From the IMG/VR virus record IMGVR_UViG_3300032050_000004, positions 62,001 through 126,000 of that record: a stretch of 64,000 nucleotides of DNA; one strand, given 5' to 3'. Positions 1 through 64,000 of the stretch are shown in pieces (positions within the stretch are counted from its first letter, which is position 1; each line of letters opens with the position of its first letter). Under the pieces are notes generated by a model. It saw only the letters and a program-made list of their open reading frames with translations, was not told the DNA's origin and did no database searches. The translations under genes and the position numbers were made by a program. Source of the stretch: a virus.

Positions 1-321
1 ATAGAAGAATTCTCTAATGAGTCAAAAAGCAAATTTGGTTCTGGTTGGTGTTGGGCAATTTTGAAATCTAACAACAGAATAAAAATAATGACCACGTCCA
101 ATCAGGATAATCCAAAAATGAATATTTTTCTAACTAAGGATAAAAACGAAGAAGGTAATATTATTTACAAACCAATAACAGGTAAAATAATTTTAGGTCT
201 AGATCTTTGGGAACATTCATATTATCTTAAATACAGAAATAAACGAGATGACTATATTAAAAATTTTTGGAAAGTAGTTAATTGGAAATACATAAACGAT
301 CTAATAAAAAAAGAGTCCTAA
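1..321 (+). CDS. Fe/Mn superoxide dismutase, 3-prime part
   Basis: The reading frame is open from base 1 and ends with TAA, so the gene starts upstream of the window. The translation carries SOD C-terminal hallmarks: FGSGWCW, a TSNQDNP segment, then GLDLWEHSYYLKYRNKR and FWKVVNWKYIND. In the family the Asp and His of D-x-W-E-H bind the active-site metal, and both are present. The enzyme dismutates superoxide in the cytoplasm. A TTG at 61 can be read as a start but sits inside the conserved domain, so it is not the true start. The gene is followed directly by a terminator. Phage SODs are uncommon; it may protect the infected cell or B12- and thiol-dependent enzymes. The metal (Fe or Mn) cannot be told from this part. 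Confidence 0.9.
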   Translation: MEEFSNESKSKFGSGWCWAILKSNNRIKIMTTSNQDNPKMNIFLTKDKNEEGNIIYKPITGKIILGLDLWEHSYYLKYRNKRDDYIKNFWKVVNWKYINDLIKKES

Positions 322-337
322 AATTAGGACTCTTTTT
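308..337 (+). terminator. Rho-independent terminator, probably bidirectional
   Basis: Inverted repeat AAAAAGAGTCCTAA / TTAGGACTCTTTTT with a run of T after it. It overlaps the stop codon of the SOD gene and lies before the converging gene whose stop is at 358, so it can serve both strands. Confidence 0.85.
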
Positions 338-357
338 ATTATAATAAAATCTATAAT

Positions 358-1602
358 TTATCTAACGTTTACAGCAGGATTACCAGACGTTGTTTCTGAA
401 GATGTACCAGCAGAATTTACAGCTTTTACTTTGAATCTGAATTTTAGATTTTTCTTATCAGTGGATAACATCTGATTTACTTCTTGTGCAGACCTTAATT
501 GTTGCCCAGAGAATGTTGCATTGGTTCCAGCGACTGTTTGTGCCATAGAATTGATTGCTTTCTCAGCACTTCCAGAAATTAAAAGATATGGAGTTACTAC
601 ATATGAAGTAGCACTTGATGAGGCATCCCAATTAACAGATACGGTTTGTGTGGTTGTATTAGATCCTGAACCCACATTGTTTGAAGTTGTAGTAACATTA
701 GATGGGGCAGAAGGAAAAATTGGTGTTGAGCAAGGTCCAAAACCAGAAGATAAGTAAGTTATACCATTTGCAAAATAAGGATAAGTGGTACTTTGACCAG
801 TTGCACCATTCCAATTAAATGGTATTACCAATGAATCTTTAAAACAATTAGAACCTTGATTCAACATGTAAAAATTAGCCGATATTGCTAAATAATAATT
901 TCCGGGTGTTAGATTTGCTGGTAATTGTACTATACTTTGATCGTTAGATACATAATTTGGAAATATAACTAGACTATCACATACAATACAATTGTTATAA
1001 TAATTATCCATTAAATTTCTCCCGAATTGAGCTATTGTTGTATCAAGTGTTCCACATTGAGAAACTAACCAATCTTTCAATACATTAGGTGCAGTCCCTG
1101 TTGTTGGTGGTGCTCCAAAATATTGAGTGATATATGTTGTTTGACCATTATAAAAGGAAACTGCATATTCAGAGTTGTTTTGAATATTCCAATCTGTTTT
1201 TTTGTTCCAGTTTATTACATTTCCACAAGAATCTAAAATGTAAGCAGTAACAAAATTTGGTATATTATTGAAATCTAAATTGTTTGTGAATTGTGGATTA
1301 TAGCATGGATCGTGAGTAATACCATTTTGACCATAAGTTCCAAAATATGCTACACTAGAACCCATGTTGGCTAAATTGATTGGAAATCTAGCAAGCAAAT
1401 AAGGTTGTCCAACCACAAAATTTGCATTTGAACTTCCGCAATTTAAATAAAAAGAATCTTGAGATGTAACAACACCAGATTCAAATCTTAGTCCCCAATA
1501 AGGACTTACAATGTAAACAGAGTCTATAAGTACATCTGGGTTTTGAGCTTTACCAACAATACCTGTTAATAAAAGCATGAAGATTGATATTAATTTTTTC
1601 AT
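358..1602 (-). CDS. Exported protein with FN3-like C-terminal domain
   Basis: 414 residues. Residues 1-20 form a signal peptide (MKK, hydrophobic core, cleavage near GKAQ) of the Bacteroidetes AQ type. The middle is rich in Asn, Tyr and Cys and was not recognised. From about residue 300 a proline-started, Thr/Ser-rich segment leads into an FN3-like beta domain (VSVNWDASSSATSYVV ... FRFKVKAVNSAGTS). FN3 domains in this setting usually mediate surface or carbohydrate contact. Export to the periplasm or cell surface is inferred from the signal peptide. It opens a run of surface-type genes on this strand. Function unknown; possibly host-surface remodelling rather than a virion part. Confidence 0.75.
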   Translation of the reverse strand: MKKLISIFMLLLTGIVGKAQNPDVLIDSVYIVSPYWGLRFESGVVTSQDSFYLNCGSSNANFVVGQPYLLARFPINLANMGSSVAYFGTYGQNGITHDPCYNPQFTNNLDFNNIPNFVTAYILDSCGNVINWNKKTDWNIQNNSEYAVSFYNGQTTYITQYFGAPPTTGTAPNVLKDWLVSQCGTLDTTIAQFGRNLMDNYYNNCIVCDSLVIFPNYVSNDQSIVQLPANLTPGNYYLAISANFYMLNQGSNCFKDSLVIPFNWNGATGQSTTYPYFANGITYLSSGFGPCSTPIFPSAPSNVTTTSNNVGSGSNTTTQTVSVNWDASSSATSYVVTPYLLISGSAEKAINSMAQTVAGTNATFSGQQLRSAQEVNQMLSTDKKNLKFRFKVKAVNSAGTSSETTSGNPAVNVR

Positions 1603-1718
1603 TTTTAAATTTTTAATTAAGTTTTCAAATACAAATTACACTTGTTTGAAAAAATAATCAATATTAAATTATTATATATTTTTTATTATATATAATTATT
1701 TTTAAAGAAAATAAAATT

Positions 1719-2036
1719 ATGTCATTGGAAGTAAACACAACAAATTTTGAAGAAATTATAAAAAATAAAGAAGAGTTAGTTTTAGTTGATTTCTGGGCTC
1801 CTTGGTGTGGACCTTGCAAAATTATCGGCCCTTTTTTAGACGAATTATTAATTCAATTCGAAAATAATTTGATAGTAGCTAAAGTAAATGTAGATGAAAA
1901 TCCAGAATTAGCAGCTCAATTCGGAATAAGAAATATTCCAACTATACTTTTTTTCAAGAAAGGTGAAATAGTTGATAAAAGTGTTGGAGTTAGCAATAAA
2001 GCAAATTTGGAAAATAAAATAAATTCTTTAATTTAA
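1719..2036 (+). CDS. trxA: Thioredoxin
   Basis: 105 residues, the normal thioredoxin length. The redox motif W-C-G-P-C-K is at residues 29-34 (Cys30, Cys33), preceded by VLVDFWAPW and followed by the cis-proline region RNIPTILFF. It is a cytoplasmic thiol-disulfide reductant; a likely client here is the ribonucleotide reductase at 61080-63653, whose C-terminus carries the swinging-arm cysteines that thioredoxin reduces. It is the only plus-strand gene between 322 and 9890. It overlaps the convergent gene at 2033 by four bases. Confidence 0.95.
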   Translation: MSLEVNTTNFEEIIKNKEELVLVDFWAPWCGPCKIIGPFLDELLIQFENNLIVAKVNVDENPELAAQFGIRNIPTILFFKKGEIVDKSVGVSNKANLENKINSLI

Positions 2037-2491
2037 AATTTAGTAGCTTGCCAATTAACCAAGTTTCCTTTTAGATCCATTATAAATCTATTTACAAAAA
2101 TGTCTTGATTCATTTTGTCTTTATAGCCTACGTTAAAGACATATTCTTTTGCATCGCTCATATATCCTCCAAATCTAACGAATATATAATTTGAGTTTAT
2201 TTTATTATTTATTTGATTGTTTGCTACGATTGGTGGTGATATTTTAAAAAATAGGTTTTCTTGTTCAGTTTTATCTAATACCAATTGTTGGTTTAAATTA
2301 TTTTGAACAAATAATTCAATTTTTTTTAGAATATTATTTCCGAATCTTTTTTGAAGTCCTTGATAATCGTCTTCATATGCTTCTGGTGGAGCAACATATC
2401 CAGCTTCAGGATCACTTAAACCTGCCAACTCTTGAATTCTATTGACATTTTCTAAAATCTTATTAATTCTTTTTTTGACAGATAATTCCAT
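2033..2491 (-). CDS. Hypothetical protein with N-terminal head-targeting-like segment
   Basis: 152 residues, not recognised. The N-terminus (VKKRINKILENVNRIQELAG) is a basic amphipathic helix with the IQELAGL motif, resembling other proteins in this window (54434-55147, 49894-50328). A linker rich in Pro and Tyr follows, then a mixed alpha/beta domain. The promoter-like octamer TATTTATC (2495-2502, minus strand) ends only a few bases before the ATG. May be a virion or head-internal protein; that is inference from the shared N-terminus. Confidence 0.7.
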   Translation of the reverse strand: MELSVKKRINKILENVNRIQELAGLSDPEAGYVAPPEAYEDDYQGLQKRFGNNILKKIELFVQNNLNQQLVLDKTEQENLFFKISPPIVANNQINNKINSNYIFVRFGGYMSDAKEYVFNVGYKDKMNQDIFVNRFIMDLKGNLVNWQATKF

Positions 2492-2503
2492 AAAGATAAA
2501 TAG

Positions 2504-3349
2504 TTATATTTTTGAAAAAAACTTCACATAGTTGATTTTAAAAATACTTTCATCATATTTTACACCATCTACATTTGGGTGATATCCGTTATTTAATATT
2601 ATTTTCATTATTACATCTTCCTTGTTAAAATAATCTAAAATTTCTTTTTTTTCAGTTTTGAATATCAAATAACCATCATAATAAAACTTTATAAAACTTT
2701 CAGTCCAATGTAAAGCAAAAGTTGTTGGTCTTTTAGTTGGGTTGTTTGGTATCGGATAAACTTTAGCTCCATAACTTTTTTTTGTGTTATTTTCTACAAA
2801 TCCATAGTGTATATTTGGTTCAAACTTAACAAAAGGTATTCCGAATTGATTACTATAATCTGATCTTTTTCCACTATATGCTTCAAGTATATCTATTTCT
2901 GGTGGCCATGATTTTACAGCTGTTAACCAAATAGCAGGCCACAATAATTTACCTAATGGAAGAATACAATTCATTTCATAGTATCCATATTTAAAGCTTT
3001 GATTCGATGTTACAAGACCTATTCCATAATTTATATTTATTTCATTTTTATCCGGTTCAATAAATTTTTTTGGCTTGTATCTAGTATAGAGATTTAAACA
3101 ATTTTCTTTCACATCAATAAATTCTGTCCCCTTTCCATAGTATTGATAAGGAAATGAAGGATGAAATTCACCCCACTCATGTCCTTCTGACCATTTATTA
3201 GAATCTAATTTATCGCCATCAAAAAAATCACTAAATACCAATCTGTATTTTAATACATCTTTTGGTTTTCTGTTACTTGGTTTTACACAGAATAAAAATC
3301 TTATAAAAGATTTTATCTGAAACCATTTATTTAAAAAATATTCATTCAT
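2504..3349 (-). CDS. Glycoside hydrolase family 16 (endo-beta-glucanase type)
   Basis: 281 residues. GH16 catalytic signature E-I-D-I-L-E at residues 151-156, with nucleophile Glu151, assisting Asp153 and acid/base Glu156 all present. The flanking WPAIWLTAVKSWPPEID and the earlier FSDFFDGDKLDSNKWSE match the jelly-roll fold of laminarinase/agarase-type enzymes. These cleave beta-1,3/1,4 glucans or galactans. There is no clear signal peptide; residues 14-22 are only weakly hydrophobic. It is followed six bases later by the beta-helix gene's stop codon on the same strand. Likely a depolymerase for host capsule or algal polysaccharide. Exact substrate cannot be read from sequence. Confidence 0.85.
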   Translation of the reverse strand: MNEYFLNKWFQIKSFIRFLFCVKPSNRKPKDVLKYRLVFSDFFDGDKLDSNKWSEGHEWGEFHPSFPYQYYGKGTEFIDVKENCLNLYTRYKPKKFIEPDKNEININYGIGLVTSNQSFKYGYYEMNCILPLGKLLWPAIWLTAVKSWPPEIDILEAYSGKRSDYSNQFGIPFVKFEPNIHYGFVENNTKKSYGAKVYPIPNNPTKRPTTFALHWTESFIKFYYDGYLIFKTEKKEILDYFNKEDVIMKIILNNGYHPNVDGVKYDESIFKINYVKFFSKI

Positions 3350-3354
3350 GAATT

Positions 3355-4755
3355 TTATCTTGGAATACCAATATAACTAAATCTATTAGAACCACAACCG
3401 GGTCCTCCACAATTCTGTACAGACGTGCCATTAAACCAAGTTGGAACAGTAGTAGTTGGAGTATTTGTAGTAAGAGGATTTTCATTGTACGTTAATATCC
3501 AACCAACATTATTAGCATTATTAAAGAATTTTCCATTTTTAGCAACCCAATAAGATACATGAGAAATTTCTGCTGTAACATAACCGGTAGTGGCACCTAT
3601 ATCTGCTAGTATAGATGCGTATTGTCCAAATACCTTATCAATAGTTATTAATCCACTATGTATTCTAATTTTAATAAATGCTTCGGAAGCTCCATTTGTA
3701 CATTCAAAATGAGTGTTTTTTACTGTAAAATCTTTTACAACAGTTGATCCTTGTCCATTAAAATCTATACCTGCCCTAACAGATGAACCTTCAATGATAC
3801 AATCTTCAACAACACATCCAGAAGCAGCTATTATGCCGAATGCCATATCACCAGAACCAAAATATCTACAACTTCTAAATGTGGTATGATTTGATTGAGA
3901 ATTGAAATTTGTAGAACCTGCCCAATTTCCTCTGTCTGCAATCCAACCAATATTACAATTCGTTGCGAAACAATTTTCAATTGTAGTTCTAAGGGCAAAT
4001 CTTAAATGAATACATTCTTTTAAAGATTCTCCAAGTATATTTTGATAATACGCACCATATGAAGGACCAATATCTATACCAATTTGATTTGATGTGCCTT
4101 TTAAAACTAAATTTCTGAAAGTGCATCTTAAATCGACCATGACATTTGCATCTCCATTATCATTTGGAGAAGGTCTATTTAATATCGGTAAAGATCCTGT
4201 AGAAACTAATTTGGAATAACCTCCATCTATTTCAAAATATTTAGAATATTTTTCAATTGTTAAAGATTTAGGACCTAAATAATAAATTCCACCTTTTGCT
4301 TTAACGGTTCCACCATTAGAAGTTGCTAATTTGATTGCCATTTGCCATGCTGCCCAATCAACATTATCTGATATTGTTGCATTAATTCCCGGATAGTTAC
4401 TGTTTATTGTTGATTGAGAAATTCCAAGTTGAGCAAATGTTAAATTTTGTCTTACTGCCCCAAACTGTTCAGGAGAATATTCAATTGCTGTTCCGTTTAT
4501 AGTTATATTAGTTTCTTGACCCTTGAAAAGAGAATCTTCTACCCACACTCCATTTCCAATATGTCTATGTTGTTTACCATTAATTGGGTTGATATTGTAG
4601 TAACCCATTTTTATTGTATTGGTACTACTAAAGGGATTGTAATTTAATTCTGTAGTATCGGACAATACTCGATACCAGTTTATCGCTCTTTGTGCTATAA
4701 CATTGTTAGAACACAAAATAATTGCGATCAAATAAAATAATTTTAATTTATGCAT
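3355..4755 (-). CDS. Exported right-handed beta-helix protein (pectate-lyase-like fold)
   Basis: 466 residues. Signal peptide at residues 1-22 (hydrophobic core, end NNVIAQ). From about residue 120 the pattern DNVDWAAWQMAIKLATSNGG-TVKAKGGIYYLG is the start of the pectate-lyase-type beta-helix found in phage tailspikes and polysaccharide lyases. It is followed by repeating short strands (FRNLVLKG, VVEDCIIEGSS, VVKDFTVKNTHFEC). Such proteins bind or cut polysaccharides. A signal peptide is unusual for a tailspike, so it may be secreted instead. Overlaps the upstream gene by 13 bases. Confidence 0.75.
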   Translation of the reverse strand: MHKLKLFYLIAIILCSNNVIAQRAINWYRVLSDTTELNYNPFSSTNTIKMGYYNINPINGKQHRHIGNGVWVEDSLFKGQETNITINGTAIEYSPEQFGAVRQNLTFAQLGISQSTINSNYPGINATISDNVDWAAWQMAIKLATSNGGTVKAKGGIYYLGPKSLTIEKYSKYFEIDGGYSKLVSTGSLPILNRPSPNDNGDANVMVDLRCTFRNLVLKGTSNQIGIDIGPSYGAYYQNILGESLKECIHLRFALRTTIENCFATNCNIGWIADRGNWAGSTNFNSQSNHTTFRSCRYFGSGDMAFGIIAASGCVVEDCIIEGSSVRAGIDFNGQGSTVVKDFTVKNTHFECTNGASEAFIKIRIHSGLITIDKVFGQYASILADIGATTGYVTAEISHVSYWVAKNGKFFNNANNVGWILTYNENPLTTNTPTTTVPTWFNGTSVQNCGGPGCGSNRFSYIGIPR

Positions 4756-5291
4756 ATTTTTTCAAACTTTAATGTTTCATCATTCTTTAAAAGTCTTATA
4801 AAATAAATTCCTTTACTAAAATTTACTAAATTGACAGTAGTGTTTATGTTTATAAGTTGATTTGTCAAAATTAATTTATTGCAGGAATCATAAATTTCAT
4901 ACTGAACTTTTTCTTCATCACTGTAATTGTAGATATTGAATAGACCTGAACTTGGGTTTGGAAAAATACTGAATTCTTTATCTTTAATTTTTGGTACCAA
5001 CCAATAATCATATTCGGTAGGATCTGAAATTATTTTTCCATTTTTTTCAAAGGTGTATCCAAAAACTACATAATGACTTTGTGTACTATCGAAAAAAATG
5101 TTATTGTTATAAAAAGACAATTTCCACAATATATTTCCATTCTGATCAGTTCTTATTATATCGTATTCATTGGTTTTGTGATAGTTTAAACTATAATCAA
5201 AACCAATATCCAACCCTAAGACTTCTTGAGAATGACAAATGCTAGTTTTTAAAACTAGCATGAAAATAATTGAAATAAAATATTTTATCAT
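4743..5291 (-). CDS. Exported protein with T9SS type A sorting domain
   Basis: 182 residues. Signal peptide at residues 1-21 (ends CHSQ). Residues about 105-182 form a Por-secretion-tail (T9SS type A) domain: FSIFPNPSSGLFNI, then YEIYDSCNKLIL, NLVNFSKGIYFIRLL and the Lys-rich end. In Bacteroidetes this domain directs a protein from the periplasm across the outer membrane through the type IX system. The middle part is short and unrecognised. The octamer TATTTATT lies seven bases before the ATG (5299-5306). Either acquired from a host or used to place a phage product on the host surface. Confidence 0.8.
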   Translation of the reverse strand: MIKYFISIIFMLVLKTSICHSQEVLGLDIGFDYSLNYHKTNEYDIIRTDQNGNILWKLSFYNNNIFFDSTQSHYVVFGYTFEKNGKIISDPTEYDYWLVPKIKDKEFSIFPNPSSGLFNIYNYSDEEKVQYEIYDSCNKLILTNQLININTTVNLVNFSKGIYFIRLLKNDETLKFEKICIN

Positions 5292-5395
5292 ACTTTAAAA
5301 TAAATATCTTGTTTTTTGCTTAAAAAAACAACTTTTTTGTTTTTAAACCATAAAACATTGACATTCACTTATAAAAAATATTTATTTACCCAAAG

Positions 5396-6535
5396 TTAAT
5401 TTGATAATTCGCCTTTAATAGTTTGGTGACATATGTAATTTTCAATAATAAAATCTTCTATTTTCAAAGAATTAATAAATTGATCAAAATTGTTTTCTTT
5501 TTGAGTGAAGCCTATCCAATCATTATCTTTAATTTTTAAATTGCACAATTCATATGGTTGTCTTGTAATTTGTTCTTTAGCTTGATCAATATGATTTAAA
5601 TATAAATGAGTATCACCAAGATTGGCTATAAGTTTTTTTGGAACCATATCAAAAACTTGAGCTAAAATATTTAACAACAAACCATATGATGCCAAATTAA
5701 ATGGAAGGCCCAAGAAAGTATCTACTGATCTTTGATTCCAAAGCAAAGAAATTTCCCTTGATTTAACATTTGTATACTCATCTAGATAAATATGTTTTTC
5801 TTCATCACTTTTTTTATTGAACTCTTCTAAAACCTGTTCTTCTATTGTTGATGATTTATTCCAAATATTTATTCTTTTTTTTAAATCAATTTTTTGAGTA
5901 TATATTTGAAAGGAATAATGACATGGTGGTAGAACCATATTTTGAATATCTGATATATTCCAAGAATTGACAATCATTCTCCTGTCATCAGGATTATCTT
6001 CTAATTGAGTAAATATTTTTTTTATCTGATCTATTTCAAACTCCTGATAAATTTCAGTGACAGATCCTTGTTCGTTTATCTTTAATAATTTTTCAATTGA
6101 AGTCCATCTTCTCCATTGTTTACCATACACTGGTCCCAAATCTCCAAATTCATTTAAAAAATTTTGATTATTTTTTAATCTGTTTACAAATTCTTCTTTT
6201 GTCAATTTTATATCTACTTCATCCTTAACAAAAGGAACTTTATTATCAAATATTTTACAATAATTTTTATACAAATCACCATTCCATATGTTGCAATTAT
6301 TATCGATTAAAAACTTTACATTAGTATTTCCTCTTAAAAACCAAAGAAGCTCAGTAACTACTCCCTTAAAAAACATTTTTTTGGTTGTTAAAAGAGGAAA
6401 ACCTTCTGACATATCATGGATTAATTGTTTTCCAAAAACTGAAATTGTTCCAGTACCGGTTCTATCCATTTTAATAGTACCGTCATTTAAAATTTCACTT
6501 AAAAGATTTTGATAATTTTTATCTAAACTATTCAT
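5396..6535 (-). CDS. thyA: Thymidylate synthase (folate-dependent)
   Basis: 379 residues, longer than the usual 264-300. It methylates dUMP to dTMP using methylene-tetrahydrofolate. Visible motifs: the N-terminal DRTGTGT Arg, LLWFLRGNTN, GDLGPVYGKQWR, phosphate-binding DDRR, catalytic Cys205 in VLPPCHYSFQ, QRSVDTFLGLPFN and GDTHLYLNH. Extra length comes from two insertions, about residues 92-128 and 216-256, both Lys/Glu/Asn-rich. It overlaps the downstream end of the 6528-7640 gene by eight bases. A paralogue lacking the catalytic residues lies at 8145-9146. Confidence 0.95.
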   Translation of the reverse strand: MNSLDKNYQNLLSEILNDGTIKMDRTGTGTISVFGKQLIHDMSEGFPLLTTKKMFFKGVVTELLWFLRGNTNVKFLIDNNCNIWNGDLYKNYCKIFDNKVPFVKDEVDIKLTKEEFVNRLKNNQNFLNEFGDLGPVYGKQWRRWTSIEKLLKINEQGSVTEIYQEFEIDQIKKIFTQLEDNPDDRRMIVNSWNISDIQNMVLPPCHYSFQIYTQKIDLKKRINIWNKSSTIEEQVLEEFNKKSDEEKHIYLDEYTNVKSREISLLWNQRSVDTFLGLPFNLASYGLLLNILAQVFDMVPKKLIANLGDTHLYLNHIDQAKEQITRQPYELCNLKIKDNDWIGFTQKENNFDQFINSLKIEDFIIENYICHQTIKGELSN

Positions 6536-7640
6536 AATTCTTTTTTATTATTCCATTATCATAGTATATAAATTTCAGACCTTGATAATTTTTATCTACT
6601 TCTTGTCCCAAATAATTTAACACTTTAATTATTTTTGACTCTTTTAGGTAATTGTTTACTGCAATAATTGGATACTCTTTGAAAATTCCATTAAAATCAA
6701 CTTGTTTTAATTTATAATAAATCACATCTTGTTTTGAATTTATATTTTCATCGTAAATTGAATAATTAATTATTCTATTAGAATTTCCGCTACCCTCAAC
6801 CACCCCCAGTTCTTCAAAACTAAAAGCATCATATGATTTGTAAATAATAAAGTAATCATTGTTAGTTTCAGATGCTGTTGACCATAAAATTTTTATTTTA
6901 TCTATTTCTTTCTCGGCTTCAAAATTTAATAATTCTACTGGCAAAACAATTGACAAATCAACTATTTCAACATCGTCCAACATAAATGTTTCACCAGAGG
7001 CATTTATTCGTGTTACAAATCTTATTCTTAATTGTGTTGCATTAGAAAATGGAACTGTTACCAATACATTCACTATTGGATTACCAGCGTTACTGATATA
7101 AATAGTTGGTGTAGTTGTAGAGGTTGATCCCAATCTACTTATTGTTAATTTAGCATTTGTTCCTATAGCACCATCAAAGCTCCACATTGAATTGTTAATT
7201 CCTTGAATTTGTGCATCCCTCCACCAACTAAGACCATTATTTAGGGTGTATTGTAACTCTATCCAATCAGTTTGATCTACTCCTGCTGCAATTTGGGTTG
7301 AATAATTTATTCCAAAAGACGCTAATTTAAATCTAATTTGATATTGATGTCCGGATATTAAGGGAACATTTGGAAAAATTAATGTATCTATCTCGATTGT
7401 TGAACTTCCAAGTCCTGTACCGAATACTGTGTAGCAACTATCGAATGAAAAATATTTAGGATAATTAGGAGGATTATCGTTTGGAGATGATAATCCACCT
7501 GTAAATAAAGAATTTATCAATACTGTAGAAACACCCCTCCATGTAGAGGGATTTTCCATATTATCAATTTTAATTACAGTTTGGGAACATAGATTTAATG
7601 AATAAAATAATGATACAATTAAACAAATAAATAATTTCAT
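6528..7640 (-). CDS. Exported protein with T9SS-type C-terminus
   Basis: 370 residues. Signal peptide at residues 1-19 (ends LCSQ). Residues 25-230 look like a beta-sandwich or adhesin-type domain with a GETFMLDDVEIVD end, typical of carbohydrate-binding jelly rolls. Residues 232-320 are the LPVELLNFEAE ... ILWSTASETNNDYF module common before T9SS tails in flavobacterial secreted proteins. The end (KVLNYLGQEVDKNYQGLKF) matches a short T9SS type A tail that finishes GIIKK. No catalytic motif seen. The host-like architecture suggests host origin. Possible roles are host-surface masking or adhesion. Confidence 0.75.
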   Translation of the reverse strand: MKLFICLIVSLFYSLNLCSQTVIKIDNMENPSTWRGVSTVLINSLFTGGLSSPNDNPPNYPKYFSFDSCYTVFGTGLGSSTIEIDTLIFPNVPLISGHQYQIRFKLASFGINYSTQIAAGVDQTDWIELQYTLNNGLSWWRDAQIQGINNSMWSFDGAIGTNAKLTISRLGSTSTTTPTIYISNAGNPIVNVLVTVPFSNATQLRIRFVTRINASGETFMLDDVEIVDLSIVLPVELLNFEAEKEIDKIKILWSTASETNNDYFIIYKSYDAFSFEELGVVEGSGNSNRIINYSIYDENINSKQDVIYYKLKQVDFNGIFKEYPIIAVNNYLKESKIIKVLNYLGQEVDKNYQGLKFIYYDNGIIKKNYE

Positions 7641-7665
7641 TCTTGAACTTCTTTATTACTAAATA

Positions 7666-7869
7666 TCATCTTTTTCCAAAATCTATTCTTTGCCAAACTC
7701 TCTCATGTAAGAAATATAGTATCATTTTACTAATTACTTCAATACCACCTATAGTCACGCCCATTTTAATACTACCAGTAATAAAATAACTAATTACAAT
7801 TGTATCTATACTACCTATTATTCTCCAAGTAATAGTCTTTATAGCAGATCTATATACAGTGTTACTCAT
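7666..7869 (-). CDS. DUF2061 family membrane protein
   Basis: Start placed at the ATG at 7869, which gives 67 residues and an eight-base ATGAGTAA overlap with the gene before it; the longer form would add ten poor residues. Motifs of the family are seen: SAIKTITWRIIGSIDT, FITGSIKMG and the ending YFLHERVWQRI. Two hydrophobic segments, about residues 12-30 and 35-53, predict an inner-membrane protein. Family function is unknown; it is widespread in bacteria and occasional in large phages. Confidence 0.8.
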   Translation of the reverse strand: MSNTVYRSAIKTITWRIIGSIDTIVISYFITGSIKMGVTIGGIEVISKMILYFLHERVWQRIDFGKR

Positions 7870-8119
7870 TTGATAAATTGGTATTGAATGAAATATCAAT
7901 TAATTCAAATAACTGCTCCATAGCTTCTTCTGGACCAAAATGATAAAAGATAAGTGTTCCATAAAATTCAGCTAATTTTTTATAATTTTGCTTTGATGTT
8001 TTTCCAGCAGTATTAGTAATTATAAAATCGCCATTACTTTCACCTTTTGATGTGTCCGTTTCACCGATAGTGTAATCTCTTTTTTTTACTTCTTCATAAA
8101 AAAGCTCTAAACCTGTCAT
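7862..8119 (-). CDS. Hypothetical protein
   Basis: 85 residues, acidic. The centre has a Thr/Ser/Gly-rich stretch (ETDTSKGESNGDFI) and the C-terminus is helical. No domain recognised. Translationally coupled to the DUF2061 gene through an eight-base overlap. Confidence 0.65.
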   Translation of the reverse strand: MTGLELFYEEVKKRDYTIGETDTSKGESNGDFIITNTAGKTSKQNYKKLAEFYGTLIFYHFGPEEAMEQLFELIDISFNTNLSNE

Positions 8120-8144
8120 AATTTTTTTAATTTATATAATTTTT

Positions 8145-9146
8145 TTAATTTATTTTGAAATCTTCTAATTCTAAAGTCAATGAATCAAAATTTTTTCTTT
8201 TAATATCTATTTTGTAATTATTCTTAACTTTTTTGGACATTTTTTTATTTAACTTATAAGTTGAATTAATGATAATGTTATTTGGAATCATCTTAAATAA
8301 ACTTGATACATACTTAATCATAAAAACGTTAAATAATATCTTCTTTTCTAAATCTATGTTATCTTCAATAACATTATAATCAGCAATTAAATTCACTTTA
8401 TATTTAGGAACATAAACAATTTCTTCATACCAATTAACTGCATCTAGATCGTTATTTTTCCTGAAATTTTCTAGAAGAATTTCATACTCCATACCGGTTT
8501 CATAATAGTTTTGAAGAAACCATTTTACCCTATCCTCAAAATTAATTTCTTCACAAAATATTTTAATATATAATAAATTATTTTTTATTAATCTATCATC
8601 GAAATTATTTAGATTATAGAAATTTAATACATGAAACCCTCCAACAGGATCAGTTGCTAAAGAATTAATAATTTGTTTGAACTGGTCTTTACCTTTTTTT
8701 GAAATTGTTCCTTTGTCTTCACTGTCAAAATTAATTTCTATCCCCCAATTTCTAAATTCTATAGAATCGCTCATACCAAAATCACCCCAAATATTTGAAA
8801 ATTCTGGATCTGTTTTGATTTTAGCTAAAAATTCTAATTGTGTAAATTTTTCGAGTTGTTTCCAATTACTAAACCAGCCATGAAAAAATTCAGATTCTTC
8901 AATTATATCACTAAGTTCATAGTGTTTTATTAGACTATCTATTTCGATACAATATTTCTTATATAAAATATCGATGAAACCATGATGGTTATTTTCTAAT
9001 AGATACTTTGAATTATTAGTTCCATTGAAAAACCAAATAAACTCAACTAAATTTTCTCTAACTTCACGATACTCTAGCGATAATTCTAACGGTTCAGAAC
9101 AGTTTATTTTTTTACGAAAATTAAGTTCTTTATTATTTTTAGACAT
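8145..9146 (-). CDS. Thymidylate-synthase-like protein lacking catalytic residues
   Basis: 333 residues. It aligns by eye along its length with the thyA product at 5396-6535. VRENLVEFIWFFNGTNNSKYL matches VVTELLWFLRGNTNVKFL; FSNIWGDFG matches FLNEFGDLG; VLNFYNLNNF matches IVNSWNISDI; IKYVSSLFKMIPNNIIIN matches LNILAQVFDMVPKKLIAN. In a gapless stretch the catalytic Cys is replaced by Asn190 and the phosphate-binding Arg pair by Gly-Phe; the LPPC loop, QRS and GDTH motifs are also gone. It shares the first thyA insertion, so it likely arose by duplication in a phage lineage. Probably not a synthase: perhaps a regulatory partner or inhibitor. Overlaps the next gene's stop by one base. Confidence 0.75.
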   Translation of the reverse strand: MSKNNKELNFRKKINCSEPLELSLEYREVRENLVEFIWFFNGTNNSKYLLENNHHGFIDILYKKYCIEIDSLIKHYELSDIIEESEFFHGWFSNWKQLEKFTQLEFLAKIKTDPEFSNIWGDFGMSDSIEFRNWGIEINFDSEDKGTISKKGKDQFKQIINSLATDPVGGFHVLNFYNLNNFDDRLIKNNLLYIKIFCEEINFEDRVKWFLQNYYETGMEYEILLENFRKNNDLDAVNWYEEIVYVPKYKVNLIADYNVIEDNIDLEKKILFNVFMIKYVSSLFKMIPNNIIINSTYKLNKKMSKKVKNNYKIDIKRKNFDSLTLELEDFKIN

Positions 9147-9460
9147 TATAATTCTTGGGCACTCTCATCATTAGACTGAGTATCTTTATCGTTTTGAGCA
9201 GCATTATTGACTGCATTAAGAGCTTCAATTCTTAGTTTATTTCTCAAAACAAAATCGAATATAGTAAGTTGCTTTCCGTCTTCATCCAATATAACATTTG
9301 ATACAGGTATACCTCTAAGATCTTCACCAATTTTAGCAACTACAACTAATTCAAAATCTAATTTTTCTTCTGGAATCTGATTGATGATTTCTTTGAATTT
9401 TCTAATTGAAAGCACATCTTGGTCTGAAGCTGCTGTGTAATAGTTCGTTAATTTTTCCAT
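9146..9460 (-). CDS. Hypothetical protein
   Basis: 104 residues. A compact alpha/beta part (FELVVVAKIGEDLRGIPVSNVIL) is followed by an Asn/Asp/Gln-rich flexible tail (NDKDTQSNDESAQEL). Not recognised. One-base overlap with the start of the thymidylate-synthase-like gene indicates co-translation. Confidence 0.65.
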   Translation of the reverse strand: MEKLTNYYTAASDQDVLSIRKFKEIINQIPEEKLDFELVVVAKIGEDLRGIPVSNVILDEDGKQLTIFDFVLRNKLRIEALNAVNNAAQNDKDTQSNDESAQEL

Positions 9461-9516
9461 TTTTATTTATTTTTTTATAGGTTTTTAAATTTAATAAATT
9501 TTTTAATAAAAGTCAA

Positions 9517-9846
9517 TTAATTCTGGTATAAATACTCCCATAGAAATTCTTTAATATCTTCTTCAAATCCAAATTTAACTTTATCTAATTCTCTTTTTTT
9601 AAGATCATAGTAATATTTAGTAAAATCATGTAAAATTTCTTCAACATCAAAATCTTCAAACTGCCCTTGAATAAACTTCATTCTAATAAGTTCAAATGAA
9701 CTAACTTTAACAAATTGGGGTTTATTGCTTATTGATATAATAGACCTTATATACAAGTTCATGAGCTTTTTATGAAAGCTATCAGGTACGTTTAAAAATA
9801 ACTGCTTTGAACTATCTGAAAATATTTCTATAAGAATCATGCTCAT
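9517..9846 (-). CDS. Hypothetical protein
   Basis: 109 residues, mixed helical, ending in an acidic and aromatic segment (EEDIKEFLWEYLYQN). Two in-frame ATGs (residues 1 and 3). A TATTTAT octamer on the minus strand abuts the first ATG, so the transcript may be nearly leaderless. No family recognised. Confidence 0.6.
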   Translation of the reverse strand: MSMILIEIFSDSSKQLFLNVPDSFHKKLMNLYIRSIISISNKPQFVKVSSFELIRMKFIQGQFEDFDVEEILHDFTKYYYDLKKRELDKVKFGFEEDIKEFLWEYLYQN

Positions 9847-9890
9847 AAATAAGATTTTAAAAAAAAATCTTTATTTATAAAAAAAATTAC

Positions 9891-10199
9891 ATGTATAAAG
9901 GCACGATTAGTTCACTGTATGATAATCCTTTCAAATTAAATTTTAAATCAGAAGAATTACCTTTTGGTTTTATACATAAAATAAAGAATGAGGTATATGT
10001 ACTTTCAGATCAAGGAAAACGAAAGATTTCCATAAGAATAGAATCAGACCAAGAAATACTATACATAAAAACTGGTCAATTAATTGTTACTTATGATATA
10101 GATAAATTAAAAGTAAAATCTATACTTAAGAATGTCACGATAAAGAAAGCAAATGAGCCTGAGTTATATGATTTAGTTTTTGATCAAATTTCTTTTTGA
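9891..10199 (+). CDS. Hypothetical protein
   Basis: 102 residues, predicted mostly beta strand (KISIRIESDQEILYIK, LIVTYDIDKLKVKSI). TTATTTATA lies at 9871-9879, about 11 bases before the ATG, matching the late-type octamer. It begins a short plus-strand pair with the next gene. No known domain recognised. Confidence 0.65.
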   Translation: MYKGTISSLYDNPFKLNFKSEELPFGFIHKIKNEVYVLSDQGKRKISIRIESDQEILYIKTGQLIVTYDIDKLKVKSILKNVTIKKANEPELYDLVFDQISF

Positions 10200-10231
10200 T
10201 TTTGTAATAATGACTTTAAAGTGTTAAGTTT

Positions 10232-10633
10232 ATGAAATTACTTTCATTATCTATGTTGAATAAAAATTTTAAAGTTGGGGATTCAGTTTCATTGTACTAT
10301 GATAACAACTTAATTGCTAAGGGAATTATTTACATTTATGGCTCAATACCAATTGAGAAATTTTATTTGAGAAAGTATTCCAGTTTCAATAACAAATACG
10401 ACATAAATAATATGAATGATGTATATGAAGATGCTTTGGTTTTGATTGATAATAATAATGCTGAAAAACTAATTGTACTTACTCTTGAAAATGATGATCA
10501 TAAATTATTTGTCTGGAATGATATTTTCGATAATGATAAAGATTTTAAATATCAGAAGATACCAAATTTAAGTTCGATCAACATTGTTCACAATGAAGTA
10601 ATATTGACTGAAATATTCTATCAGATAAAATAA
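10232..10633 (+). CDS. Hypothetical protein
   Basis: 133 residues. N-terminus NKNFKVGDSVSLYYDNNLIAKGIIYIYG resembles a small SH3-like or KOW-type beta barrel; the remainder is rich in Asn and Asp. No firm family. It ends at a strong bidirectional terminator. Confidence 0.65.
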   Translation: MKLLSLSMLNKNFKVGDSVSLYYDNNLIAKGIIYIYGSIPIEKFYLRKYSSFNNKYDINNMNDVYEDALVLIDNNNAEKLIVLTLENDDHKLFVWNDIFDNDKDFKYQKIPNLSSINIVHNEVILTEIFYQIK

Positions 10634-10662
10634 AAAAAGAGGGAAAATTTTCCCTCTTTTTT
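10633..10662. terminator. Bidirectional terminator
   Basis: Near-perfect palindrome AAAGAGGGAAAA / TTTTCCCTCTTT flanked by A and T runs, placed between convergent genes ending at 10633 (plus) and 10683 (minus). Confidence 0.9.
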
Positions 10663-10682
10663 CTTTCAACTTATTTCGTGAT

Positions 10683-11498
10683 TTAGTTTTTTGTAAACCT
10701 AACACGATTGCCTCGTTTATGGAAATTAAAGATCTCCTCAAGAAGCATAAGGTATTGCTCTGTATTAGCACATCTTACCATATTTCGTTGTTGCATAGCA
10801 ACCTTTTTAAGCATTTCAGAGTGGTCATATTCTGGGTGCTTCAAAAGCGATAATACAGCATAGACAAAAGATTTACGTCTGTAGCCTTTATAAAACTCGG
10901 CAAATTGAGAAACTTTTTGTGCTGCGATTTCAGCTTCCTCTAAAGATTTGATCTTCAAATTACCATCATTGAATATTTTTGAGAAATTAGATGTACTTCC
11001 CATCAAAAAAGCCAAACTTTCTTGGTGACCAAACCCATATTTAGCACGAAAATCTTTGTATTTGATGTAGTCCTCAATTCCCTGTCCACAGTAACACTTT
11101 AAATAGTCGTCTACATTCCAGTTTTTCATGTGGGTATTAAGCTTCTGAATTTCTTTAATACCATAACCGGGGTTAATGATGTAGTAAACTGGCATATTAA
11201 GCTGTTTACATACTTCGAGTCGATGTTGACCATCAATAACTTGATTTTTCTCATTAACGATGATGGGAATAACAAGTTGTTTTTCTTCGAAAGACTTTTT
11301 AAGTCTATGAAGGTGACCCGGATGGACCATTCTATTTCCATCCATTAATTTGAATTGATCATAGTTAAAGGTTGAATAGACTTTTCCAACCTCTTGATTG
11401 ATAGGTTCTTGCCTAACGGTTAATGTAGTCAATTTTTCCATCAAATCAGTTTTCTGGATACCTTGCTCGTGGGAGCTAGTTTTTTGATTTTCAGTCAT
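10683..11498 (-). CDS. ParB-like nuclease-domain protein
   Basis: 271 residues. Residues about 50-100 carry a ParB N-terminal-like fold: MVHPGHLHRLKKSFEEK, then VIPIIVNEKNQVIDGQHRLEVCKQL, with the conserved D-G-Q-H-R. The remainder is helical. Proteins of this type are common in Bacteroidetes phages and plasmids; some ParB-like proteins bind CTP or act as nucleases, others regulate DNA. No HTH is obvious. It stands alone, with its own terminator and a roughly 145-base AT-rich upstream region. Confidence 0.75.
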   Translation of the reverse strand: MTENQKTSSHEQGIQKTDLMEKLTTLTVRQEPINQEVGKVYSTFNYDQFKLMDGNRMVHPGHLHRLKKSFEEKQLVIPIIVNEKNQVIDGQHRLEVCKQLNMPVYYIINPGYGIKEIQKLNTHMKNWNVDDYLKCYCGQGIEDYIKYKDFRAKYGFGHQESLAFLMGSTSNFSKIFNDGNLKIKSLEEAEIAAQKVSQFAEFYKGYRRKSFVYAVLSLLKHPEYDHSEMLKKVAMQQRNMVRCANTEQYLMLLEEIFNFHKRGNRVRFTKN

Positions 11499-11620
11499 TT
11501 TTGCTTTTTTTAAGTGATTTTTAAATAGTTTGATTTTACAAGTTTGAGAATTTAAACGTAAATCACCAAATAAAAGTTACAGAATTTTTTAAGAATTTTT
11601 TTAAATTAAAAAAAACGACT

Positions 11621-11628
11621 TATTTATA
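11621..11628 (+). promoter_or_regulatory. Late-type promoter octamer TATTTATA
   Basis: TATTTATA 16 bases before the ATG at 11645. Same word and similar spacing as upstream of many head-type genes in the window. Confidence 0.5.
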
Positions 11629-11644
11629 AGAAAAATAAGCAGTT

Positions 11645-11809
11645 ATGGCAAAGAAAACTTCAGGTTCAAAATCTAACACGGCAAATTTAGCCAGTAAATT
11701 TGCTAATAGACCAAAAGCAAAGAGGCCCGGTATTCATTCAAAAAAGAAAAACTCAAGCCTTAAAAGTTCAAAAAACTACAAAAAATCGTATAGGGGTCAA
11801 GGAAGATAA
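11645..11809 (+). CDS. Small basic phage protein
   Basis: 54 residues, very rich in Lys, Ser and Asn. The C-terminal half reads KRPGIHSKKKNSSLKSS then NYKKSYRGQGR; I recall this RPG-(V/I)-H ... RGQGR pattern as recurring in Bacteroidetes phages. The charge suggests nucleic-acid binding or packaging in the head. Found by reading; the gene is preceded by a TATTTATA octamer with 16-base spacing. Confidence 0.75.
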   Translation: MAKKTSGSKSNTANLASKFANRPKAKRPGIHSKKKNSSLKSSKNYKKSYRGQGR

Positions 11810-11811
11810 AT

Positions 11812-12039
11812 CTATTTTGATTTACTTATGATTTCGTTTGTAAGTTTAAGGTAATTGAATATTTCTTTTCCTAGATCATGGTATAAAACAAATTCCAAAG
11901 GTTTATTACAGAAGCGGTTCCAAATATTTAAAATATAATCATCTGTATATTCAAAAGAATTACACAATTCTTTAAACTCTTCAAAACAAATGTCATTTTT
12001 TATAGACAGACATATGTTAACATATTGTTTATGTGTCAT
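11812..12039 (-). CDS. Hypothetical protein
   Basis: 75 residues, helical, acidic and aromatic (FEEFKELCNSFEYTDDYILNIWNRF). Stop lies three bases from the convergent small basic gene. Start of a six-gene run of short minus-strand genes ending upstream at 13102. Not recognised. Confidence 0.6.
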   Translation of the reverse strand: MTHKQYVNICLSIKNDICFEEFKELCNSFEYTDDYILNIWNRFCNKPLEFVLYHDLGKEIFNYLKLTNEIISKSK

Positions 12040-12048
12040 TTTATTTTT

Positions 12049-12339
12049 TTAAATCATTTTAGTAAAACACAATTCCTCAGAACCTTGAGTTTGTTGTTTT
12101 TTGATTTTAATCATACTGGTAAAATCTTTTGGTTTCACATAAACCATTTCAAAGTTATTTTTACTGATACAATGTTTATGCATAAATTCAAAGTCTTCAG
12201 AACAGGCTATTGAATTGGATTCAAGGTCCGTAGAATCTATATTTTTATGACAAAAAAAACATTTTTTGTTTGTTTTTAAAACATAGTTGTGATCATAAGA
12301 AATAGGAAGGCCGTCTATTATATTTTTTCTGTTACTCAT
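12049..12339 (-). CDS. Small putative zinc-binding protein
   Basis: 96 residues. Cys/His pattern CFFCHKN ... SIAC ... MHKHC could form one zinc site. The C-terminus is basic. No known family recognised; may bind nucleic acid or a host protein. Confidence 0.6.
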   Translation of the reverse strand: MSNRKNIIDGLPISYDHNYVLKTNKKCFFCHKNIDSTDLESNSIACSEDFEFMHKHCISKNNFEMVYVKPKDFTSMIKIKKQQTQGSEELCFTKMI

Positions 12340-12344
12340 AGAAT

Positions 12345-12716
12345 TTAAGTATTTATTAGTTTTTTTCCCGTGGTAATTATTGACTCTGATATCCTCAGAT
12401 ATTTTTTTATTTCTTTATTTTTAAGATCAATTGAGTCAATATCAAGCATAATTAAACAAAGACAATCAATCCATTCTATCATGATATTTAAATCGTCTTT
12501 GTTGATTTTTATTATTTCATTTTTTAAGTTGATTTTTTTTAGAAGTGACTCAAATTTAGGATTCATTGACAATACAACACCCTCACTATTTTGCATGATA
12601 GTAATCAGTTTCTGATAAAATAATATGCTCATAGAGAAAAAAAATTCATAATTTTCATCTTTATCAATTATGTAAAAATCATCTATTTTCTCTATTTTAG
12701 TTTTGATTTTAGCCAT
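12345..12716 (-). CDS. Hypothetical protein
   Basis: 123 residues, alternating Ile/Lys-rich helices (KINLKNEIIKINKDDLNIM). No domain recognised. Its ATG overlaps the stop of the upstream gene by one base, so the pair is co-transcribed from the promoter at 13107-13137. Confidence 0.6.
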   Translation of the reverse strand: MAKIKTKIEKIDDFYIIDKDENYEFFFSMSILFYQKLITIMQNSEGVVLSMNPKFESLLKKINLKNEIIKINKDDLNIMIEWIDCLCLIMLDIDSIDLKNKEIKKYLRISESIITTGKKLINT

Positions 12717-13102
12717 TAATAAATTAGTTCTTCCGGGAATTCATCATAACTTCTAGAAAAATCTGGTCTTATTTTTCCTGTTTGTGGTATATTGGTAATA
12801 TTTTTATTTTTATTATCACCGGGTTCTGTATATGGTGAAATACCTATAGCAATTTTTTCCTCAAAAAATTTTCCTGTTTTCTGTGATATTAGTCCTTTGA
12901 AATCGAATTCAACTTTTACCTTTTCTTCAATTTGAAAGTTATTTATTACATTTAATTGAGGTTCATAAAAAACGAATTTGATCAACTGATCTTTATTCTT
13001 AGAATCAAGATATTTTACATAAAAAGGTTTTTTTACATACGAAGAGGGTCCATTCGTATTTTCTAATTCACCAATTGAATGTAGAATACCTATAAGTTGC
13101 AT
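12716..13102 (-). CDS. Hypothetical protein
   Basis: 128 residues. Beta-rich N-terminal two-thirds (VKYLDSKNKDQLIKFVFYEP; VKVEFDFKGLI), which could be an OB-like fold, then a Pro/Asn linker and an acidic end. First gene after a host-type promoter, suggesting early expression. Family unknown. Confidence 0.6.
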   Translation of the reverse strand: MQLIGILHSIGELENTNGPSSYVKKPFYVKYLDSKNKDQLIKFVFYEPQLNVINNFQIEEKVKVEFDFKGLISQKTGKFFEEKIAIGISPYTEPGDNKNKNITNIPQTGKIRPDFSRSYDEFPEELIY

Positions 13103-13106
13103 TGGA

Positions 13107-13137
13107 CAAATATAATGAATCTTATCTCATAAAACAA
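13107..13137 (-). promoter_or_regulatory. Host-type (Bacteroidetes) promoter
   Basis: On the minus strand TTG (13135-13137), 20 bases, then TATATTTG (13107-13114), directly upstream of the ATG at 13102. It fits the known Bacteroidetes -33/-7 consensus TTG ... TAnnTTTG. Confidence 0.65.
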
Positions 13138-13215
13138 AAAAAAATTATAATTTATTAGAAATATTGTTTATTATTCAAAATTTATTATTTTTTCTATTAT
13201 TTATAATTAAATATC

Positions 13216-13449
13216 ATGGATAGTCAAGATAATACATCGATGTCTGAACTTAACAATCTTGTAAATATGATTGTAGACTATTATTGTTTTAAAAATAATA
13301 TTTTTGACGACGATCAAGAAGAAGATGAGAAGTGGAAAAAAGGTACAAAGTATGATGAATCTAACGATGAAATAATACCTAATAAAATTGATACACTTAT
13401 CGAAAAAGTATTTGTCCATCAGTTAAATAAGTTTTCTAAAGATAAATGA
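13216..13449 (+). CDS. Acidic hypothetical protein
   Basis: 77 residues with an acidic centre (DDDQEEDEKW). TATTTATA at 13198-13205 precedes the ATG by about ten bases. ATGA overlap with the next gene shows coupling. Not recognised. Confidence 0.65.
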   Translation: MDSQDNTSMSELNNLVNMIVDYYCFKNNIFDDDQEEDEKWKKGTKYDESNDEIIPNKIDTLIEKVFVHQLNKFSKDK

Positions 13450-13721
13450 AAATTACAAAAGAGGAATTAAGAAAATTAATTTATGAGCAATTTTTTAATA
13501 CTTTGAATGAAGATTCAAGGTCGCATAAGGTTTCTATAGATGAACCTGTTTTAAAAATTAATGAAAATCTTAATGAAAGTTTTGATATAATTGAAGATCA
13601 AAATTTAATTAAGGATTCGGAGACAAAAATTCAAGAACTCAAAAGTATAAACGAGGAAATAAAAAGAATGAAACAACTAGTTGATTTTAGAAGTCCTCTT
13701 TTGTCTGATAATAATTTGTAA
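13446..13721 (+). CDS. Small protein with head-targeting-like N-terminus
   Basis: 91 residues. Starts MKITKEELRKLIYEQFF, a basic amphipathic helix ending in hydrophobic-hydrophobic-x-Glu (L-I-Y-E), the pattern cut by T4-type prohead proteases. Further on are EIKRMKQLVDF, similar to the RM-x-x-LAGL element of other proteins here, and repeats of N-E-(N/S). Coupled to the preceding gene by ATGA. Probably a head-internal or core protein by inference. Confidence 0.7.
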   Translation: MKITKEELRKLIYEQFFNTLNEDSRSHKVSIDEPVLKINENLNESFDIIEDQNLIKDSETKIQELKSINEEIKRMKQLVDFRSPLLSDNNL

Positions 13722-13750
13722 TTTTTAAATTTTTATTTTATTTTTATTTC

Positions 13751-14287
13751 ATGGAAATCTATAATTTATTGGACAATAAATTTGAGAATATATTGTCTGG
13801 TGTTTGCCTTACCACCCTAAGAGATAACAATAAATCAATTATAAAGAAATATGATTCAATAAGCGAAAACGATTTTATTGATATCAAAGATGATTTTTTT
13901 ATTTACATTCAAAATTTTTTGTTTCTGAAAGGATATCATAATATATCTGTAACTGAAAATGTTGTTCACGCAAGAAAAGATGATATTGATTATGATTTTT
14001 TAGTCGATTTTGATTGGAGTTTAGATCATAATCAAATGAAAATAAAGTTTTTTGACAAAGGGTCAAATTCTGGTATCTCTAATTTTGATGGTAAGTATTT
14101 TTTTCTAGTTTCAATAAATAAAAACCTTCTTTATCTGATTAATTGTGAAAAGCTTAAAAAACAAGTTAAAGAGGATAAGCAACAGTTTAGAATTTTGACT
14201 GAACAAGTCGATCTTTTCAAATCTAAATTTATAGAATTTGACTTAAATAGTATAGGTCAAAAAATTAAGGTTTTTTCCTTAAAATAA
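13751..14287 (+). CDS. Hypothetical protein
   Basis: 178 residues. Sequence such as VHARKDDIDYDFLVDFDWSL and YFFLVSINKNLLYLINCEKL suggests a restriction-endonuclease-like alpha/beta core (D ... D-x-x-L-V-x-x-D), but no definite PD-(D/E)xK motif. Unknown function. Confidence 0.6.
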   Translation: MEIYNLLDNKFENILSGVCLTTLRDNNKSIIKKYDSISENDFIDIKDDFFIYIQNFLFLKGYHNISVTENVVHARKDDIDYDFLVDFDWSLDHNQMKIKFFDKGSNSGISNFDGKYFFLVSINKNLLYLINCEKLKKQVKEDKQQFRILTEQVDLFKSKFIEFDLNSIGQKIKVFSLK

Positions 14288-14321
14288 TTAAAAAATAATA
14301 TAATTCGTACTATTTATTGGT

Positions 14322-15056
14322 ATGAATATTTTCGAGATATCGGAAGAAGATGTAATTATCCCAAATAAGTTTATTCAGGATGATTTAAATCCCTCTTTAT
14401 GGATTAAAGATAAAGATGGATATAAATTAAAACCGGAGGTAAGGGAAAAATTATTGATAATAGCTAAAGAATTCTATAATTATCTTGAAATTGATGCTGA
14501 TTATGAAGATATATACTTTATAGGGAGCATGGCTTCTTATAATTGGACATCTAAAAGCGACATTGATCTTCACTTACTGTTTGATTATAAAAAAATTAAC
14601 AAAAACACTTCTTTGGTAGAAAAATATTTCGATATAAAGAAAAAATATTGGAATGATTCACATGATATCAAAATATATGGAATAGATGTTGAATTGAGTT
14701 GTCAAGAGCTAAACGCACCATTTTATTCAAAAGCGGTTTTTTCAATTAAGAAAAATAAGTGGTTAAATTTTCCTGACAAAGCTAAATTCAGCATTGATAA
14801 ACAAGCTTTAGTTTCTAAAATAGTTAATATAGCCAATCAAATAGAAGATCTCGAAAAGACAAAAGACATCGAAAAAATTATTGATAAGTCGAAAAAAATT
14901 AAAGATAAAATTAAGAAAATGAGAAAGTCTGGTCTTGAAAAAGGCGGGGAATTCTCTATAGAAAATTTAGCATTTAAGTATCTCAGAAATAAAAATTACA
15001 TAGGCACATTAATGAAATTAAGAAGAGATGCAGTTGATAAAAATCTTTCTTTGTAA
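14322..15056 (+). CDS. Nucleotidyltransferase (pol-beta superfamily)
   Basis: 244 residues. Motif FIGSMASYNWTSKSDIDLHL (about residues 67-86) is the G-S-x(n)-S-D-I-D catalytic signature, with both metal-binding Asp present. A third carboxylate may be in IYGIDVELS. The C-terminal third is helical and Lys-rich (KKIKDKIKKMRKSG). The superfamily transfers NMPs to RNA, proteins or small molecules; substrate unknown. TATTTATT ends only three bases before the ATG, suggesting a leaderless transcript. Adjacent, two bases apart, to an HExxH protease gene. Confidence 0.8.
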   Translation: MNIFEISEEDVIIPNKFIQDDLNPSLWIKDKDGYKLKPEVREKLLIIAKEFYNYLEIDADYEDIYFIGSMASYNWTSKSDIDLHLLFDYKKINKNTSLVEKYFDIKKKYWNDSHDIKIYGIDVELSCQELNAPFYSKAVFSIKKNKWLNFPDKAKFSIDKQALVSKIVNIANQIEDLEKTKDIEKIIDKSKKIKDKIKKMRKSGLEKGGEFSIENLAFKYLRNKNYIGTLMKLRRDAVDKNLSL

Positions 15057-15058
15057 AA

Positions 15059-15760
15059 ATGAAAAAAAATAAAAATATAAAGGAACTAATAAGCGAAATA
15101 AGCGTAACTGATTTATTTATTAAAAGGGTTGCTGAAAAAGCTGATTTGGATATAAGAAAATTTCCGATAGATAAATTAATAAAAGGATTCGGTGAAGAAA
15201 TGGAGCTCCACTTGAGAATGGGTTTAAGCCCTGTGGATACACTAAATATTGTTTATGATAATCTATCAAAAGATATTAATTATTACGACAACATAATCAA
15301 TCTTAACTTTTCAAAGAAAAAAGAATTGACAAAAGAATCTGAAGGGGTTTATAACTATAAGAGATTATCACACATACTGGTAATTAAAAATGGAGTTGAT
15401 AATTTTGATGATAAAAAAAGAGATTTAGTTAAAAAGTTTATAATTTTTGTTTCGCAAAACTTATCTCTAACAAAAGATTGTAAAATTTATTTAAGTGCCA
15501 CTAGAAATAAACATCTTGAGACCACTGCTTCTTATAATCCAAATAATGATGACATTTGGATTTATGTGAAAAATAGAAACATGTTAGGTGATGTGTTAAG
15601 ATCTTTAGCTCATGAAATGATGCATTTCAAACAAAAACTAAGAGGGGAATTACATAAAGATTCAGGAAAAGATGGATCACCTCATGAAAATGAAGCAAAT
15701 ACATTTTCTGGAATTATGATAAGAAAATTCGGAAGAATGTTTCCGGAGATTTATCACTAA
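15059..15760 (+). CDS. Putative zinc metallopeptidase with head-targeting-like N-terminus
   Basis: 233 residues. Catalytic H-E-M-M-H (in RSLAHEMMHFKQ) near residue 185, with a downstream ENEAN that could give the third ligand. The N-terminus KNKNIKELISEISVTDLF matches the L-I-S-E cleavage-like motif of head-targeted proteins. A phage HExxH protein with this N-terminus could act inside the head or be injected. Overlaps the converging gene by four bases. Confidence 0.7.
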   Translation: MKKNKNIKELISEISVTDLFIKRVAEKADLDIRKFPIDKLIKGFGEEMELHLRMGLSPVDTLNIVYDNLSKDINYYDNIINLNFSKKKELTKESEGVYNYKRLSHILVIKNGVDNFDDKKRDLVKKFIIFVSQNLSLTKDCKIYLSATRNKHLETTASYNPNNDDIWIYVKNRNMLGDVLRSLAHEMMHFKQKLRGELHKDSGKDGSPHENEANTFSGIMIRKFGRMFPEIYH

Positions 15761-16608
15761 TTGATTATATCATCTATTATTTTATAAATGAATTTGTAAT
15801 TTAAATCTTTTAATCTTTTCACACCTTCAAAAACGGATTCATCCTTGTTTTTTATATCATCTTTTATTTTATCTAAAATAGTAGTTCCAAAAATTACGTA
15901 CCATTTATAATTTCTTTTTTCTTTTAAGATCGAATTAAGGATTTTATATTGCTCTCCAGTCAAAAAAGAGATATCTAAAATTTCCTTTCTAAAAAAATTA
16001 TAATAGAATTGAATTAGACAATATTCTATTTCTCTCTCTTCAAATAATGTATCAGTAACTACTTCTTTTTCATTGAAATAACAAAAATCAGTTTTGAAAT
16101 TATTAGTCCAAAAACTCAATACTTCATCAATTATAAATCTTGAATTTAAATTGTATTTATGTTTATTTTCTTGTATAAATAAGTTTGCTTCATGCAAAGA
16201 CAGTGCAAATGTTAAAGATACTAATATATAATATTTATTTATTGTATCAATAAATTCATCAGTTAAAACATCAGAATCAATAACAAACTTTTCATTTGAA
16301 AAGATATAGTTTTGACAGTCTTTTTTGTTTTTTTTTACAGTTATACTATGCTCTTTGTTTAAAATATTAATATTTATATTGTATTCTGAATTAAAATCGT
16401 TATATAGATCTTGTTCATTTTTAGAAAGATTTTTTTGATCCTCTACAACCTTGTTGAAAGAATGAAACATAAGATTGTTTATATCCTTTTTAATAAAGTT
16501 TATATGTTTGAGTGGGAAATCTATCTCATCAATTTTATTGGCTATAATTAAATCTGGTTTTATTTTGTTTCTTTTAACTAACTCAGAAAATAATAACGGT
16601 TCATTCAT
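15757..16608 (-). CDS. Hypothetical protein
   Basis: 283 residues using ATG at 16608; a TTG three codons earlier is less likely. Rich in Ile, Asn, Lys and aromatic residues. The beginning (LLFSELVKRNKIKPDLIIAN) and the centre look helical. No recognised family. It follows the dNMP kinase gene by five bases and is probably co-transcribed. Confidence 0.65.
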   Translation of the reverse strand: MNEPLLFSELVKRNKIKPDLIIANKIDEIDFPLKHINFIKKDINNLMFHSFNKVVEDQKNLSKNEQDLYNDFNSEYNININILNKEHSITVKKNKKDCQNYIFSNEKFVIDSDVLTDEFIDTINKYYILVSLTFALSLHEANLFIQENKHKYNLNSRFIIDEVLSFWTNNFKTDFCYFNEKEVVTDTLFEEREIEYCLIQFYYNFFRKEILDISFLTGEQYKILNSILKEKRNYKWYVIFGTTILDKIKDDIKNKDESVFEGVKRLKDLNYKFIYKIIDDIIN

Positions 16609-16613
16609 GATTT

Positions 16614-17369
16614 TCAAATAAAATATTTTGGGTATTTTTTTACTAAATTGGATACCTGCAAAAGAACGTGTCGTTTGTGATAATCATTTATGTTTTGTAT
16701 CCTTGAATCTATTAACACAGTATCTGTAATTAACCAATCCTCAATAGCTGTTAACAAAGTGTCTTTAGTGAGTTGATCATAATCTTTATTGTGAATTTGA
16801 TTCACATAAAGTAATATGGAATCAAACTTCGCATCAATTTCATAAATTGAATATAAATCTAATCCTATCTCTTCTCTGTTTTTATTTCTTAATTTTTGAA
16901 ACTCTATATTATTTTTAAATATCTCTAACTCATTAATCCTTCTAACATCAGTTATTACCAATTTGTGATCATCCTCTGTTATTTTTGAAAATGCCCTATT
17001 GGTCCAGTGGTGAGGCCCATTTATTTCCTTCATCTTTTCCCCAAACCATATCATATATGGTCTTAACACTTCTTTGGTGTCTGAGTTTTTAGGATTTAAA
17101 AAATCAATATCGTTGAATTCTATTTCAATACCCTTACTCTTTAGATCTTCCCAAACCTGTGCTTTAAAAAAATCATTTAAATCTTCTTTAAGAGTATCGG
17201 CGAAAGAAATTCTTTTAAAACCTAATCTTGAAACTAAAAATTTGGCTATCGTATCCTTACCAGATCTTGCATAACCCATTAAACCAATCAAAATTTTGTT
17301 ATTAAGATTTTCATAATTTATCTCATGAGATGCATTATCAATTAATTCTGCAGGTATTTCTAAGTTCAT
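16614..17369 (-). CDS. Deoxynucleoside monophosphate kinase
   Basis: 251 residues. P-loop GYARSGKDT at about residues 33-41, then FKRISFADTLKEDL and the phage dNMP-kinase motif LVITDVRRINELEIF. It resembles T4 gene 1 type kinases that phosphorylate dNMPs to dNDPs for phage DNA synthesis. Works with thymidylate synthase and ribonucleotide reductase encoded in the same window. Length is normal for the group. The substrate range cannot be derived from sequence. Confidence 0.88.
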   Translation of the reverse strand: MNLEIPAELIDNASHEINYENLNNKILIGLMGYARSGKDTIAKFLVSRLGFKRISFADTLKEDLNDFFKAQVWEDLKSKGIEIEFNDIDFLNPKNSDTKEVLRPYMIWFGEKMKEINGPHHWTNRAFSKITEDDHKLVITDVRRINELEIFKNNIEFQKLRNKNREEIGLDLYSIYEIDAKFDSILLYVNQIHNKDYDQLTKDTLLTAIEDWLITDTVLIDSRIQNINDYHKRHVLLQVSNLVKKYPKYFI

Positions 17370-17422
17370 TTCTTATTTTTTTTTGTAAATTTATTAAAAA
17401 ATTATAATATTTAAAAATAAGA

Positions 17423-17602
17423 ATGAGTAAAATTAAATTAAATATAGAACAAGACTATTACATAGACGATTATGGACGTTGGGTTTTTACTAAAGAATAT
17501 CATTTAAAAAGAGGATATTGTTGTTCACCAAAGAAAAATCCCGGTTGTCTGAATTGTCCTTACAGAGAAAAAGAAGAACCTAAGAATTCAGAAAATAATT
17601 AA
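17423..17602 (+). CDS. DUF5522-like small Cys-rich protein
   Basis: 59 residues. Core YGRWVFTKEYHLKRGYCC and CLNCPYREK correspond to the DUF5522 pattern (VFT-x-x-YHL-x-RG-x-CC ... C-x-x-CPY) common in Bacteroidetes; four Cys probably bind a metal. Here the spacing between the CC pair and C-x-x-C is a few residues longer than I recall. Function unknown. Supports a Bacteroidetes host range. Confidence 0.75.
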   Translation: MSKIKLNIEQDYYIDDYGRWVFTKEYHLKRGYCCSPKKNPGCLNCPYREKEEPKNSENN

Positions 17603-17834
17603 TTTTATTTTTAAGACTTTTAATCTTTAGTTTAAAGTGACTGAAAGGGTTAATCTTAGACAAATAAAAATAAAATCCAAGAAAACAAGCTGACAAAAGG
17701 TAAAAAATTGAATCCGTAATCCAATAGGAACCTGTCAATTTCATTATTAGCAAGAACAAAGCATCGTAACCCAGAGGTAGGAAAAACATACCCAGCATTA
17801 AACAAATTGTTGCTATCTTGTTCGAATTTTTCAC
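17580..17834 (-). CDS. Small membrane protein
   Basis: 84 residues from a GTG start; no ATG is available upstream in frame. Two hydrophobic segments (about residues 7-32 and 38-58) followed by a basic C-terminal tail (KLKIKSLKNKI). Preferred over the overlapping frame 17656-17931 because of its clear membrane topology. Function unknown. Confidence 0.5.
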   Translation of the reverse strand: MKNSNKIATICLMLGMFFLPLGYDALFLLIMKLTGSYWITDSIFYLLSACFLGFYFYLSKINPFSHFKLKIKSLKNKINYFLNS

Positions 17835-17919
17835 TTTTATTTTTACTATCGGGATCCATATTTAATATTTTTTCTCCTTCACACAAAAAATCAACCACTA
17901 AGGTAAATAGTAAAAAAAT

Positions 17920-17945
17920 AAAAAAGCCCAAAATTGGGCTTTTTT
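17920..17945 (-). terminator. Terminator after tRNA-Phe
   Basis: AAAAAGCCCAA / TTGGGCTTTTT hairpin immediately 3-prime of the minus-strand tRNA. Confidence 0.85.
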
Positions 17946-17947
17946 AG

Positions 17948-18046
17948 TGGTGTCAGGAGGTGGAATTGAACCGTGACTTTCGTCACTCCGTAAGGACCCG
18001 ACTCATGGTTTTTCACGCCATTGCTCTACCTCTGAGCTATCCTGAC
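17948..18046 (-). tRNA. tRNA-Phe (GAA) with a 23-base insertion in the T-stem
   Basis: Read on the minus strand: acceptor GTCAGGA pairs with TCCTGAC, discriminator A, encoded CCA (17950-17948), D-arm TAGCTC ... GAGC. The anticodon arm is ATGGC-GTGAAAA-ACCAT, giving anticodon GAA with U33 and A37. The T-loop is TTCAATT with 3-prime stem strand CCACC. The 5-prime T-stem strand is broken: GGT, then 23 bases (17973-17995) holding the hairpin GTGAC-GAAA-GTCAC, then GG. Removing the 23 bases restores a perfect GGTGG/CCACC stem and a normal length. One C-A mismatch closes the anticodon loop. A decayed or unusual long-variable-arm tRNA is the alternative. Confidence 0.75.
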
Positions 18047-18122
18047 ATTTATGAATAATTACAATGCAAATATAATAAAATTAAAACTTAAAAAACAAGT
18101 TATATCAAAAAAAACTTCAAAC

Positions 18123-18130
18123 TATTTATA
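18123..18130 (+). promoter_or_regulatory. Late-type promoter octamer TATTTATA
   Basis: TATTTATA 16 bases before the ATG at 18147, the same spacing as at 38416 and 11621. Confidence 0.5.
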
Positions 18131-18146
18131 AAAAAAACTTTTAGTA

Positions 18147-18413
18147 ATGAAAATCAATAAGAAAGATTTTAAGAATTTAATCAGGGAAATGATTTCTGAA
18201 ATAGAAATTAATGAGTCGGATATTATAGCAAAAGAAAAAACGGAATGGAATGAAATGAAAAATGATTTCAAAAATATAGTTAAAGACTTAATAAAGAACA
18301 TAGAGGATGATAAATATTCCGATGCAAATGGAGAAATAGATAAATCAATTAAGATTCTAAAAAGCTGGAAAAAAAGATTATCAAAAAACCTTGATGATTC
18401 ATCGAGGGGTTAA
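18147..18413 (+). CDS. Small protein with head-targeting-like N-terminus
   Basis: 88 residues. N-terminus MKINKKDFKNLIREMISEIE has two hydrophobic-hydrophobic-x-Glu sites (L-I-R-E, M-I-S-E). The rest is a charged helix (WNEMKNDFKNIVKDLIKNIE). Probably a head-internal protein by analogy with T4 internal proteins. Overlaps the converging gene by 15 bases. Confidence 0.7.
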   Translation: MKINKKDFKNLIREMISEIEINESDIIAKEKTEWNEMKNDFKNIVKDLIKNIEDDKYSDANGEIDKSIKILKSWKKRLSKNLDDSSRG

Positions 18414-19274
18414 CCTGTGTATAAATTTGTTTCTTGTTGGTGTTGATAAGCAATCAAAACAACAATATGGATAAAATCTTTCAAAATCTAATTTTAATAA
18501 ATTTTCCCAACCAAGATTGCTAATCTTATCTTTATTTTTCTCAATTAAAATTTCAACGTCTGGAATAAATCTTGCTAATTTTGTTAATAGATAACAATCA
18601 TTTTTTTCAAAAATTTCCATATCACAATAACTATATAAATCCGGTCTATTTTGTAAAATATTATACCAGTCTAGTTCATTTAATTTAAAAATATCTAATT
18701 TTTCTAAGTGTTTATTTCCAGTTTGTAATATCAAATGTCTTATTTGAAAATTATCTAAAACATCATTTAAATCTAATATTTTGTTTATTACATAATCTCG
18801 ATGGTAATAATTTTTTATGAGTTCGGTTAAATGATATTTATTGAAATATATTCTTGTAAAATCTATTTGCGTAGCATATTTGACATTTATCCTTAATAAA
18901 ATCAATAATTCCTCTCCGGTTACTTTTTTTAAATCAAAGTTGAACATATCTATATATTCTGGCCACATTTTAAAAAAATATTCTAGTTCTTTAATCTTAA
19001 ACTTAAATTTTTCAATATTGACTTTATTTAATATTTCCGGATCTCTGGTTGCTAATCTTATGAGCTGTTTTTTATTTATTCTTTCATAATTCACAAATTT
19101 TTTAACTCTTTCATTATTAAAAAATTCTCTATCGTTTATATTTGATAAGTCAATAAAATTTATTAATTTTTTAAAAAATTCATCATCTATCTCTTTTACG
19201 TTGAAAAGAGTAAAATGACAAATACCATTAAAAATATTTTGAGTTTCTTTATCTAATTTATTTTTAATATTCAT
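18399..19274 (-). CDS. Helical-repeat protein of unknown function
   Basis: Start set at ATG 19274 (MNIKNKLDKETQN), because the longer reading frame would add a hydrophobic, poorly coded stretch overlapping the next plus-strand gene. About 291 residues of degenerate repeats in which Leu/Trp helices alternate with D-P-E or R-P-D turns (LATRDPEILNKV; WYNILQNRPDLYSYCD; WENLLKLDFERFYPYC). They recall repeat proteins with a D-W-x-x-L-L unit known from bacteria and phages. Probably a protein-binding solenoid. TATTTATT (minus strand, 19278-19285) lies directly before the ATG. Confidence 0.65.
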   Translation of the reverse strand: MNIKNKLDKETQNIFNGICHFTLFNVKEIDDEFFKKLINFIDLSNINDREFFNNERVKKFVNYERINKKQLIRLATRDPEILNKVNIEKFKFKIKELEYFFKMWPEYIDMFNFDLKKVTGEELLILLRINVKYATQIDFTRIYFNKYHLTELIKNYYHRDYVINKILDLNDVLDNFQIRHLILQTGNKHLEKLDIFKLNELDWYNILQNRPDLYSYCDMEIFEKNDCYLLTKLARFIPDVEILIEKNKDKISNLGWENLLKLDFERFYPYCCFDCLSTPTRNKFIHRLTPR

Positions 19275-19287
19275 ATTAATAAATATA

Positions 19288-19683
19288 ATGTCTAAAGTTA
19301 AAATTATTAACAATAAATCAATTGATAGTTTAGGGACTATCAAACGAATAAATTATTCAGGATGTATTAAAAAAACTTATTTATTAAATGAAAAAAATAG
19401 AAGTAATTTTTATACGATAATAAAAGAAGTTTGTGGTGAAAATTCTGACGATTATTTCATAAGTTCAAAATTAGAAATTGGTGAAAAATATGTCACTTAC
19501 TTTAAATATGACCAGAATGGTGAAATTATTTATGAAAGGAGATATAATAAATCAAAAAAAACATTTAACATACAAGAATTATTCCATGAGAATGAAAATG
19601 GAAAAATATTGTTAAATAATTACAATAATCAAAAAACAATTAGTTTTACCTCAAAAAAATTGAAGAATGGAAAACAAAAATAA
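19288..19683 (+). CDS. Hypothetical protein
   Basis: 131 residues, basic and Asn-rich, mainly beta (YVTYFKYDQNGEIIYERRYN). Start is only 13 bases from the divergent gene, so the promoter regions overlap. Overlaps the next gene by 17 bases. Not recognised. Confidence 0.6.
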   Translation: MSKVKIINNKSIDSLGTIKRINYSGCIKKTYLLNEKNRSNFYTIIKEVCGENSDDYFISSKLEIGEKYVTYFKYDQNGEIIYERRYNKSKKTFNIQELFHENENGKILLNNYNNQKTISFTSKKLKNGKQK

Positions 19684-19996
19684 ACCCTCTTTTGAAATAA
19701 ACAATTTAGTAAAAGAAACTTTTAATAAAATAGCTCAATGGCATAACGAAGAAGCAACTTCAACTTCACTACACCATTTATCTATAGAGATTGTTTCAGA
19801 TATCATAAAAGAGTCCTATAGGCACTTAGACCTAAAAGTGGATTTTGCTATTGATATGGACGAAGAAACAAGAAAAAAAGTTGATGAAGAAAAAGCTGAA
19901 AAGAAACGCAGAATGGGAGTCAATGATTTAGATAACTTAACTGACGAAGAATTACTGAGAGAAATATCAAAAAGAAAATCTAATACACCTCTTTAA
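19667..19996 (+). CDS. Hypothetical acidic/helical protein
   Basis: 109 residues. The C-terminal part is a charged helix (DEETRKKVDEEKAEKKRRMG) and then LDNLTDEELLREISKRK. It overlaps the 3-prime end of the large minus-strand gene by 17 bases. No family recognised. Confidence 0.6.
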   Translation: MENKNKPSFEINNLVKETFNKIAQWHNEEATSTSLHHLSIEIVSDIIKESYRHLDLKVDFAIDMDEETRKKVDEEKAEKKRRMGVNDLDNLTDEELLREISKRKSNTPL

Positions 19997-22900
19997 TTAA
20001 TCCCTCCAAACTAATATTTTCAATATTTTCCCAATTTTCGATATTATTACTCATGACTGGTTTTGCTCCGGCTTCTTTGTTATAAGCTAGTGTTATATGA
20101 GGTGTTCTTTTTCTTTGCGTAGAGAAATTAATATCCATGTCAGTAGAAACTCTTAACGCTACCACATCAGAATTTATACCTATTCCAATTACTTTTATAT
20201 CAACTATATTATCTAACAAATTCTCGTCATAAATTTTACCCATATTGATAGTAATGTGATCTGCTGTGATAGTCCAATCTTGTCCTATTTTCTCTTCTTT
20301 TTTAAGTTTGTTAATTAATCCAAGAAGTTTATTTTTTGAATTTTGATCTAATACTATTGCAGAATATTTAGGTTTTCTATCTTCTACTTCTTTTAAAATA
20401 TTTTTTAAAATTTGAAATCTGTTCTCAAAAATTTTAAAATTTTCATTCAAACCATAATCTAAAATTCTTTCTTTTCTTACATCAAATCTTGTAACTGGAA
20501 TCCATATATTTTGTCCTCCATTTTCTATTTCTGATTCCTCTGTAACCAAAACATAGTAATTTAGTGCTATTAAATTTTCATAAATTAAATTGTCTTGTGC
20601 TTCATTGTCTGATTCATCATTTTTATACAGATTTTTAACATCAATAACTAAATATCTTTTTCCTGTAATTAGATTTAATTTTGGAAGCCTAGGTTCATTT
20701 CCTTTAAAAGATATCCTATCTCCTCTTTTAACATTATATTTATCAATCGAAAGAGAATCTTGAATTATATCATAGTATCTTTTCCCTTTTTCACCAAGTG
20801 AATCAAATAAATTTTTTAAACTTTTTACTTCACTAATTGCTAATTTTTTATCTAATATATTCAACATTTTTTTATAAAAAGATGTTGCTAAAGCAATGTT
20901 TTGGTTTGGATCAACATTGACACTTCTAATGAACTTTAGTAATTCTTCTTTACTAGCATTATTATCTTTGCACAATTCTAAAAATTTAGCAAATGCATCT
21001 ATTCTTTTTTCATTATCAGTTTGTAGAGTTGAATTTCTATAAAAATAAGCAACTAGTTCTTGTTGGTTTTTTTTGAGTTCAGATAGTGGTATAAAATTAT
21101 CTTGTGAATTGCTAAATTTAAAATTTTTATAGAATTCCAAAACTCCCGGTAAAAATTCTTTTATAATTATATTTCCATCTACATCTACCACATTTTTACC
21201 ATACTTCTGTATTAGAAATGCCTTACCCCTTTGTTTATCCTGTTCAAATTCTTCATATTTTTTATTGTAGAATTCAACTATTTCATCTTTGAGGGTGTTT
21301 TTTTCACTACCAGTTGGTGTATTCAAAATTTTATTTACTTCCTGATCATTCAATTGTGGAACATAAAATTTTAAAAACTGTAATTCTTTATTAAATTCAT
21401 CTCCTTTAACAAAGTTTTTAATTAATTCCTTATTTTTTTCAATAAATTTTTTTCTTTCCTTTTGTAATAATACTTTTTTATCATCTTTGATTACGAAAGG
21501 TTTTGGTCTGGTAATTCTATTTCCTTCTTGATCTAATAATGGTTGTCCATTCTCTCCAAATACTAATTCTTGCCTTACTCCAATATATTCTTTTTTGCTT
21601 GGATTATATTTTGCATTTTGATGCTTTCTCTCTCTAGGGGATTCAGCAAATTTTACAAAGTTGGCAACACCTACATTTGATGGTCCGAAAACAGCTAACA
21701 TTTCCGGAGTTTTATTGTCTAAAATGTAATTAAATAAATTTTGATATATTTTATTACTCCTTTCATCAGATAGAAATCTTAAAACATTCTTAAATGAATC
21801 CTGATAAGATCTTATAAATTGATCAAGGTTTATAATTTTAAATATTTTTTCGAATTCAATATCTGGTATCCTACCTATAAAGGATGAAATATTTTTCAAT
21901 ATGAGACTAGGATTTTTACTGTACATTGCTAAAATGTCTATCTTAGCAAGCTCTTCTATCGCATCGTTTCTGAATTTATCGACTAATTTTTCAAAATTAT
22001 CTAAAAATTTTTCTGGATTTGTTTCAGCAAGAGTTTTTATATCTATATTTCTTTCGTCAAACCATTCCTGCCCTCTGATTTCAACAATCAAATTTCTATG
22101 GGCTTCTATTAAGTCTTCTCTGTGATCAGCAAGTTTATTTAATAAATCAGGTTTATTTCTAATTACATCAGTTAAAAACCTAGCAGCACCAGATTCACTT
22201 CCAACCCTAGGCATGTTTCCATCGTAGGTTGTAAGTTTTGATATATTACTTTTAGCATAAGGAGAAAAACATAAAAAATCAATAATCCTATCATCACCAT
22301 CACTATATCCAGATGAAGTTTTTTGACTGCCCGGTTGATGATTACCTTCTTGTTTTATTTCTCTTAAATTTTTATCTGAACGATATCCAGACATTCCAAC
22401 CTGTGTCGACCACTTTCCATTAGGATTGCCAGCTGGAGGACCAATTAACTGTAAATTTTGATTTTCTGATCCAGCAAAACCAGATCCCACTTGACACATT
22501 ACACCCCATTTATTATGTTCATTTAATTCTGCACCTTCAGATAACCATTTTCCATCAATTACTTCAACCCAAATTCTTTTTGAACCGTCATTTATTGAAT
22601 ATATTCTTTTTATTCTACCTTGTTTTTCAGCTTCTAAGTGTGGAGCTTCTTCTTCTTGTTGTACATCTTTTTTTGAATCATCTTTATTTTCTACAAAATC
22701 ATAAGCATCATTAAGATTCATATTTTTTATTGCATTATCATTTCCTGATAATTTAAACCAATTTAGAACTGATAATATTTTTTGTTTATCTTCTTCCGTA
22801 AATTCGTCTACTCCCTTTTCTTTTACCGTTTTTATAAGCCAAGGAGCTAACCTGCAATTATTAATCTTTTCTTGATTACCCTCAAAAACTTGGTAAATTA

Positions 22901-23030
22901 ATTCTTCAACAAAGTCCAATATTTCTGGATCTGTTTTAGGTTGGCCCTTTGTGCCGTCTGTAAAATGTTTTTTCCAATCATTCATTTCCTGAATGATTCC
23001 AAATTTTTTTAAAGTAGAGACAATATTCAT
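19980..23030 (-). CDS. Large protein with C-terminal 2H phosphoesterase-like domain
   Basis: 1016 residues, the largest protein here. Residues 1-120 are helical with GTKGQPKTDPEILDFVEELI; 130-260 a Gly/Ser-rich region with KRIWVEVIDGKWLSEG; 280-800 mostly charged helices. Residues about 880-1016 contain two H-x-T-x motifs, DHITIN and PHITLA, the signature of 2H phosphoesterases (LigT/CPDase-like, RNA end repair or cyclic nucleotide cleavage). TATTTATT lies 23 bases before the ATG, suggesting late expression, so it may be a virion protein. The N-terminal two-thirds are unrecognised. Confidence 0.7.
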   Translation of the reverse strand: MNIVSTLKKFGIIQEMNDWKKHFTDGTKGQPKTDPEILDFVEELIYQVFEGNQEKINNCRLAPWLIKTVKEKGVDEFTEEDKQKILSVLNWFKLSGNDNAIKNMNLNDAYDFVENKDDSKKDVQQEEEAPHLEAEKQGRIKRIYSINDGSKRIWVEVIDGKWLSEGAELNEHNKWGVMCQVGSGFAGSENQNLQLIGPPAGNPNGKWSTQVGMSGYRSDKNLREIKQEGNHQPGSQKTSSGYSDGDDRIIDFLCFSPYAKSNISKLTTYDGNMPRVGSESGAARFLTDVIRNKPDLLNKLADHREDLIEAHRNLIVEIRGQEWFDERNIDIKTLAETNPEKFLDNFEKLVDKFRNDAIEELAKIDILAMYSKNPSLILKNISSFIGRIPDIEFEKIFKIINLDQFIRSYQDSFKNVLRFLSDERSNKIYQNLFNYILDNKTPEMLAVFGPSNVGVANFVKFAESPRERKHQNAKYNPSKKEYIGVRQELVFGENGQPLLDQEGNRITRPKPFVIKDDKKVLLQKERKKFIEKNKELIKNFVKGDEFNKELQFLKFYVPQLNDQEVNKILNTPTGSEKNTLKDEIVEFYNKKYEEFEQDKQRGKAFLIQKYGKNVVDVDGNIIIKEFLPGVLEFYKNFKFSNSQDNFIPLSELKKNQQELVAYFYRNSTLQTDNEKRIDAFAKFLELCKDNNASKEELLKFIRSVNVDPNQNIALATSFYKKMLNILDKKLAISEVKSLKNLFDSLGEKGKRYYDIIQDSLSIDKYNVKRGDRISFKGNEPRLPKLNLITGKRYLVIDVKNLYKNDESDNEAQDNLIYENLIALNYYVLVTEESEIENGGQNIWIPVTRFDVRKERILDYGLNENFKIFENRFQILKNILKEVEDRKPKYSAIVLDQNSKNKLLGLINKLKKEEKIGQDWTITADHITINMGKIYDENLLDNIVDIKVIGIGINSDVVALRVSTDMDINFSTQRKRTPHITLAYNKEAGAKPVMSNNIENWENIENISLEGLIKEVY

Positions 23031-23079
23031 TACCGATGATAAAAGATTATATCAATAAATATAATCCTTTTTAAAAAAA

Positions 23080-24132
23080 TCATCGCATAATTACACTATA
23101 TTTCTCAATTAAATTATCTTTTATTTTAATAATTTGAGAATTTACTTCATCGGAAGTCAAAGTTCTCTCCAGAGATTCAAAATGTATTCTATAAGAAACT
23201 GATTTTTGACCTGTCTTTGGATTCAAAAAACTATCAATTAGATCTGTTTTTGATACCAAATTTTCAGAACAATCATTTAAAATTGTATAGAAATCATTTG
23301 GCATAAATGGTTCATAATAGTAGAATGAAATATCTCTAACAGCAGAAGGGTATTTTGAATACTCTTTAAATTTAGTTATTTGACCTTTTTTGAACTGATT
23401 TATAAACCTTTCGTCATCAGTCCAAAAATATCTTATATCAGGAATTTCGAAAAATATCATTGCTAACCTTTCAAGTCCTAAACCAAAAGCCCAACCCGAT
23501 TTATTAATTAAGCCACAATTTGTCATGATTTCTTCCCTTATTACTCCAGCACCTAGCACCTCAACCCATTTTCCATTTAATAAAACTTCAATTTCACATG
23601 ATGGATTCGTAAAAGGAAAATAAGTATCTACAAATTTGTATTCACAGCCGGGAAATAAAAATTCTATTAGACCCCCTAAATTTTGCTTTATAACCTCGCA
23701 AACCTTAATTGGATCTATTTGACCATCTAATATAGAAACCCCTTCCATTTGATGGAAAACGGGGTAATGAAAGGCATCAATTTCATCTTTTCTATAAACA
23801 TCACCAGTAACTAAAAAATTATTCTTTCCATCTCTCATAAACTGGGTTTGATGAGCTGATGTATGAGTTCTCAAAACTGTATTAACATCTTTGTAAAAGG
23901 TGTCTGATTGAGACCTTGATGGATGATCACTTGGAATCAATAAATCATCAAAATTTGACTTTGTGTCCACATATGGATTTATACCTTCAAATATTTCTCT
24001 AGAATTTTTGAAATAATCATAAATTCTTTCTTTAATTATACAAATAGGATGATCAGGAATTTGATATATGTTTTTTCCTATTTTATTTTTTATACTAAGT
24101 GGTATATTACCTAAAGGTATAAAATCTTTCAT
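23080..24132 (-). CDS. pheS: Monomeric (mitochondrial-type) phenylalanyl-tRNA synthetase
   Basis: 350 residues combining a class II PheRS catalytic core and a C-terminal FDX-ACB anticodon-binding domain in one chain. Core: HPSRSQSDTFY, RTHTSAHQTQFM, motif 2 VTGDVYRKDEID-FHYPVFHQMEGV, and motif 3 GWAFGLGLERLAM. FDX-ACB, about residues 258-350: YPSAVRDISFYY, NDFYTILNDC, YRIHFESLERTLTSDEV. Bacterial PheRS is an alpha2-beta2 enzyme; this compact form is known for mitochondrial FARS2/MSF1. It charges tRNA-Phe, and a phage tRNA-Phe lies at 17948-18046. Four-base overlap with the upstream purine gene indicates an operon. Confidence 0.9.
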   Translation of the reverse strand: MKDFIPLGNIPLSIKNKIGKNIYQIPDHPICIIKERIYDYFKNSREIFEGINPYVDTKSNFDDLLIPSDHPSRSQSDTFYKDVNTVLRTHTSAHQTQFMRDGKNNFLVTGDVYRKDEIDAFHYPVFHQMEGVSILDGQIDPIKVCEVIKQNLGGLIEFLFPGCEYKFVDTYFPFTNPSCEIEVLLNGKWVEVLGAGVIREEIMTNCGLINKSGWAFGLGLERLAMIFFEIPDIRYFWTDDERFINQFKKGQITKFKEYSKYPSAVRDISFYYYEPFMPNDFYTILNDCSENLVSKTDLIDSFLNPKTGQKSVSYRIHFESLERTLTSDEVNSQIIKIKDNLIEKYSVIMR

Positions 24133-25244
24133 TTTTTATATCTTAAAAATGAATTATTAGTTATGAGATTAAATTTTACATTACCAATAAATGAAAATAA
24201 ATCTAGATGATTAGTATAACTCATGGAAGATTTAAGATAATGTTCGAAATTTTCAGTCCATTGATTAAGTGTATATTCTACTGGCCTTCTTGTTGAAATG
24301 CCTTCTGAAGTTTTTAAAACTTTTTTTCCCCAATCTTTTTGAACTTCTTTCGTTGACATTCCTCTAAATTTTTTGGTTAATCTATAATTTCTAGAATATA
24401 ACCATTTAGTAAATTTAGATCTAGGGTCTAATTTTATTTTATTGAACAAGTAGGTTTCCCCACAAGACTCTAAAGCTTTATTAAAAATACTTCCGATCAT
24501 TACATAATCAGCACCTAATGCTAATGCTTTGATAATGTCTGAATATTTTTTCATACCACCATCTGCAACAATTTTTGCTTCACATTTTAATTCTTTCTTT
24601 AATTGATAGCATTCTTGAATTAAAGAACCCATAGGATATCCTATTGCCGTTTGCTGAGTTGTTAAACAACCATTTCCATTTCCTATTCCCAATCTAACAA
24701 AATTACAACCTGCATCTGATAGAGCCACATATGAATTTGGGTTTGCTACATTTCCAGCCATTATAATCAATTTATTACCATATTTTCTTTTGGCTGTTTT
24801 AATTGCATTTTTCAAATCTACAATGTGTCCATTCGCTGTATCAATGCAAACATTAACCTCTTCGTTTTTTGGAATTGTGAAATTATTATCAAGAAATTCA
24901 TAAACAAAATCAGCAAGAGAATAAGAAACAAAACACATTTTACCGTTCCTATTATAATTATTGGTTTTAATCCCTCTTGGATAACAAACGTTTATATTGT
25001 TTGAGATAAAATCTTCTCTATTTTCTTTAGAAACAACCGTATCCATAGGTGCAGTAATGAGTGGTAAATGTTCGTGATGATGGAAACCACTTTCTACTGG
25101 ATATGAAATGCTAATATTAGACCTTGAACTTATTTCAGTAGTAACTTCCGGAATTATCAAAATATCATCAAAATCAAATTTCAAATCTTTCGTACAAGAA
25201 TTTCTTATAGATAATATTTCATTAGGTTCTAATTGTTCAAACAT
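24129..25244 (-). CDS. GMP reductase / IMP dehydrogenase family protein
   Basis: 371 residues, a TIM-barrel without a CBS insert. Seen: FDDILIIPE, PLITAPMDTVVS, NVCIDTANGH, GNVANPNSYVALSDAGCNFVRLGIGNG, and the catalytic loop with Cys in GNGCLTTQQTAIGYP. Also VADGGMKKYSDIIKALALGADYVMIGS and the flap KFRGMSTKEVQKDWG followed by TSEGI. The CBS-less length and the flap fit GMP reductase better than IMPDH. It interconverts IMP and GMP pools. First gene of an operon with PheRS behind a host-type promoter. Confidence 0.85.
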   Translation of the reverse strand: MFEQLEPNEILSIRNSCTKDLKFDFDDILIIPEVTTEISSRSNISISYPVESGFHHHEHLPLITAPMDTVVSKENREDFISNNINVCYPRGIKTNNYNRNGKMCFVSYSLADFVYEFLDNNFTIPKNEEVNVCIDTANGHIVDLKNAIKTAKRKYGNKLIIMAGNVANPNSYVALSDAGCNFVRLGIGNGNGCLTTQQTAIGYPMGSLIQECYQLKKELKCEAKIVADGGMKKYSDIIKALALGADYVMIGSIFNKALESCGETYLFNKIKLDPRSKFTKWLYSRNYRLTKKFRGMSTKEVQKDWGKKVLKTSEGISTRRPVEYTLNQWTENFEHYLKSSMSYTNHLDLFSFIGNVKFNLITNNSFLRYKK

Positions 25245-25263
25245 TTTTTTCTTGTTTAGAAAA

Positions 25264-25294
25264 CAAATATAAATTAAAAAAAATTAGAATTCAA
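25264..25294 (-). promoter_or_regulatory. Host-type promoter of the purine-PheRS operon
   Basis: Minus strand TTG (25292-25294), 20 bases, TATATTTG (25264-25271), about 20 bases from the ATG at 25244. Confidence 0.65.
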
Positions 25295-25313
25295 AAAAAG
25301 TATTTATAATATT

Positions 25314-25345
25314 TACTAACCGATAGCACATGGTTGATTACATGA
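25314..25345 (+). repeat. Left arm of 31-bp imperfect inverted repeat
   Basis: Reads ACCGATAGCACATGGTTGAT and on into TACATG. Its reverse complement recurs at 25829-25860 with one base shifted, so the two arms frame the single gene 25350-25796. Confidence 0.8.
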
Positions 25346-25349
25346 TTTT

Positions 25350-25796
25350 TTAGTAAATATTTGAACCTTCTAAAGGTTCGTTAATTGTTTTAGAATTATA
25401 CAATTTTCGATAAACTGAATCAAATCTCTTATCCAGAGTTCTCTCTAATTCATCGTTATTTCTGTTAATTCTTTCATGAACTTCATCATCTCTTCTAGAA
25501 AGCCATTCAATTTGCCTTCCAAGATGATCATGTTGTTCATCAAATTTCCTCCAAACAGATTGGAGTTCTAGACTAATGTCACTTGTGACATTCTTCAATT
25601 TATCATCATGATTTCGACTTTGAGAATCAAATTCATTATATACTCTTTGAAATTGTTCCTCAAAACCACGGCACTTAACCTCTAAATCAGAGACCTTATG
25701 CCTTAACTGTGCAATTGCCCAGACGATTACGCCTAAGATTATTACAGCAACTGTAGCAGTTGCGGTAATTAAAATTGTAGCTAATGTTGTTTCCAT
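25350..25796 (-). CDS. Membrane-anchored coiled-coil protein
   Basis: 148 residues. Transmembrane helix at about residues 4-30 (Ala/Thr/Ile/Val-rich, then WAIAQLRHK). The rest is a continuous heptad-rich coiled coil (VSDLEVKCRGFEEQFQRVYN; WRKFDEQHDHLGRQIEWLSR; NDELERTLDKRFDSVYRKL). It could act at the inner membrane as a spanin-like or exclusion protein, but no lysis gene is adjacent. It is alone between two arms of an inverted repeat, a cassette-like setting. Confidence 0.7.
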   Translation of the reverse strand: METTLATILITATATVAVIILGVIVWAIAQLRHKVSDLEVKCRGFEEQFQRVYNEFDSQSRNHDDKLKNVTSDISLELQSVWRKFDEQHDHLGRQIEWLSRRDDEVHERINRNNDELERTLDKRFDSVYRKLYNSKTINEPLEGSNIY

Positions 25797-25828
25797 ATAA
25801 TTATATTTTTTAAGTTAATTTGTAAATT

Positions 25829-25860
25829 ACATGTAATCAACCATGATGCTTCGGTTACTA
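25829..25860 (-). repeat. Right arm of 31-bp imperfect inverted repeat
   Basis: Reverse complement reads GTAACCGAAGCATCATGGTT and on into GATTACATG, matching the left arm at 25314-25345. It also includes the palindrome ATTACATGTAAT at its inner edge. Confidence 0.8.
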
Positions 25861-25894
25861 TAATGATAATTAATTTATTTTTAAAATCAAATAA

Positions 25895-25917
25895 AAAACC
25901 CAGCGTTTGCTGGGTTT
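25895..25917 (-). terminator. Terminator of the thioesterase gene
   Basis: AACCCAGC-GTTT-GCTGGGTT hairpin just 3-prime of the minus-strand stop at 25921, with a T run in the transcript. Confidence 0.85.
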
Positions 25918-25920
25918 ACA

Positions 25921-26556
25921 TTACATCTCTACTGATGCTTGATTTTTTTTGGCTTTTCTTTTTTTCTTTTTTGTCAAATTTATCAACTCTTCTTTTTTGA
26001 AAAACTCTTTTTTATCAAGAAACCCGTCTAATTTGACTACTATTGGATAATCAATTCTACCATCTAAAAGATCTACGACTTCACCTTCTATTTCATCATC
26101 CCAACCAAATTTAGCTGCTAGTATTGCATCTATTTTAACATGATCTCCAATTTCGATAGTATCTCTGCTATTTTCGAATCTAAATTTCACATGCTTAGAA
26201 ATGGGGATGGATTTTCCAGTGGTTGGATCTATTCTAACAAATGTTATGTTTGTACAACAAACAATATTTTCTTCATGAGTGTAAGGAGAGAAATTTCTAG
26301 CTTCAATTTTTATTGTGATGGATTTATTTCCAATTGAAAGTATTTCTCCATACAATTTGATAATTTCTCCAACCTTGACCGGTGATTTAAAAACTACTTG
26401 TTCCATAGTACCAGTTACAACATGAGGAGTATAACATTTCTCAGTAGCATAAGAAGCTGCTGCTGAATCTATCCATGATAATATTTCACCTCCGAAAAGA
26501 TTTCCATTTATTCCTATGTTTTTTGTCATACAAATATGACTGCTAATCAATTCCAT
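25921..26556 (-). CDS. Hotdog-fold acyl-CoA thioesterase with extra C-terminal domain
   Basis: 211 residues. Residues 1-125 match YciA/BFIT-type acyl-CoA thioesterases: NLFGGEILSWIDSAAASYA, VVTGTMEQVVFKSPVKVGE, and YTHEENIVCCTNITFVRID. The family hydrolyses acyl-CoAs. Residues about 140-195 form an added SH3-like segment (IEIGDHVKIDAILAAKFGWD, GEVVDLLDGRIDYPIVVKLD), and the end is strongly basic (LTKKKKRKAKKNQ). The extension is not typical for thioesterases and suggests binding to nucleic acid or another partner. Confidence 0.8.
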   Translation of the reverse strand: MELISSHICMTKNIGINGNLFGGEILSWIDSAAASYATEKCYTPHVVTGTMEQVVFKSPVKVGEIIKLYGEILSIGNKSITIKIEARNFSPYTHEENIVCCTNITFVRIDPTTGKSIPISKHVKFRFENSRDTIEIGDHVKIDAILAAKFGWDDEIEGEVVDLLDGRIDYPIVVKLDGFLDKKEFFKKEELINLTKKKKRKAKKNQASVEM

Positions 26557-26557
26557 T

Positions 26558-27232
26558 TTAATTCAATTTTAATTTTAATAATTTCAAAAGTTCCTCATCT
26601 AATTTCTTATCTGGATCTGGATTTATAGCATATAATGCAAACTCTGCTATGAAATTCATATATTTTTTTTTAGGAACCTCATTACATTTACCTCTAGTCT
26701 GTATTTCACGACCAGTCTTATTACAAATTTCTATGGTTACGTGAGGTAAATTATCTTTATCCCTGAGAGACAATATGAGTATTTCTCTCCTTTTCAATCT
26801 ATTAATATATGAAAATCCACCTACACAATTACCCATCAACTCACCCTCAAGGGCAAGTTCATCAGGTTTTAGTTTCAAAAAGAAATGTTCATTATCAGAA
26901 CATTTATAAACAATTCTAGATTCAACTAAATTTTGTTTAGATATATTTTTAAAATTTTGCTTTAGATTTTTATGCCATTCATCTGATTTAGATAGTGCTT
27001 CATCAAAAGTCAAAGACAAAATGTTAGGTTTTTCTATTTGAGCCCAATCAACAATATATCTTATTTGTTCAATATTTAATATTTGAGGATTCTTTTTTGA
27101 TTCTTTAGCCAACCACACATTGTATTTAGAGGTCCCAATTGAATCAGAGATGTCTAAAATACTATATAATAGCTCCTCAGTTATTTTAAACTTATCTATG
27201 AGAAATTTACTTTTATTATCAATCATAGACAT
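26558..27232 (-). CDS. PcfJ-like protein
   Basis: Start chosen at ATG 27232; the longer frame uses GTG at 27259 and a further ATG is at 27226. Residues about 130-215 match the PcfJ-like family: GELMGNCVGGFSY, ILSLRDKDNLPHVTIEI, GREIQTRGKCNEVPKKKY. PcfJ-like proteins occur on plasmids and phages; their biochemical role is not settled. The thioesterase gene begins two bases after its stop. A second PcfJ-like protein is at 34508-36373. Confidence 0.75.
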   Translation of the reverse strand: MSMIDNKSKFLIDKFKITEELLYSILDISDSIGTSKYNVWLAKESKKNPQILNIEQIRYIVDWAQIEKPNILSLTFDEALSKSDEWHKNLKQNFKNISKQNLVESRIVYKCSDNEHFFLKLKPDELALEGELMGNCVGGFSYINRLKRREILILSLRDKDNLPHVTIEICNKTGREIQTRGKCNEVPKKKYMNFIAEFALYAINPDPDKKLDEELLKLLKLKLN

Positions 27233-27494
27233 ATATTGTAACTTTGTAATTGGAGTCACCTAAATCTTCCTTAATGTAAGAGCCATGGTGAAATTTGTCT
27301 TCACCAAATTGAATTTTATTTTTTCTATAAGTTATTTTAAATTCAAATCCGTTTGGTATATCACCGTATTCAATCATTTTGAAATCTTGAACTGTATAAC
27401 ACTTCAACGCAACTCTCAATTTATGTTGGAGCTGCGTCAAAGTGCGACGATCAAAAAGATCTTTATCTACTAGGTATTCATATGGTTTAATCAT
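27219..27494 (-). CDS. Hypothetical protein
   Basis: 91 residues, mixed alpha/beta with an even pattern of strands (GFEFKITYRKNKIQFG; NYKVTIYVYD). Overlaps the start of the PcfJ-like gene; lies 11 bases after the AT-hook gene start region ends at 27505. Not recognised. Confidence 0.6.
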   Translation of the reverse strand: MIKPYEYLVDKDLFDRRTLTQLQHKLRVALKCYTVQDFKMIEYGDIPNGFEFKITYRKNKIQFGEDKFHHGSYIKEDLGDSNYKVTIYVYD

Positions 27495-27504
27495 AATTAA
27501 TTTT

Positions 27505-28275
27505 TTAACTATTTTTTCTTGGCCTTCCTCTTTTACGTCCCATGACCTTTACCTTCTTATCTATTGAAGCGTTTTTATTAAGAGAACCCTTAGGACGACC
27601 ACGACCACGTTTTTTCGTAGTATCTGGTTCTTCGGTGACTACCTTTAATTTTATAGTTCCCTTAGGACGGCCACGAAGTTTTTTGGATTCTGAAGAATCT
27701 GAGTTTTCTACAGTATTGTTTTCTTTTTTTGTTGAACCCTTAGGACGACCACGACCTTTTTTAGGAGCAGAATTATCCTGATTTGTTTCAGAAATTTTCT
27801 CTTTTTTTATAGTACCTTTAGGACGACCACGACCTTTTTTTTCTGTAGTTTCAGGAGTTTTAGAAATTTCCTTTTTAATACCTTTTGGGCGACCACGACC
27901 TTTTTTAGGGGCAGTATGGTTTGGGTCAAAATCTTCATCATCACTCATTGAAGAACTGAAATCAAGATCTTCTATATTATTTAACAAATTGTCATCGTCA
28001 TCCTCTTCATCCACATCATAATGTGAATTAGTTGATGTATTCATAGTCCCAGATTCAAAGAATGGTTTGTAATAATCAACAAATTCAGGTTTATCCATTT
28101 CTCGATTTACATAAAGCAATTTCTTTTTCTCATAAATCAGCAACTGTTTATTGATTTCTTGATTATTATCTGCGTACAAAACCTGATTCGGTTTTAAAGA
28201 GATAATTGTCTTTTCCCCTTTGCTCTTAGATAGAGAAAGGTTTAAATTTTGCTGTGATAAATTTTTGATTTTCAT
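27505..28275 (-). CDS. AT-hook DNA-binding protein with six hooks
   Basis: 256 residues. N-terminal about 85 residues (SLKPNQVLYADNNQEINKQL ... KLLYVNRE) form a small unrecognised domain, then an acidic spacer (YDVDEEDDDDN). The C-terminal half holds six AT hooks: four GRGRPKG, one LRGRPKG and a final RKRGRPRK, separated by Lys/Glu/Ser/Thr linkers. AT hooks insert in the minor groove of AT-rich DNA, which suits this genome. Comparable to eukaryotic HMGA and a few bacterial regulators. Has its own host-type promoter, so likely early and abundant; could compact or mark phage DNA. Confidence 0.85.
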   Translation of the reverse strand: MKIKNLSQQNLNLSLSKSKGEKTIISLKPNQVLYADNNQEINKQLLIYEKKKLLYVNREMDKPEFVDYYKPFFESGTMNTSTNSHYDVDEEDDDDNLLNNIEDLDFSSSMSDDEDFDPNHTAPKKGRGRPKGIKKEISKTPETTEKKGRGRPKGTIKKEKISETNQDNSAPKKGRGRPKGSTKKENNTVENSDSSESKKLRGRPKGTIKLKVVTEEPDTTKKRGRGRPKGSLNKNASIDKKVKVMGRKRGRPRKNS

Positions 28276-28316
28276 AGTGTTTTGTGATTCTAGGTTTTAT
28301 AATTTTTGTTTAATCA

Positions 28317-28346
28317 CAAATATATTCATGTAAAATGTAAATACAA
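28317..28346 (-). promoter_or_regulatory. Host-type promoter of the AT-hook gene
   Basis: Minus strand TTG (28344-28346), exactly 19 bases, TATATTTG (28317-28324), about 42 bases before the ATG. Confidence 0.7.
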
Positions 28347-28406
28347 ATAAACATTTGAAAAAATTTATTAACCAATTTAATTATTTGTAACCTATTGATA
28401 ATCAAC

Positions 28407-28440
28407 AAAAAAGCCGAATTATTGTTAATTCGGCTTTTTT
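28407..28440 (-). terminator. Strong terminator
   Basis: AAAAAAGCCGAATTA / TAATTCGGCTTTTTT hairpin with four-base loop, 3-prime of the minus-strand gene ending at 28459. Confidence 0.9.
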
Positions 28441-28458
28441 AAAAAGGATATTAAAAAA

Positions 28459-29973
28459 TTAGATACTATTAGGATTTATTACAAAAGTCATAGAATTTAA
28501 ATCTAAAATATATTTTTTATTTTCATTTAAAAAATCCTTTTTGTAGAATTTGTATTGGGTAGCAAAAGATGAGCTTGGTTTTTCTACAAACACAACTTCC
28601 TCATTAATTTGATTATTTTCCTCACTATCATCAATCATATCTTTTTCAAAATATTCAACTTCATCATGTGGTTCAAATCCATCTTTTCCCATGGGTGGAA
28701 TTAATGGCAATTCCTCATAATCCTCTGGATTTATAACCTCTTCTGCCTCTTTGATAGATTCGTATAATTTAAAGTTTGATAATTTATTCCATCTATCTTT
28801 TTTATATTCATCAGTGGTTTTTTCAGTGATTAGATATTTTTTATTTATACCCTTTTCTTTATTTTCCGATTCATTAAAAATTTTCTTCTTGGTAAGATCG
28901 GGTTTATTAGATTCATTTATACCGAATTGACCTTCACCATAACCCCATTTTGCTAATTGTTCAGGTGTAGCATTGTGTAATCCTTGAATATAATTTTGTT
29001 TCATTCCTTTTGGAATATAACCAGAGCCGGGTTCTAATTCTACTCTTGTATAGAATGATTCATTTTTTTGAGGAACCACATTATAGTCTTTATCAACTTT
29101 AGGTCTCTTATTCTTTTTTGATGCGAAATATGGTGTATCATATCTGAATGGACCAGCACTTCCGGGACCTCCAGCTGTCGAAGTTATTTCTTCTACAGGT
29201 TTTTCATCCTTTTCTGTTTTCTTATCATCTAAAAACATTTTTCTTTTTTTGTTTCCATTTTTCAAGTCAACAGTATTTGCTTTTTTAATTTTATCTATAT
29301 TAGGTTTTACTTCCTCTTTATTTTTTCCTTCAGATAAAATTTCTTCATCATCGGAAAATAATTCTTTTATTGTGAGTTTTTTCATTGTGTCAATTTTTGT
29401 ATTTTCTTCAACAGTTGAGGCTGTTCCAGTCTCCATTTTATCCTGTACACCCAACCTTGTGTTTATTAAATATTCAACTTCTTTTTTAGCAATCTCTAAA
29501 AATATTTTTTGTAAAGTTTTCTTTATATTATTAAGATTACTTGTTTTTAAAATAAATTTTTTATGAAAGGTATATGATTGTCCATTCTTTTCTTTTATAC
29601 CTCTGAAAACACCATCCTCAGTAGTTTTATATTGTACCATTAAAGCATCTCCTTCATAAATTGAATTTATGTCAGAAATAAGTCTTTTACCACCATACAC
29701 TACATATTTAGTAAAAGTTGTAACAGTTTTATTTTGGACTGTTACTGTATACTTGCCTTCATTTGCACCAAAACCATAGGCCTTACCAGTTCCATAAACA
29801 CCTGCTGGTTTATCATTTTTTTCGATACCTTTTTCATCAAATGCTTTTTCTGTTTCAGATACTAGAATTTCTTTAATTATATCAACTACACTATGCTCTA
29901 AATCAAGGTGTTTTTGATAATCCTTACTTCTTTCAACTTCCGCATTTGTTGACAATGATTTATCCTTTGCCAT
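28459..29973 (-). CDS. Probable head-associated protein
   Basis: 504 residues, no enzyme motif. Residues 1-175 form a folded region (GVYGTGKAYGFGANEGKYTV; YEGDALMVQYKTTEDGVFRG). Around residue 195 an internal MKKLTIKELFSDDEEILSEG closely matches the N-terminus of the 31953-32516 protein. A middle segment has the motif STAGGPGSAGPFRYDTPYFA, which I associate with large-phage structural proteins, and the C-terminal third is acidic. TATTTATT lies 18 bases before the ATG. Likely a late virion or core protein. Confidence 0.65.
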   Translation of the reverse strand: MAKDKSLSTNAEVERSKDYQKHLDLEHSVVDIIKEILVSETEKAFDEKGIEKNDKPAGVYGTGKAYGFGANEGKYTVTVQNKTVTTFTKYVVYGGKRLISDINSIYEGDALMVQYKTTEDGVFRGIKEKNGQSYTFHKKFILKTSNLNNIKKTLQKIFLEIAKKEVEYLINTRLGVQDKMETGTASTVEENTKIDTMKKLTIKELFSDDEEILSEGKNKEEVKPNIDKIKKANTVDLKNGNKKRKMFLDDKKTEKDEKPVEEITSTAGGPGSAGPFRYDTPYFASKKNKRPKVDKDYNVVPQKNESFYTRVELEPGSGYIPKGMKQNYIQGLHNATPEQLAKWGYGEGQFGINESNKPDLTKKKIFNESENKEKGINKKYLITEKTTDEYKKDRWNKLSNFKLYESIKEAEEVINPEDYEELPLIPPMGKDGFEPHDEVEYFEKDMIDDSEENNQINEEVVFVEKPSSSFATQYKFYKKDFLNENKKYILDLNSMTFVINPNSI

Positions 29974-29991
29974 TTACTTATATTATTTTAA

Positions 29992-29999
29992 AATAAATA
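29992..29999 (-). promoter_or_regulatory. Late-type promoter octamer TATTTATT
   Basis: TATTTATT on the minus strand, 18 bases before the ATG at 29973. Confidence 0.5.
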
Positions 30000-30014
30000 G
30001 CGTATAAAAATAAA

Positions 30015-30036
30015 AAAACCCGCCTAAGCGAGTTTT
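30015..30036 (-). terminator. Terminator
   Basis: Minus-strand AAAACTCGC-TTAG-GCGGGTTTT hairpin (one G-U pair) followed by T run, just after the stop at 30039. Confidence 0.85.
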
Positions 30037-30038
30037 AT

Positions 30039-30320
30039 TTATTTAATTAAACCTTTGTTTTTCCAAACTATCCAAAGATTTCTATCATCTATTGGAAAAC
30101 CGGGATTGTCAAGGTATATCTTATCATTCAAAAGAAAACCTTTAAATTTCTTAATTTTTCTTTTTTCACCTGTGTAAAAACCATTATGATCTTTGACTTG
30201 ATATTCAATTTCTTCAAATATTTTCTTTGATTTAAGCCAAAAACTGTAGTTCCATATAAAATTTTTTATATAGAATCTACAAGATGAATAATACCAAAAT
30301 TTTCTTAAATTGAATAACAT
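30039..30320 (-). CDS. Hypothetical protein
   Basis: 93 residues, basic and aromatic at the N-terminus (RKFWYYSSCRFYIKNFIW), ending in a beta region (GFLLNDKIYLDNPGFPIDDR). Abuts the next gene start. Unknown; last gene of an operon of membrane and coiled-coil proteins. Confidence 0.6.
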   Translation of the reverse strand: MLFNLRKFWYYSSCRFYIKNFIWNYSFWLKSKKIFEEIEYQVKDHNGFYTGEKRKIKKFKGFLLNDKIYLDNPGFPIDDRNLWIVWKNKGLIK

Positions 30321-30536
30321 TTATGCTTGAAAAATATAATAAACAGTTGAAATTAATAGTGATAAAGTGAACACTATTCCACCAAGGGCTAAACAACCAA
30401 GTATAAATTTATTCATAAGACTTTCTGAAATATATTCATCTGATTTGATTAGTTGTTTATATTGCTTAATAAGAAAAATTATAAAAGCTATATCAACTAA
30501 ACTATAAATTAATAAAATAATATTTAGTATACTCAT
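30321..30536 (-). CDS. Small two-helix membrane protein
   Basis: 71 residues with two hydrophobic segments (about residues 2-24 and 46-68) joined by a short polar loop. ATGA-type overlap with the upstream gene (30533). Unknown function; could be holin-like or membrane-modifying, though distant from the lysis cassette. Confidence 0.65.
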   Translation of the reverse strand: MSILNIILLIYSLVDIAFIIFLIKQYKQLIKSDEYISESLMNKFILGCLALGGIVFTLSLLISTVYYIFQA

Positions 30537-30817
30537 TGATTATCTGTATTAGTGTTTTTTAATCTTTTTTCAAGCTCATCAGCCAAATTTTCCATCTGCA
30601 TTAAATTGTTTAATTCAGATTGTTGTTTGTTATCATTTATAATCGATTCGATATTATTAATACACAAAATTACAATAGATAACTCTCGTATTAACTCTAT
30701 TGATTTTTGGGTATCACCCACAGAGTTATTTTGATTAAGGACAATATCAAGCTCAGAAAGTAAAATATCTCTCTGAGCCTGATAATGTGTAAGTGAAGCT
30801 TTTAAAATTTTATTCAT
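30533..30817 (-). CDS. Coiled-coil hypothetical protein
   Basis: 94 residues, nearly all helical (LSELDIVLNQNNSVGDTQKS; MENLADELEKRLKNTNTD). Overlaps neighbours by one and four bases, so translation is coupled. Not recognised. Confidence 0.6.
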   Translation of the reverse strand: MNKILKASLTHYQAQRDILLSELDIVLNQNNSVGDTQKSIELIRELSIVILCINNIESIINDNKQQSELNNLMQMENLADELEKRLKNTNTDNQ

Positions 30818-31371
30818 TATATTTGTTCTTCAACTGTATTCTTTGCTTTCTTAGCATTTTTCTCTTTTTCTTTTCTTTCTTCCATGGCTGATGCACACGA
30901 CAAATCAACTATTTCAGAAATTTTCATAACTTTTTCAGCTCCATAAAAATACATATTCGAAACATATTCTTTAGAATCTGGTGCTTTTTTCTTTAACTTA
31001 TCTATTTCTTCACCATCTCCCATATCAATTCCACATAATGCTTTATCCAGTTGAATAATCTTTTGTTCTGGATCTAATTTTGACCAAACATCATAAAATA
31101 TTGTCAAAATAAAATCATATTCATCATTTACCATCTTTTCTATTTCTGATCTTTTAATAAGATCAAAAAGGGAATATCTACCTCCATCTTTTTTTGGTTT
31201 TGGAGAATAAAGAAATTTAATTCTTTCTGGCACAACATATTCATTATGTTGATTGTGTTTAACAACATATTGTGCAATCGTAAGAATTTCATCATCTGCA
31301 TCCATATAGGTTTGCAAATCCTGTATAACAGGTGTCGAATTTTTTAAGGAATTTAAAAATTGCTGATCCAT
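30817..31371 (-). CDS. Phage metallopeptidase-like protein without HExxH
   Basis: 184 residues. IKFLYSPKPKKDGGRYSL, then DFILTIFYDVWSKLDPEQK and LDKALCGID resemble the putative phage metallopeptidase family, whose members read DVW-x-x-L ... LDHELCHC at this place. Here the H-E-x-x-H residues are replaced by K-A-L-C-G, so zinc catalysis is not expected. The C-terminus is a charged helix. A TATATTTG sequence lies upstream (31392-31399), but no TTG at proper distance. The family link is by memory of pattern and needs a profile search. Confidence 0.6.
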   Translation of the reverse strand: MDQQFLNSLKNSTPVIQDLQTYMDADDEILTIAQYVVKHNQHNEYVVPERIKFLYSPKPKKDGGRYSLFDLIKRSEIEKMVNDEYDFILTIFYDVWSKLDPEQKIIQLDKALCGIDMGDGEEIDKLKKKAPDSKEYVSNMYFYGAEKVMKISEIVDLSCASAMEERKEKEKNAKKAKNTVEEQI

Positions 31372-31443
31372 TTTTTTATAATTATTTACAGCAAATATAA
31401 TAAATTATACGAATAAAAAAAATATAATTTTATATTAATTTGA

Positions 31444-31953
31444 TTATCTCAAATTATTTTGAACATATGAAAGAGCTGTTTTAGTCCTTGTATTAGTAGG
31501 ATCCATCATATTTTTGTGACCTTTAGGACGATTATCTTTGCTAGATTGATTTTTTGATTTATGACTGTTAAGTTGATGTTTAACCCAACTATATCCTGCA
31601 TCACCACCCCATAAATTCCATTTTTGTATTATTCCAGAATTATAAATATTTTTTCCAGCTATTTTTTCTTGTTTTAAATTTTCTATATTGTTATCGAAAA
31701 AAGCTTTCATTCTTTTTAATTGACCATGATTCATGGAATCCCCCTTCATAATTGAATACGCTTTTTTCAACCCACTACCTTCTGCCTCTCCTTTTCCAGT
31801 CAATTTATTTTTTGAAACGGCCTCAATTGCATTTTTACAAGTTTTTTTCATTGCATCATTAGGAAAAAAAGATTTATTATCATACTGAAACCTATAATCT
31901 TCAGATATAATTTCTCTTATTTTTTTTCTTAATAAATTAATTACTATTTCCAT
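31444..31953 (-). CDS. Conserved-looking phage protein with head-targeting-like N-terminus
   Basis: 169 residues. Starts with a basic helix NLLRKKIREIISEDYRF containing the I-I-S-E site. The middle (GSGLKKAYSIMKGDSMNHGQ, LKRMKAFFDNN, WNLWGGDAGYSWVKHQL) matches a pattern I recall from other phage hypotheticals. Shares one base with the next gene. Probably a virion or head protein. Confidence 0.65.
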   Translation of the reverse strand: MEIVINLLRKKIREIISEDYRFQYDNKSFFPNDAMKKTCKNAIEAVSKNKLTGKGEAEGSGLKKAYSIMKGDSMNHGQLKRMKAFFDNNIENLKQEKIAGKNIYNSGIIQKWNLWGGDAGYSWVKHQLNSHKSKNQSSKDNRPKGHKNMMDPTNTRTKTALSYVQNNLR

Positions 31954-32516
31954 TAATCTTTAATCATTTTCAATATCGTTTGTTTGATATCGAGCGGAGA
32001 CTTTGAATCGAACCCTAAATTATTTAAATTCCAATTAACTTCATCATAAAAAGACATTTCTGCAACAGGTGCTCCTGAATTTAAAGCTCTACTTATTGAT
32101 AACCTTAAAGCTTCATTAGGTTGAAGATAGGTGTAGTTTGGATTGTAATTCTTATTTGCTAAATATAGATTAGGATTTTCTAAGAAAGTATTAACTGTTT
32201 TACCGGGCATATCACCCATAAAAGTTGCTACTGATGTTCCTATAGTAGTATTATTTAATCCGGGTCCAGATTTATTTAAACCACCTTGAGGATGTGTTTT
32301 TGCAACATTAGCTTCATCAAGTTTTGCAACTTTTTTAAATCTTTTTATTTCATTATTCAAAGCTTTTTCATTGATCTTTTTTTTATTTTCCTTAAGATAA
32401 ATTTCTTTATTTTCATCTAAAGCATTGTTGAGATCAATCATTCTTTGATCTTTGGATTTATCTTTATTTTCAAAATCATCATTTGAAAATATATCTTTAA
32501 TAGTGAATTTTTTCAT
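31953..32516 (-). CDS. Probable head-associated protein
   Basis: 187 residues. The N-terminus MKKFTIKDIFSNDDFENK is repeated inside the 504-residue protein at 28459-29973. After a charged helix the sequence becomes Gly/Asn/Thr-rich (HPQGGLNKSGPGLNNTTIG) and ends in LGFDSKSPLDIKQTILKMI. No enzyme motif. Neighbours on both sides carry similar N-termini. Confidence 0.6.
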   Translation of the reverse strand: MKKFTIKDIFSNDDFENKDKSKDQRMIDLNNALDENKEIYLKENKKKINEKALNNEIKRFKKVAKLDEANVAKTHPQGGLNKSGPGLNNTTIGTSVATFMGDMPGKTVNTFLENPNLYLANKNYNPNYTYLQPNEALRLSISRALNSGAPVAEMSFYDEVNWNLNNLGFDSKSPLDIKQTILKMIKD

Positions 32517-32531
32517 TTTTTATTTTTTTTA

Positions 32532-33011
32532 TTACCATACTACTCCACCATATCCCAAAGGTGAAATTAATCTTTGGTATCTTGAAATAAATTGTCTTGC
32601 AGCTTGATCACCAGATTTTTTATTATAATAACCGGGATTTGATCTTATATTCACAGGTTTATCTTCAAAATCGTTAAAAAGATTATTATACTCATCAACA
32701 ATTTCATTCAAATTATCTATACCATCAAACTTGTCAACTAGCTGAGATCCATTTAAGAAATCTTTAACAAAAGAAAAATTGTTTCTTTGTGAATTTTTTT
32801 CTTTCCAGCTATCGTAACATTTGTCCGGAACAACCAATTTCATTTTATCTCCATCCAAAAGATTCAGTTTAATAATTACAATCTTATTAACATCATCTCT
32901 GACGGGATTATTAATAGAGCCAACAACATCAGGTGCCAAATAGAAAAATGGTTCTGTTGATTCTCTCAAAAATTTAGTTAAAATACTTTTAATATTTAAT
33001 CTTTTCTTCAT
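32532..33011 (-). CDS. Small protein with head-targeting-like N-terminus
   Basis: 159 residues, beginning MKKRLNIKSILTKFLRESTE, with F-L-R-E as the cleavage-like site. The C-terminal end (RQFISRYQRLISPLGYGGVVW) is aromatic and Gly-rich. TATTTATT (33033-33040) is 21 bases before the ATG. Probably a late head protein. Confidence 0.65.
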   Translation of the reverse strand: MKKRLNIKSILTKFLRESTEPFFYLAPDVVGSINNPVRDDVNKIVIIKLNLLDGDKMKLVVPDKCYDSWKEKNSQRNNFSFVKDFLNGSQLVDKFDGIDNLNEIVDEYNNLFNDFEDKPVNIRSNPGYYNKKSGDQAARQFISRYQRLISPLGYGGVVW

Positions 33012-33054
33012 TAAATTATTATTCTTCTAACTAATAAATAGTAAAAAAAACAAA

Positions 33055-33414
33055 TCAATTAATAGAATTCCAATTTTTTAACAATCCTTTGTTCACATTA
33101 AATGAAATTATCTGATTTTCTTCATTAATGGCAAAGTTTTTCTTTATTTTAGGTAAAAACATGGAAGTTGAATCACAAGAAATGGGTACAGGTTTGATCC
33201 ATGATTCGCCAGCCTCAAATCTGTGAACCAATTTACAAGGTTCATAAAATTCAATCAAAATTTTGATTTTTTGTTTTTGATCATATTTTGTCAAAACGTT
33301 TTTATTATAATTGAAATTATAAAAATTTATTACTTTCCCGCCAGAAGTTTTCTCTACATATTTGTAAAGAAACCCCTTTTTGTCATATTTGAACACATAT
33401 TTAATTTTCATCAA
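33055..33414 (-). CDS. Hypothetical protein
   Basis: 119 residues, beta-rich and basic (YVFKYDKKGFLYKYVEKTSG; FYEPCKLVHRFEAGESWIKP). No known domain. No clear promoter seen upstream. Confidence 0.6.
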   Translation of the reverse strand: MMKIKYVFKYDKKGFLYKYVEKTSGGKVINFYNFNYNKNVLTKYDQKQKIKILIEFYEPCKLVHRFEAGESWIKPVPISCDSTSMFLPKIKKNFAINEENQIISFNVNKGLLKNWNSIN

Positions 33415-33519
33415 TATCTTGATTTTATTTAATACAAAATAAATTAAAAATGAGATGAAAATGAATCTTTATTATTTAATATTATCAGTTTATATTTAAT
33501 TTTATAAAAATTAATTATT

Positions 33520-34461
33520 ATGAGATCAATACATACAATAGCAGGTTTACCAAGAGCTGGTAGTACTTTACTTTGTCAAATTTTAAATTCAAATCCAAGA
33601 TTTCATGTTACCCCAACAAGTGCTGTTTTGGACATGTTGAAAACGATGAGAGGTAATTTTAGTTCGAATATGACTTTCAGAGCACAGGATAGAATGTCTA
33701 TCTATGAAAATTTTAGAAATGGATTAAAGGGTTTTTTGGAAGGTTTTTTTTATGACAGTGAAGTAGTTTTTGACAAAAACAGAGCTTGGACTACTAATAT
33801 TAAGTTGTTAGACACGATTCTACAAAACGATGAAACTAAAATAATTTGGCTTTACCGAGATCCTGTTGAAATAGTTTCTAGTATAGAAGCACAGTATCAA
33901 AAAACTCTATTGTTAGAGAATATGGATGAAACTTCAGCTCCCGGTGCCTTTATGACACTTGAGAGAAGAATTAGTACCTATACTTCACCTGAAGGCTTGA
34001 TAGGTTTTCCTGTAGAAGGTTTGAAAGATGCATTAGAGATGGGATATGCAAATAGAATTTTGTTTGTCAAATATTTTGAGTTAACTAATGAACCCAAAAT
34101 GACGTTAGAGAAAATTCATGATTTTATCGGAGAAGCATATTACGATTATGATTTCAAAAACATAAAACAATCAACTTGGGAATTTGATGGTGTATACAAC
34201 TATAAATTTCCACATGTAATAAAAGAAGGAGAAATTAAATATAAAAGAGCAGATCTTCAACTTGAGCCTAAATACGTTGCTGCAATCAACGAAAGATATG
34301 CTGCTTTGAACAAATTAATGTTCGAAGGTGATCCAAGTGCATTATTAGGTCTAAGTAGTGAAGAGTTTGCAAAACAATTAGAAGAAATGAACAACCAAAA
34401 CAATTCAGATCAAAATCAAGGCTTATTTGAGAAGATGATTAATGACAGTGAAGTTTTATAA
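33520..34461 (+). CDS. Sulfotransferase family protein
   Basis: 313 residues. The 5-prime phosphosulfate-binding loop HTIAGLPRAGSTLLCQIL is at residues 5-22, and the 3-prime phosphate motif IIWLYRDPVEIVSSIEAQ near 110-127. These bind PAPS; the enzyme moves sulfate to a glycan, lipid or small molecule. Similar genes are known in marine phages. It stands alone on the plus strand in a minus-strand region and ends in an Asn/Gln-rich tail. The acceptor cannot be predicted. Confidence 0.85.
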   Translation: MRSIHTIAGLPRAGSTLLCQILNSNPRFHVTPTSAVLDMLKTMRGNFSSNMTFRAQDRMSIYENFRNGLKGFLEGFFYDSEVVFDKNRAWTTNIKLLDTILQNDETKIIWLYRDPVEIVSSIEAQYQKTLLLENMDETSAPGAFMTLERRISTYTSPEGLIGFPVEGLKDALEMGYANRILFVKYFELTNEPKMTLEKIHDFIGEAYYDYDFKNIKQSTWEFDGVYNYKFPHVIKEGEIKYKRADLQLEPKYVAAINERYAALNKLMFEGDPSALLGLSSEEFAKQLEEMNNQNNSDQNQGLFEKMINDSEVL

Positions 34462-34480
34462 AAAAAATTTTTTATTAAAT

Positions 34481-34509
34481 AAAAAAGGGGTAAAAATACC
34501 CCTTTTTTT
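34481..34509. terminator. Bidirectional terminator
   Basis: AAAAAAGGGGTA / TACCCCTTTTTTT between convergent genes ending at 34461 and 34508. Confidence 0.9.
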
Positions 34510-36373
34510 ATTTCTTATTGTCAACTCCTAATTTTATACTAGGAACCTCTTTATAAGCTATATCATTATCCTCTAGGAATTTAATTACGTCTTTTTTAAA
34601 TCTATCTGGACCGTAAATATTACAAGGCCCTTTTACGCCTACGAACTCAAGACCATACTTTCCTAATTCTAACACCATCATATATTCATAAAACTCTTCT
34701 GATTTGCGTTCAGGGTTATTGTCATAAACACTGAATGCAACGTATTCTCCTGTAGAAACTCTTCTGACATAAGAGGCTGCACAGTTCTTCATTTCTTTTG
34801 CTTTGTCAACTAATTTGTTTGGTAAATCAATTACTTTAACTTTTATCTTACCTTGTTTATATTCTTCAAGATATTTGAATTTGTTAGAGAAATCAATATA
34901 TTTTTCATTTACTTCCTGATCGTTTAAATAACTTCTGTGCTTGATTAAATCATCGTGAAATCTCAAAAGCTTTGAATGTTTCTTTATCTTATAGAAAACT
35001 TTATTGAAATCCCATTTTAACTCCACCAACATTCTTTGACAATCATCATATATATTAAAATCATATTTTGAAATGTCCTCGATAACTACCCTATCCTCTT
35101 TGTTTGCATCTATTGTTTTACAAAAATCTTTAACTAAATTCGAAAATTGAATTATTCTTTCATAATTTACATCTTCTCTAAATTCGATTATTTTATAGAG
35201 CTCAATTAAAAAATCTTTTTCATAACTCATACAAAGTCTTATCAAATCCTCATAAGATATGAATCGGATATATTTTATTAAATTTTCATAATCATTAAAG
35301 TCTTTAATTATATTAAAAATAAAAGGAGAAATATGTCTTTCATTTATTTCATCTCTTACAAATACTTTAGCTGCTGTCTTGGAAACATTACCAACATTTT
35401 CATCATATCTTTTAATATCGTATTTAATATAGAACTCCTGACCACTTTCGGTAATGAATTTATAGCCTAATTTATTTTTATCATCTTGATCTAATTGTTC
35501 TTGTAATTGTTTGTTTTTTAAATTAATTAAGAAATTAAATATTTTAAGTGGCGAAGTTGCACCACTTTCTTTCATAAATTTTGTAGTTGGCAATGGACAA
35601 TTAGACATCAAATCAAATAAAAATTTTGGTCCCTTGTTCATGGCTAGTGTAGAAAGATTTGGATAAGATATTATACCAAAAAAACTTGATATTATTTTCT
35701 TTAGTATATCAATTCCTGAAGAAAGTTTTATCTCGCTCAACAATTCATTCGCAATATCTATATTATCAACATCAGAAACATATCTACCAAGCTTACCAAT
35801 AAATTCATGTACATAAATAAAATCTTCTGTAATTTCAACCTCTTCTGTTTTACTAAAAAATAAATTTACCGTATTGACTATTTCACCTAGATCCACCGGT
35901 AAAAAATCAGAATTATCAAAATCTTTAAAATAAATCCTACTTTCTTTGTTTTTCTTAGATATGCTTAATGATGAATAATCATTCTCAATTTGTATTTTAT
36001 TATTTTTTTCAGTTGCAATAAATCTGTATTTGTAAAGTGCTAAATACTTGCTGTTTTCTACTAATAAAAATTTCTCTAAAAATTTTTGATCTGTATTAAA
36101 TATTTGAGAATATACTTCAGCTTTTGTGTAGTCTTTATTGCATTTATCACATAATATTTTAGTTCTTCTTGTGATTTTACTAGTATCAATAAAATCCATT
36201 TTTATGTAATCTTCATAAGAAATTTCTATTTCAAATTCTGAATCAGGTGCCTTAGATATAACATTCCCACAACTACAGTAATATTTATCCATTCCAAAAA
36301 CATCTGTACAAAAATTAGCAAAAATGTATTTAGACTTAATTTCGTCTGTCAAAGATTTATTTATTTTATTCAT
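34508..36373 (-). CDS. Large PcfJ-like protein with N-terminal zinc ribbon
   Basis: 621 residues. Near residues 32-36 CSCG and near 70-80 CDKCNKD suggest a Cys4 zinc ribbon. A long helical middle follows. Near the C-terminus MKNCAASYVRRVSTGEYVAFSVYD and the following beta region resemble the core of PcfJ-like proteins (M-x-x-C-x-x-S-Y ... F-S-V). Role unknown; may relate to DNA or RNA handling. Bracketed by its own terminators. Confidence 0.65.
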   Translation of the reverse strand: MNKINKSLTDEIKSKYIFANFCTDVFGMDKYYCSCGNVISKAPDSEFEIEISYEDYIKMDFIDTSKITRRTKILCDKCNKDYTKAEVYSQIFNTDQKFLEKFLLVENSKYLALYKYRFIATEKNNKIQIENDYSSLSISKKNKESRIYFKDFDNSDFLPVDLGEIVNTVNLFFSKTEEVEITEDFIYVHEFIGKLGRYVSDVDNIDIANELLSEIKLSSGIDILKKIISSFFGIISYPNLSTLAMNKGPKFLFDLMSNCPLPTTKFMKESGATSPLKIFNFLINLKNKQLQEQLDQDDKNKLGYKFITESGQEFYIKYDIKRYDENVGNVSKTAAKVFVRDEINERHISPFIFNIIKDFNDYENLIKYIRFISYEDLIRLCMSYEKDFLIELYKIIEFREDVNYERIIQFSNLVKDFCKTIDANKEDRVVIEDISKYDFNIYDDCQRMLVELKWDFNKVFYKIKKHSKLLRFHDDLIKHRSYLNDQEVNEKYIDFSNKFKYLEEYKQGKIKVKVIDLPNKLVDKAKEMKNCAASYVRRVSTGEYVAFSVYDNNPERKSEEFYEYMMVLELGKYGLEFVGVKGPCNIYGPDRFKKDVIKFLEDNDIAYKEVPSIKLGVDNKK

Positions 36374-36399
36374 AAGGCTAAAAATATAATAAAAATAAA

Positions 36400-36425
36400 A
36401 AATCCGTATATTTCTATACGGATTT
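36400..36425 (-). terminator. Terminator
   Basis: AAATCCGTATA-TTTC-TATACGGATTT hairpin after the minus-strand gene ending at 36447; no strong T run but a clear stem. Confidence 0.75.
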
Positions 36426-36446
36426 AAATAAAAAAGATAATTTTGA

Positions 36447-37169
36447 TTACTTTTTTAGTTCTTTTTGCAATTTTTCTAATTCTTTCTTAAGAATTATTTT
36501 CTTTGCAAGTTTTTGAGATTCGCTGATGATCAAATTTTTCAATTCTTCTTTAGTGTAATTCTCTTTTAACTCTATGCCGTGAGCAATTCTTGCATCCTTA
36601 TCACTCTTAGGAGCTTTTTCAGAAAAATTGGCTTTGTGTTGACCAGCAGTAACTGTATTTGACTTGTCCTCAGCACCAGCTTCTACATAAGTTTTAGAAC
36701 CACCTTTATAATTTTCTTTGTCTAAAGTATTCATTTTATCTTTACCTTTTTCTACAAAAGGCTTGTTTACTTCCCCTTTTGGTCCATCAGTTTTAGAGTC
36801 GAAATTTGCTTTAGCCTGACCAGTAGTAACATCATTTCCACCTTTCTTAGCACCTGCTTTTACATAAACAGCAGTTTTCACATCATCATCACTTGGTTTG
36901 CCAGTTTCAGTCATTTCAACATCTATAGGTAATGTATCCCCTTCGTAAGGAGCAGCTTCAGTTCCGGGACCTTTTTTATATTGGCTTTTTTCTGTAGTCT
37001 TCATAACTAAAGCCTGATCTTTATCGCTAGGTTTAGCTTCGTGACCCATTTTTAATTCATGGGCTTGGCCAACCTTTTCAAACTGTTCTGAAAGCTGTTG
37101 TTTTAATTTTAAAGCTTCTGTTTGGATAAATTGTACTAATTCTTCTTTAGAAATTTTTTTATTTTTCAT
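36447..37169 (-). CDS. Repeat-containing head-targeted-type protein
   Basis: 240 residues, Lys/Glu/Gly/Thr-rich and probably extended. N-terminus KKISKEELVQFIQTEALKLK has the I-Q-T-E site, and a similar helix returns at the C-terminus (YTKEELKNLIISESQKLAKK). Between them are two imperfect copies of a unit: YVKAGAKKGGNDVTTGQAKA and YVEAGAEDKSNTVTAGQHKA, each followed by NF. TATTTATT lies 18 bases before the ATG. Such composition fits an internal head or scaffold protein. Confidence 0.7.
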   Translation of the reverse strand: MKNKKISKEELVQFIQTEALKLKQQLSEQFEKVGQAHELKMGHEAKPSDKDQALVMKTTEKSQYKKGPGTEAAPYEGDTLPIDVEMTETGKPSDDDVKTAVYVKAGAKKGGNDVTTGQAKANFDSKTDGPKGEVNKPFVEKGKDKMNTLDKENYKGGSKTYVEAGAEDKSNTVTAGQHKANFSEKAPKSDKDARIAHGIELKENYTKEELKNLIISESQKLAKKIILKKELEKLQKELKK

Positions 37170-37187
37170 TTTACAACATTATTTAGA

Positions 37188-37195
37188 AATAAATA
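37188..37195 (-). promoter_or_regulatory. Late-type promoter octamer TATTTATT
   Basis: TATTTATT on the minus strand, 18 bases before the ATG at 37169. Confidence 0.5.
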
Positions 37196-37216
37196 TGTAG
37201 AAAATTAAAAAAACTA

Positions 37217-37756
37217 CTATCTACAATTACTCCAATCAAAATTTTTTGTAAAAATTACTTTTATTTTCTTATTAACATTCAAATTTGAATCCATAATTTC
37301 TGATAAGTAACTTTCTGGTGTTTTTTTCAAAGGAAATATGTTTTTTTCAACTTTATAACCACCAGTTATATATGCATTAACAATTTTATTACCCCACCTG
37401 CAAGCTTTTACAAGATCAACCTGATCAAAACTTGAATTTACGAGTTTAATCCAATTGTTTTTTACTGCATTATCAAAATGCTGTATTGCATGACAAGCAT
37501 CACAAACTATAACAATATCTAATTTATTAAAATCTTTTTTTATATCAATTTCATTTGAAAAAGGCATGATGTGATGCCTTAGTTTTGGGCTTAAATTAAT
37601 CCTCTCAAAATTTTCTTCCATTTGAGGATAATCACAAAAAAAACATTTAGTGGGTTGGTTTTTGGTTTTTTCTGTAATTAAATTAGCCCAGTTATCCTTA
37701 CCAATAATTTTAGCTACTTCTTTTTCTGAAGGTGAAATTGCAATATTAAGTTCCAT
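37217..37756 (-). CDS. HNH-type nuclease-like protein
   Basis: 179 residues from ATG 37756 (MELNIAISPSEKE); the frame extends six codons further but those are poorly supported. C-x-x-C in KCFFCDYP, the His pair in LRHHIMPFSNEIDI, and C-x-x-C-H in VCDACHAIQHF form an HNH/His-Me finger pattern with structural zinc. Members nick or cut DNA and often are homing or packaging-associated endonucleases. No homing intron context seen. Confidence 0.7.
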   Translation of the reverse strand: MELNIAISPSEKEVAKIIGKDNWANLITEKTKNQPTKCFFCDYPQMEENFERINLSPKLRHHIMPFSNEIDIKKDFNKLDIVIVCDACHAIQHFDNAVKNNWIKLVNSSFDQVDLVKACRWGNKIVNAYITGGYKVEKNIFPLKKTPESYLSEIMDSNLNVNKKIKVIFTKNFDWSNCR

Positions 37757-37798
37757 TAAAACTATTTTATACAAATATAATAAAAAGAAATGTAAATT

Positions 37799-38353
37799 TT
37801 ATTTATTTCTGAAGCAAAGAATCAATTTACCATCATTCTCCATAAAATACCATTCTTCTTTTAATGGATTGGTTTTAAAATGTCTATAATGGTAATATTT
37901 CGACTTTACCACAAATAATTCAACATATTTTTCACCAACTTCCAAATTATTTATATTTTTCTGAAACTCTTTTTTTGTGATTTTATTTAATAATTTTTGT
38001 TTTTTTAGACTTTCGAAAAAAACTTTTGGCTCCAGTTCATATTTTGGTTTTTCAACAAATTGACCGTTTTTATCTAATTCTGTAGAATCGAAGAAAAAAT
38101 TTCTAAGATAGTCTCCGTGTCTGACCATAATATCTAACATGATTGGAAAAATCTCACTTTGTTTTATTTTATTACCCTTCCATAGATCATTAAGATAATC
38201 AATCTCTTTCTTTAATTCATAATTGCTTTCAATACCATCCTGAAATTTTTCATCAAACCTTATACTATATTCATGAACATGCACTCTAAATAGTTCTTGT
38301 CCATTTAATTGATTTGATATAACCAATATAACCAGTTTGGGGTCTATATCCAT
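37799..38353 (-). CDS. Hypothetical protein
   Basis: 184 residues. N-terminal beta-helix-beta (PKLVILVISNQLNGQELFRV), central helices, and a beta C-terminus (YVELFVVKSKYYHYRHFKTN). No recognised family. TATTTATT lies 20 bases before the ATG (38374-38381). Confidence 0.6.
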   Translation of the reverse strand: MDIDPKLVILVISNQLNGQELFRVHVHEYSIRFDEKFQDGIESNYELKKEIDYLNDLWKGNKIKQSEIFPIMLDIMVRHGDYLRNFFFDSTELDKNGQFVEKPKYELEPKVFFESLKKQKLLNKITKKEFQKNINNLEVGEKYVELFVVKSKYYHYRHFKTNPLKEEWYFMENDGKLILCFRNK

Positions 38354-38415
38354 TTAATAAATTTAGATTCTATAATAAATATTATCAATATTTTAAGAAA
38401 ATAAAATTTTTGTAA

Positions 38416-38423
38416 TATTTATA
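38416..38423 (+). promoter_or_regulatory. Late-type promoter octamer TATTTATA
   Basis: TATTTATA 16 bases before the ATG at 38440. Confidence 0.55.
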
Positions 38424-38439
38424 ACTAAAATATTATAAC

Positions 38440-38946
38440 ATGAAAATATCACATTCTGAATTAGTTCAAATCATAAAGGAAGAAGTAGATAGATACAAAA
38501 AGATCAAACTTCTTGAAAATAAAAAAGCTCAGATTCTTCGTCAATTAAATGAAATGAAAGTTTGTCAAGAATGCGGTTCTAAATACGAAGAGTCCATGGA
38601 AGAGAACATGGAAGAGGGTTCAGATAAAATGGTTGATGAGATTTTATCTAAGCTTTTAGGAAAGAAAAGTCCAGAAGAAAAAAAGGCTGAAATGAAATCT
38701 TTTATTGAGGGTCATCCAACTTATAGTCAAGTTTCAGAGGATATAGCTGAAAAATTCAAAAAAGACGAAAAACACATCATGGATAAATTAGTAGATTTCT
38801 TTGTAAAAGAAGGTACTTTAACTGATGGTGGCAAGAAAATAGCTGGTATAAAAGCATTTGTTTATGATCCTAAAGCGGACGCATTTGTAAACAAAACAAA
38901 AGTTAGTGTTCCTTATGGTCCTTCTTCTGGTACTGGAGAAATATAA
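38440..38946 (+). CDS. Protein with head-targeting-like N-terminus
   Basis: 168 residues. Starts MKISHSELVQIIKEEVDRYK (I-I-K-E site), then a helix to CQECGSKYEE, a possible half zinc site. Next comes an acidic Met-rich stretch, and a C-terminal winged-helix-like region (HPTYSQVSEDIAEKFKKDEK). Ends with VPYGPSSGTGE. Followed by a strong terminator. Probably a late head protein. Confidence 0.7.
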   Translation: MKISHSELVQIIKEEVDRYKKIKLLENKKAQILRQLNEMKVCQECGSKYEESMEENMEEGSDKMVDEILSKLLGKKSPEEKKAEMKSFIEGHPTYSQVSEDIAEKFKKDEKHIMDKLVDFFVKEGTLTDGGKKIAGIKAFVYDPKADAFVNKTKVSVPYGPSSGTGEI

Positions 38947-38963
38947 TTTTAAAAATAAACCAT

Positions 38964-38994
38964 AAAAAAAGGGGGAAGAAATTCCCCCTTTTTA
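38964..38994 (+). terminator. Terminator
   Basis: AAAAGGGGGAA / TTCCCCCTTTT hairpin with T run between convergent genes ending at 38946 and 39012. Confidence 0.9.
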
Positions 38995-39011
38995 TTTTGT
39001 ATGATATTTTA

Positions 39012-39323
39012 TTAGCTAACGATTGATTTAAATACATCTTCTCCAGTTTGCTCTTGAATTAGGACCATTTTAAGGAATTTTTTAATAGACATATGAACTT
39101 CAAGTTGTCCAATTGATTTGTTATATCCCCTCAAGCAGAGAAAACTAATAGTAAAAAACCCAATGCAGATTAATATATGCGAGAAAAAAACCGAGCATAT
39201 AAAAGTTAAGAATGAGGTTATACACAAAGCGAGATAAGCCTCTGATTTCTTTTTAGACATATTGATGAAATGTTCCTGTTCAGCAATATCTTTTTTAATG
39301 TTATCAATATTTACATTTTCCAT
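39012..39323 (-). CDS. Small membrane protein
   Basis: 103 residues. N-terminal charged helix (NIDNIKKDIAEQEHFINMSK), two closely spaced hydrophobic segments (about residues 30-48 and 50-65), then a cytoplasmic-type helix. May act with the nearby holin-like protein; function unknown. Confidence 0.65.
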   Translation of the reverse strand: MENVNIDNIKKDIAEQEHFINMSKKKSEAYLALCITSFLTFICSVFFSHILICIGFFTISFLCLRGYNKSIGQLEVHMSIKKFLKMVLIQEQTGEDVFKSIVS

Positions 39324-39376
39324 AACAGTATTTTTAATATTTAAACGTAATTTTTTAAAAATTGTTACAAAAATAA

Positions 39377-39407
39377 AACCCCCTAAAATATTGAGTTTTA
39401 GGGGGTT
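39377..39407 (-). terminator. Terminator
   Basis: AACCCCCTAAAA / TTTTAGGGGGTT hairpin 3-prime of the minus-strand gene ending at 39425. Confidence 0.9.
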
Positions 39408-39424
39408 AAATTTCTGAAAATCAA

Positions 39425-39769
39425 TTACTTAGCAGCAGATAAGGTATAATTCTTAATAAATACCTGTACAAAGATGTTGATTGCAATGATGATTGAGTTT
39501 ACAGTCATAGGATCGACTAATCCAGCACCACTGATAGTTGCCAACAATTGAAGGACAACACCAGTAATATTAGTGATCCACATGATTTTGTTCCAACCTG
39601 TAGGTAAAGTACCTGATGGAAAGAATGTTGAAAGTGTCAATGTAGCTGCCATTGAAACTATACCCAACCATGCTTGTGCATTTGCACCAAACATTCCTGA
39701 ATAAGCACCGATTAATAGAACCAATACGGTAAGGATTTGTACTGCTAATGATTTTTTTTCTGTTACCAT
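39425..39769 (-). CDS. Putative holin-like membrane protein
   Basis: 114 residues with three hydrophobic segments (about residues 8-26, 32-48 and 62-108, the last likely two helices around a Gly/Asp turn). Short charged N-terminus (MVTEKKS) and C-terminal NYTLSAAK. Size and topology fit a phage holin, and it lies within 1 kb of two endolysin genes, though on the opposite strand. TATTTATA octamer is 28 bases upstream. Assignment rests on context. Confidence 0.6.
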   Translation of the reverse strand: MVTEKKSLAVQILTVLVLLIGAYSGMFGANAQAWLGIVSMAATLTLSTFFPSGTLPTGWNKIMWITNITGVVLQLLATISGAGLVDPMTVNSIIIAINIFVQVFIKNYTLSAAK

Positions 39770-39797
39770 TTTTGTTATTGTTTAAAGGTTTGTTACA

Positions 39798-39805
39798 TAT
39801 AAATA
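39798..39805 (-). promoter_or_regulatory. Late-type promoter octamer TATTTATA
   Basis: TATTTATA on the minus strand, 28 bases before the holin-like ATG. Confidence 0.5.
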
Positions 39806-39873
39806 GTATGGAATATTTTGCAATCAAGTGTTATTTTTTTTAAAAAAATTCATATTTATTAAAAAAGTTTAAA

Positions 39874-40479
39874 ATGAAGTTAAAGAAATTGATTCACGAA
39901 CATGACTGTAATTGTGGGAATTGTAGTTCAAAGAGTAAACCAGAAGGGGCACACTATAAAACCAAATTACATCAAATAATTCAGAATACTTTTCTTATAA
40001 ATGAAATAATATCAGATTTTGATGAACTTCCTTCTTGGATACAAGATAAAATAACAATTGCTGATCATAATATGGAGGCAATAATTGATTATTTAGAAAC
40101 TAAATTGGAAATGAATTATAGTTATGAGCAATTAAAGGATAATCCAAATTTTTTAAATGTTGTAGATGTTGATGCGACTCATATGATTAATGAAGCTGAA
40201 TATAGGGGAAGAAAAGTCAATTTGGGAAAGCCATTTAGAACTCCGAGTGGACCTAAGAAATTTTCTGTTTATGTAAAAAACAAATCAGGAAATATTGTAA
40301 AAGTAAATTTCGGGGATCCGAACTTAAGAATTAAAAATGCTGATCCAAAAAGAGCTAAATCATTTAGGGCTCGACATAAATGCGATCAGAAAAAAGATAG
40401 AACTACTCCGGGTTATTGGAGTTGTAATGTTGCTAGATATAGAAAAGCACTTGGTTTAACTTCATCTAGAACATGGTAA
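39874..40479 (+). CDS. Conserved phage protein with Cys motifs and head-targeting-like start
   Basis: 201 residues. Starts MKLKKLIHEHDCNCGNCSSK: an L-I-H-E site, then a Cys cluster. The C-terminal half (GKPFRTPSGPKKFSVYVKNK, then VKVNFGDPNLRIKN, FRARHKCDQ, PGYWSCNVARY) is a pattern I recognise from proteins of large T4-like phages, with two conserved Cys and basic residues. Probably a virion component. TATTTATT is 13 bases before the ATG. Confidence 0.7.
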   Translation: MKLKKLIHEHDCNCGNCSSKSKPEGAHYKTKLHQIIQNTFLINEIISDFDELPSWIQDKITIADHNMEAIIDYLETKLEMNYSYEQLKDNPNFLNVVDVDATHMINEAEYRGRKVNLGKPFRTPSGPKKFSVYVKNKSGNIVKVNFGDPNLRIKNADPKRAKSFRARHKCDQKKDRTTPGYWSCNVARYRKALGLTSSRTW

Positions 40480-40483
40480 AAAA

Positions 40484-40491
40484 TATTTATA
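40484..40491 (+). promoter_or_regulatory. Late-type promoter octamer of the lysis operon
   Basis: TATTTATA 21 bases before the endolysin ATG at 40513; the three genes 40513-42398 follow closely. Confidence 0.55.
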
Positions 40492-40512
40492 AATAATTTT
40501 AAAACAAACATT

Positions 40513-41109
40513 ATGAAAACAGACAAACTTAAAGGACACATACCAGATTCGGTATTAGGACAATTACCAGATGTAATTGCAAAATTTGAATTAAACACAC
40601 CATTGAGATTAGCACATTTTTTAGCACAATGTGGACATGAATCAGGTGGATTTAAATTGGTTCAAGAAAATTTAAACTATTCTGCACAAGGATTACAAAA
40701 CATCTTTGGAAAATATTTCCCCGGAAATCTTGAAGAGTCTTATGCAAGACAACCTCAGAAAATTGCCAGTAGAGTTTATGCAAACAGAATGGGAAATGGT
40801 GATGAATCTTCTGGTGAAGGTTATAAATTTCGTGGCAGAGGTTATATTCAATTAACAGGAAAAGATAATTACAAATCTTTCTCTGCTGCAATAAATGAAG
40901 ATTGTGTAGGAAATCCTGATTTAGTTGCAACGAAGTACCCTTTAGCTTCTGCAGCGTGGTTTTTCCACAAGAACGGAATACACAAAATTGCTGACGGTGG
41001 AGCCACTGATGCGGTAGTCACATCAGTAACAAAAAGAGTTAATGGTGGCACTATAGGTTTGCCAGATAGAATCAAACATTTTAAAGAATATTATTCATTA
41101 TTAGCCTAA
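40513..41109 (+). CDS. GH19 endolysin (chitinase/muramidase type)
   Basis: 198 residues. GH19 hallmarks: LAHFLAQCGHESGGFKLVQE with catalytic Glu in HESGG, LNYSAQGLQNIFGKYFP, YANRMGNGDESSGEGYKFRG, RGYIQLTGKDNY and AAWFF. Phage GH19 proteins cut peptidoglycan glycan strands for lysis. No signal peptide, so export depends on a holin. First of a compact lysis operon; the amidase follows ten bases later. Confidence 0.9.
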   Translation: MKTDKLKGHIPDSVLGQLPDVIAKFELNTPLRLAHFLAQCGHESGGFKLVQENLNYSAQGLQNIFGKYFPGNLEESYARQPQKIASRVYANRMGNGDESSGEGYKFRGRGYIQLTGKDNYKSFSAAINEDCVGNPDLVATKYPLASAAWFFHKNGIHKIADGGATDAVVTSVTKRVNGGTIGLPDRIKHFKEYYSLLA

Positions 41110-41118
41110 TAAAAACGT

Positions 41119-41796
41119 ATGAACACACTAAATTTACAAACAGACATTCAGAAATATAATTTCGCATCTAATCAATATTTAGCTGAAGAACATCCTAAAA
41201 AACAAATATATATTCACCACACTGCTGGTAATTCAAATGGTATAAACGTTTTTAAAGATTGGGAATCTAATCCAGAAAAAATTGCAACTTGTGTTACAAT
41301 TTGTGGAAAAGCTAAAAACAATGAATTTAAAGATGGACAGATAGTTCAGGGTTTTAGTTCAAAGCATTGGGCTTATCATTTGGGTTTAAAAGAATCCACA
41401 TTTCAAAATTTCAACTTACCATATAAATCATTAGATAAAATATCTATTGGTATTGAAGTTTGTAATTGGGGACAATTAACTTTTAAAAATGGTAAATATT
41501 ATACTTATGTAAATACAACTGTACCTGCAACTGAAGTGGTAGAACTTGAAACTCCCCATAGAGGTTTTAAATTTTATCATGCTTACACTGATGCTCAGAT
41601 AATATCAATAGAAAAATTAATAAGATATTGGGGCGGTCTATATTCAATTCCTATTAGTTATAATTCTGATATTTGGGATGTAAATAAAAGAGCCCTAAAT
41701 GGAGATGCTGGTGTATTTACACACAATAGTGTTAGATATGACAAGGTAGATGTGTCGCCTCAACCTAAATTAATTCAAATGCTGAAAACTTTATGA
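41119..41796 (+). CDS. N-acetylmuramoyl-L-alanine amidase endolysin
   Basis: 225 residues, amidase_2 type. YIHHTAGNSNG gives the first zinc His, then GFSSKHWAYHLGL, ISIGIEVCNWG, and a late FTHNSVRYDKVDVSP with the second zinc His and the Lys/Asp site. It cleaves the amide bond between muramic acid and L-Ala. It overlaps the secreted nuclease gene by four bases (ATGA). Confidence 0.88.
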   Translation: MNTLNLQTDIQKYNFASNQYLAEEHPKKQIYIHHTAGNSNGINVFKDWESNPEKIATCVTICGKAKNNEFKDGQIVQGFSSKHWAYHLGLKESTFQNFNLPYKSLDKISIGIEVCNWGQLTFKNGKYYTYVNTTVPATEVVELETPHRGFKFYHAYTDAQIISIEKLIRYWGGLYSIPISYNSDIWDVNKRALNGDAGVFTHNSVRYDKVDVSPQPKLIQMLKTL

Positions 41797-42398
41797 AAAA
41801 ATTATATATTTTTTTTGCAACTCTTTTATTTGTTTTTTTTTCTACACTTACCTCTTATTCACAAAAAAATTCTATAAGAATAGTTAAAGAAAACTATACT
41901 TGTTATTTTGACACTGTTTTAAAACAGCCATTAGTTGTAGTTTATAAACTATATAAAGGTGGAGGAGATTGTTCAAGAGCAGGTTTTAGTTTTAAAAATG
42001 ATCTATCAAACGTAAAAACAGCAACTCAGGCAGATTATGCCAGATCTGGTTATGACAGAGGACATTTAGCTAATGCGGAGGATTTTGCTTATGACTGTAA
42101 ATTGGATGAATTAACTTTTAGATATTACAACTGTCTTCCTCAATCTAAAATATTGAATAGGGGACTTTGGAAACAAAAGGAAGAAGAATCAAGAAAACTT
42201 AGTCAGTTAGATACTATTACAGTTGTTTGTTTTGGTCGTGAATTTTTCAGAGACGAAAGACTGAATGTACCAAAATATTGCGGTAAAATAGTCAAGGAAA
42301 AAAATGGTAAAATTCATTTTTGGTTATTTGATCAAAATGGAACTTTATTACCTGAGAATAAAAATATTCTAAAAGAATATTCTATATACTTGAATTGA
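41793..42398 (+). CDS. Secreted DNA/RNA non-specific endonuclease
   Basis: 201 residues. Signal peptide at residues 1-24 (MKKLYIF, hydrophobic core, ending SYSQ). The beta-beta-alpha metal motif is Asp88-Arg-Gly-His91 in YDRGHLANAEDF, and the metal-binding Asn region is NCLPQSKILNRGLW. This is the NucA/EndA-type fold, degrading DNA and RNA. Four Cys may form disulfides. Co-translated with the amidase, so it is made at lysis and sent to the periplasm. It could digest host nucleic acid released at lysis or DNA entering from rivals. Confidence 0.88.
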   Translation: MKKLYIFFATLLFVFFSTLTSYSQKNSIRIVKENYTCYFDTVLKQPLVVVYKLYKGGGDCSRAGFSFKNDLSNVKTATQADYARSGYDRGHLANAEDFAYDCKLDELTFRYYNCLPQSKILNRGLWKQKEEESRKLSQLDTITVVCFGREFFRDERLNVPKYCGKIVKEKNGKIHFWLFDQNGTLLPENKNILKEYSIYLN

Positions 42399-42407
42399 TT
42401 TTTACTA

Positions 42408-42415
42408 TATTTATA
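42408..42415 (+). promoter_or_regulatory. Late-type promoter octamer TATTTATA
   Basis: TATTTATA 34 bases before the ATG at 42450. The spacer holds a small inverted repeat (AAAGAA ... TTCTTT). Confidence 0.5.
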
Positions 42416-42449
42416 AAGAAGAATTACATTCTTTATAAAAATTAGTATT

Positions 42450-43091
42450 ATGGAATCAGTGCCTTATTTTGAAGAATCAAATAATGAATTCTTTATTAGA
42501 ACATTCAAAAAGTATACACCTTCAGGGGAATTTAAATGGCATTTTGACGACGAGAATAGAAAAATTATTCCTATTTCTGGACATAATTGGAAAATTCAAA
42601 TTGATGAGTCTTTACCTGAAGAATTGATTATTGGGAAAGAATATTTCATACCTGTAGACGTTTATCACAGAATAATAAAAGGTGATGGAGATCTAGAATT
42701 AAAACTATTTAAACTGGATAGTAAAAAAGGAGATCAGCCTAAATATGTAAGAAAATACAATGATAATCCGAAAATTTCAGATTATCTTATGTATCATTTA
42801 CAAAATGAAATACCCTTGAATGAAAATGTTTTTAGATATGCATCTGAAGCTTGGTGCGATTTAATTCAGGAAGCGAAAAGTCTTTATGAAGAAGGAATTT
42901 TAGATTTTTCTGAAGAGGAACTTGAAATCATAAATGAGGATACTGGTAAGATAAAAATTGTTGATGGCGAAAGGTTTATTTTGAATACACCTTTTATCAA
43001 TACAAATAAAGATATTGATAAAAAATATTTTGTTTATATTTGTGAAGACAACAATAAAATAGAAAAAATTTATTTTGATGATGGAGAATAA
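42450..43091 (+). CDS. Cupin-like conserved phage protein
   Basis: 213 residues. Residues 10-85 (FIRTFKKYTPSGEFKWHFDD, ISGHNWKIQIDESLPEELII, YFIPVDVYHRIIKG) follow a cupin-like beta pattern seen in small phage proteins (W-H ... YHR-x-I-K-G), possibly metal binding. The C-terminal half is acidic and helical. Function unknown. Confidence 0.65.
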   Translation: MESVPYFEESNNEFFIRTFKKYTPSGEFKWHFDDENRKIIPISGHNWKIQIDESLPEELIIGKEYFIPVDVYHRIIKGDGDLELKLFKLDSKKGDQPKYVRKYNDNPKISDYLMYHLQNEIPLNENVFRYASEAWCDLIQEAKSLYEEGILDFSEEELEIINEDTGKIKIVDGERFILNTPFINTNKDIDKKYFVYICEDNNKIEKIYFDDGE

Positions 43092-43596
43092 GAAAAATAT
43101 TTATCTAAGTTTAATATTGATATTCGTTTGCATATCAAGAATAATTCCACACCCTTATAATTTTAGTCCTGTAGGTAGTATTTTTTTGATCGCTCCTCTA
43201 TTTTTTAGCAATAAAAAATGGTCTTTAGCGATTTCTTTCATACCGCTTATTATAAGTGATTTTTTGATTGGAAAAATAATTTATAAAAGCGACAGTTTTC
43301 TTTATAGTGGATTTATGTGGGTATATCTCTCATATTTCATGATATGGAGTTATTCCATATTCTCAAATCAAAACATAATTACTAAGAGCATTGTAGGATC
43401 ATTAATATTCTTTTTTATTACAAATGCTTCTTGCTGGATTAACAGTACTTTTTATCCTCAAAATATTTTCGGTTTGACTGAAAGTTTGATAGCCGGAATT
43501 CCTTTTTACTGGAACACACTCCTAGGATTTATTTTTTATTCAGGAATTATAATTATAGGTCAAAAATCACTGAATAAATATGTGTTGAGTAATTAA
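43078..43596 (+). CDS. DUF6580-type membrane protein (ECF transporter S-component-like)
   Basis: 172 residues from ATG 43078; another ATG follows directly, and a TTG lies one codon before. Five or six hydrophobic segments. Family-like landmarks: RIIPHPYNFSPVG, a conserved SD in PLIISDFLIG, TNASCWINSTFYP, and GLTESLIAGIPFYWNTLLG. DUF6580 proteins are common in Bacteroidetes and resemble substrate-binding subunits of vitamin transporters. A vitamin B12 role would fit the phage B12-dependent RNR but is only inference. Confidence 0.7.
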   Translation: MMENKKNIYLSLILIFVCISRIIPHPYNFSPVGSIFLIAPLFFSNKKWSLAISFIPLIISDFLIGKIIYKSDSFLYSGFMWVYLSYFMIWSYSIFSNQNIITKSIVGSLIFFFITNASCWINSTFYPQNIFGLTESLIAGIPFYWNTLLGFIFYSGIIIIGQKSLNKYVLSN

Positions 43597-44126
43597 TAAT
43601 TTATTTTATGTTCGTATTTGTCTGAATTTAAAAGACCATACAAATAATCGAACATTTCGTGGTATTCATCACAGTATAACCAATATTCAAAATTATCAAA
43701 TTCTTTTTTGTAGGTATTCAACATATCGCTACTCTGATTTTTTGAATACTCTACATTTGCTATCCTATCGCATATTTTTACAAATGCAGCATGTTTAGTT
43801 TCTCGTATTCCAGAGTAATATTTTTCACTGGCTCTTTCTTTCCTATTTCTACCTTTTTCATTTGTTAAAGCAAAAACTATTTCCGCTACTTCTTCTCCGA
43901 GTTCTGATTTAAGATCATTGTAGGTTATACGAGTATCTTCAATTGTATCATGTGCCCAACAAGATGCAAGAACAACATCTCGATCATCTTTTGGAATTAA
44001 ATTAATATATTTTTTAGCAGTTTCTACAACCATATTCAAATGAAACTCATATGGTAATCCATCATAAAAATGATTAGTGGAAATATGACAGTTAACTGAA
44101 AAGTTTTTTGCGTGATCTTCTAACAT
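43593..44126 (-). CDS. HD-domain hydrolase (small SpoT/MESH1-like)
   Basis: 177 residues. Metal-binding H ... HD ... D pattern: an early His in LPYEFHLNMVVE, the HD pair in LASCWAHDTIEDT, and late Asp in FVKICDRIANVEYS. H-D-x-I-E-D-T and K-x-x-D-R-x-x-N are typical for the hydrolase half of RelA/SpoT-like proteins. It may remove (p)ppGpp or a related nucleotide, preventing the stringent response; substrate unproven. First gene after the terminator of the giant-RNA locus. Confidence 0.75.
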   Translation of the reverse strand: MLEDHAKNFSVNCHISTNHFYDGLPYEFHLNMVVETAKKYINLIPKDDRDVVLASCWAHDTIEDTRITYNDLKSELGEEVAEIVFALTNEKGRNRKERASEKYYSGIRETKHAAFVKICDRIANVEYSKNQSSDMLNTYKKEFDNFEYWLYCDEYHEMFDYLYGLLNSDKYEHKINY

Positions 44127-44175
44127 TGGAATTTTTAATTATTATTTTTTTGTAAAAATAATAAAAAAATATAAA

Positions 44176-44210
44176 AAAGAAAACCCCGAATCTTTTTGGA
44201 AACGGGGTTC
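44176..44210 (-). terminator. Terminator of the giant RNA locus
   Basis: Minus strand GAACCCCG ... CGGGGTT stem followed by TTTTCTTTTTT; ends the non-coding transcript just before the HD-hydrolase gene. Confidence 0.85.
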
Positions 44211-45104
44211 TAATTTTTTAATAAAATGGCTGAGATTATACCATTTTGCGGTAGCCTTTGAGAGTATTATCCTTTTCGAGGTTCCCTCTTTTATCCACGG
44301 ACCTTTCGATCAACGTAGCCACCAGTCTCAGTCTTTAGACTCCTTTCGGAATCTTGACCAACATTCTCGTCAGAGCTGTTCTGCAACCTAGTAACACCAG
44401 ATAGGATGGCCGTCCCACCACGATGCTTTGAGTCACAAAGTGAAACAGATCTTGCGAACCTGCCTCACACTCAGTTATCATTGCTGACCTGAGCCTTAGA
44501 GACCTTTTGCTCTTGACGCTGGGAGTCTTGGGCTGTGATTTAAATTTTCATATTTAAATGACATGATCCACGAATTTATGAAAGATGTGCTCCCAGAGTA
44601 GATCCGTTCCTTTTGAGAACGAAATACTACACACCTTTCTGTCAGCTTTGCGGTGCCAACGGCCAGATGAAACCAACTCCCACAACTCAACTCGTGTTAC
44701 CGAGTAAAATTATAAGTCTTAGCCAACCTTGCTGGTTAAAGCACTTCCCCTTCGCATGAGGTCGTACTTTATGAGTTTCATACATTTCTGCATTACGCCC
44801 AACCCTGTCATTTCTATCAGTCGGTTGCCCAACCAATCCGTTTAACAGGAAAAACCCTGAGATGTTTCTATTGTACCTCTCGATACTCAACCACACATTC
44901 GTTTATGTGATACAGCCTACTGACCTGCCCGGTTTTTCAACTGCGAACTCTCATTGTTTGGATGTCCTCCCTAACTTTAGGAAGGCGGAACTTGCGGATG
45001 GGTTTTACCCCAAAGGATCATGTGCAAGTATCCTTTTATACTCCGTCACCGGAGTTTATCTTATGGATGCCAAACCACCCAATTTCTTAATCAAAGAACG
45101 ATTT
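44211..45104 (-). ncRNA. Giant structured RNA, unit B (downstream copy)
   Basis: About 0.9 kb with markedly higher GC than the flanks, short ORFs in all frames only, and many local inverted repeats (for example ACTCCGG-TGA-CGGAGT at 45030s-45050s). It begins with boxA-like CGTTCTTTGA (45091-45100) then AAGAAATT-GGGTG. Blocks shared with unit A in the same order: GATAAAC-x-CCGG (to 45029), AGAGCAAAAGGTCTCTAA (44496-44513), GCAGAACAGCTCTGACGA (44367-44384), ACTGAGACTG (44322-44331) and ATGGT-x-TAATCTCA-x-CC (44228-44244). Size and setting resemble phage GOLLD/ROOL-class RNAs, but family membership is untested. Confidence 0.75.
45091..45100 (-). promoter_or_regulatory. boxA-like antitermination element, unit B
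   Basis: CGTTCTTTGA on the minus strand, identical to elements at 46054 and 46301 and like bacterial rRNA boxA (NusB/S10 site). Confidence 0.55.
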
Positions 45105-46076
45105 TGCCGACTACAACCAGATTCGGACTGATTGCTACCATCACAAAAACCATAGCATATGATTTATTGTGTTGTGCCCACTACACCATGAGTCGAGGTT
45201 TGATAGGTTGAGATTACACCATCTCGTGAGGAACTTTAGAAGACCGTATGGAATTTCACCTTAATCTTCGTATCCACGATTGCTCGTATCCCTCAGTCTC
45301 AGTTGATTTCGTTCTGTAAGTTTGACCCAACAGAATTTAGTCAACCAGTCTTTTATCGTCAGAGCTGTTCTGCCTTGTAAACCACTATTGTATCCCTAAG
45401 AATATAACTGTGGAAATTCTTAATTTTAGAACAAGACAAAGAATGTACCTTTGCACATTCTCTCAGATTGGCATAATCAGTTACCCGACTTGCCTCTGAG
45501 AATTAGAGACCTTTTGCTCTTAACGCCATTCAGAATTTATACAACTCCCCATTTTAAGGTTTTTCAGCTTATTGATTCGCAGAGTTGCAATCATGAATTT
45601 ATATCAGATGTACTGATGGTGATGGTTCAACTAAGAATGCCACACATCTGATTTGACGGAGACGATCAAGAATCCGACTGTTACATAAGATACGAATAAG
45701 AAAATCCTAAACGACCTTACACAACTGGAATGAAACATGATCCTGATTAGAGACCTAATTTCAACCGAAGATATTTCAACCTTCAGCAATCGTCATGATG
45801 AGCAGACGATTTTCCTAGAAGTTCAACTATTGTCATTTCTGACTCAACCGATAGTTCACCCTGTTCGGTATATTAAAATTATAGTTACCCATAACTTCAA
45901 TATGTTGCTTCTTTGCTTAGCTGTCTTGTTTTCACAAGCGAGTACCGTCTTTTTGATCTCCGGTATCTCTTTTATTCCCGTTGCCGGGGTTTATCTGTCA
46001 CAGATCATGTTGCCATGCCTGAAGAGTCTAAGCACCCTTTAATTTCTTATAGTTCAAAGAACGATTTCCTTTTGAT
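45105..46076 (-). ncRNA. Giant structured RNA, unit A (upstream copy)
   Basis: About 0.97 kb, no convincing coding capacity. Starts after promoter 46085-46114 with boxA-like CGTTCTTTGA (46054-46063) and AAGAAATTAAAGGGTG. Shared blocks with unit B in the same order: GATAAACCCCGG (45964-45995 region), AGAGCAAAAGGTCTCTAA (45503-45520), GCAGAACAGCTCTGACGA (45356-45373), ACTGAGACTG (45290s-45304), and ATGGTGTAATCTCAACC (45206-45222). Between the blocks the two copies differ strongly, as expected for an RNA conserved in structure. About 100 bases separate its last block from the boxA of unit B. Both units probably come from one transcript. Confidence 0.75.
46054..46063 (-). promoter_or_regulatory. 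boxA-like antitermination element, unit A
   Basis: CGTTCTTTGA on the minus strand, about 22 bases after the -7 element of the promoter at 46085-46114. Confidence 0.6.
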
Positions 46077-46084
46077 TGGGACTG

Positions 46085-46114
46085 CAAATATAAATCACTT
46101 TTTTATAATTGCAA
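46085..46114 (-). promoter_or_regulatory. Host-type promoter P3 of the RNA locus
   Basis: Minus strand TTG (46112-46114), exactly 19 bases, TATATTTG (46085-46092) then CAG; the boxA follows. Very good match to the Bacteroidetes consensus. Confidence 0.75.
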
Positions 46115-46172
46115 CAATTGTTAATAACTTTTATAATTTTTTATTTTCAATTGTTTTCCCGAAACGGTGATG

Positions 46173-46202
46173 CAAATGTAGAAACTATTTTTCAAATTCC
46201 AA
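46173..46202 (-). promoter_or_regulatory. Host-type promoter P2 of the RNA locus
   Basis: Minus strand TTG (46200-46202), exactly 19 bases, TACATTTG (46173-46180) then CATC. Confidence 0.7.
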
Positions 46203-46300
46203 TAGTTGTTAATAACTTTTGTTTTTTGTTAATTTCAACACTAATAAGTCAGGATTTATGTAAAACTTAACACTAATCAGTACTTATCTCCGTTGTTGAT

Positions 46301-46310
46301 TCAAAGAACG
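46301..46310 (-). promoter_or_regulatory. boxA-like element after P1
   Basis: CGTTCTTTGA within a stem GTTGATT ... AATCAAC, directly downstream of P1; third copy of the element. Confidence 0.55.
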
Positions 46311-46328
46311 ATTACTAAATCAACACTG

Positions 46329-46360
46329 CAAATATATATATCTTATATGATTCAATCCAA
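46329..46360 (-). promoter_or_regulatory. Host-type promoter P1 of the RNA locus
   Basis: Minus strand TTG (46358-46360), 21 bases, TATATTTG (46329-46336) then CAG. Tandem promoters P1-P3 resemble an rRNA operon leader. Confidence 0.6.
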
Positions 46361-46395
46361 ATAAAAAAAGAAAAAAAATTATAATCCTCAGATAA

Positions 46396-47463
46396 TCAAT
46401 CAAAAAAGTTTGTGTTCCATTTTTTTGGATCCAATTTATATTCCTCAATAAAGCAAACCCAATTTTTTTCACTTTTAAAACTGTAAAACCATAGCTTTAT
46501 TTTACTTAGGTATTGAAGATTGAATTTTTTAAAAAATAATGCCAGTGAAATTTTATTTATTATTGATTTAGATTCTGTAGGTTCTGCTTTATAAAAATCT
46601 GAAACCCACGTAATTTCGTCAGACACTATTACTGGAACATTATTATTTACGAAATCAGCTGCTACTATATTAAATGTTTCCGTAAATGATACTTGTAATC
46701 CAATATCCATTTTTTTGACTAGATCAGTAAATTCTCCATGTCTTAACCATCCGTGTTCTATAAGCTTATGTTTTGGATTATTTTTAAATAAATTTCTCAA
46801 ATTCTTTAGAACAGGATCACCATTGTTCTCAACTCTAGCTACGTTTACATGAAGGTGAAGTTCTTTATTTATAGAGTTAGCGTATTCTATAGCTGATACA
46901 GCTTGATACAATTGATTTTTCAAAGGTCTAATTGCACCGAAACAACCAACATTTAAAACTTTTTTATTTTTATTTACACATTCATTTTTCTTATCGAAAA
47001 GATTTACCGGGTAATAGTTAGGTAAATAAATTGTTTTTTTAGGAAGAATGTTGTTAAGATCTTCGTATGTAGTTTTTGAGTTAACTGATATAAAAACATT
47101 TTTGTATTTCTGATAATCATATATCCATTCCATTGCTATACCTTCATTAGCTATAAATGGTATTTCACTATGAAGTCTAATTATCCATTTAACATTTGGG
47201 TGTAATTTAGTCAACACCTCGAACTTAGATGGTACTACCCATAAAGCTTCGATTATTACTATGTCAGCTTTGAATTTTTTTACCTCTCTATCAATATCAT
47301 TATTATCTTTTACTTCTATCAGATGAGAATTATACCCATTTTTTTGCAACATTTCATTAACAAAACTGGCAGAGTTTAAAAGACCAGAAGAGATAGTTTT
47401 AATCTCAGAATGAGAAGTCATTCTCTTTTTTAGAATGAAAAGAATTTTTGGAGAGGAGTGCAT
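46396..47463 (-). CDS. Family 1/4-type glycosyltransferase
   Basis: 355 residues. GT-B fold: N-terminal Rossmann part (KFKADIVIIEALWVV; NVKWIIRLHSEIPF), linker KTIYLPNYYPVNLF, then donor domain LNVGCFGAIRPLKNQLYQAV, HGWLRHGEFTDLVKKMDIGL, and the E-x7-E-like end in SFTETFNIVAADFVNNNVPV. Transfers a sugar to an unknown acceptor, perhaps phage DNA bases, a virion protein or host surface glycan. TATTTATA (minus strand, 47477-47484) is 13 bases upstream. Confidence 0.8.
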   Translation of the reverse strand: MHSSPKILFILKKRMTSHSEIKTISSGLLNSASFVNEMLQKNGYNSHLIEVKDNNDIDREVKKFKADIVIIEALWVVPSKFEVLTKLHPNVKWIIRLHSEIPFIANEGIAMEWIYDYQKYKNVFISVNSKTTYEDLNNILPKKTIYLPNYYPVNLFDKKNECVNKNKKVLNVGCFGAIRPLKNQLYQAVSAIEYANSINKELHLHVNVARVENNGDPVLKNLRNLFKNNPKHKLIEHGWLRHGEFTDLVKKMDIGLQVSFTETFNIVAADFVNNNVPVIVSDEITWVSDFYKAEPTESKSIINKISLALFFKKFNLQYLSKIKLWFYSFKSEKNWVCFIEEYKLDPKKWNTNFFD

Positions 47464-47533
47464 GAAGATATTTATTTATAAATATCTCTGAAAAGACAAA
47501 AACAATCATTCTAATAAAAAAAATTACAGAAAT

Positions 47534-49402
47534 TTAATTATTCTTTTTTGTGAGAATAATTTTTAAGAGGTCATCAAAAATTGAAAATTCATTCTTGTTT
47601 TCTATTACTTCACCATCTAGAACCTTTGAAATAATTTGCTCTTTTGCAGTTATTAGATTATCGATATCAACGTCGATTGTATTTTGACAAATTAGCTTTA
47701 TAATTTGAATGTTATCTGCTTTCTGAGACGCTCTGTGTATCCTATCCTCGGCTTGTATTTTACTAGCAGGTTCCCAAGGTAAATCCAAGAACATTAAACA
47801 ATTTGCAGAAGTTAGAGTCAAACCTACACCTGCAGCTCCAATAGTTCCAACAAATACTTTACAATTCTCATCATTCATAAACTTGTCCACTGCTTCTTGT
47901 TTTTGGATCATATTGTGTTTTCCGGTAAACCAAACAGCAACATCTTTAAATTCTTCGTAAATAAATTGAGATGCACTTATGAATTGAGAAAAAACTACAA
48001 TCTTTTCATCACCTTCTATTATATTTTTTATAAATTCAATAGATTGTTTTGCTTTATACATAGAAGTAAACTGCTTCAACTTTTGAATTCTAGCCAAATG
48101 AGTCATTTTATCATCTGATTCTTGAAATTCGTCAATTACACCATCTTCAATATTTCTATATTCTTTCATTGAATCAGATTTTATTTCAATAGGGATTGTT
48201 GTAAAAGTTTTTGGGGGCAAAAATTTCAAGATGTCTTTTTTTAACCTCCTTAAAAAATATGGAGAAATTCTTCTATATAATTCTTCTAAGTTAGAGTAAC
48301 CATCATAATTCCAATGACCAAATTTATCTTGATGTGCATTGCAGTATCTCACTCCGAAATTATGAGCATTAGACCATTCTTTAGAGTCTATCAAATTCAA
48401 TAAAGGAAAGAATTCATATGGCCTATTCTTAATAGCGGTTCCAGTCATTAATATTTTTTTACTAGACTCCTTAAAAGCTTTCTTTATAATTTGAGATCTG
48501 AATGCTGTTGGATTTTTTATATAATGAGCTTCGTCAAGTACAATTAAATCATAATCATTAGGATTTAATACTTCCCCATCTTTATCAATTTTAGAAACTA
48601 AGTGGTGTGTTCTAGATTTGACAACTTTCATTCTACCGCAACTAGGACATTTATCATATTTTTTAACTTCGGTAACTCCTTCCCACTTACAATTATAATT
48701 TGTACACTTGTGAGAATAATTAAAATCAAAATATGATTCTAAAGATTCATAGTTTATGATATGAAAAATACTTTCACTTTTGTTATATGTAACTATATTA
48801 TCTTTTTTCTTTGGTTTGAATTTGTATATGAAACATTTTTCATGTGTAAACTTTAAAATTTCATTTCTCCAATTCAATTTTAGAGATGCAGGTACTATTA
48901 CAAGAGTTTTATAATTGTTTTTTATTGCATAGGATATTGAGCTCAATGTTTTTCCAACTCCGGGTTGGTCTCCTAGAATTGCGTTTCCATTAGTAGTCTC
49001 AAAAAAGGCTACTGCTTGTTTTTGGTATTCGTATGGTTCAATTTTCATGAAAGAATAATCTACACCACTTACATCTATTCCACTTTCTTTTAGTTGTATA
49101 GCCTCTTTCGCTTGTTGATTATGTTCTAGTAATTTATCAATCAATATAGCAGATTCTGAATCAGATATATTTTCGAATTTAAATTTGATTGCACTATCTC
49201 TGCAAAAAGTCACTATTTTACTTAATCCGGCTTCATTTGCCAGTCTATACCAATCTTCCTTTACTCTATTATCAGGCATTAAAATACTATTCATTTTAGT
49301 CTGACATTGTTCCTTTGGAATACTTTTAATAAAATTAAATAACAAATCATTGTATTTAAACCTGATCTCGTAATTTGACCTTAATTTTTTGATTTCAACC
49401 AT
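47534..49402 (-). CDS. SNF2-family DNA helicase/ATPase
   Basis: 622 residues. Walker A LGDQPGVGKTLSS, DEAH box LIVLDEAHYIKN, motif III LMTGTAIKN, motif V VFVGTIGAAGVGLTLTSAN, and motif VI EDRIHRASQ. It resembles the SMARCAL1/HARP-type subgroup. Between motifs Ia and II there is a Cys4 zinc insert (HKCTNYNCKWEG ... KCPSCGRMK), not normally found there. Likely remodels or reanneals DNA at forks, similar to the role of T4 UvsW or Dda. Confidence 0.88.
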   Translation of the reverse strand: MVEIKKLRSNYEIRFKYNDLLFNFIKSIPKEQCQTKMNSILMPDNRVKEDWYRLANEAGLSKIVTFCRDSAIKFKFENISDSESAILIDKLLEHNQQAKEAIQLKESGIDVSGVDYSFMKIEPYEYQKQAVAFFETTNGNAILGDQPGVGKTLSSISYAIKNNYKTLVIVPASLKLNWRNEILKFTHEKCFIYKFKPKKKDNIVTYNKSESIFHIINYESLESYFDFNYSHKCTNYNCKWEGVTEVKKYDKCPSCGRMKVVKSRTHHLVSKIDKDGEVLNPNDYDLIVLDEAHYIKNPTAFRSQIIKKAFKESSKKILMTGTAIKNRPYEFFPLLNLIDSKEWSNAHNFGVRYCNAHQDKFGHWNYDGYSNLEELYRRISPYFLRRLKKDILKFLPPKTFTTIPIEIKSDSMKEYRNIEDGVIDEFQESDDKMTHLARIQKLKQFTSMYKAKQSIEFIKNIIEGDEKIVVFSQFISASQFIYEEFKDVAVWFTGKHNMIQKQEAVDKFMNDENCKVFVGTIGAAGVGLTLTSANCLMFLDLPWEPASKIQAEDRIHRASQKADNIQIIKLICQNTIDVDIDNLITAKEQIISKVLDGEVIENKNEFSIFDDLLKIILTKKNN

Positions 49403-49453
49403 TTTTATTGTTTATTATAGGCAAAATATTAATCAAAGATAAAAAAATAAAGC

Positions 49454-49461
49454 TATTTATA
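49454..49461 (+). promoter_or_regulatory. Late-type promoter octamer TATTTATA
   Basis: TATTTATA 20 bases before the ATG at 49482. Confidence 0.5.
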
Positions 49462-49481
49462 CTTATAAATCATATAAAATT

Positions 49482-49862
49482 ATGAAAAAATTAGTTTTAG
49501 AGAATCTAAATAAAATAATTGAAGAAAGATTAAAGCTCTTAAAGGAAGATGATGGTCAAATGCCAGCAGATTTAGATGTTGAGAAAGATAGTCAGAAAGA
49601 AAGTATTTACGATGCCAAGCCGGGAAATACTCTAATTATTGATTTTGAGAATGTAACCATCAAGTTGCAGAGAGTTTATGATGATTTATTTAAAGTAATT
49701 GATGCTGCTGAAAGCAAACAATTAAAAAATAATGATTATATAAAAATTGAAGGTAATGATATTTTAGAACAAGGGAAAAAATTTACTTTTAAGATTTTTA
49801 GAGAGGCCAATGTTAAGTATGAATCTAATCCAATTAAAGGTTGGAGAATAATAAAGAGTTAA
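49482..49862 (+). CDS. Small protein with head-targeting-like N-terminus
   Basis: 126 residues. Starts KKLVLENLNKIIEERLKLLK with the I-I-E-E site, then a Pro/Asp linker and a beta-rich C-terminal domain (NTLIIDFENVTIKLQRVYDD; GKKFTFKIFREANVKYE). Followed by a strong terminator. Likely late head protein; no specific family. Confidence 0.65.
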   Translation: MKKLVLENLNKIIEERLKLLKEDDGQMPADLDVEKDSQKESIYDAKPGNTLIIDFENVTIKLQRVYDDLFKVIDAAESKQLKNNDYIKIEGNDILEQGKKFTFKIFREANVKYESNPIKGWRIIKS

Positions 49863-49868
49863 AAAAAT

Positions 49869-49895
49869 AAAACCCCGAAATTCGGGGTTTTTTTT
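49869..49895. terminator. Bidirectional terminator
   Basis: AAAACCCCGAA / TTCGGGGTTTT hairpin between convergent genes ending at 49862 and 49894. Confidence 0.9.
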
Positions 49896-50328
49896 ATCTT
49901 AAACCAGCCAATTTTGTCATCCTATCCTTACTAAATTTAATTATATTTTCTTTACTTCTTTGTTCTTTCAATTGTTTTGGTTCACTTTCTAATTTAGATA
50001 CACTTTGAGACCAGTCTTTAGACCAAGTAATATATAAATCATATATCTTTTTTATTAGATCCTTTGTATCATCATCTAATTTGAATTTTGCATCGACAAA
50101 AACATCATTTAATATTGTAAATTTCCACTTAATATAGTCGTCACTACCTAAATTTATTTCTCCACTCCATTCAACTTCGATTCCACTAGACCCCTTATAG
50201 ATCTTAAAAGAGGAACCATTTTCGCCATGAGAATGAAATTTTACTAATGGGGAAACATTTTCTTTGAATTTTTTTTCCCATTCAGCTATCTCGCTTGCTT
50301 GTATTTGGGGTTTTATTTCTTCTGCCAC
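49894..50328 (-). CDS. Hypothetical protein ending in an LAGL motif
   Basis: 144 residues. A beta domain (SFKIYKGSSGIEVEWSGEIN; YIKWKFTILNDVFVDAKF) is followed by helices. The last residues are SKDRMTKLAGLR, the same RM-x-K-LAGL element that sits near the N-terminus of the 54434-55147 protein. Three-base gap to the gene before it. Function unknown. Confidence 0.65.
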   Translation of the reverse strand: MAEEIKPQIQASEIAEWEKKFKENVSPLVKFHSHGENGSSFKIYKGSSGIEVEWSGEINLGSDDYIKWKFTILNDVFVDAKFKLDDDTKDLIKKIYDLYITWSKDWSQSVSKLESEPKQLKEQRSKENIIKFSKDRMTKLAGLR

Positions 50329-50330
50329 TT

Positions 50331-50552
50331 TTATAGATTTTTTGGTTTATTTTTTTCTTCTTTCTCGAGCTTTTTTATATCATCTTGTATAAATAAAACC
50401 TCATCAATTTCACTTTCGCTTTGTAAGGCTGTTGTGTATTTATTTCTTTTTATTTCTTTATTATCAGAAATTGATTTAGGCTCCTTCAAAGGCTCTTTCA
50501 TAACCTTGGAGACTTCACCATTTATTATATTCATTAATTCTTCAAATTTCAT
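50331..50552 (-). CDS. Hypothetical small protein
   Basis: 73 residues, Lys/Glu-rich and probably helical (MKFEELMNIINGEVSKVMKE ... DDIKKLEKEEKNK). Lies three bases from each neighbour, inside an operon 50762 to 49894. Not recognised. Confidence 0.6.
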   Translation of the reverse strand: MKFEELMNIINGEVSKVMKEPLKEPKSISDNKEIKRNKYTTALQSESEIDEVLFIQDDIKKLEKEEKNKPKNL

Positions 50553-50555
50553 TTT

Positions 50556-50762
50556 TTACAGACTTTCAATAAAAAAAGGTGCTTTTTGCCATAGAGTATA
50601 ATAATGTTTTCTCATCAATACTTTAATAATAGTTCTTATTTCTTCCTCTTTTTGTTTATTAAACTTTTTCTCCATTTCATCAGAAATTAGGTCTTTGACA
50701 AATTTTCTCAATTCGTCTTTTGTCATATTTCCAATCGCCTCTGATAAAATTTTTTTCATCAT
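50556..50762 (-). CDS. Small protein with head-targeting-like N-terminus
   Basis: 68 residues. MKKILSEAIGNMTKDELRKF carries the I-L-S-E-A site and a second unit FVKDLISDEMEKK. Basic helical remainder with an aromatic end. TATTTATA lies immediately before the first ATG (50764-50771), so the second ATG at 50759 may be used. Confidence 0.65.
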   Translation of the reverse strand: MMKKILSEAIGNMTKDELRKFVKDLISDEMEKKFNKQKEEEIRTIIKVLMRKHYYTLWQKAPFFIESL

Positions 50763-50821
50763 ATATAAATATGAAATAAAATATTTAATTTTGTAATTCG
50801 TTTTAATATTTAAAAAGTGAA

Positions 50822-51151
50822 ATGGGCGTAGTTAAAATTGGTAGCTCTTCAAGTTTAGATTCGGAAAATAATTCAAATATTAATCCTAATCCGAATAAAT
50901 ATAGAGTTTTGAGGGAAAAAAGAATAAATAATTTTATTATTTTAAAAATAAATTATCCAGATTGTAATAATTATGAGGGTAATAAAATACTTTTATTTAA
51001 AGATTGCACTCTCCTAGATATAGTGAATCAGAAAGAGGGTATTGATCCCCATTTTTCAGATAATAAAAATCTAATTTCTCCTATTGCTAGGTTTAAACCA
51101 GATGATGAAGGATGGAATATGGCTGTTTTTTTTGCTGAAAATTTCAAATAA
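50822..51151 (+). CDS. Conserved-looking phage hypothetical protein
   Basis: 109 residues. The C-terminal part (KILLFKDCTLLDIVNQKEGI, then DPHFSDN, PIARFKPDDEGWNMAVFFAE) follows a pattern I recall from other phage proteins (I-D-P-H-F ... P-I-A-R-F-x-P-x-x-x-G-W). No biochemical role known. Overlaps the converging gene by eight bases. Confidence 0.65.
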   Translation: MGVVKIGSSSSLDSENNSNINPNPNKYRVLREKRINNFIILKINYPDCNNYEGNKILLFKDCTLLDIVNQKEGIDPHFSDNKNLISPIARFKPDDEGWNMAVFFAENFK

Positions 51152-51554
51152 TTCCAGCAACTTTTCTCATTCTTAATATTTCACCCTCTAAAGTGAATTT
51201 ATTCTCAAGAATGGATTTTTTATAATAATCAAAAAACTTTAATAAATCTTTTTTTACGTTATTTTTATGTTCAGATACCATGATTTTTTTAAAATCATGA
51301 TCATGAGTTATATTAGAGAATTTTTCTAAAAATGTGTCAACATCTAAGTTTTCTAATTGAATTTCGCCTAACTCTTGTTCATCTTTTATGATACAAAAAT
51401 TTATTTTATCAATTGAATTATATTGATTTGATTCTGATATTAGATAATAACTGTTAGTTTCAAAATAATCATCGAATTTAAAACCAATCTCAATATGAGG
51501 TTTTTCACCATCAATTTCATAATAAGATTTGTATTTTATTTTTTGACCCGTCAT
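51144..51554 (-). CDS. Hypothetical protein ending in an LAG-like motif
   Basis: 136 residues, alpha/beta (YYEIDGEKPHIEIGFKFDDY; INFCIIKDEQELGEIQLEN). The C-terminus RMRKVAGII parallels RMTKLAGLR of 49894-50328. One-base overlap with the next gene. Unknown. Confidence 0.65.
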   Translation of the reverse strand: MTGQKIKYKSYYEIDGEKPHIEIGFKFDDYFETNSYYLISESNQYNSIDKINFCIIKDEQELGEIQLENLDVDTFLEKFSNITHDHDFKKIMVSEHKNNVKKDLLKFFDYYKKSILENKFTLEGEILRMRKVAGII

Positions 51555-52312
51555 TATTTTGACTTTTGTTTAACAGTTACAGGTGTTAATTTATAATATT
51601 TTTCTCCAATTTTAATTACATTCTCGTTTATTCTTTGGAATGTATTTTCATTAGAGTTTGTTTTTTTAGATAAATATTCATTCAAAACTTTTTCTATAGT
51701 CTCTTGAGCTATTTTTTTAGAGACCGTAGAGGAAATTTCATATATTTTTTGTTCAATTTCTTGAATATTTGCTCCGACATTTTCATTTTGAGTTTTAAAC
51801 CCAAAACCTGAATTATTAACAGCAGGAATGTTTGCACCTCCAGACATTGCTTTAGCTTGTAGTTTTTGTCTAAAATTGTTTAAGAAATCAGAGCCGGTAG
51901 TATCAGTATTAATGTCTTCTTGTATAATTTGATTTCTATTAACTTTAGAAGTTGGTATTGATGGAGTTTCTGCAGAAAAAAGCTTATCAAACATATCTAA
52001 ATCTCCACCGGATGATTTGATTGGTGCGAAACTTTCAAGAGCTGGGGCTTTAGTTTCAGAATTAGATTGTCTATTATTTGTATTTTTTTTAGGTTCTGGC
52101 AATGGTTGAAATCCTTTTTTATCACCTACGTGCAACATTTCGTTAAATTCACCTTTTTTTGCTCCATTTTTAATTTCATTAATTCTTTGAAGCATTTTGG
52201 GATCTTTCACATTAACGACTGCTTGATCAAAAGCAGGTTTTTCAATAGGAACAGGAATTCCTAAATGTTTGAATCTATCTTGCCTTTGTTTTATAATATC
52301 GTTATTTTCCAT
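51554..52312 (-). CDS. Probable low-complexity head or scaffold protein
   Basis: 252 residues, mostly disordered: Pro/Asn/Lys-rich linkers, FNEMLHVGDKKGFQPLPEPK, SGGDLDMFDKLFSAE, then a helix (IQEIEQKIYEISSTVSKKIA) and a short beta end (VIKIGEKYYKLTPVTVKQ). No enzyme motif. TATTTATA is ten bases before the ATG. Composition suggests an assembly or tether protein. Confidence 0.6.
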   Translation of the reverse strand: MENNDIIKQRQDRFKHLGIPVPIEKPAFDQAVVNVKDPKMLQRINEIKNGAKKGEFNEMLHVGDKKGFQPLPEPKKNTNNRQSNSETKAPALESFAPIKSSGGDLDMFDKLFSAETPSIPTSKVNRNQIIQEDINTDTTGSDFLNNFRQKLQAKAMSGGANIPAVNNSGFGFKTQNENVGANIQEIEQKIYEISSTVSKKIAQETIEKVLNEYLSKKTNSNENTFQRINENVIKIGEKYYKLTPVTVKQKSK

Positions 52313-52342
52313 GGTATTTTTATATAAATAGATTGCAATAAA

Positions 52343-52789
52343 TTAAAAGTCATCAAACCCGTTAACTTCTCCTTCTAAATCCAAATCTTCTTCCTCTTCT
52401 TCTTCGTCATCTAAATTGTTAGTGCTTATTTTTTTAAATTTATTATTTTTATCTTCGATTTTATTGTCTTTGATTATAGTTACATTAGATATTATCCATC
52501 CATAACTTATTATTAATTTGTCATTTTCTAATAATTCTCTAAATTTTTCAACTTCATTCTTGAGCATTTCTGCCTTTATAGTTAGTATCTTACCTAATCT
52601 ACCAAATTTTCTAAATTTTATTTCACGACAAATATTTTCAAACATAAGTTCCTTAAAATCTATATATGATTTTTGTTCCATCTGTTTGTAAGTTATGGAA
52701 TCTCCAAATTGATATTCGAATTCATTTAGAGATTCATAAAATTGAATATCAATTAACAAAATTTTTGTATTGGATCTTTCTTTTTTCAT
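52343..52789 (-). CDS. Hypothetical protein with acidic tail
   Basis: 148 residues. Mixed alpha/beta N-terminal two-thirds (TKILLIDIQFYESLNEFEYQ; LIISYGWIISNVTII), then DDEEEEEEDLDLEGE and FDDF at the end. Acidic tails of this kind can mimic DNA or dock to basic proteins. Overlaps the next gene by one base. Not recognised. Confidence 0.6.
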   Translation of the reverse strand: MKKERSNTKILLIDIQFYESLNEFEYQFGDSITYKQMEQKSYIDFKELMFENICREIKFRKFGRLGKILTIKAEMLKNEVEKFRELLENDKLIISYGWIISNVTIIKDNKIEDKNNKFKKISTNNLDDEEEEEEDLDLEGEVNGFDDF

Positions 52790-53091
52790 TAAAATTTAAT
52801 ATTATTTTCATCATATTTTATTTTTTGAACTTGTTGAGTTTCCTCATTCCACCACGCTACAAAATTTGGAGATGAATTTTTCCAAGAAATAAATAATTTT
52901 TCAATCTCCTCCACGATATTTACCATTTTAGTTTTTTCCATTAACTTTTCCTTGGCAGCTAAAATTTCTGGATGTTTAGAATCTATTTTCTTTAATTCAT
53001 CCTTTAGAGATTTATATTCCAATTTCAAATTCTTTACAATTTCATCTCTAAATTGAATTTGATTTTTTATTATTTCATCTCTAGTTTTCAT
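52789..53091 (-). CDS. Coiled-coil hypothetical protein
   Basis: 100 residues. Helices RDEIIKNQIQFRDEIVKNLK and LEYKSLKDELKKID, followed by a Trp-rich segment (FISWKNSSPNFVAWWNEETQ). Coupled to the acidic-tail gene. Function unknown. Confidence 0.6.
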   Translation of the reverse strand: MKTRDEIIKNQIQFRDEIVKNLKLEYKSLKDELKKIDSKHPEILAAKEKLMEKTKMVNIVEEIEKLFISWKNSSPNFVAWWNEETQQVQKIKYDENNIKF

Positions 53092-53169
53092 AATAAAACA
53101 TGTTATTCTAAAATAATTAATTAAAAAATAAATTAAATCCTAATTTTTTAATATTTATGAGTATAGAAA

Positions 53170-53481
53170 ATGAAAAAAAATACTTTAAGAAATATAATTA
53201 AAGATTTAATAAATGAAAATTTTCAGAACTTGAAAGTTATCAAAGCAACTCAAGTAGGGTTAGATCATTTAAATCGTTTCAAGATTTATTTGTCTGATGG
53301 TTCTGTTGATTATGTTGAAAAGAAAAATGCGATTGTAACAAACTCTAATCAATCGGATTACAAATGTTCCAATATATCCGGTATAATACAAAGTGAATCA
53401 AATTTTACCTATAGTTTCATAGGTGTCAATTGTGATGGTTATACTTGGATAGATGTTAAATCATTAAAAGTGGTAAATTAA
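53170..53481 (+). CDS. Small protein with head-targeting-like N-terminus
   Basis: 103 residues. MKKNTLRNIIKDLINENFQN with the L-I-N-E site, then a compact beta domain (FKIYLSDGSVDYVEKKNAIV; SFIGVNCDGYTWIDVKSLKV). TATTTATG ends ten bases before the ATG. Overlaps the converging nuclease gene by four bases. Confidence 0.65.
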   Translation: MKKNTLRNIIKDLINENFQNLKVIKATQVGLDHLNRFKIYLSDGSVDYVEKKNAIVTNSNQSDYKCSNISGIIQSESNFTYSFIGVNCDGYTWIDVKSLKVVN

Positions 53482-54371
53482 ACCTCCCCATTCAACATTT
53501 TTTTATACTGTTCTGGATCTGAATTGCACAATGAAAAATTATTTTTATATGGACAAAAAAAACAATTACTTGTTTTGTTGTTAAACTTTGCTTTTAAAAA
53601 TTCATTTTTTATGTGGATTTTTTGAATTGTTTGTGCCACTTCCGTGAGTGAACTTTCAATATCAGCTGAATCAGAAAAAATCTCAACTGGCTGTATTTCT
53701 CCAAATCCTAAATCAGGACATTTTTTACTTTTGAGTCTATTTAATACGATATATTTACAATCAATTTCATCAAAACTTAGATTGTTTTTTCTTGCAAAGA
53801 AAAATTTGTATAATCTCATTTGAGCCATGAATGTTATATCTTTTTTCTTTTTTGAAACGTCCCATGACTCACCTGAAGTTTTCCAATCTATAATTAAAAA
53901 CCTGTCATTTTTTTTGTCTTTTAATATCAAATCTATAAATCCTTTAAAATGGAAATTATTATATAGTTTTTCATATAAAGGTAACTCAACACCAATTACT
54001 TCATATTTATCTAAAATTTTCTCTGTGGAAAGAGATCTTATAATATTTTCACCCTGATCTAAATAATTGTTTAATTCTTGATATTCTTGACTTTCTCTCA
54101 AGTTATTTTGCATGTTTCTAGTAAAATCCTCTCTGAATGTCAAAACTCTTTTTTCTACATCGTAGTTATCTTTTATTCCCAATTCTATTGCTTTGTGTAT
54201 AGAATTACCGAAAATAAGATGAATAGAGGTTTCCTCTTCAGCTAATTTTAAATATTTTTCAATTAAATGTCTATGTCCACAAGACTGATATTTTGAAAAC
54301 TCACTAAATGATATGTGTACTTTACCAGAATTCTGTTCTATTGAATCTAGATATTGTTGGTCTTTGCTCAT
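53478..54371 (-). CDS. RecB/Cas4-family PD-(D/E)xK nuclease
   Basis: 297 residues. ISFSEFSKYQSCGHRHLIEK and GNSIHKAIELG at the N-terminus, catalytic HFKGFIDLIL and FLIIDWKTSG (D ... D-x-K), QMRLYKFFFA as the QxxxY motif, and C-x-x-C-PYK ... C at the C-terminus. The Cys residues, with one near residue 32, could hold a 4Fe-4S cluster as in Cas4/AddB. Probable exonuclease in phage recombination or host DNA breakdown. Confidence 0.85.
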   Translation of the reverse strand: MSKDQQYLDSIEQNSGKVHISFSEFSKYQSCGHRHLIEKYLKLAEEETSIHLIFGNSIHKAIELGIKDNYDVEKRVLTFREDFTRNMQNNLRESQEYQELNNYLDQGENIIRSLSTEKILDKYEVIGVELPLYEKLYNNFHFKGFIDLILKDKKNDRFLIIDWKTSGESWDVSKKKKDITFMAQMRLYKFFFARKNNLSFDEIDCKYIVLNRLKSKKCPDLGFGEIQPVEIFSDSADIESSLTEVAQTIQKIHIKNEFLKAKFNNKTSNCFFCPYKNNFSLCNSDPEQYKKMLNGEV

Positions 54372-54433
54372 ATTATAAAATTATAAAAAATTAGAGATAA
54401 ATACAATTATTCAGACATATTTATTATATAATA

Positions 54434-55147
54434 ATGATACTATCAGAATCATATAAAAGACGATTAAAAAAACTCGCAGGTTTAATTACTGAAGAGTTAT
54501 ATGATTTTTCTGATGAAGAGAGAACTATAGCTTATAAAGATTTTGATAAAAGAGTTCCATTCTCAAAGGATTTGATGGCTAAGGCGATAAGAGAAGGTTG
54601 GGAAGTTGGAATATCTTTTAAAAGTGATAATGATAAATATAAAATGCCAATAGCTAAAACCAGAGTAATTTATCCAGTAGCTATGGGGTTGTCAAAAAAA
54701 GGAAATCTAGTAATTAGAGCATTTCATAAAATAGGTCAGTCTGAGAGTGGGGCTATGACTGCTCAAAAAATTGGAATGAAAAATTATAGAAGCACAGAAG
54801 TTAAAGATGAATGGAGGTTATTTAAAGCTACTAACATCAAAAACATGTGGCTCACAGGAGATTTTTTCAAATTAGAGAATGTATCAGGTTATAAAGAAAC
54901 TGGTGATAAAGGGATGACAGTTGTTGAAATTCAGGCTAAAAAAAGTCAAGTATCTAAATTTCAAAAAGATTATTATAGCAACATAAAAAAGTCTGCTGAA
55001 AAACAACCTTCTACTGTAATTGTGAAAAACAAACCATTTGAGAAAGTAGCTAAAGAACCAGTTCAGCAGGTTACTCAAACTAGAGTAAAATCTCCTGTAA
55101 ATAATCAAGGAGATTTAAATAACCAACAAGATAATCAACAGAAGTGA
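54434..55147 (+). CDS. Protein with LAGLITEE start, probably head-associated
   Basis: 237 residues. Begins MILSESYKRRLKKLAGLITE, combining the RM/R-x-K-LAGL element with an L-I-T-E cleavage-like site. The middle (VGISFKSDNDKYKMPIAKTR, VIYPVAMGLSKKGNLVIRAF, HKIGQSESGAM) is beta-rich and resembles a WYL- or SH3-like domain seen in similar phage proteins. The tail is Gln/Asn-rich. TATTTATT ends eight bases before the ATG. Confidence 0.65.
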   Translation: MILSESYKRRLKKLAGLITEELYDFSDEERTIAYKDFDKRVPFSKDLMAKAIREGWEVGISFKSDNDKYKMPIAKTRVIYPVAMGLSKKGNLVIRAFHKIGQSESGAMTAQKIGMKNYRSTEVKDEWRLFKATNIKNMWLTGDFFKLENVSGYKETGDKGMTVVEIQAKKSQVSKFQKDYYSNIKKSAEKQPSTVIVKNKPFEKVAKEPVQQVTQTRVKSPVNNQGDLNNQQDNQQK

Positions 55148-55749
55148 TCTGCAGCATAACTTGCTCCAAATGCTTCTGATTTTATTTTCGCAGTAAAACC
55201 CATAGTATTTAGATAATTCATAGCTTCTGTGACCACTAAATTTGATTTGTGGTAACTTTTAGAGTTATAATCACAATGAATCTCTATGGGAATATCATTA
55301 TTTTTAAAGAAAGATTTATTGTTTCTGGCAAATTCTGCTGAAACGTCTGCTTCTTTCAACAGTCTATATTTATAATCATAAATTTTTGGAAGATCCATTC
55401 TATTGACTAAAACATGAACTCCGTTACGTTCAACTTGAAGACAAATGACTGTAACAAATCTTGTGAAAGATAAATGGTTTTGAGAGTCAGTACCAACAAA
55501 AACATTTACCGATCTACCAGCAAGTTCATTATTTTTTTTAAAATTTAAAATATAATCATACAAATCATCTTCTAACGGAACTAAAATTTTTTCCGGACCT
55601 GTTACTTTTTTCCATTTGAAAATATATCTATCTATGAATTCATGATTACCATTAACAGACACACCCCAATTCAAAGGGGTAACATTTAAATAAATTTTAT
55701 CTGAGTTTTCTCTGAGACTTTTAAAGAAATTTGAATCTTTTTTGCTCAT
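55135..55749 (-). CDS. RNase H-like protein (YkuK/DUF458 type)
   Basis: 204 residues. VNVFVGTDSQNHLSFTRFVT with the first acidic Asp, EIHCDYNSKSYHKSNLVV with a second Asp, and the C-terminal AFGASYAADHFC matching the family's D-x-x-A-A-x-x-AD end. RNase H-like folds cut RNA in hybrids or process structured RNA; the family's activity is poorly known. Overlaps the plus-strand gene by 13 bases. Confidence 0.75.
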   Translation of the reverse strand: MSKKDSNFFKSLRENSDKIYLNVTPLNWGVSVNGNHEFIDRYIFKWKKVTGPEKILVPLEDDLYDYILNFKKNNELAGRSVNVFVGTDSQNHLSFTRFVTVICLQVERNGVHVLVNRMDLPKIYDYKYRLLKEADVSAEFARNNKSFFKNNDIPIEIHCDYNSKSYHKSNLVVTEAMNYLNTMGFTAKIKSEAFGASYAADHFC

Positions 55750-55760
55750 AACATTATGAT

Positions 55761-56462
55761 TTACATTTTCATTTTTTGTTTAATGTTGGTTATTAAGTGA
55801 GGTACAAATTTTACTTCTGGAAATTTTTCTTTTACTGCACCTTCTGCGTGATACAGCCAATCAGCTCTATCTTCATAAAAATGAACTTCATCCCAACCAT
55901 TCAATTCTATTGTTTTTAAAATAATATCAGTTTTATAATCTTTGATAGACCTTGACCCCTTCTGATATAAAATTAGACCATAATTTGGTAATTCCAAATT
56001 TAAGTCTTTAAATATATCAACTATATGAGATCTTAATTCTTCGTCCCTACCTGTTACAATCATTTTTTTATCTGCTTTCTGATATGATTTAATAACATCA
56101 AGATTTAGTATTTTACCAAGTGTTTCTGGGCTCGAATGAAATCCGGGAAAAGATTTTATGACTAAATTATCATCGTGAACATCAAAATACCTTTGTGTCT
56201 TTTTATCTTTAAAATAATCTATAAATTCACCGGGAAAAGGTTTGTTTGTTTCTTTGTTTATAGGAATTACAAAATCACCTTTTTTTTCAAAAGAAACATT
56301 TTTATTCATTTTATCTATGAATAAAACTTTTAATTTTTTAAAATAATCAGGGAAGTATTTTTCTTCGTCAATAATTCCATCGTTTTCCACTCCAACAAAT
56401 TCTGAAAACTTGGGTGTTTCAAACAATGTATCATCCATATCAAATATGTGTATAGTTTTCAT
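55761..56462 (-). CDS. HAD-superfamily hydrolase
   Basis: 233 residues from ATG 56462 (MKTIHIFDMDDT); six upstream codons are unlikely since the octamer TATTTATA lies directly before this ATG. Motif I FDMDDTLFE, motif II MIVTGRDEE, conserved Lys in QKGSRSIKDYK, and motif IV HFYEDRADW. The ending resembles HAD domains linked to RNA repair (Swiss-army-knife type). A phosphatase on nucleotides or RNA ends is likely. Confidence 0.8.
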   Translation of the reverse strand: MKTIHIFDMDDTLFETPKFSEFVGVENDGIIDEEKYFPDYFKKLKVLFIDKMNKNVSFEKKGDFVIPINKETNKPFPGEFIDYFKDKKTQRYFDVHDDNLVIKSFPGFHSSPETLGKILNLDVIKSYQKADKKMIVTGRDEELRSHIVDIFKDLNLELPNYGLILYQKGSRSIKDYKTDIILKTIELNGWDEVHFYEDRADWLYHAEGAVKEKFPEVKFVPHLITNIKQKMKM

Positions 56463-56482
56463 ATATATAAATAATATCAAAA

Positions 56483-56513
56483 AAAAGGCGATTCTAAATT
56501 AGAACCGCCTTTT
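56483..56513 (-). terminator. Terminator of the heat-shock gene
   Basis: AAAAGGCG-x-TTCTA / TAGAA-x-CGCCTTTT hairpin 3-prime of the minus-strand gene ending at 56534. Confidence 0.85.
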
Positions 56514-56533
56514 AAAAAAATACTGAATTACTC

Positions 56534-56974
56534 TTAATTAATTTTTATTATTTTTTTATTTTCAGCTTTCTTAACTTTTGGTATTTTAACATTCAATATG
56601 CCATCTTCTAGAGTAGAATATATTTCTTCAGTATTCAAATTGGGATTTACTTTGAAACTTCTTGTGAAATCAGCTAATTTATATTCATTTAATATATAAT
56701 TAGATTTATCAGTTTCTTTTTCAGAAACCTTCTTCCCTTTTACGGTAATCAAATTGTTTTCGAAAGATATTTCAATTTCATTTTTTTTGAAACCCGGAAC
56801 AATCATTTCTAAACAAATATGATCTTCTAAATCTTTAATATTACACGAGGTGTTTTTCAAATTTAGATTTGATCCGAAAAAGATATCAGGTATTGAAGAA
56901 TCAAGACTTGAATCCATGATATTTGATTTCATTAAATCAAATAAGTTGTAAGGTTTTGTAGTTAATGTTTTCAT
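56534..56974 (-). CDS. Small heat-shock protein (Hsp20/alpha-crystallin)
   Basis: 146 residues. Alpha-crystallin domain from about residue 44: CLEMIVPGFKKNEIEISFEN, LITVKGKK, FTRSFKVNPNLNTEEIYSTL, and EDGILNVKIPKV. It ends with the I-x-I contact motif (KIIKIN). Holdase chaperone; small Hsp genes are frequent in T4-like phages of marine hosts. May protect phage assembly intermediates. Confidence 0.9.
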   Translation of the reverse strand: MKTLTTKPYNLFDLMKSNIMDSSLDSSIPDIFFGSNLNLKNTSCNIKDLEDHICLEMIVPGFKKNEIEISFENNLITVKGKKVSEKETDKSNYILNEYKLADFTRSFKVNPNLNTEEIYSTLEDGILNVKIPKVKKAENKKIIKIN

Positions 56975-57034
56975 ATTTATATATTTTTTAAATTATTTGA
57001 AAACATATTTTCAAACCTTGTGCCATAGCTATTA

Positions 57035-57346
57035 TTAAGCCAATTCTTCTAGATCTTCGAAAGAATTTATGACATGATTTCTGAAATCAATAAACTGGAC
57101 TGCCTTTTTGTCTTGTTCGCCTCTTTTTTTACCATTTAATGTACCTCCGGGATTTTCTAATTGAATTAGACCGTTTTTCCAATTATTCAATCTTTTTTCA
57201 AAACCAATCATCAAATTATCAAAAGAAGCTTGTGTGTGTTGGTCTTTAGGTAATTTTGGAAAACCATTTTTATAACCTATAGTTCTAGCTCTACTTTTTA
57301 ATTCAACAATTTCGTTTTTCAAATTTTCAGATATTGTATTTTTCAT
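57035..57346 (-). CDS. Hypothetical protein
   Basis: 103 residues, helical N-terminus (SENLKNEIVELKSRARTIGY), then FPKLPKDQHTQASFDNLMIG and a basic GGTLNGKKRGEQDKK patch. Overlaps the gene before it by four bases. Not recognised. Confidence 0.6.
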   Translation of the reverse strand: MKNTISENLKNEIVELKSRARTIGYKNGFPKLPKDQHTQASFDNLMIGFEKRLNNWKNGLIQLENPGGTLNGKKRGEQDKKAVQFIDFRNHVINSFEDLEELA

Positions 57347-57672
57347 TTTTCTGATTTTTTATTGTTATTGGTATTTGTAATATTTTTATTTTTTTGCTCT
57401 GAAGGATTAGGAATCATTCTACAAGAATATGGATAAACAGAAATTCTATTTTCCTCAACATTAAAAGTAGCATGAATAATATCTAAATCATATTTAGCAC
57501 CTTTTACGTCTTTAACAAAACATTTTCCTTCAGCATTTTTCTTGTATAAGATATTCATAATTTTTGACGTAGCTTCATTGAATTCATCATTACTTTCAAA
57601 CTCAATGTGAAGATAATCCCATTTACCGTTTTTTTGATTTGGCTTTTTCTGTATTGTACCTAAGATGTCCAT
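57343..57672 (-). CDS. Hypothetical protein
   Basis: 109 residues. WDYLHIEFESNDEFNEATSK and CFVKDVKGAKYDLDIIHATF suggest a small alpha/beta fold, with an Asn/Lys-rich tail. Directly after a host-type promoter, thus likely early. Not recognised. Confidence 0.6.
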   Translation of the reverse strand: MDILGTIQKKPNQKNGKWDYLHIEFESNDEFNEATSKIMNILYKKNAEGKCFVKDVKGAKYDLDIIHATFNVEENRISVYPYSCRMIPNPSEQKNKNITNTNNNKKSEK

Positions 57673-57706
57673 TATTAAATTATGTTTTTATGTTTATTAA
57701 TATAAA

Positions 57707-57738
57707 CAAATATAACACTTGTTATATAAGAAAAGCAA
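57707..57738 (-). promoter_or_regulatory. Host-type promoter
   Basis: Minus strand TTG (57736-57738), 21 bases, TATATTTG (57707-57714), about 35 bases before the ATG at 57672. Confidence 0.6.
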
Positions 57739-57746
57739 ATGTTTAT

Positions 57747-58178
57747 TTAAAAAATTTCGTAGTCAAAAACAGGTGTTAAAAAATCATTTGTTTTATAATC
57801 ACATTCTATTTTATAACCTAGATAACCTAGGTCCAGATCTATAAATCTTAAAACATTACCTTTATCATCATAAAAATGGATTTTTGCAAAATCAACTTTT
57901 TTAAAATCGTCAATCCAATCATTAATATACAAAGTACTCTTAATTAATAAATTTTTTTTATTGTTATATTCAAATAATTTGAAACCTTTTATCCTGTCAG
58001 GTGAAATTTTAATTTCTTCCCCTTCTAAATGAACCGAAAATCTATTTTGAAGATATAAATTATTATCACTTAATAAAACAGGATATTCCTTATTATTTAT
58101 TTTGACTTCATCTAAAGGATTAAAATCGTTGATGAATTCGAGTAATATATTTTTTTTATTTCTAAACCTATTAAACAT
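57747..58178 (-). CDS. Hypothetical protein
   Basis: 143 residues, beta-rich (YPVLLSDNNLYLQNRFSVHL; FKLFEYNNKKNLLIKSTLYI; LRFIDLDLGYLGYKIEC). Looks like a compact beta sandwich, possibly structural. Seven-base gap to the upstream coiled-coil gene, so co-transcribed with it. Not recognised. Confidence 0.6.
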   Translation of the reverse strand: MFNRFRNKKNILLEFINDFNPLDEVKINNKEYPVLLSDNNLYLQNRFSVHLEGEEIKISPDRIKGFKLFEYNNKKNLLIKSTLYINDWIDDFKKVDFAKIHFYDDKGNVLRFIDLDLGYLGYKIECDYKTNDFLTPVFDYEIF

Positions 58179-58185
58179 AGGGTAA

Positions 58186-58995
58186 TTAAATTCTATCCTT
58201 ATATTTTAGAATTTTTTGCATTCTTATAGCATCGAGTACAAGTCCTGTACCATTTTCTAAAACTATGTTGACTTCTTTTGATAGTGCTGCTTCTAAAAAT
58301 TCAAAACTGAGTCTTGTATCACCAATTAAAAATCCTCTTTCAGTAAATTTAACTTGAAATGGTGTTTTAGTAGATTTATCAAAATTTACTATAAGGGTTT
58401 TCTTTTTAGAGCTAATATTTTCTTGTTCTTCCATTCTTGCAAATTTTCTTTTTATCACAAACCCATATTTATCTAAATAATCTTCTTCTCCTTCTGCGGT
58501 TATTTGTGCTTGTGGTGCTGGGCCTTTTTCAGTTTTTGCAGCATCCTCACTTGCTTTAATTGTTTGCTGCAATCTATTTTTCATATCCTGATCTTTTTTT
58601 ATGCCTTCCTGTGTATCTTTTATTTCTTCCTGCTTGTTTTTTATGAATTCTTGTTTATCAATTTGTATATTTTTCAAGACATCCGCAATCCTTTTTCTCT
58701 CTGTTTCTAGACGAACTAGTTCTAATCTTATCCTTTTTTGTTCGTCTGGACTTTTAGTAACAGCATAAGAAGCTTTTTTCTGTGTTATCTGTTCAAGGTT
58801 ATATCTTTGACTTTCTTTTGTTTCAATTTCCAGATTTTTATCAGATTCCTCTCTTTTTTTTATATCTTCTTGAGCTTTTTTAATTTTCTCTTGTTTATTT
58901 AAAATACTGTCATCTAAACTAGAAGAATAGTCTTTAGCTGAATCTGAAAATTCATTTGCTTCATTTAAAATTATGGTGAAACGTTTAGTTCTCAT
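58186..58995 (-). CDS. Coiled-coil head/scaffold-like protein
   Basis: 269 residues. N-terminus MRTKRFTIILNEANEFS with the I-L-N-E-A site typical for head-protease cleavage. Residues about 25-160 form a long Lys/Glu coiled coil with repeated D-I-K-K and K-Q-E-E-I. The last 70 residues are a beta domain (VNFDKSTKTPFQVKFTERGF). Fits a scaffold or internal core protein. TATTTATT is 21 bases before the ATG. Confidence 0.65.
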   Translation of the reverse strand: MRTKRFTIILNEANEFSDSAKDYSSSLDDSILNKQEKIKKAQEDIKKREESDKNLEIETKESQRYNLEQITQKKASYAVTKSPDEQKRIRLELVRLETERKRIADVLKNIQIDKQEFIKNKQEEIKDTQEGIKKDQDMKNRLQQTIKASEDAAKTEKGPAPQAQITAEGEEDYLDKYGFVIKRKFARMEEQENISSKKKTLIVNFDKSTKTPFQVKFTERGFLIGDTRLSFEFLEAALSKEVNIVLENGTGLVLDAIRMQKILKYKDRI

Positions 58996-59016
58996 TAATA
59001 AAAATATTCTCTAAAT

Positions 59017-59024
59017 AATAAATA
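59017..59024 (-). promoter_or_regulatory. Late-type promoter octamer TATTTATT
   Basis: TATTTATT on the minus strand, 21 bases before the ATG at 58995. Confidence 0.5.
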
Positions 59025-59032
59025 GTACAAAA

Positions 59033-59060
59033 AATAAAACCACCCTAGAGTGGTTTTATT
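59033..59060 (-). terminator. Terminator
   Basis: AATAAAACCAC-CCTAGA-GTGGTTTTATT hairpin 3-prime of the minus-strand gene ending at 59097. Confidence 0.8.
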
Positions 59061-59096
59061 ATAAAAAATTAATTATTAAAAATTCTCACCAATAAA

Positions 59097-59279
59097 TTAT
59101 TTACCCATTAAATTATTTACGTATTCTCTAAATTTTTCCTCTTTTTTAATTTTCTCTACCCTAATAGCTTCTTTTCTTTTCAGTTTTTTTCCATGGGCTA
59201 CTTTTGCTCTTTTTTGTCTTTTTTCACCTAACTTTTTTGCTCTTTCTGAGCTGTTTTTATTTTTTTTGGGCTTTTTCAT
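59097..59279 (-). CDS. Small Lys/Arg-rich protein
   Basis: 60 residues, about 40 percent Lys or Arg (SSERAKKLGEKRQKRAKVAH). Probably binds nucleic acid, comparable in size and charge to head-packed basic proteins. Ends VNNLMGK. Located between two probable head genes. Confidence 0.65.
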   Translation of the reverse strand: MKKPKKNKNSSERAKKLGEKRQKRAKVAHGKKLKRKEAIRVEKIKKEEKFREYVNNLMGK

Positions 59280-59334
59280 AATATTTTAATTTTAATTGAA
59301 ATTAATTAATATTTTTTATAATTAGAATAATTAA

Positions 59335-60984
59335 TTATCTTCTATTAATTTCATTTCTAGCTTCAGCAGCTTTTTCATATTCTTCATTTTCAATAGCCCA
59401 TGACATATAAGTATTTAATTCATCAATACTCATATCAGATAACTTTTTATCTGTAATTTTTTCAGGTAAACCAGTTTCAGTTTTTTTACCCAAAATATCA
59501 TCTAAAGCACTGTTTACCAAATCTCCTATTTTATTTAAATCAGGTTCTCCAGCAATATCTTCCGGTTCAGGCATTTCATTATTTTGATTCCTATAATCTT
59601 CAATATCTTTCTCAAGATCATCTAACATTTTCTCTAACTTGTCGATAGCTGTTGCTCCGTCATTTACAACTTCATCCATTAATTGTAAAAATTCGTTAGG
59701 TGGTAACATTCCAATCTTGTTCAACAAATAAGAAACTATAGAATAATCATTTTGTCTTTCTCTTACTATATAATCGATACAATCATGCAAATATTTCCAA
59801 AGTCTAGGACCAATCAATTTCATCCATTGCTCTTCTTCATATTTGTCTGCTTGAGTTATTACATACTTACTCATCTTTTCACCATGTTCTTCTTTAATAT
59901 CTTCTAAGCTTTGTAAAAACAATAATTCTACTGCTACTTTAGCTGTTTCGTGTAAAAGAATAATAAATAATTTTGCTTGAGCTTCCCCTCCTCCAGTTTC
60001 TGGATTAATCTCAGATTTACCCCAGTTCTGTCTTTGAGCAATAGGAATCTCTATTTTCCACAACTGAAATTCTACATTAGGTAAGAACTTTTCATAAAGT
60101 GGAAATAATCTCTCGTCAATAGCATCTAATGATGCTTTAACATCATCAAATAATTTATGAGCCCTATATCCAGACCCCATCATCAATGCATTTTGAATAA
60201 GTCTCTTATCAATATATTTCTTAGCCAATTCCTTTTCCTCATCAGTCAAATCTTCCATAACATCTTCAATAGGATTTTCTTCATCATCCATTGATATGTT
60301 TTCATCAGGAGTCAATCTTGCTTTAATCATATCCTTAACTTCATCAGGTAATCCAAAATTTCTTGCTACTGTTTCAATTGCAAGTTCTTCTAATTGTCTT
60401 TTGTGACGAGACTCTATTGTCATAACTGATTGCAAAGAAGTCATTATAGCTTGCATACTTAAATCTCCGGCATCAATTAAAGTATTTACTATTGAATTAA
60501 ATTCCTCGCTACCTAACTTTTCTAAGGTTGATTTATTAAGTTCTTTTTTCTGTAAAAACTCAATGTTTGTAAAAGGTGAAGGTCCAGTACCTTCAATTCC
60601 AGCTTTAAAAGATGGTGCAGGGTCTCCATATCTTGGATTATCTATGTCCATAGGTGGTGCTTCGTTTAACATTCGACGAAATCTAATTTTTTCGTCATTT
60701 TCCTTTAAATATTTTTTTATATTTTCTAAACCAGTACCCTTTAAAACGATTTTTTTATTTTCATTTAATTCGTTTTTATCAGTTTCTGCTTTTGGATTTG
60801 GACGAGTAGCAGGACCCGGTTTAGGAATTTTTAGAGGGTTTGGTTTTTTATCAGGAGTAGTTTTTGGAGGTGTTTTTACTGGAGCAGTTTCAGTTTCCCC
60901 TTCGTTTTTAACTTTTTTTAATCTTTCTTTGACTGCTTTCAAAACAATCTCTTTTAATTCGTGATATTTAATTTTCTTTCCCAT
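59335..60984 (-). CDS. Large probable head-associated protein
   Basis: 549 residues. N-terminus KIKYHELKEIVLKAVKERLK is a basic helix, then a Pro/Thr/Lys linker (PVKTPPKTTPDKKPNP). Residues about 150-420 are well-ordered helices (IESRHKRQLEELAIETVARN; FGLPDEVKDMIKARL; RLIQNALMMGSGYRAHKLFD). The end has the UVR/UvrB-C-like motif LNTYMSWAIENEEYEKAAEA. No catalytic motif. TATTTATT (61002-61009) is 17 bases upstream. Likely virion or core protein. Confidence 0.65.
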   Translation of the reverse strand: MGKKIKYHELKEIVLKAVKERLKKVKNEGETETAPVKTPPKTTPDKKPNPLKIPKPGPATRPNPKAETDKNELNENKKIVLKGTGLENIKKYLKENDEKIRFRRMLNEAPPMDIDNPRYGDPAPSFKAGIEGTGPSPFTNIEFLQKKELNKSTLEKLGSEEFNSIVNTLIDAGDLSMQAIMTSLQSVMTIESRHKRQLEELAIETVARNFGLPDEVKDMIKARLTPDENISMDDEENPIEDVMEDLTDEEKELAKKYIDKRLIQNALMMGSGYRAHKLFDDVKASLDAIDERLFPLYEKFLPNVEFQLWKIEIPIAQRQNWGKSEINPETGGGEAQAKLFIILLHETAKVAVELLFLQSLEDIKEEHGEKMSKYVITQADKYEEEQWMKLIGPRLWKYLHDCIDYIVRERQNDYSIVSYLLNKIGMLPPNEFLQLMDEVVNDGATAIDKLEKMLDDLEKDIEDYRNQNNEMPEPEDIAGEPDLNKIGDLVNSALDDILGKKTETGLPEKITDKKLSDMSIDELNTYMSWAIENEEYEKAAEARNEINRR

Positions 60985-61001
60985 TGTAAAGTTACATTTT
61001 T

Positions 61002-61009
61002 AATAAATA
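61002..61009 (-). promoter_or_regulatory. Late-type promoter octamer TATTTATT
   Basis: TATTTATT on the minus strand, 17 bases before the ATG at 60984. Confidence 0.5.
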
Positions 61010-61035
61010 TAAAACAAAATTTATTAAAATAAAAA

Positions 61036-61060
61036 ACCCACAAAATCTGTGGGTCTTTTA
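61036..61060 (-). terminator. Terminator of the RNR gene
   Basis: ACCCACA-(5)-TGTGGGT hairpin; T run on the minus strand; directly after the stop at 61080. Confidence 0.85.
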
Positions 61061-61079
61061 TTTTATATGATAATATAAA

Positions 61080-63653
61080 TTATCCGCATTTACTTAATCC
61101 ACATTTAGGACAACTTAAACAACCTTCAGTATATTGCAAAGCACAATCTGGATCATTATTTACACACTTTGCATTTTTGGCCTTTGTTCCATCCTTAATA
61201 TATTTTTTTATTGTACGGATGATACCACTTTTCCAAGTATCTAATCTTTCTTCATCAAGATTGAGTTTTTCAACCATTTCAACAACATATTCCAGTGGCA
61301 TACCATGACGTAAAATTCCAGAAATCATTTTTGCATAATTATGATACGTTACATCAAAAGCATTTGATAAACCTTCAATTACCATCACATCATCAGATTT
61401 TGGATTTATTATAAAATCATATCTTGACGTTTCATCTATCTTGAGTCTTCTAATTTGACCATTTTCAACATTTTTAGGAATTCTGAATGCATCCTCTAAA
61501 CCTGTAAAGATCTCATAAGGTCTACCCTCCAACAAACCTACAAACGCAATCCATTTTTCACCCTTATTCATAAATCTATGAACTTGAGCATCTAAAAATT
61601 TAGGACGTTTTGGAGCATGATTATCTTCAAATAATTTTTTCTTTTCTTCTTCTTTTTTAGTTTCTTCAGAAATCAAAACTCCACTTCTTGATCCGTCACG
61701 ATATACGGTAATTCCTTTACAACCACTTCTCCATCCGGTTTCATAAACTTTTCCAACCATTTCTTCAGTAATTTCATTTGGAAGATTTACGGTAACAGAA
61801 ATACTATGATCGACATGTTTTTGAATTCTGCCTTGCATTTCTACTTTTTTAACCCAGTTTACATCATTTGAGGTTGCTTTGTAATAAGGAGACTCTTCAA
61901 TTAATTTTTTAATTTCAGATTCACTAAGATTTTCAATGTGAGATTTTTCATAACCCTTAGCTCTCAAATAATCTATAAACTTATGATGGAAAACTGGATA
62001 GTTTTGCCAACTATCACCAACCTGATCTACGAAATCAACTCTAGCATCTTTATCATTTGGATTGATTTTTCTTCTTCTCATATATGATATTAAAAATGCA
62101 GGCTCAATTCCGGATGTTGTTTGTGTCATAATTGAAACTGATCCAGTAGGAGCAATAGTCAATAGTGCAATATTTCTTCTTCCATATTTCATCATATCAG
62201 AATATAATTCGATATCCTCATCTTTTATTCTGTTTATAAAAGGATTATTTCCTTCTCTTATAACTTCATAAATTGGAAATGCACCACGTTCTTTTGCCAT
62301 ATTAACAGATGAACGATAAGCTGAAAGTTTCAATTGTTTGTGAACTTCCTCGGTTACATCATTCGCTGTATCAGTTCCATAAGTAATTCCTAAAGCAGCA
62401 ACCATATCACCTTCTGCAGTAACACCAAGACCGGTTCTTCTTCCTTTGATACATTTGTTTTTAATATTTGTCCAAAGATTTTTTTCTGTTAATTTCAAAA
62501 ATTCATCTTCTGGATCAGTATCAATTTTTTCAAGAATTTTGTCAACTTTTTCAATTTCAAGATCAATTAGATCATCCATTAATCGTTGAGCAATTACAGC
62601 ATGTTTTTTGAATAAATCCCAATTGAAATAAGCTCCTGATGTGAAAGGATTTTCTACATAAGAATATAAATTCAAACATAATAATCTACATGAATCATCT
62701 GCACAAAGAGTAATTTCACCACAAGGATTTGTTGAGATTGTTTTAAATCCTAGGTCAGCATAACAATCAGGTATAGATTCTCTGATGATTGTATCCCAGA
62801 ATAAAATTCCCGGCTCTGCTCTTTGCCAAGCATTATGAACGATTTTTTTCCAAAGATTTGTAGCATTAATTTCCTTAGTGAAAGTTGGATTTTCACTATC
62901 AACTGGAAATTTAGCTGTGAATGGAGTTTCTGATAAAGCTGAATCCATAAATGAATCACTAATTCTTACTGACACGTTTGCTCCAGTTACTTTTGTTGGA
63001 TCCATTTTAGCATCAATAAAATCTTCTGCATCAGGATGAACAACAGAAAATGATTCCATTAAAGCACCTCTTCTTCCATCTTGTGCCACTTCTCTCGTTG
63101 AATTTGAAAATCTTTCCATATAGGGAACAACACCAGTACTTGTTAAAGCACTATTTTTTACAGATGTTCCTTTAGGTCTTATGAAAGATAAATCCAAACC
63201 AACCCCAGCTCTTCTTTTTTGTAATTGAACCAATTCTTGGTCTAATTTCAGAATACCACCATAAGAATCACCTTCGCCCGGATTACCAATAACAAAACAG
63301 TTAGAAATTGATACATATTGAAAATTATTACCAATTCCTGCCATTGGACTTCCTTGTGGCACTATATATTTAAATCTTTTGATAAGGTCAAAAATTTCCT
63401 CTTCAGATAATGGGTTTGGATATTTTTCCTCGATCCTAGCAAATTCTTTTGCAATTCGCTTATGCATATCATCTGGAGTCATTTCATAAATGTTTCCAGC
63501 ACTATCTTTTAATGCATATTTGTTAATCCAAACTTGAGCAGCTAATTCATCGCCCTCAAAGTACTCTAAACAAGCTTTAAACACTTGATCTCTCGAAAAT
63601 ATCTGTAGATTTTCTTCTTTTTTTGTTTGTTTTTTTTCTTTTTGTAATTCCAT
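61080..63653 (-). CDS. nrdJ: Class II (adenosylcobalamin-dependent) ribonucleotide reductase
   Basis: 857 residues. Ten-stranded barrel landmarks: YVSISNCFVIG (first active Cys), LQKRRAGVGLDLSFIRPKGT, NPCGEITLC (N-C-E triad), GRRTGLGVTAEGDMVAALG, IALLTIAPTGSVSIMTQTTS, and the C-terminal VNLPNEITEEMVGKVYETGW-RSGCKGITVYRDGSR. The last residues CLSCPKCGLSKCG hold the redox Cys used by thioredoxin. It makes deoxynucleotides without a separate radical subunit and needs vitamin B12, so it functions with or without oxygen. Works with thioredoxin, dNMP kinase and ThyA from this genome. Confidence 0.93.
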   Translation of the reverse strand: MELQKEKKQTKKEENLQIFSRDQVFKACLEYFEGDELAAQVWINKYALKDSAGNIYEMTPDDMHKRIAKEFARIEEKYPNPLSEEEIFDLIKRFKYIVPQGSPMAGIGNNFQYVSISNCFVIGNPGEGDSYGGILKLDQELVQLQKRRAGVGLDLSFIRPKGTSVKNSALTSTGVVPYMERFSNSTREVAQDGRRGALMESFSVVHPDAEDFIDAKMDPTKVTGANVSVRISDSFMDSALSETPFTAKFPVDSENPTFTKEINATNLWKKIVHNAWQRAEPGILFWDTIIRESIPDCYADLGFKTISTNPCGEITLCADDSCRLLCLNLYSYVENPFTSGAYFNWDLFKKHAVIAQRLMDDLIDLEIEKVDKILEKIDTDPEDEFLKLTEKNLWTNIKNKCIKGRRTGLGVTAEGDMVAALGITYGTDTANDVTEEVHKQLKLSAYRSSVNMAKERGAFPIYEVIREGNNPFINRIKDEDIELYSDMMKYGRRNIALLTIAPTGSVSIMTQTTSGIEPAFLISYMRRRKINPNDKDARVDFVDQVGDSWQNYPVFHHKFIDYLRAKGYEKSHIENLSESEIKKLIEESPYYKATSNDVNWVKKVEMQGRIQKHVDHSISVTVNLPNEITEEMVGKVYETGWRSGCKGITVYRDGSRSGVLISEETKKEEEKKKLFEDNHAPKRPKFLDAQVHRFMNKGEKWIAFVGLLEGRPYEIFTGLEDAFRIPKNVENGQIRRLKIDETSRYDFIINPKSDDVMVIEGLSNAFDVTYHNYAKMISGILRHGMPLEYVVEMVEKLNLDEERLDTWKSGIIRTIKKYIKDGTKAKNAKCVNNDPDCALQYTEGCLSCPKCGLSKCG

Positions 63654-63700
63654 AATTTGATATTTTTTTAAATTTTTTTTTCTTCACTAGAGATAAAAAA

Positions 63701-63723
63701 AACACCATTTTTTTTATGATGTT
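63701..63723 (-). terminator. Probable terminator
   Basis: Minus strand AACATCAT-(7)-ATGGTGTT (one G-U pair) followed by a T run, after the partial gene ending at 63865. Confidence 0.7.
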
Positions 63724-63864
63724 TTTATTTAATTTATTGATAATTAATACTTTATTTATATTGCTAAGAACAAAAAAAGTAATTTTTTTCTTTTACATAA
63801 ATAATAAAAAATTAGAAAAAAATATAAAAAAATAGAAACTTTTTTCTTGCTGAAAATGAGTTGG

Positions 63865-64000
63865 TTAGTTCTCTTCAAAATCCTCTCCGGAAAGTTGAGA
63901 GTCTATACTTTGAATTACTTTTTGTTCAATCATTTGAGCGTGATTGGCTATACCTTCTAATCCATAAGAAGGATTATTAGAGTTATCAATAGCTATAAAC
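63865..64000 (-). CDS. C-terminal part of an unidentified protein
   Basis: The minus-strand frame from the window edge to TAA at 63865 is open for 44 codons (NNPSYGLEGIANHAQMIEQK ... SGEDFEEN). Helical with an acidic end; no family recognised. It begins beyond base 64000. Same strand as the RNR gene downstream. Confidence 0.6.
   Translation of the reverse strand, partial: FIAIDNSNNPSYGLEGIANHAQMIEQKVIQSIDSQLSGEDFEEN

Follow-up and report, generated by a model that had tools for sequence, protein, structure and literature searches.

Large cages built solely of RNA are known for few natural RNAs, GOLLD being one of them; GOLLD env-38 is a 14-mer RNA cage by cryo-EM, in which L20–J13/15 is a known inter-subunit contact, bridge B7 (Kretsch et al. 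2025, PMC12286853). ROOL, another giant phage RNA of comparable size, also assembles into a cage (PMC12286853), and the ~800-nt non-coding RNA of phage ICP1, a single-copy RNA without tRNAs, is the most abundant phage transcript and adjoins the lysis cluster (PMC7567579). A literature search found neither a description of tandem GOLLD copies nor a paper linking boxA to GOLLD. The locus described here has two diverged GOLLD copies arranged head to tail in a layout resembling an rRNA operon.

The window, that is, the whole stretch of 64,000 nucleotides that was analyzed, derives from a 222-kb IMG/VR virus record, and a DNA similarity search of 50,697 annotated phage records found nothing similar. 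The host is probably a member of Bacteroidota, as judged from the promoter type, the boxA type, and protein similarity to Bacteroides phages. A GC-rich stretch extends on the minus strand from about 46360 to 44173, with a GC content of 0.38–0.45 versus ~0.26–0.30 in the surroundings; the ORFs within it are short and dispersed, and none is credible, in agreement with an earlier note on this DNA. That note had set the bounds at 46076 and 44176. The latter end holds, coinciding with a terminator at 44173–44207, whereas the start has to be moved upstream to near 46360, because three promoter-like sites and one more boxA, the third, were found there. Two further contigs contain the region, one (L125, also G003) from the same phage with 100% identity over 4.1 kb, and the other (L124, hereafter G002) from a different phage and another sample with 82.5% identity over 2.5 kb; the region is therefore not an assembly artefact. 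Every element of the locus is conserved in G002, including the three promoter-like sites, the three boxA, both units, the spacer, and the terminator. The features, in minus-strand order, are as follows.

46329–46360, minus strand: promoter-like site P1, TTG-N21-TATATTTG, Bacteroidota type, with the TATATTTGCAGTGTTGATTT core conserved in G002
46301–46310, minus strand: boxA 1 (leader), CGTTCTTTGA, conserved in G002
46173–46202, minus strand: promoter-like site P2, TTG-N19-TACATTTG, conserved in G002
46085–46114, minus strand: promoter-like site P3, TTG-N19-TATATTTG, conserved in G002
46054–46063, minus strand: boxA 2, at the 5' boundary of unit 1, conserved in G002
45205–46063, minus strand: GOLLD unit 1 (putative 5' end), 5' domain 45653–46053 and 3' domain 45205–45652
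45106–45197, minus strand: putative tRNA-like spacer element, degenerate, 92 nt here and 73 nt in G002
45091–45100, minus strand: boxA 3, at the 5' boundary of unit 2, conserved in G002
44227–45100, minus strand: GOLLD unit 2 (putative 5' end), 5' domain 44640–45090 and 3' domain 44227–44639
44173–44207, minus strand: terminator of the rho-independent type downstream of unit 2, CCCCG/CGGGG stem with a U-rich run behind it, conserved in G002

Both units, each of ~0.87 kb and in head-to-tail order along the minus strand, are GOLLD homologues. The Rfam GOLLD model RF02032 is matched over its full length (model 1–416) by the 3' domain of unit 2 (44227–44639; 176.7 bits, E 2e-49) and by that of unit 1 (45205–45652; 86.5 bits, E 1.9e-22). 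Unit 2 reaches the Rfam gathering cut-off of 150 bits also in G002 (178.2 bits), whereas unit 1 stays below it in the window and in G002 (69.2 bits, E 3e-17), and is therefore regarded as a diverged homologue and not as a certified member of the family. The model covers the 3' domains only, so that both 5' domains lie outside it. Among all Rfam families searched at E up to 1, the region matches nothing besides GOLLD; of the two families suggested in the earlier note, GOLLD thus applies to both units, while ROOL is rejected together with all others. Aligned to each other by blastn, the units show collinear blocks (best E 1e-7), which confirms the shared, like-ordered blocks described for the two minus-strand units in the earlier note.

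With the window sequence as the sole input, secondary structures were predicted, and the base pairs changed in G002 were then scored there. Of 77 changed pairs in unit 1, 54 still pair (23 broken), 20 of them through a double change, compared with 28 of 83 (55 broken) in an antisense control; the corresponding values for unit 2 are 32 of 40 (8 broken) and, for antisense, 15 of 45 (30 broken). In the two flanking genes combined, used as a further control, only 54 of 168 changed pairs are kept (114 broken), a difference significant by Fisher test for unit 1 (p = 4e-8) and unit 2 (p = 6e-8), and also for the 5' domains taken alone (p = 2e-4 and 2e-9, respectively). Each unit thus has a long structured 5' domain upstream of its 3' domain, with helices preserved by compensatory change on the minus (sense) strand only, which, with the homology of both units to GOLLD, bears out the proposal of two tandem giant structured RNAs. 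Codon-phase substitutions between the window and G002 are fairly even (52/51/57 in unit 1 and 26/18/34 in unit 2), whereas the neighboring genes have a strong third-position bias (28/16/143 and 33/26/74). A coding function, which conserved reading frames would have indicated, is ruled out by this evenness and by indels that are not in triplets.

Adjacent GOLLD copies are rare. Pattern scans of IMG/VR gave ~140 GOLLD loci, and whole-record searches of 139 scan-derived records and ten helicase or HD-protein relatives found GOLLD in ~135, among which only the phage of the window (including its second contig) and G002 have adjacent copies; as the records may be incomplete, each phage could have more copies than were counted. 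When IMG/VR was scanned directly for the tandem arrangement (a GOLLD 3' end followed 80–110 nt later by boxA), again only L124 and L125 were returned, besides four chance hits (L318–L321); the pattern hits L123 and L126 are also chance matches, located inside genes. G106, a more distant relative (helicase identity, 53%), has a single GOLLD within a tRNA array. In the 424-kb virus contig G119, a GOLLD of 199.9 bits (167864–168218) and a weak second match of 40.2 bits (215867–216331) are 48 kb apart and thus not in tandem. Three of the GOLLD phage contigs (L010, L114, and L007) also carry a tmRNA gene within ~2–3 kb.

The ten-base boxA, CGTTCTTTGA, occurs exactly three times in the 64 kb, always on the minus strand and at the GOLLD locus, with the leader copy 240 bases upstream of unit 1. 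In 116 leaders of Bacteroidota 16S rRNA, GTTCTTTGA is the commonest 9-mer (43 leaders; reverse strand, 0; ~110 bases upstream), and 29 of the 33 readable 16S–23S spacers of Bacteroidota contain a tRNA and boxA (GTTCWTTGA), the boxA following the last tRNA in 28. These leaders and spacers identify the phage element as the boxA of host rRNA, and show that tRNA, boxA, and large RNA follow one another as in rRNA operons. The separate boxA elements described in the earlier note therefore match those of Bacteroidota rRNA operons, and the host-type boxA is found in both the leader and the spacer of the GOLLD locus. Clustering of GOLLD RNAs at 80% identity gave 33 clusters besides that of the window, which are not fully independent lineages. 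In 9 of these 33, boxA is located at the 5' boundary (mean 0.19 and maximum 2 in 1000 shuffles), and every member of the positive clusters has it. Loci L010, L011, L059, and L118 are examples. The boundary forms are mostly GTTCTTTGA, and elsewhere GCTCTTTAA or GTTCTTTAA, with the clusters L059 and L118 having GCTCTTTAA, the boxA form of E. coli rRNA. Because boxA of the tested forms is absent from the boundary in the remaining 24 of the 33 clusters, it is not essential to the GOLLD family. Its occurrence in a fair share of the family connects the production of GOLLD to the host machinery making rRNA, predicts a dependence on Nus factors, and would account for the escape of a long untranslated phage RNA from Rho.

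The promoter-like sites were identified with the Bacteroidota form TTG-N19/21-TANATTTG; the –7 element TATATTTGC, the same as that of P1, is one of the most frequent k-mers in front of Bacteroidota 16S, and no promoter of this type was found between the units. A similar site at 18067–18098 accompanies a probable tRNA-Ser at 17951–18046 (minus strand), a tRNA whose variable arm is long and which is recognized by Rfam and not by ARAGORN. The spacer element between the units, whose fold is based on two sequences, would consist of an acceptor-like stem that closes on an arm bearing a T-loop-like loop of seven bases, TCCGAAT (TTCGAAT in G002), and its 3' end is five bases before boxA 3. ARAGORN and Rfam both call no tRNA in the spacer, and a genuine tRNA is accordingly rejected. 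In two other loci (L011 and L062), an intact tRNA-Met is followed by boxA and then by GOLLD, so that the degenerate element is plausibly derived from an intact tRNA. Longer GOLLD RNAs (such as L025, L027, L096, and L184) commonly contain a tRNA within the GOLLD linker (~–420 to –305 from the 3' end), an arrangement known in kind. No rRNA-style flanking processing stem was significant in both phages, and such stems around the units were rejected as inconsistent between the two. The terminator was not listed by the consensus scan, as its loop exceeds the limit of that scan.

It is likely that these elements constitute a two-gene non-coding operon of the rRNA kind, in which one boxA-protected precursor is cut into two paralogous GOLLD RNAs. 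In this model, the region would be transcribed from the minus strand, the three tandem promoters giving a single ~2-kb transcript of a large Bacteroidota phage. Host Nus factors loaded on boxA would protect RNA polymerase against Rho and internal hairpins, as happens on rRNA operons. The precursor would then be cut at the intergenic tRNA-like element, probably by RNase P and RNase Z, to yield two ~0.87-kb RNAs in equal number, both of which would fold as GOLLD. Such a layout suggests how these viruses produce GOLLD RNAs in bulk.

With regard to the origin of the pair, duplication and separate acquisition are both possible, and the latter, in which the units came from two GOLLD lineages with no duplication in this phage, would be compatible with the rRNA-like operon. 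The distance between the units (1.4 changes per site) is as large as that to other GOLLD RNAs, the tree of the 3' domains joins them at a support of only 57/9, and their 5' domains have only short blocks in common. However, each unit placed alone joins the same larger clade, and L024 is the nearest row to unit 1 and the second nearest to unit 2. We regard separate acquisition as a serious possibility, though one that we tend not to favor.

Cage formation by the two units may be carried over from the GOLLD family, and they differ in the known contact sites, the placement of which (L20, J13/15, and L21) on the Rfam model positions is inferred from the numbering of the published structure. The core bases of L20 and J13/15, read by eye from ten alignments (the context string of L007 contained an error and was not found by script), are complementary in 10 of 10 GOLLD lineages with four base combinations (permutation p = 9e-5). 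In unit 2, the complementarity is GC/GC in both the window and G002, and the L21a loop (bridge B8), ACGGCCAT, is self-complementary with the palindrome GGCC and identical in G002, while the second L21 hairpin is absent. L20 of unit 1 carries UGC, but its J13/15 partner is not confidently alignable and differs in G002; the L21-region loop is UUAG in the window, self-pairing only with G–U, and the non-palindromic CUCC in G002. Thus, unit 1 does not clearly keep the two known cage-contact signatures that unit 2 keeps. The 3' domains are 82% (unit 1) and 94% (unit 2) identical between the window and G002, and unit 1 evolves about three times faster (path, 0.18 versus 0.057). From these differences in contact loops and evolution rate, unit 2 is predicted to be the canonical form that should self-assemble into the normal GOLLD cage, and unit 1 a faster-evolving paralogue with altered contact loops and an altered role.

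Alternatively, both units may be subunits of one hetero-oligomeric RNA cage, supplied in equal number by one precursor. They point in one direction, seem to share a transcript, and occur together in each of the two phages; since L20 of both units carries GC, that of unit 1 could kiss the J13/15 site of unit 2, and the L21-region loop is altered in unit 1 where unit 2 keeps GGCC. The threefold faster evolution of unit 1 does not suggest tight co-evolution, and we consider a mixed cage unlikely. The combined proposal, that an rRNA-like boxA-protected operon provides two paralogues that co-assemble into a hetero-oligomeric RNA-only particle with a division of labor between the subunits, is judged still less probable. 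Two diverged GOLLD RNAs that occur naturally side by side, and whose control appears to be shared, make homo- versus hetero-assembly testable. A reading in which unit 2 is the only functional copy, and unit 1 a redundant duplicate in decay, would agree with the lower model score, the faster evolution, and the contact loops not clearly kept in unit 1, but is already disfavored by the covariation, namely the double compensatory changes and the kept-to-broken ratios far above those of the coding and antisense controls; the boxA and promoters of unit 1 are also conserved in G002, and such a decay seems very improbable. Equally doubtful is that GTTCTTTGA is a structural motif of the GOLLD 5' end rather than a Nus-binding boxA, as its position at the 5' boundary might suggest, given its absence from most GOLLD clusters, its presence in the leader, its match to host rRNA boxA, and the GCTCTTTAA of other lineages.

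Endolysin, amidase, and nuclease genes are located at ~2–4 kb from the GOLLD locus; a DNA/RNA non-specific endonuclease (41793–42398, plus strand) and a DUF6580 protein (43075–43596, plus strand) adjoin the lysis genes and the locus. Elsewhere in the window, a thymidylate synthase of 379 residues (5396–6535, minus strand) seems to contain an insertion when compared with the phage family profile. The locus can be likened to the ICP1 RNA by its GOLLD/ROOL-like size and the proximity of lysis genes; the ICP1 RNA, however, is a single copy without tRNAs, whereas two copies with a tRNA-like spacer are present here. ROOL differs in that neither unit matches it. The resemblance to the Bacteroidota rrn operon lies in the type of promoter element, the leader boxA, two large structured RNAs, a tRNA followed by boxA in the spacer, and a single terminator, but is an analogy of layout only, with GOLLD in place of rRNA and a degenerate tRNA. 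In comparison with GOLLD itself, both units have the conserved 3' domain and a separate, diverged 5' domain, in a phage genome and in association with a tRNA-like element, with L20–J13/15 and the palindromic L21 retained in unit 2. Unlike in the described GOLLD RNAs, one L21 hairpin is missing from unit 2, the score of unit 1 falls under the Rfam cut-off, and two diverged copies stand head to tail in a layout of promoter, boxA, tRNA-like element, boxA, and terminator.
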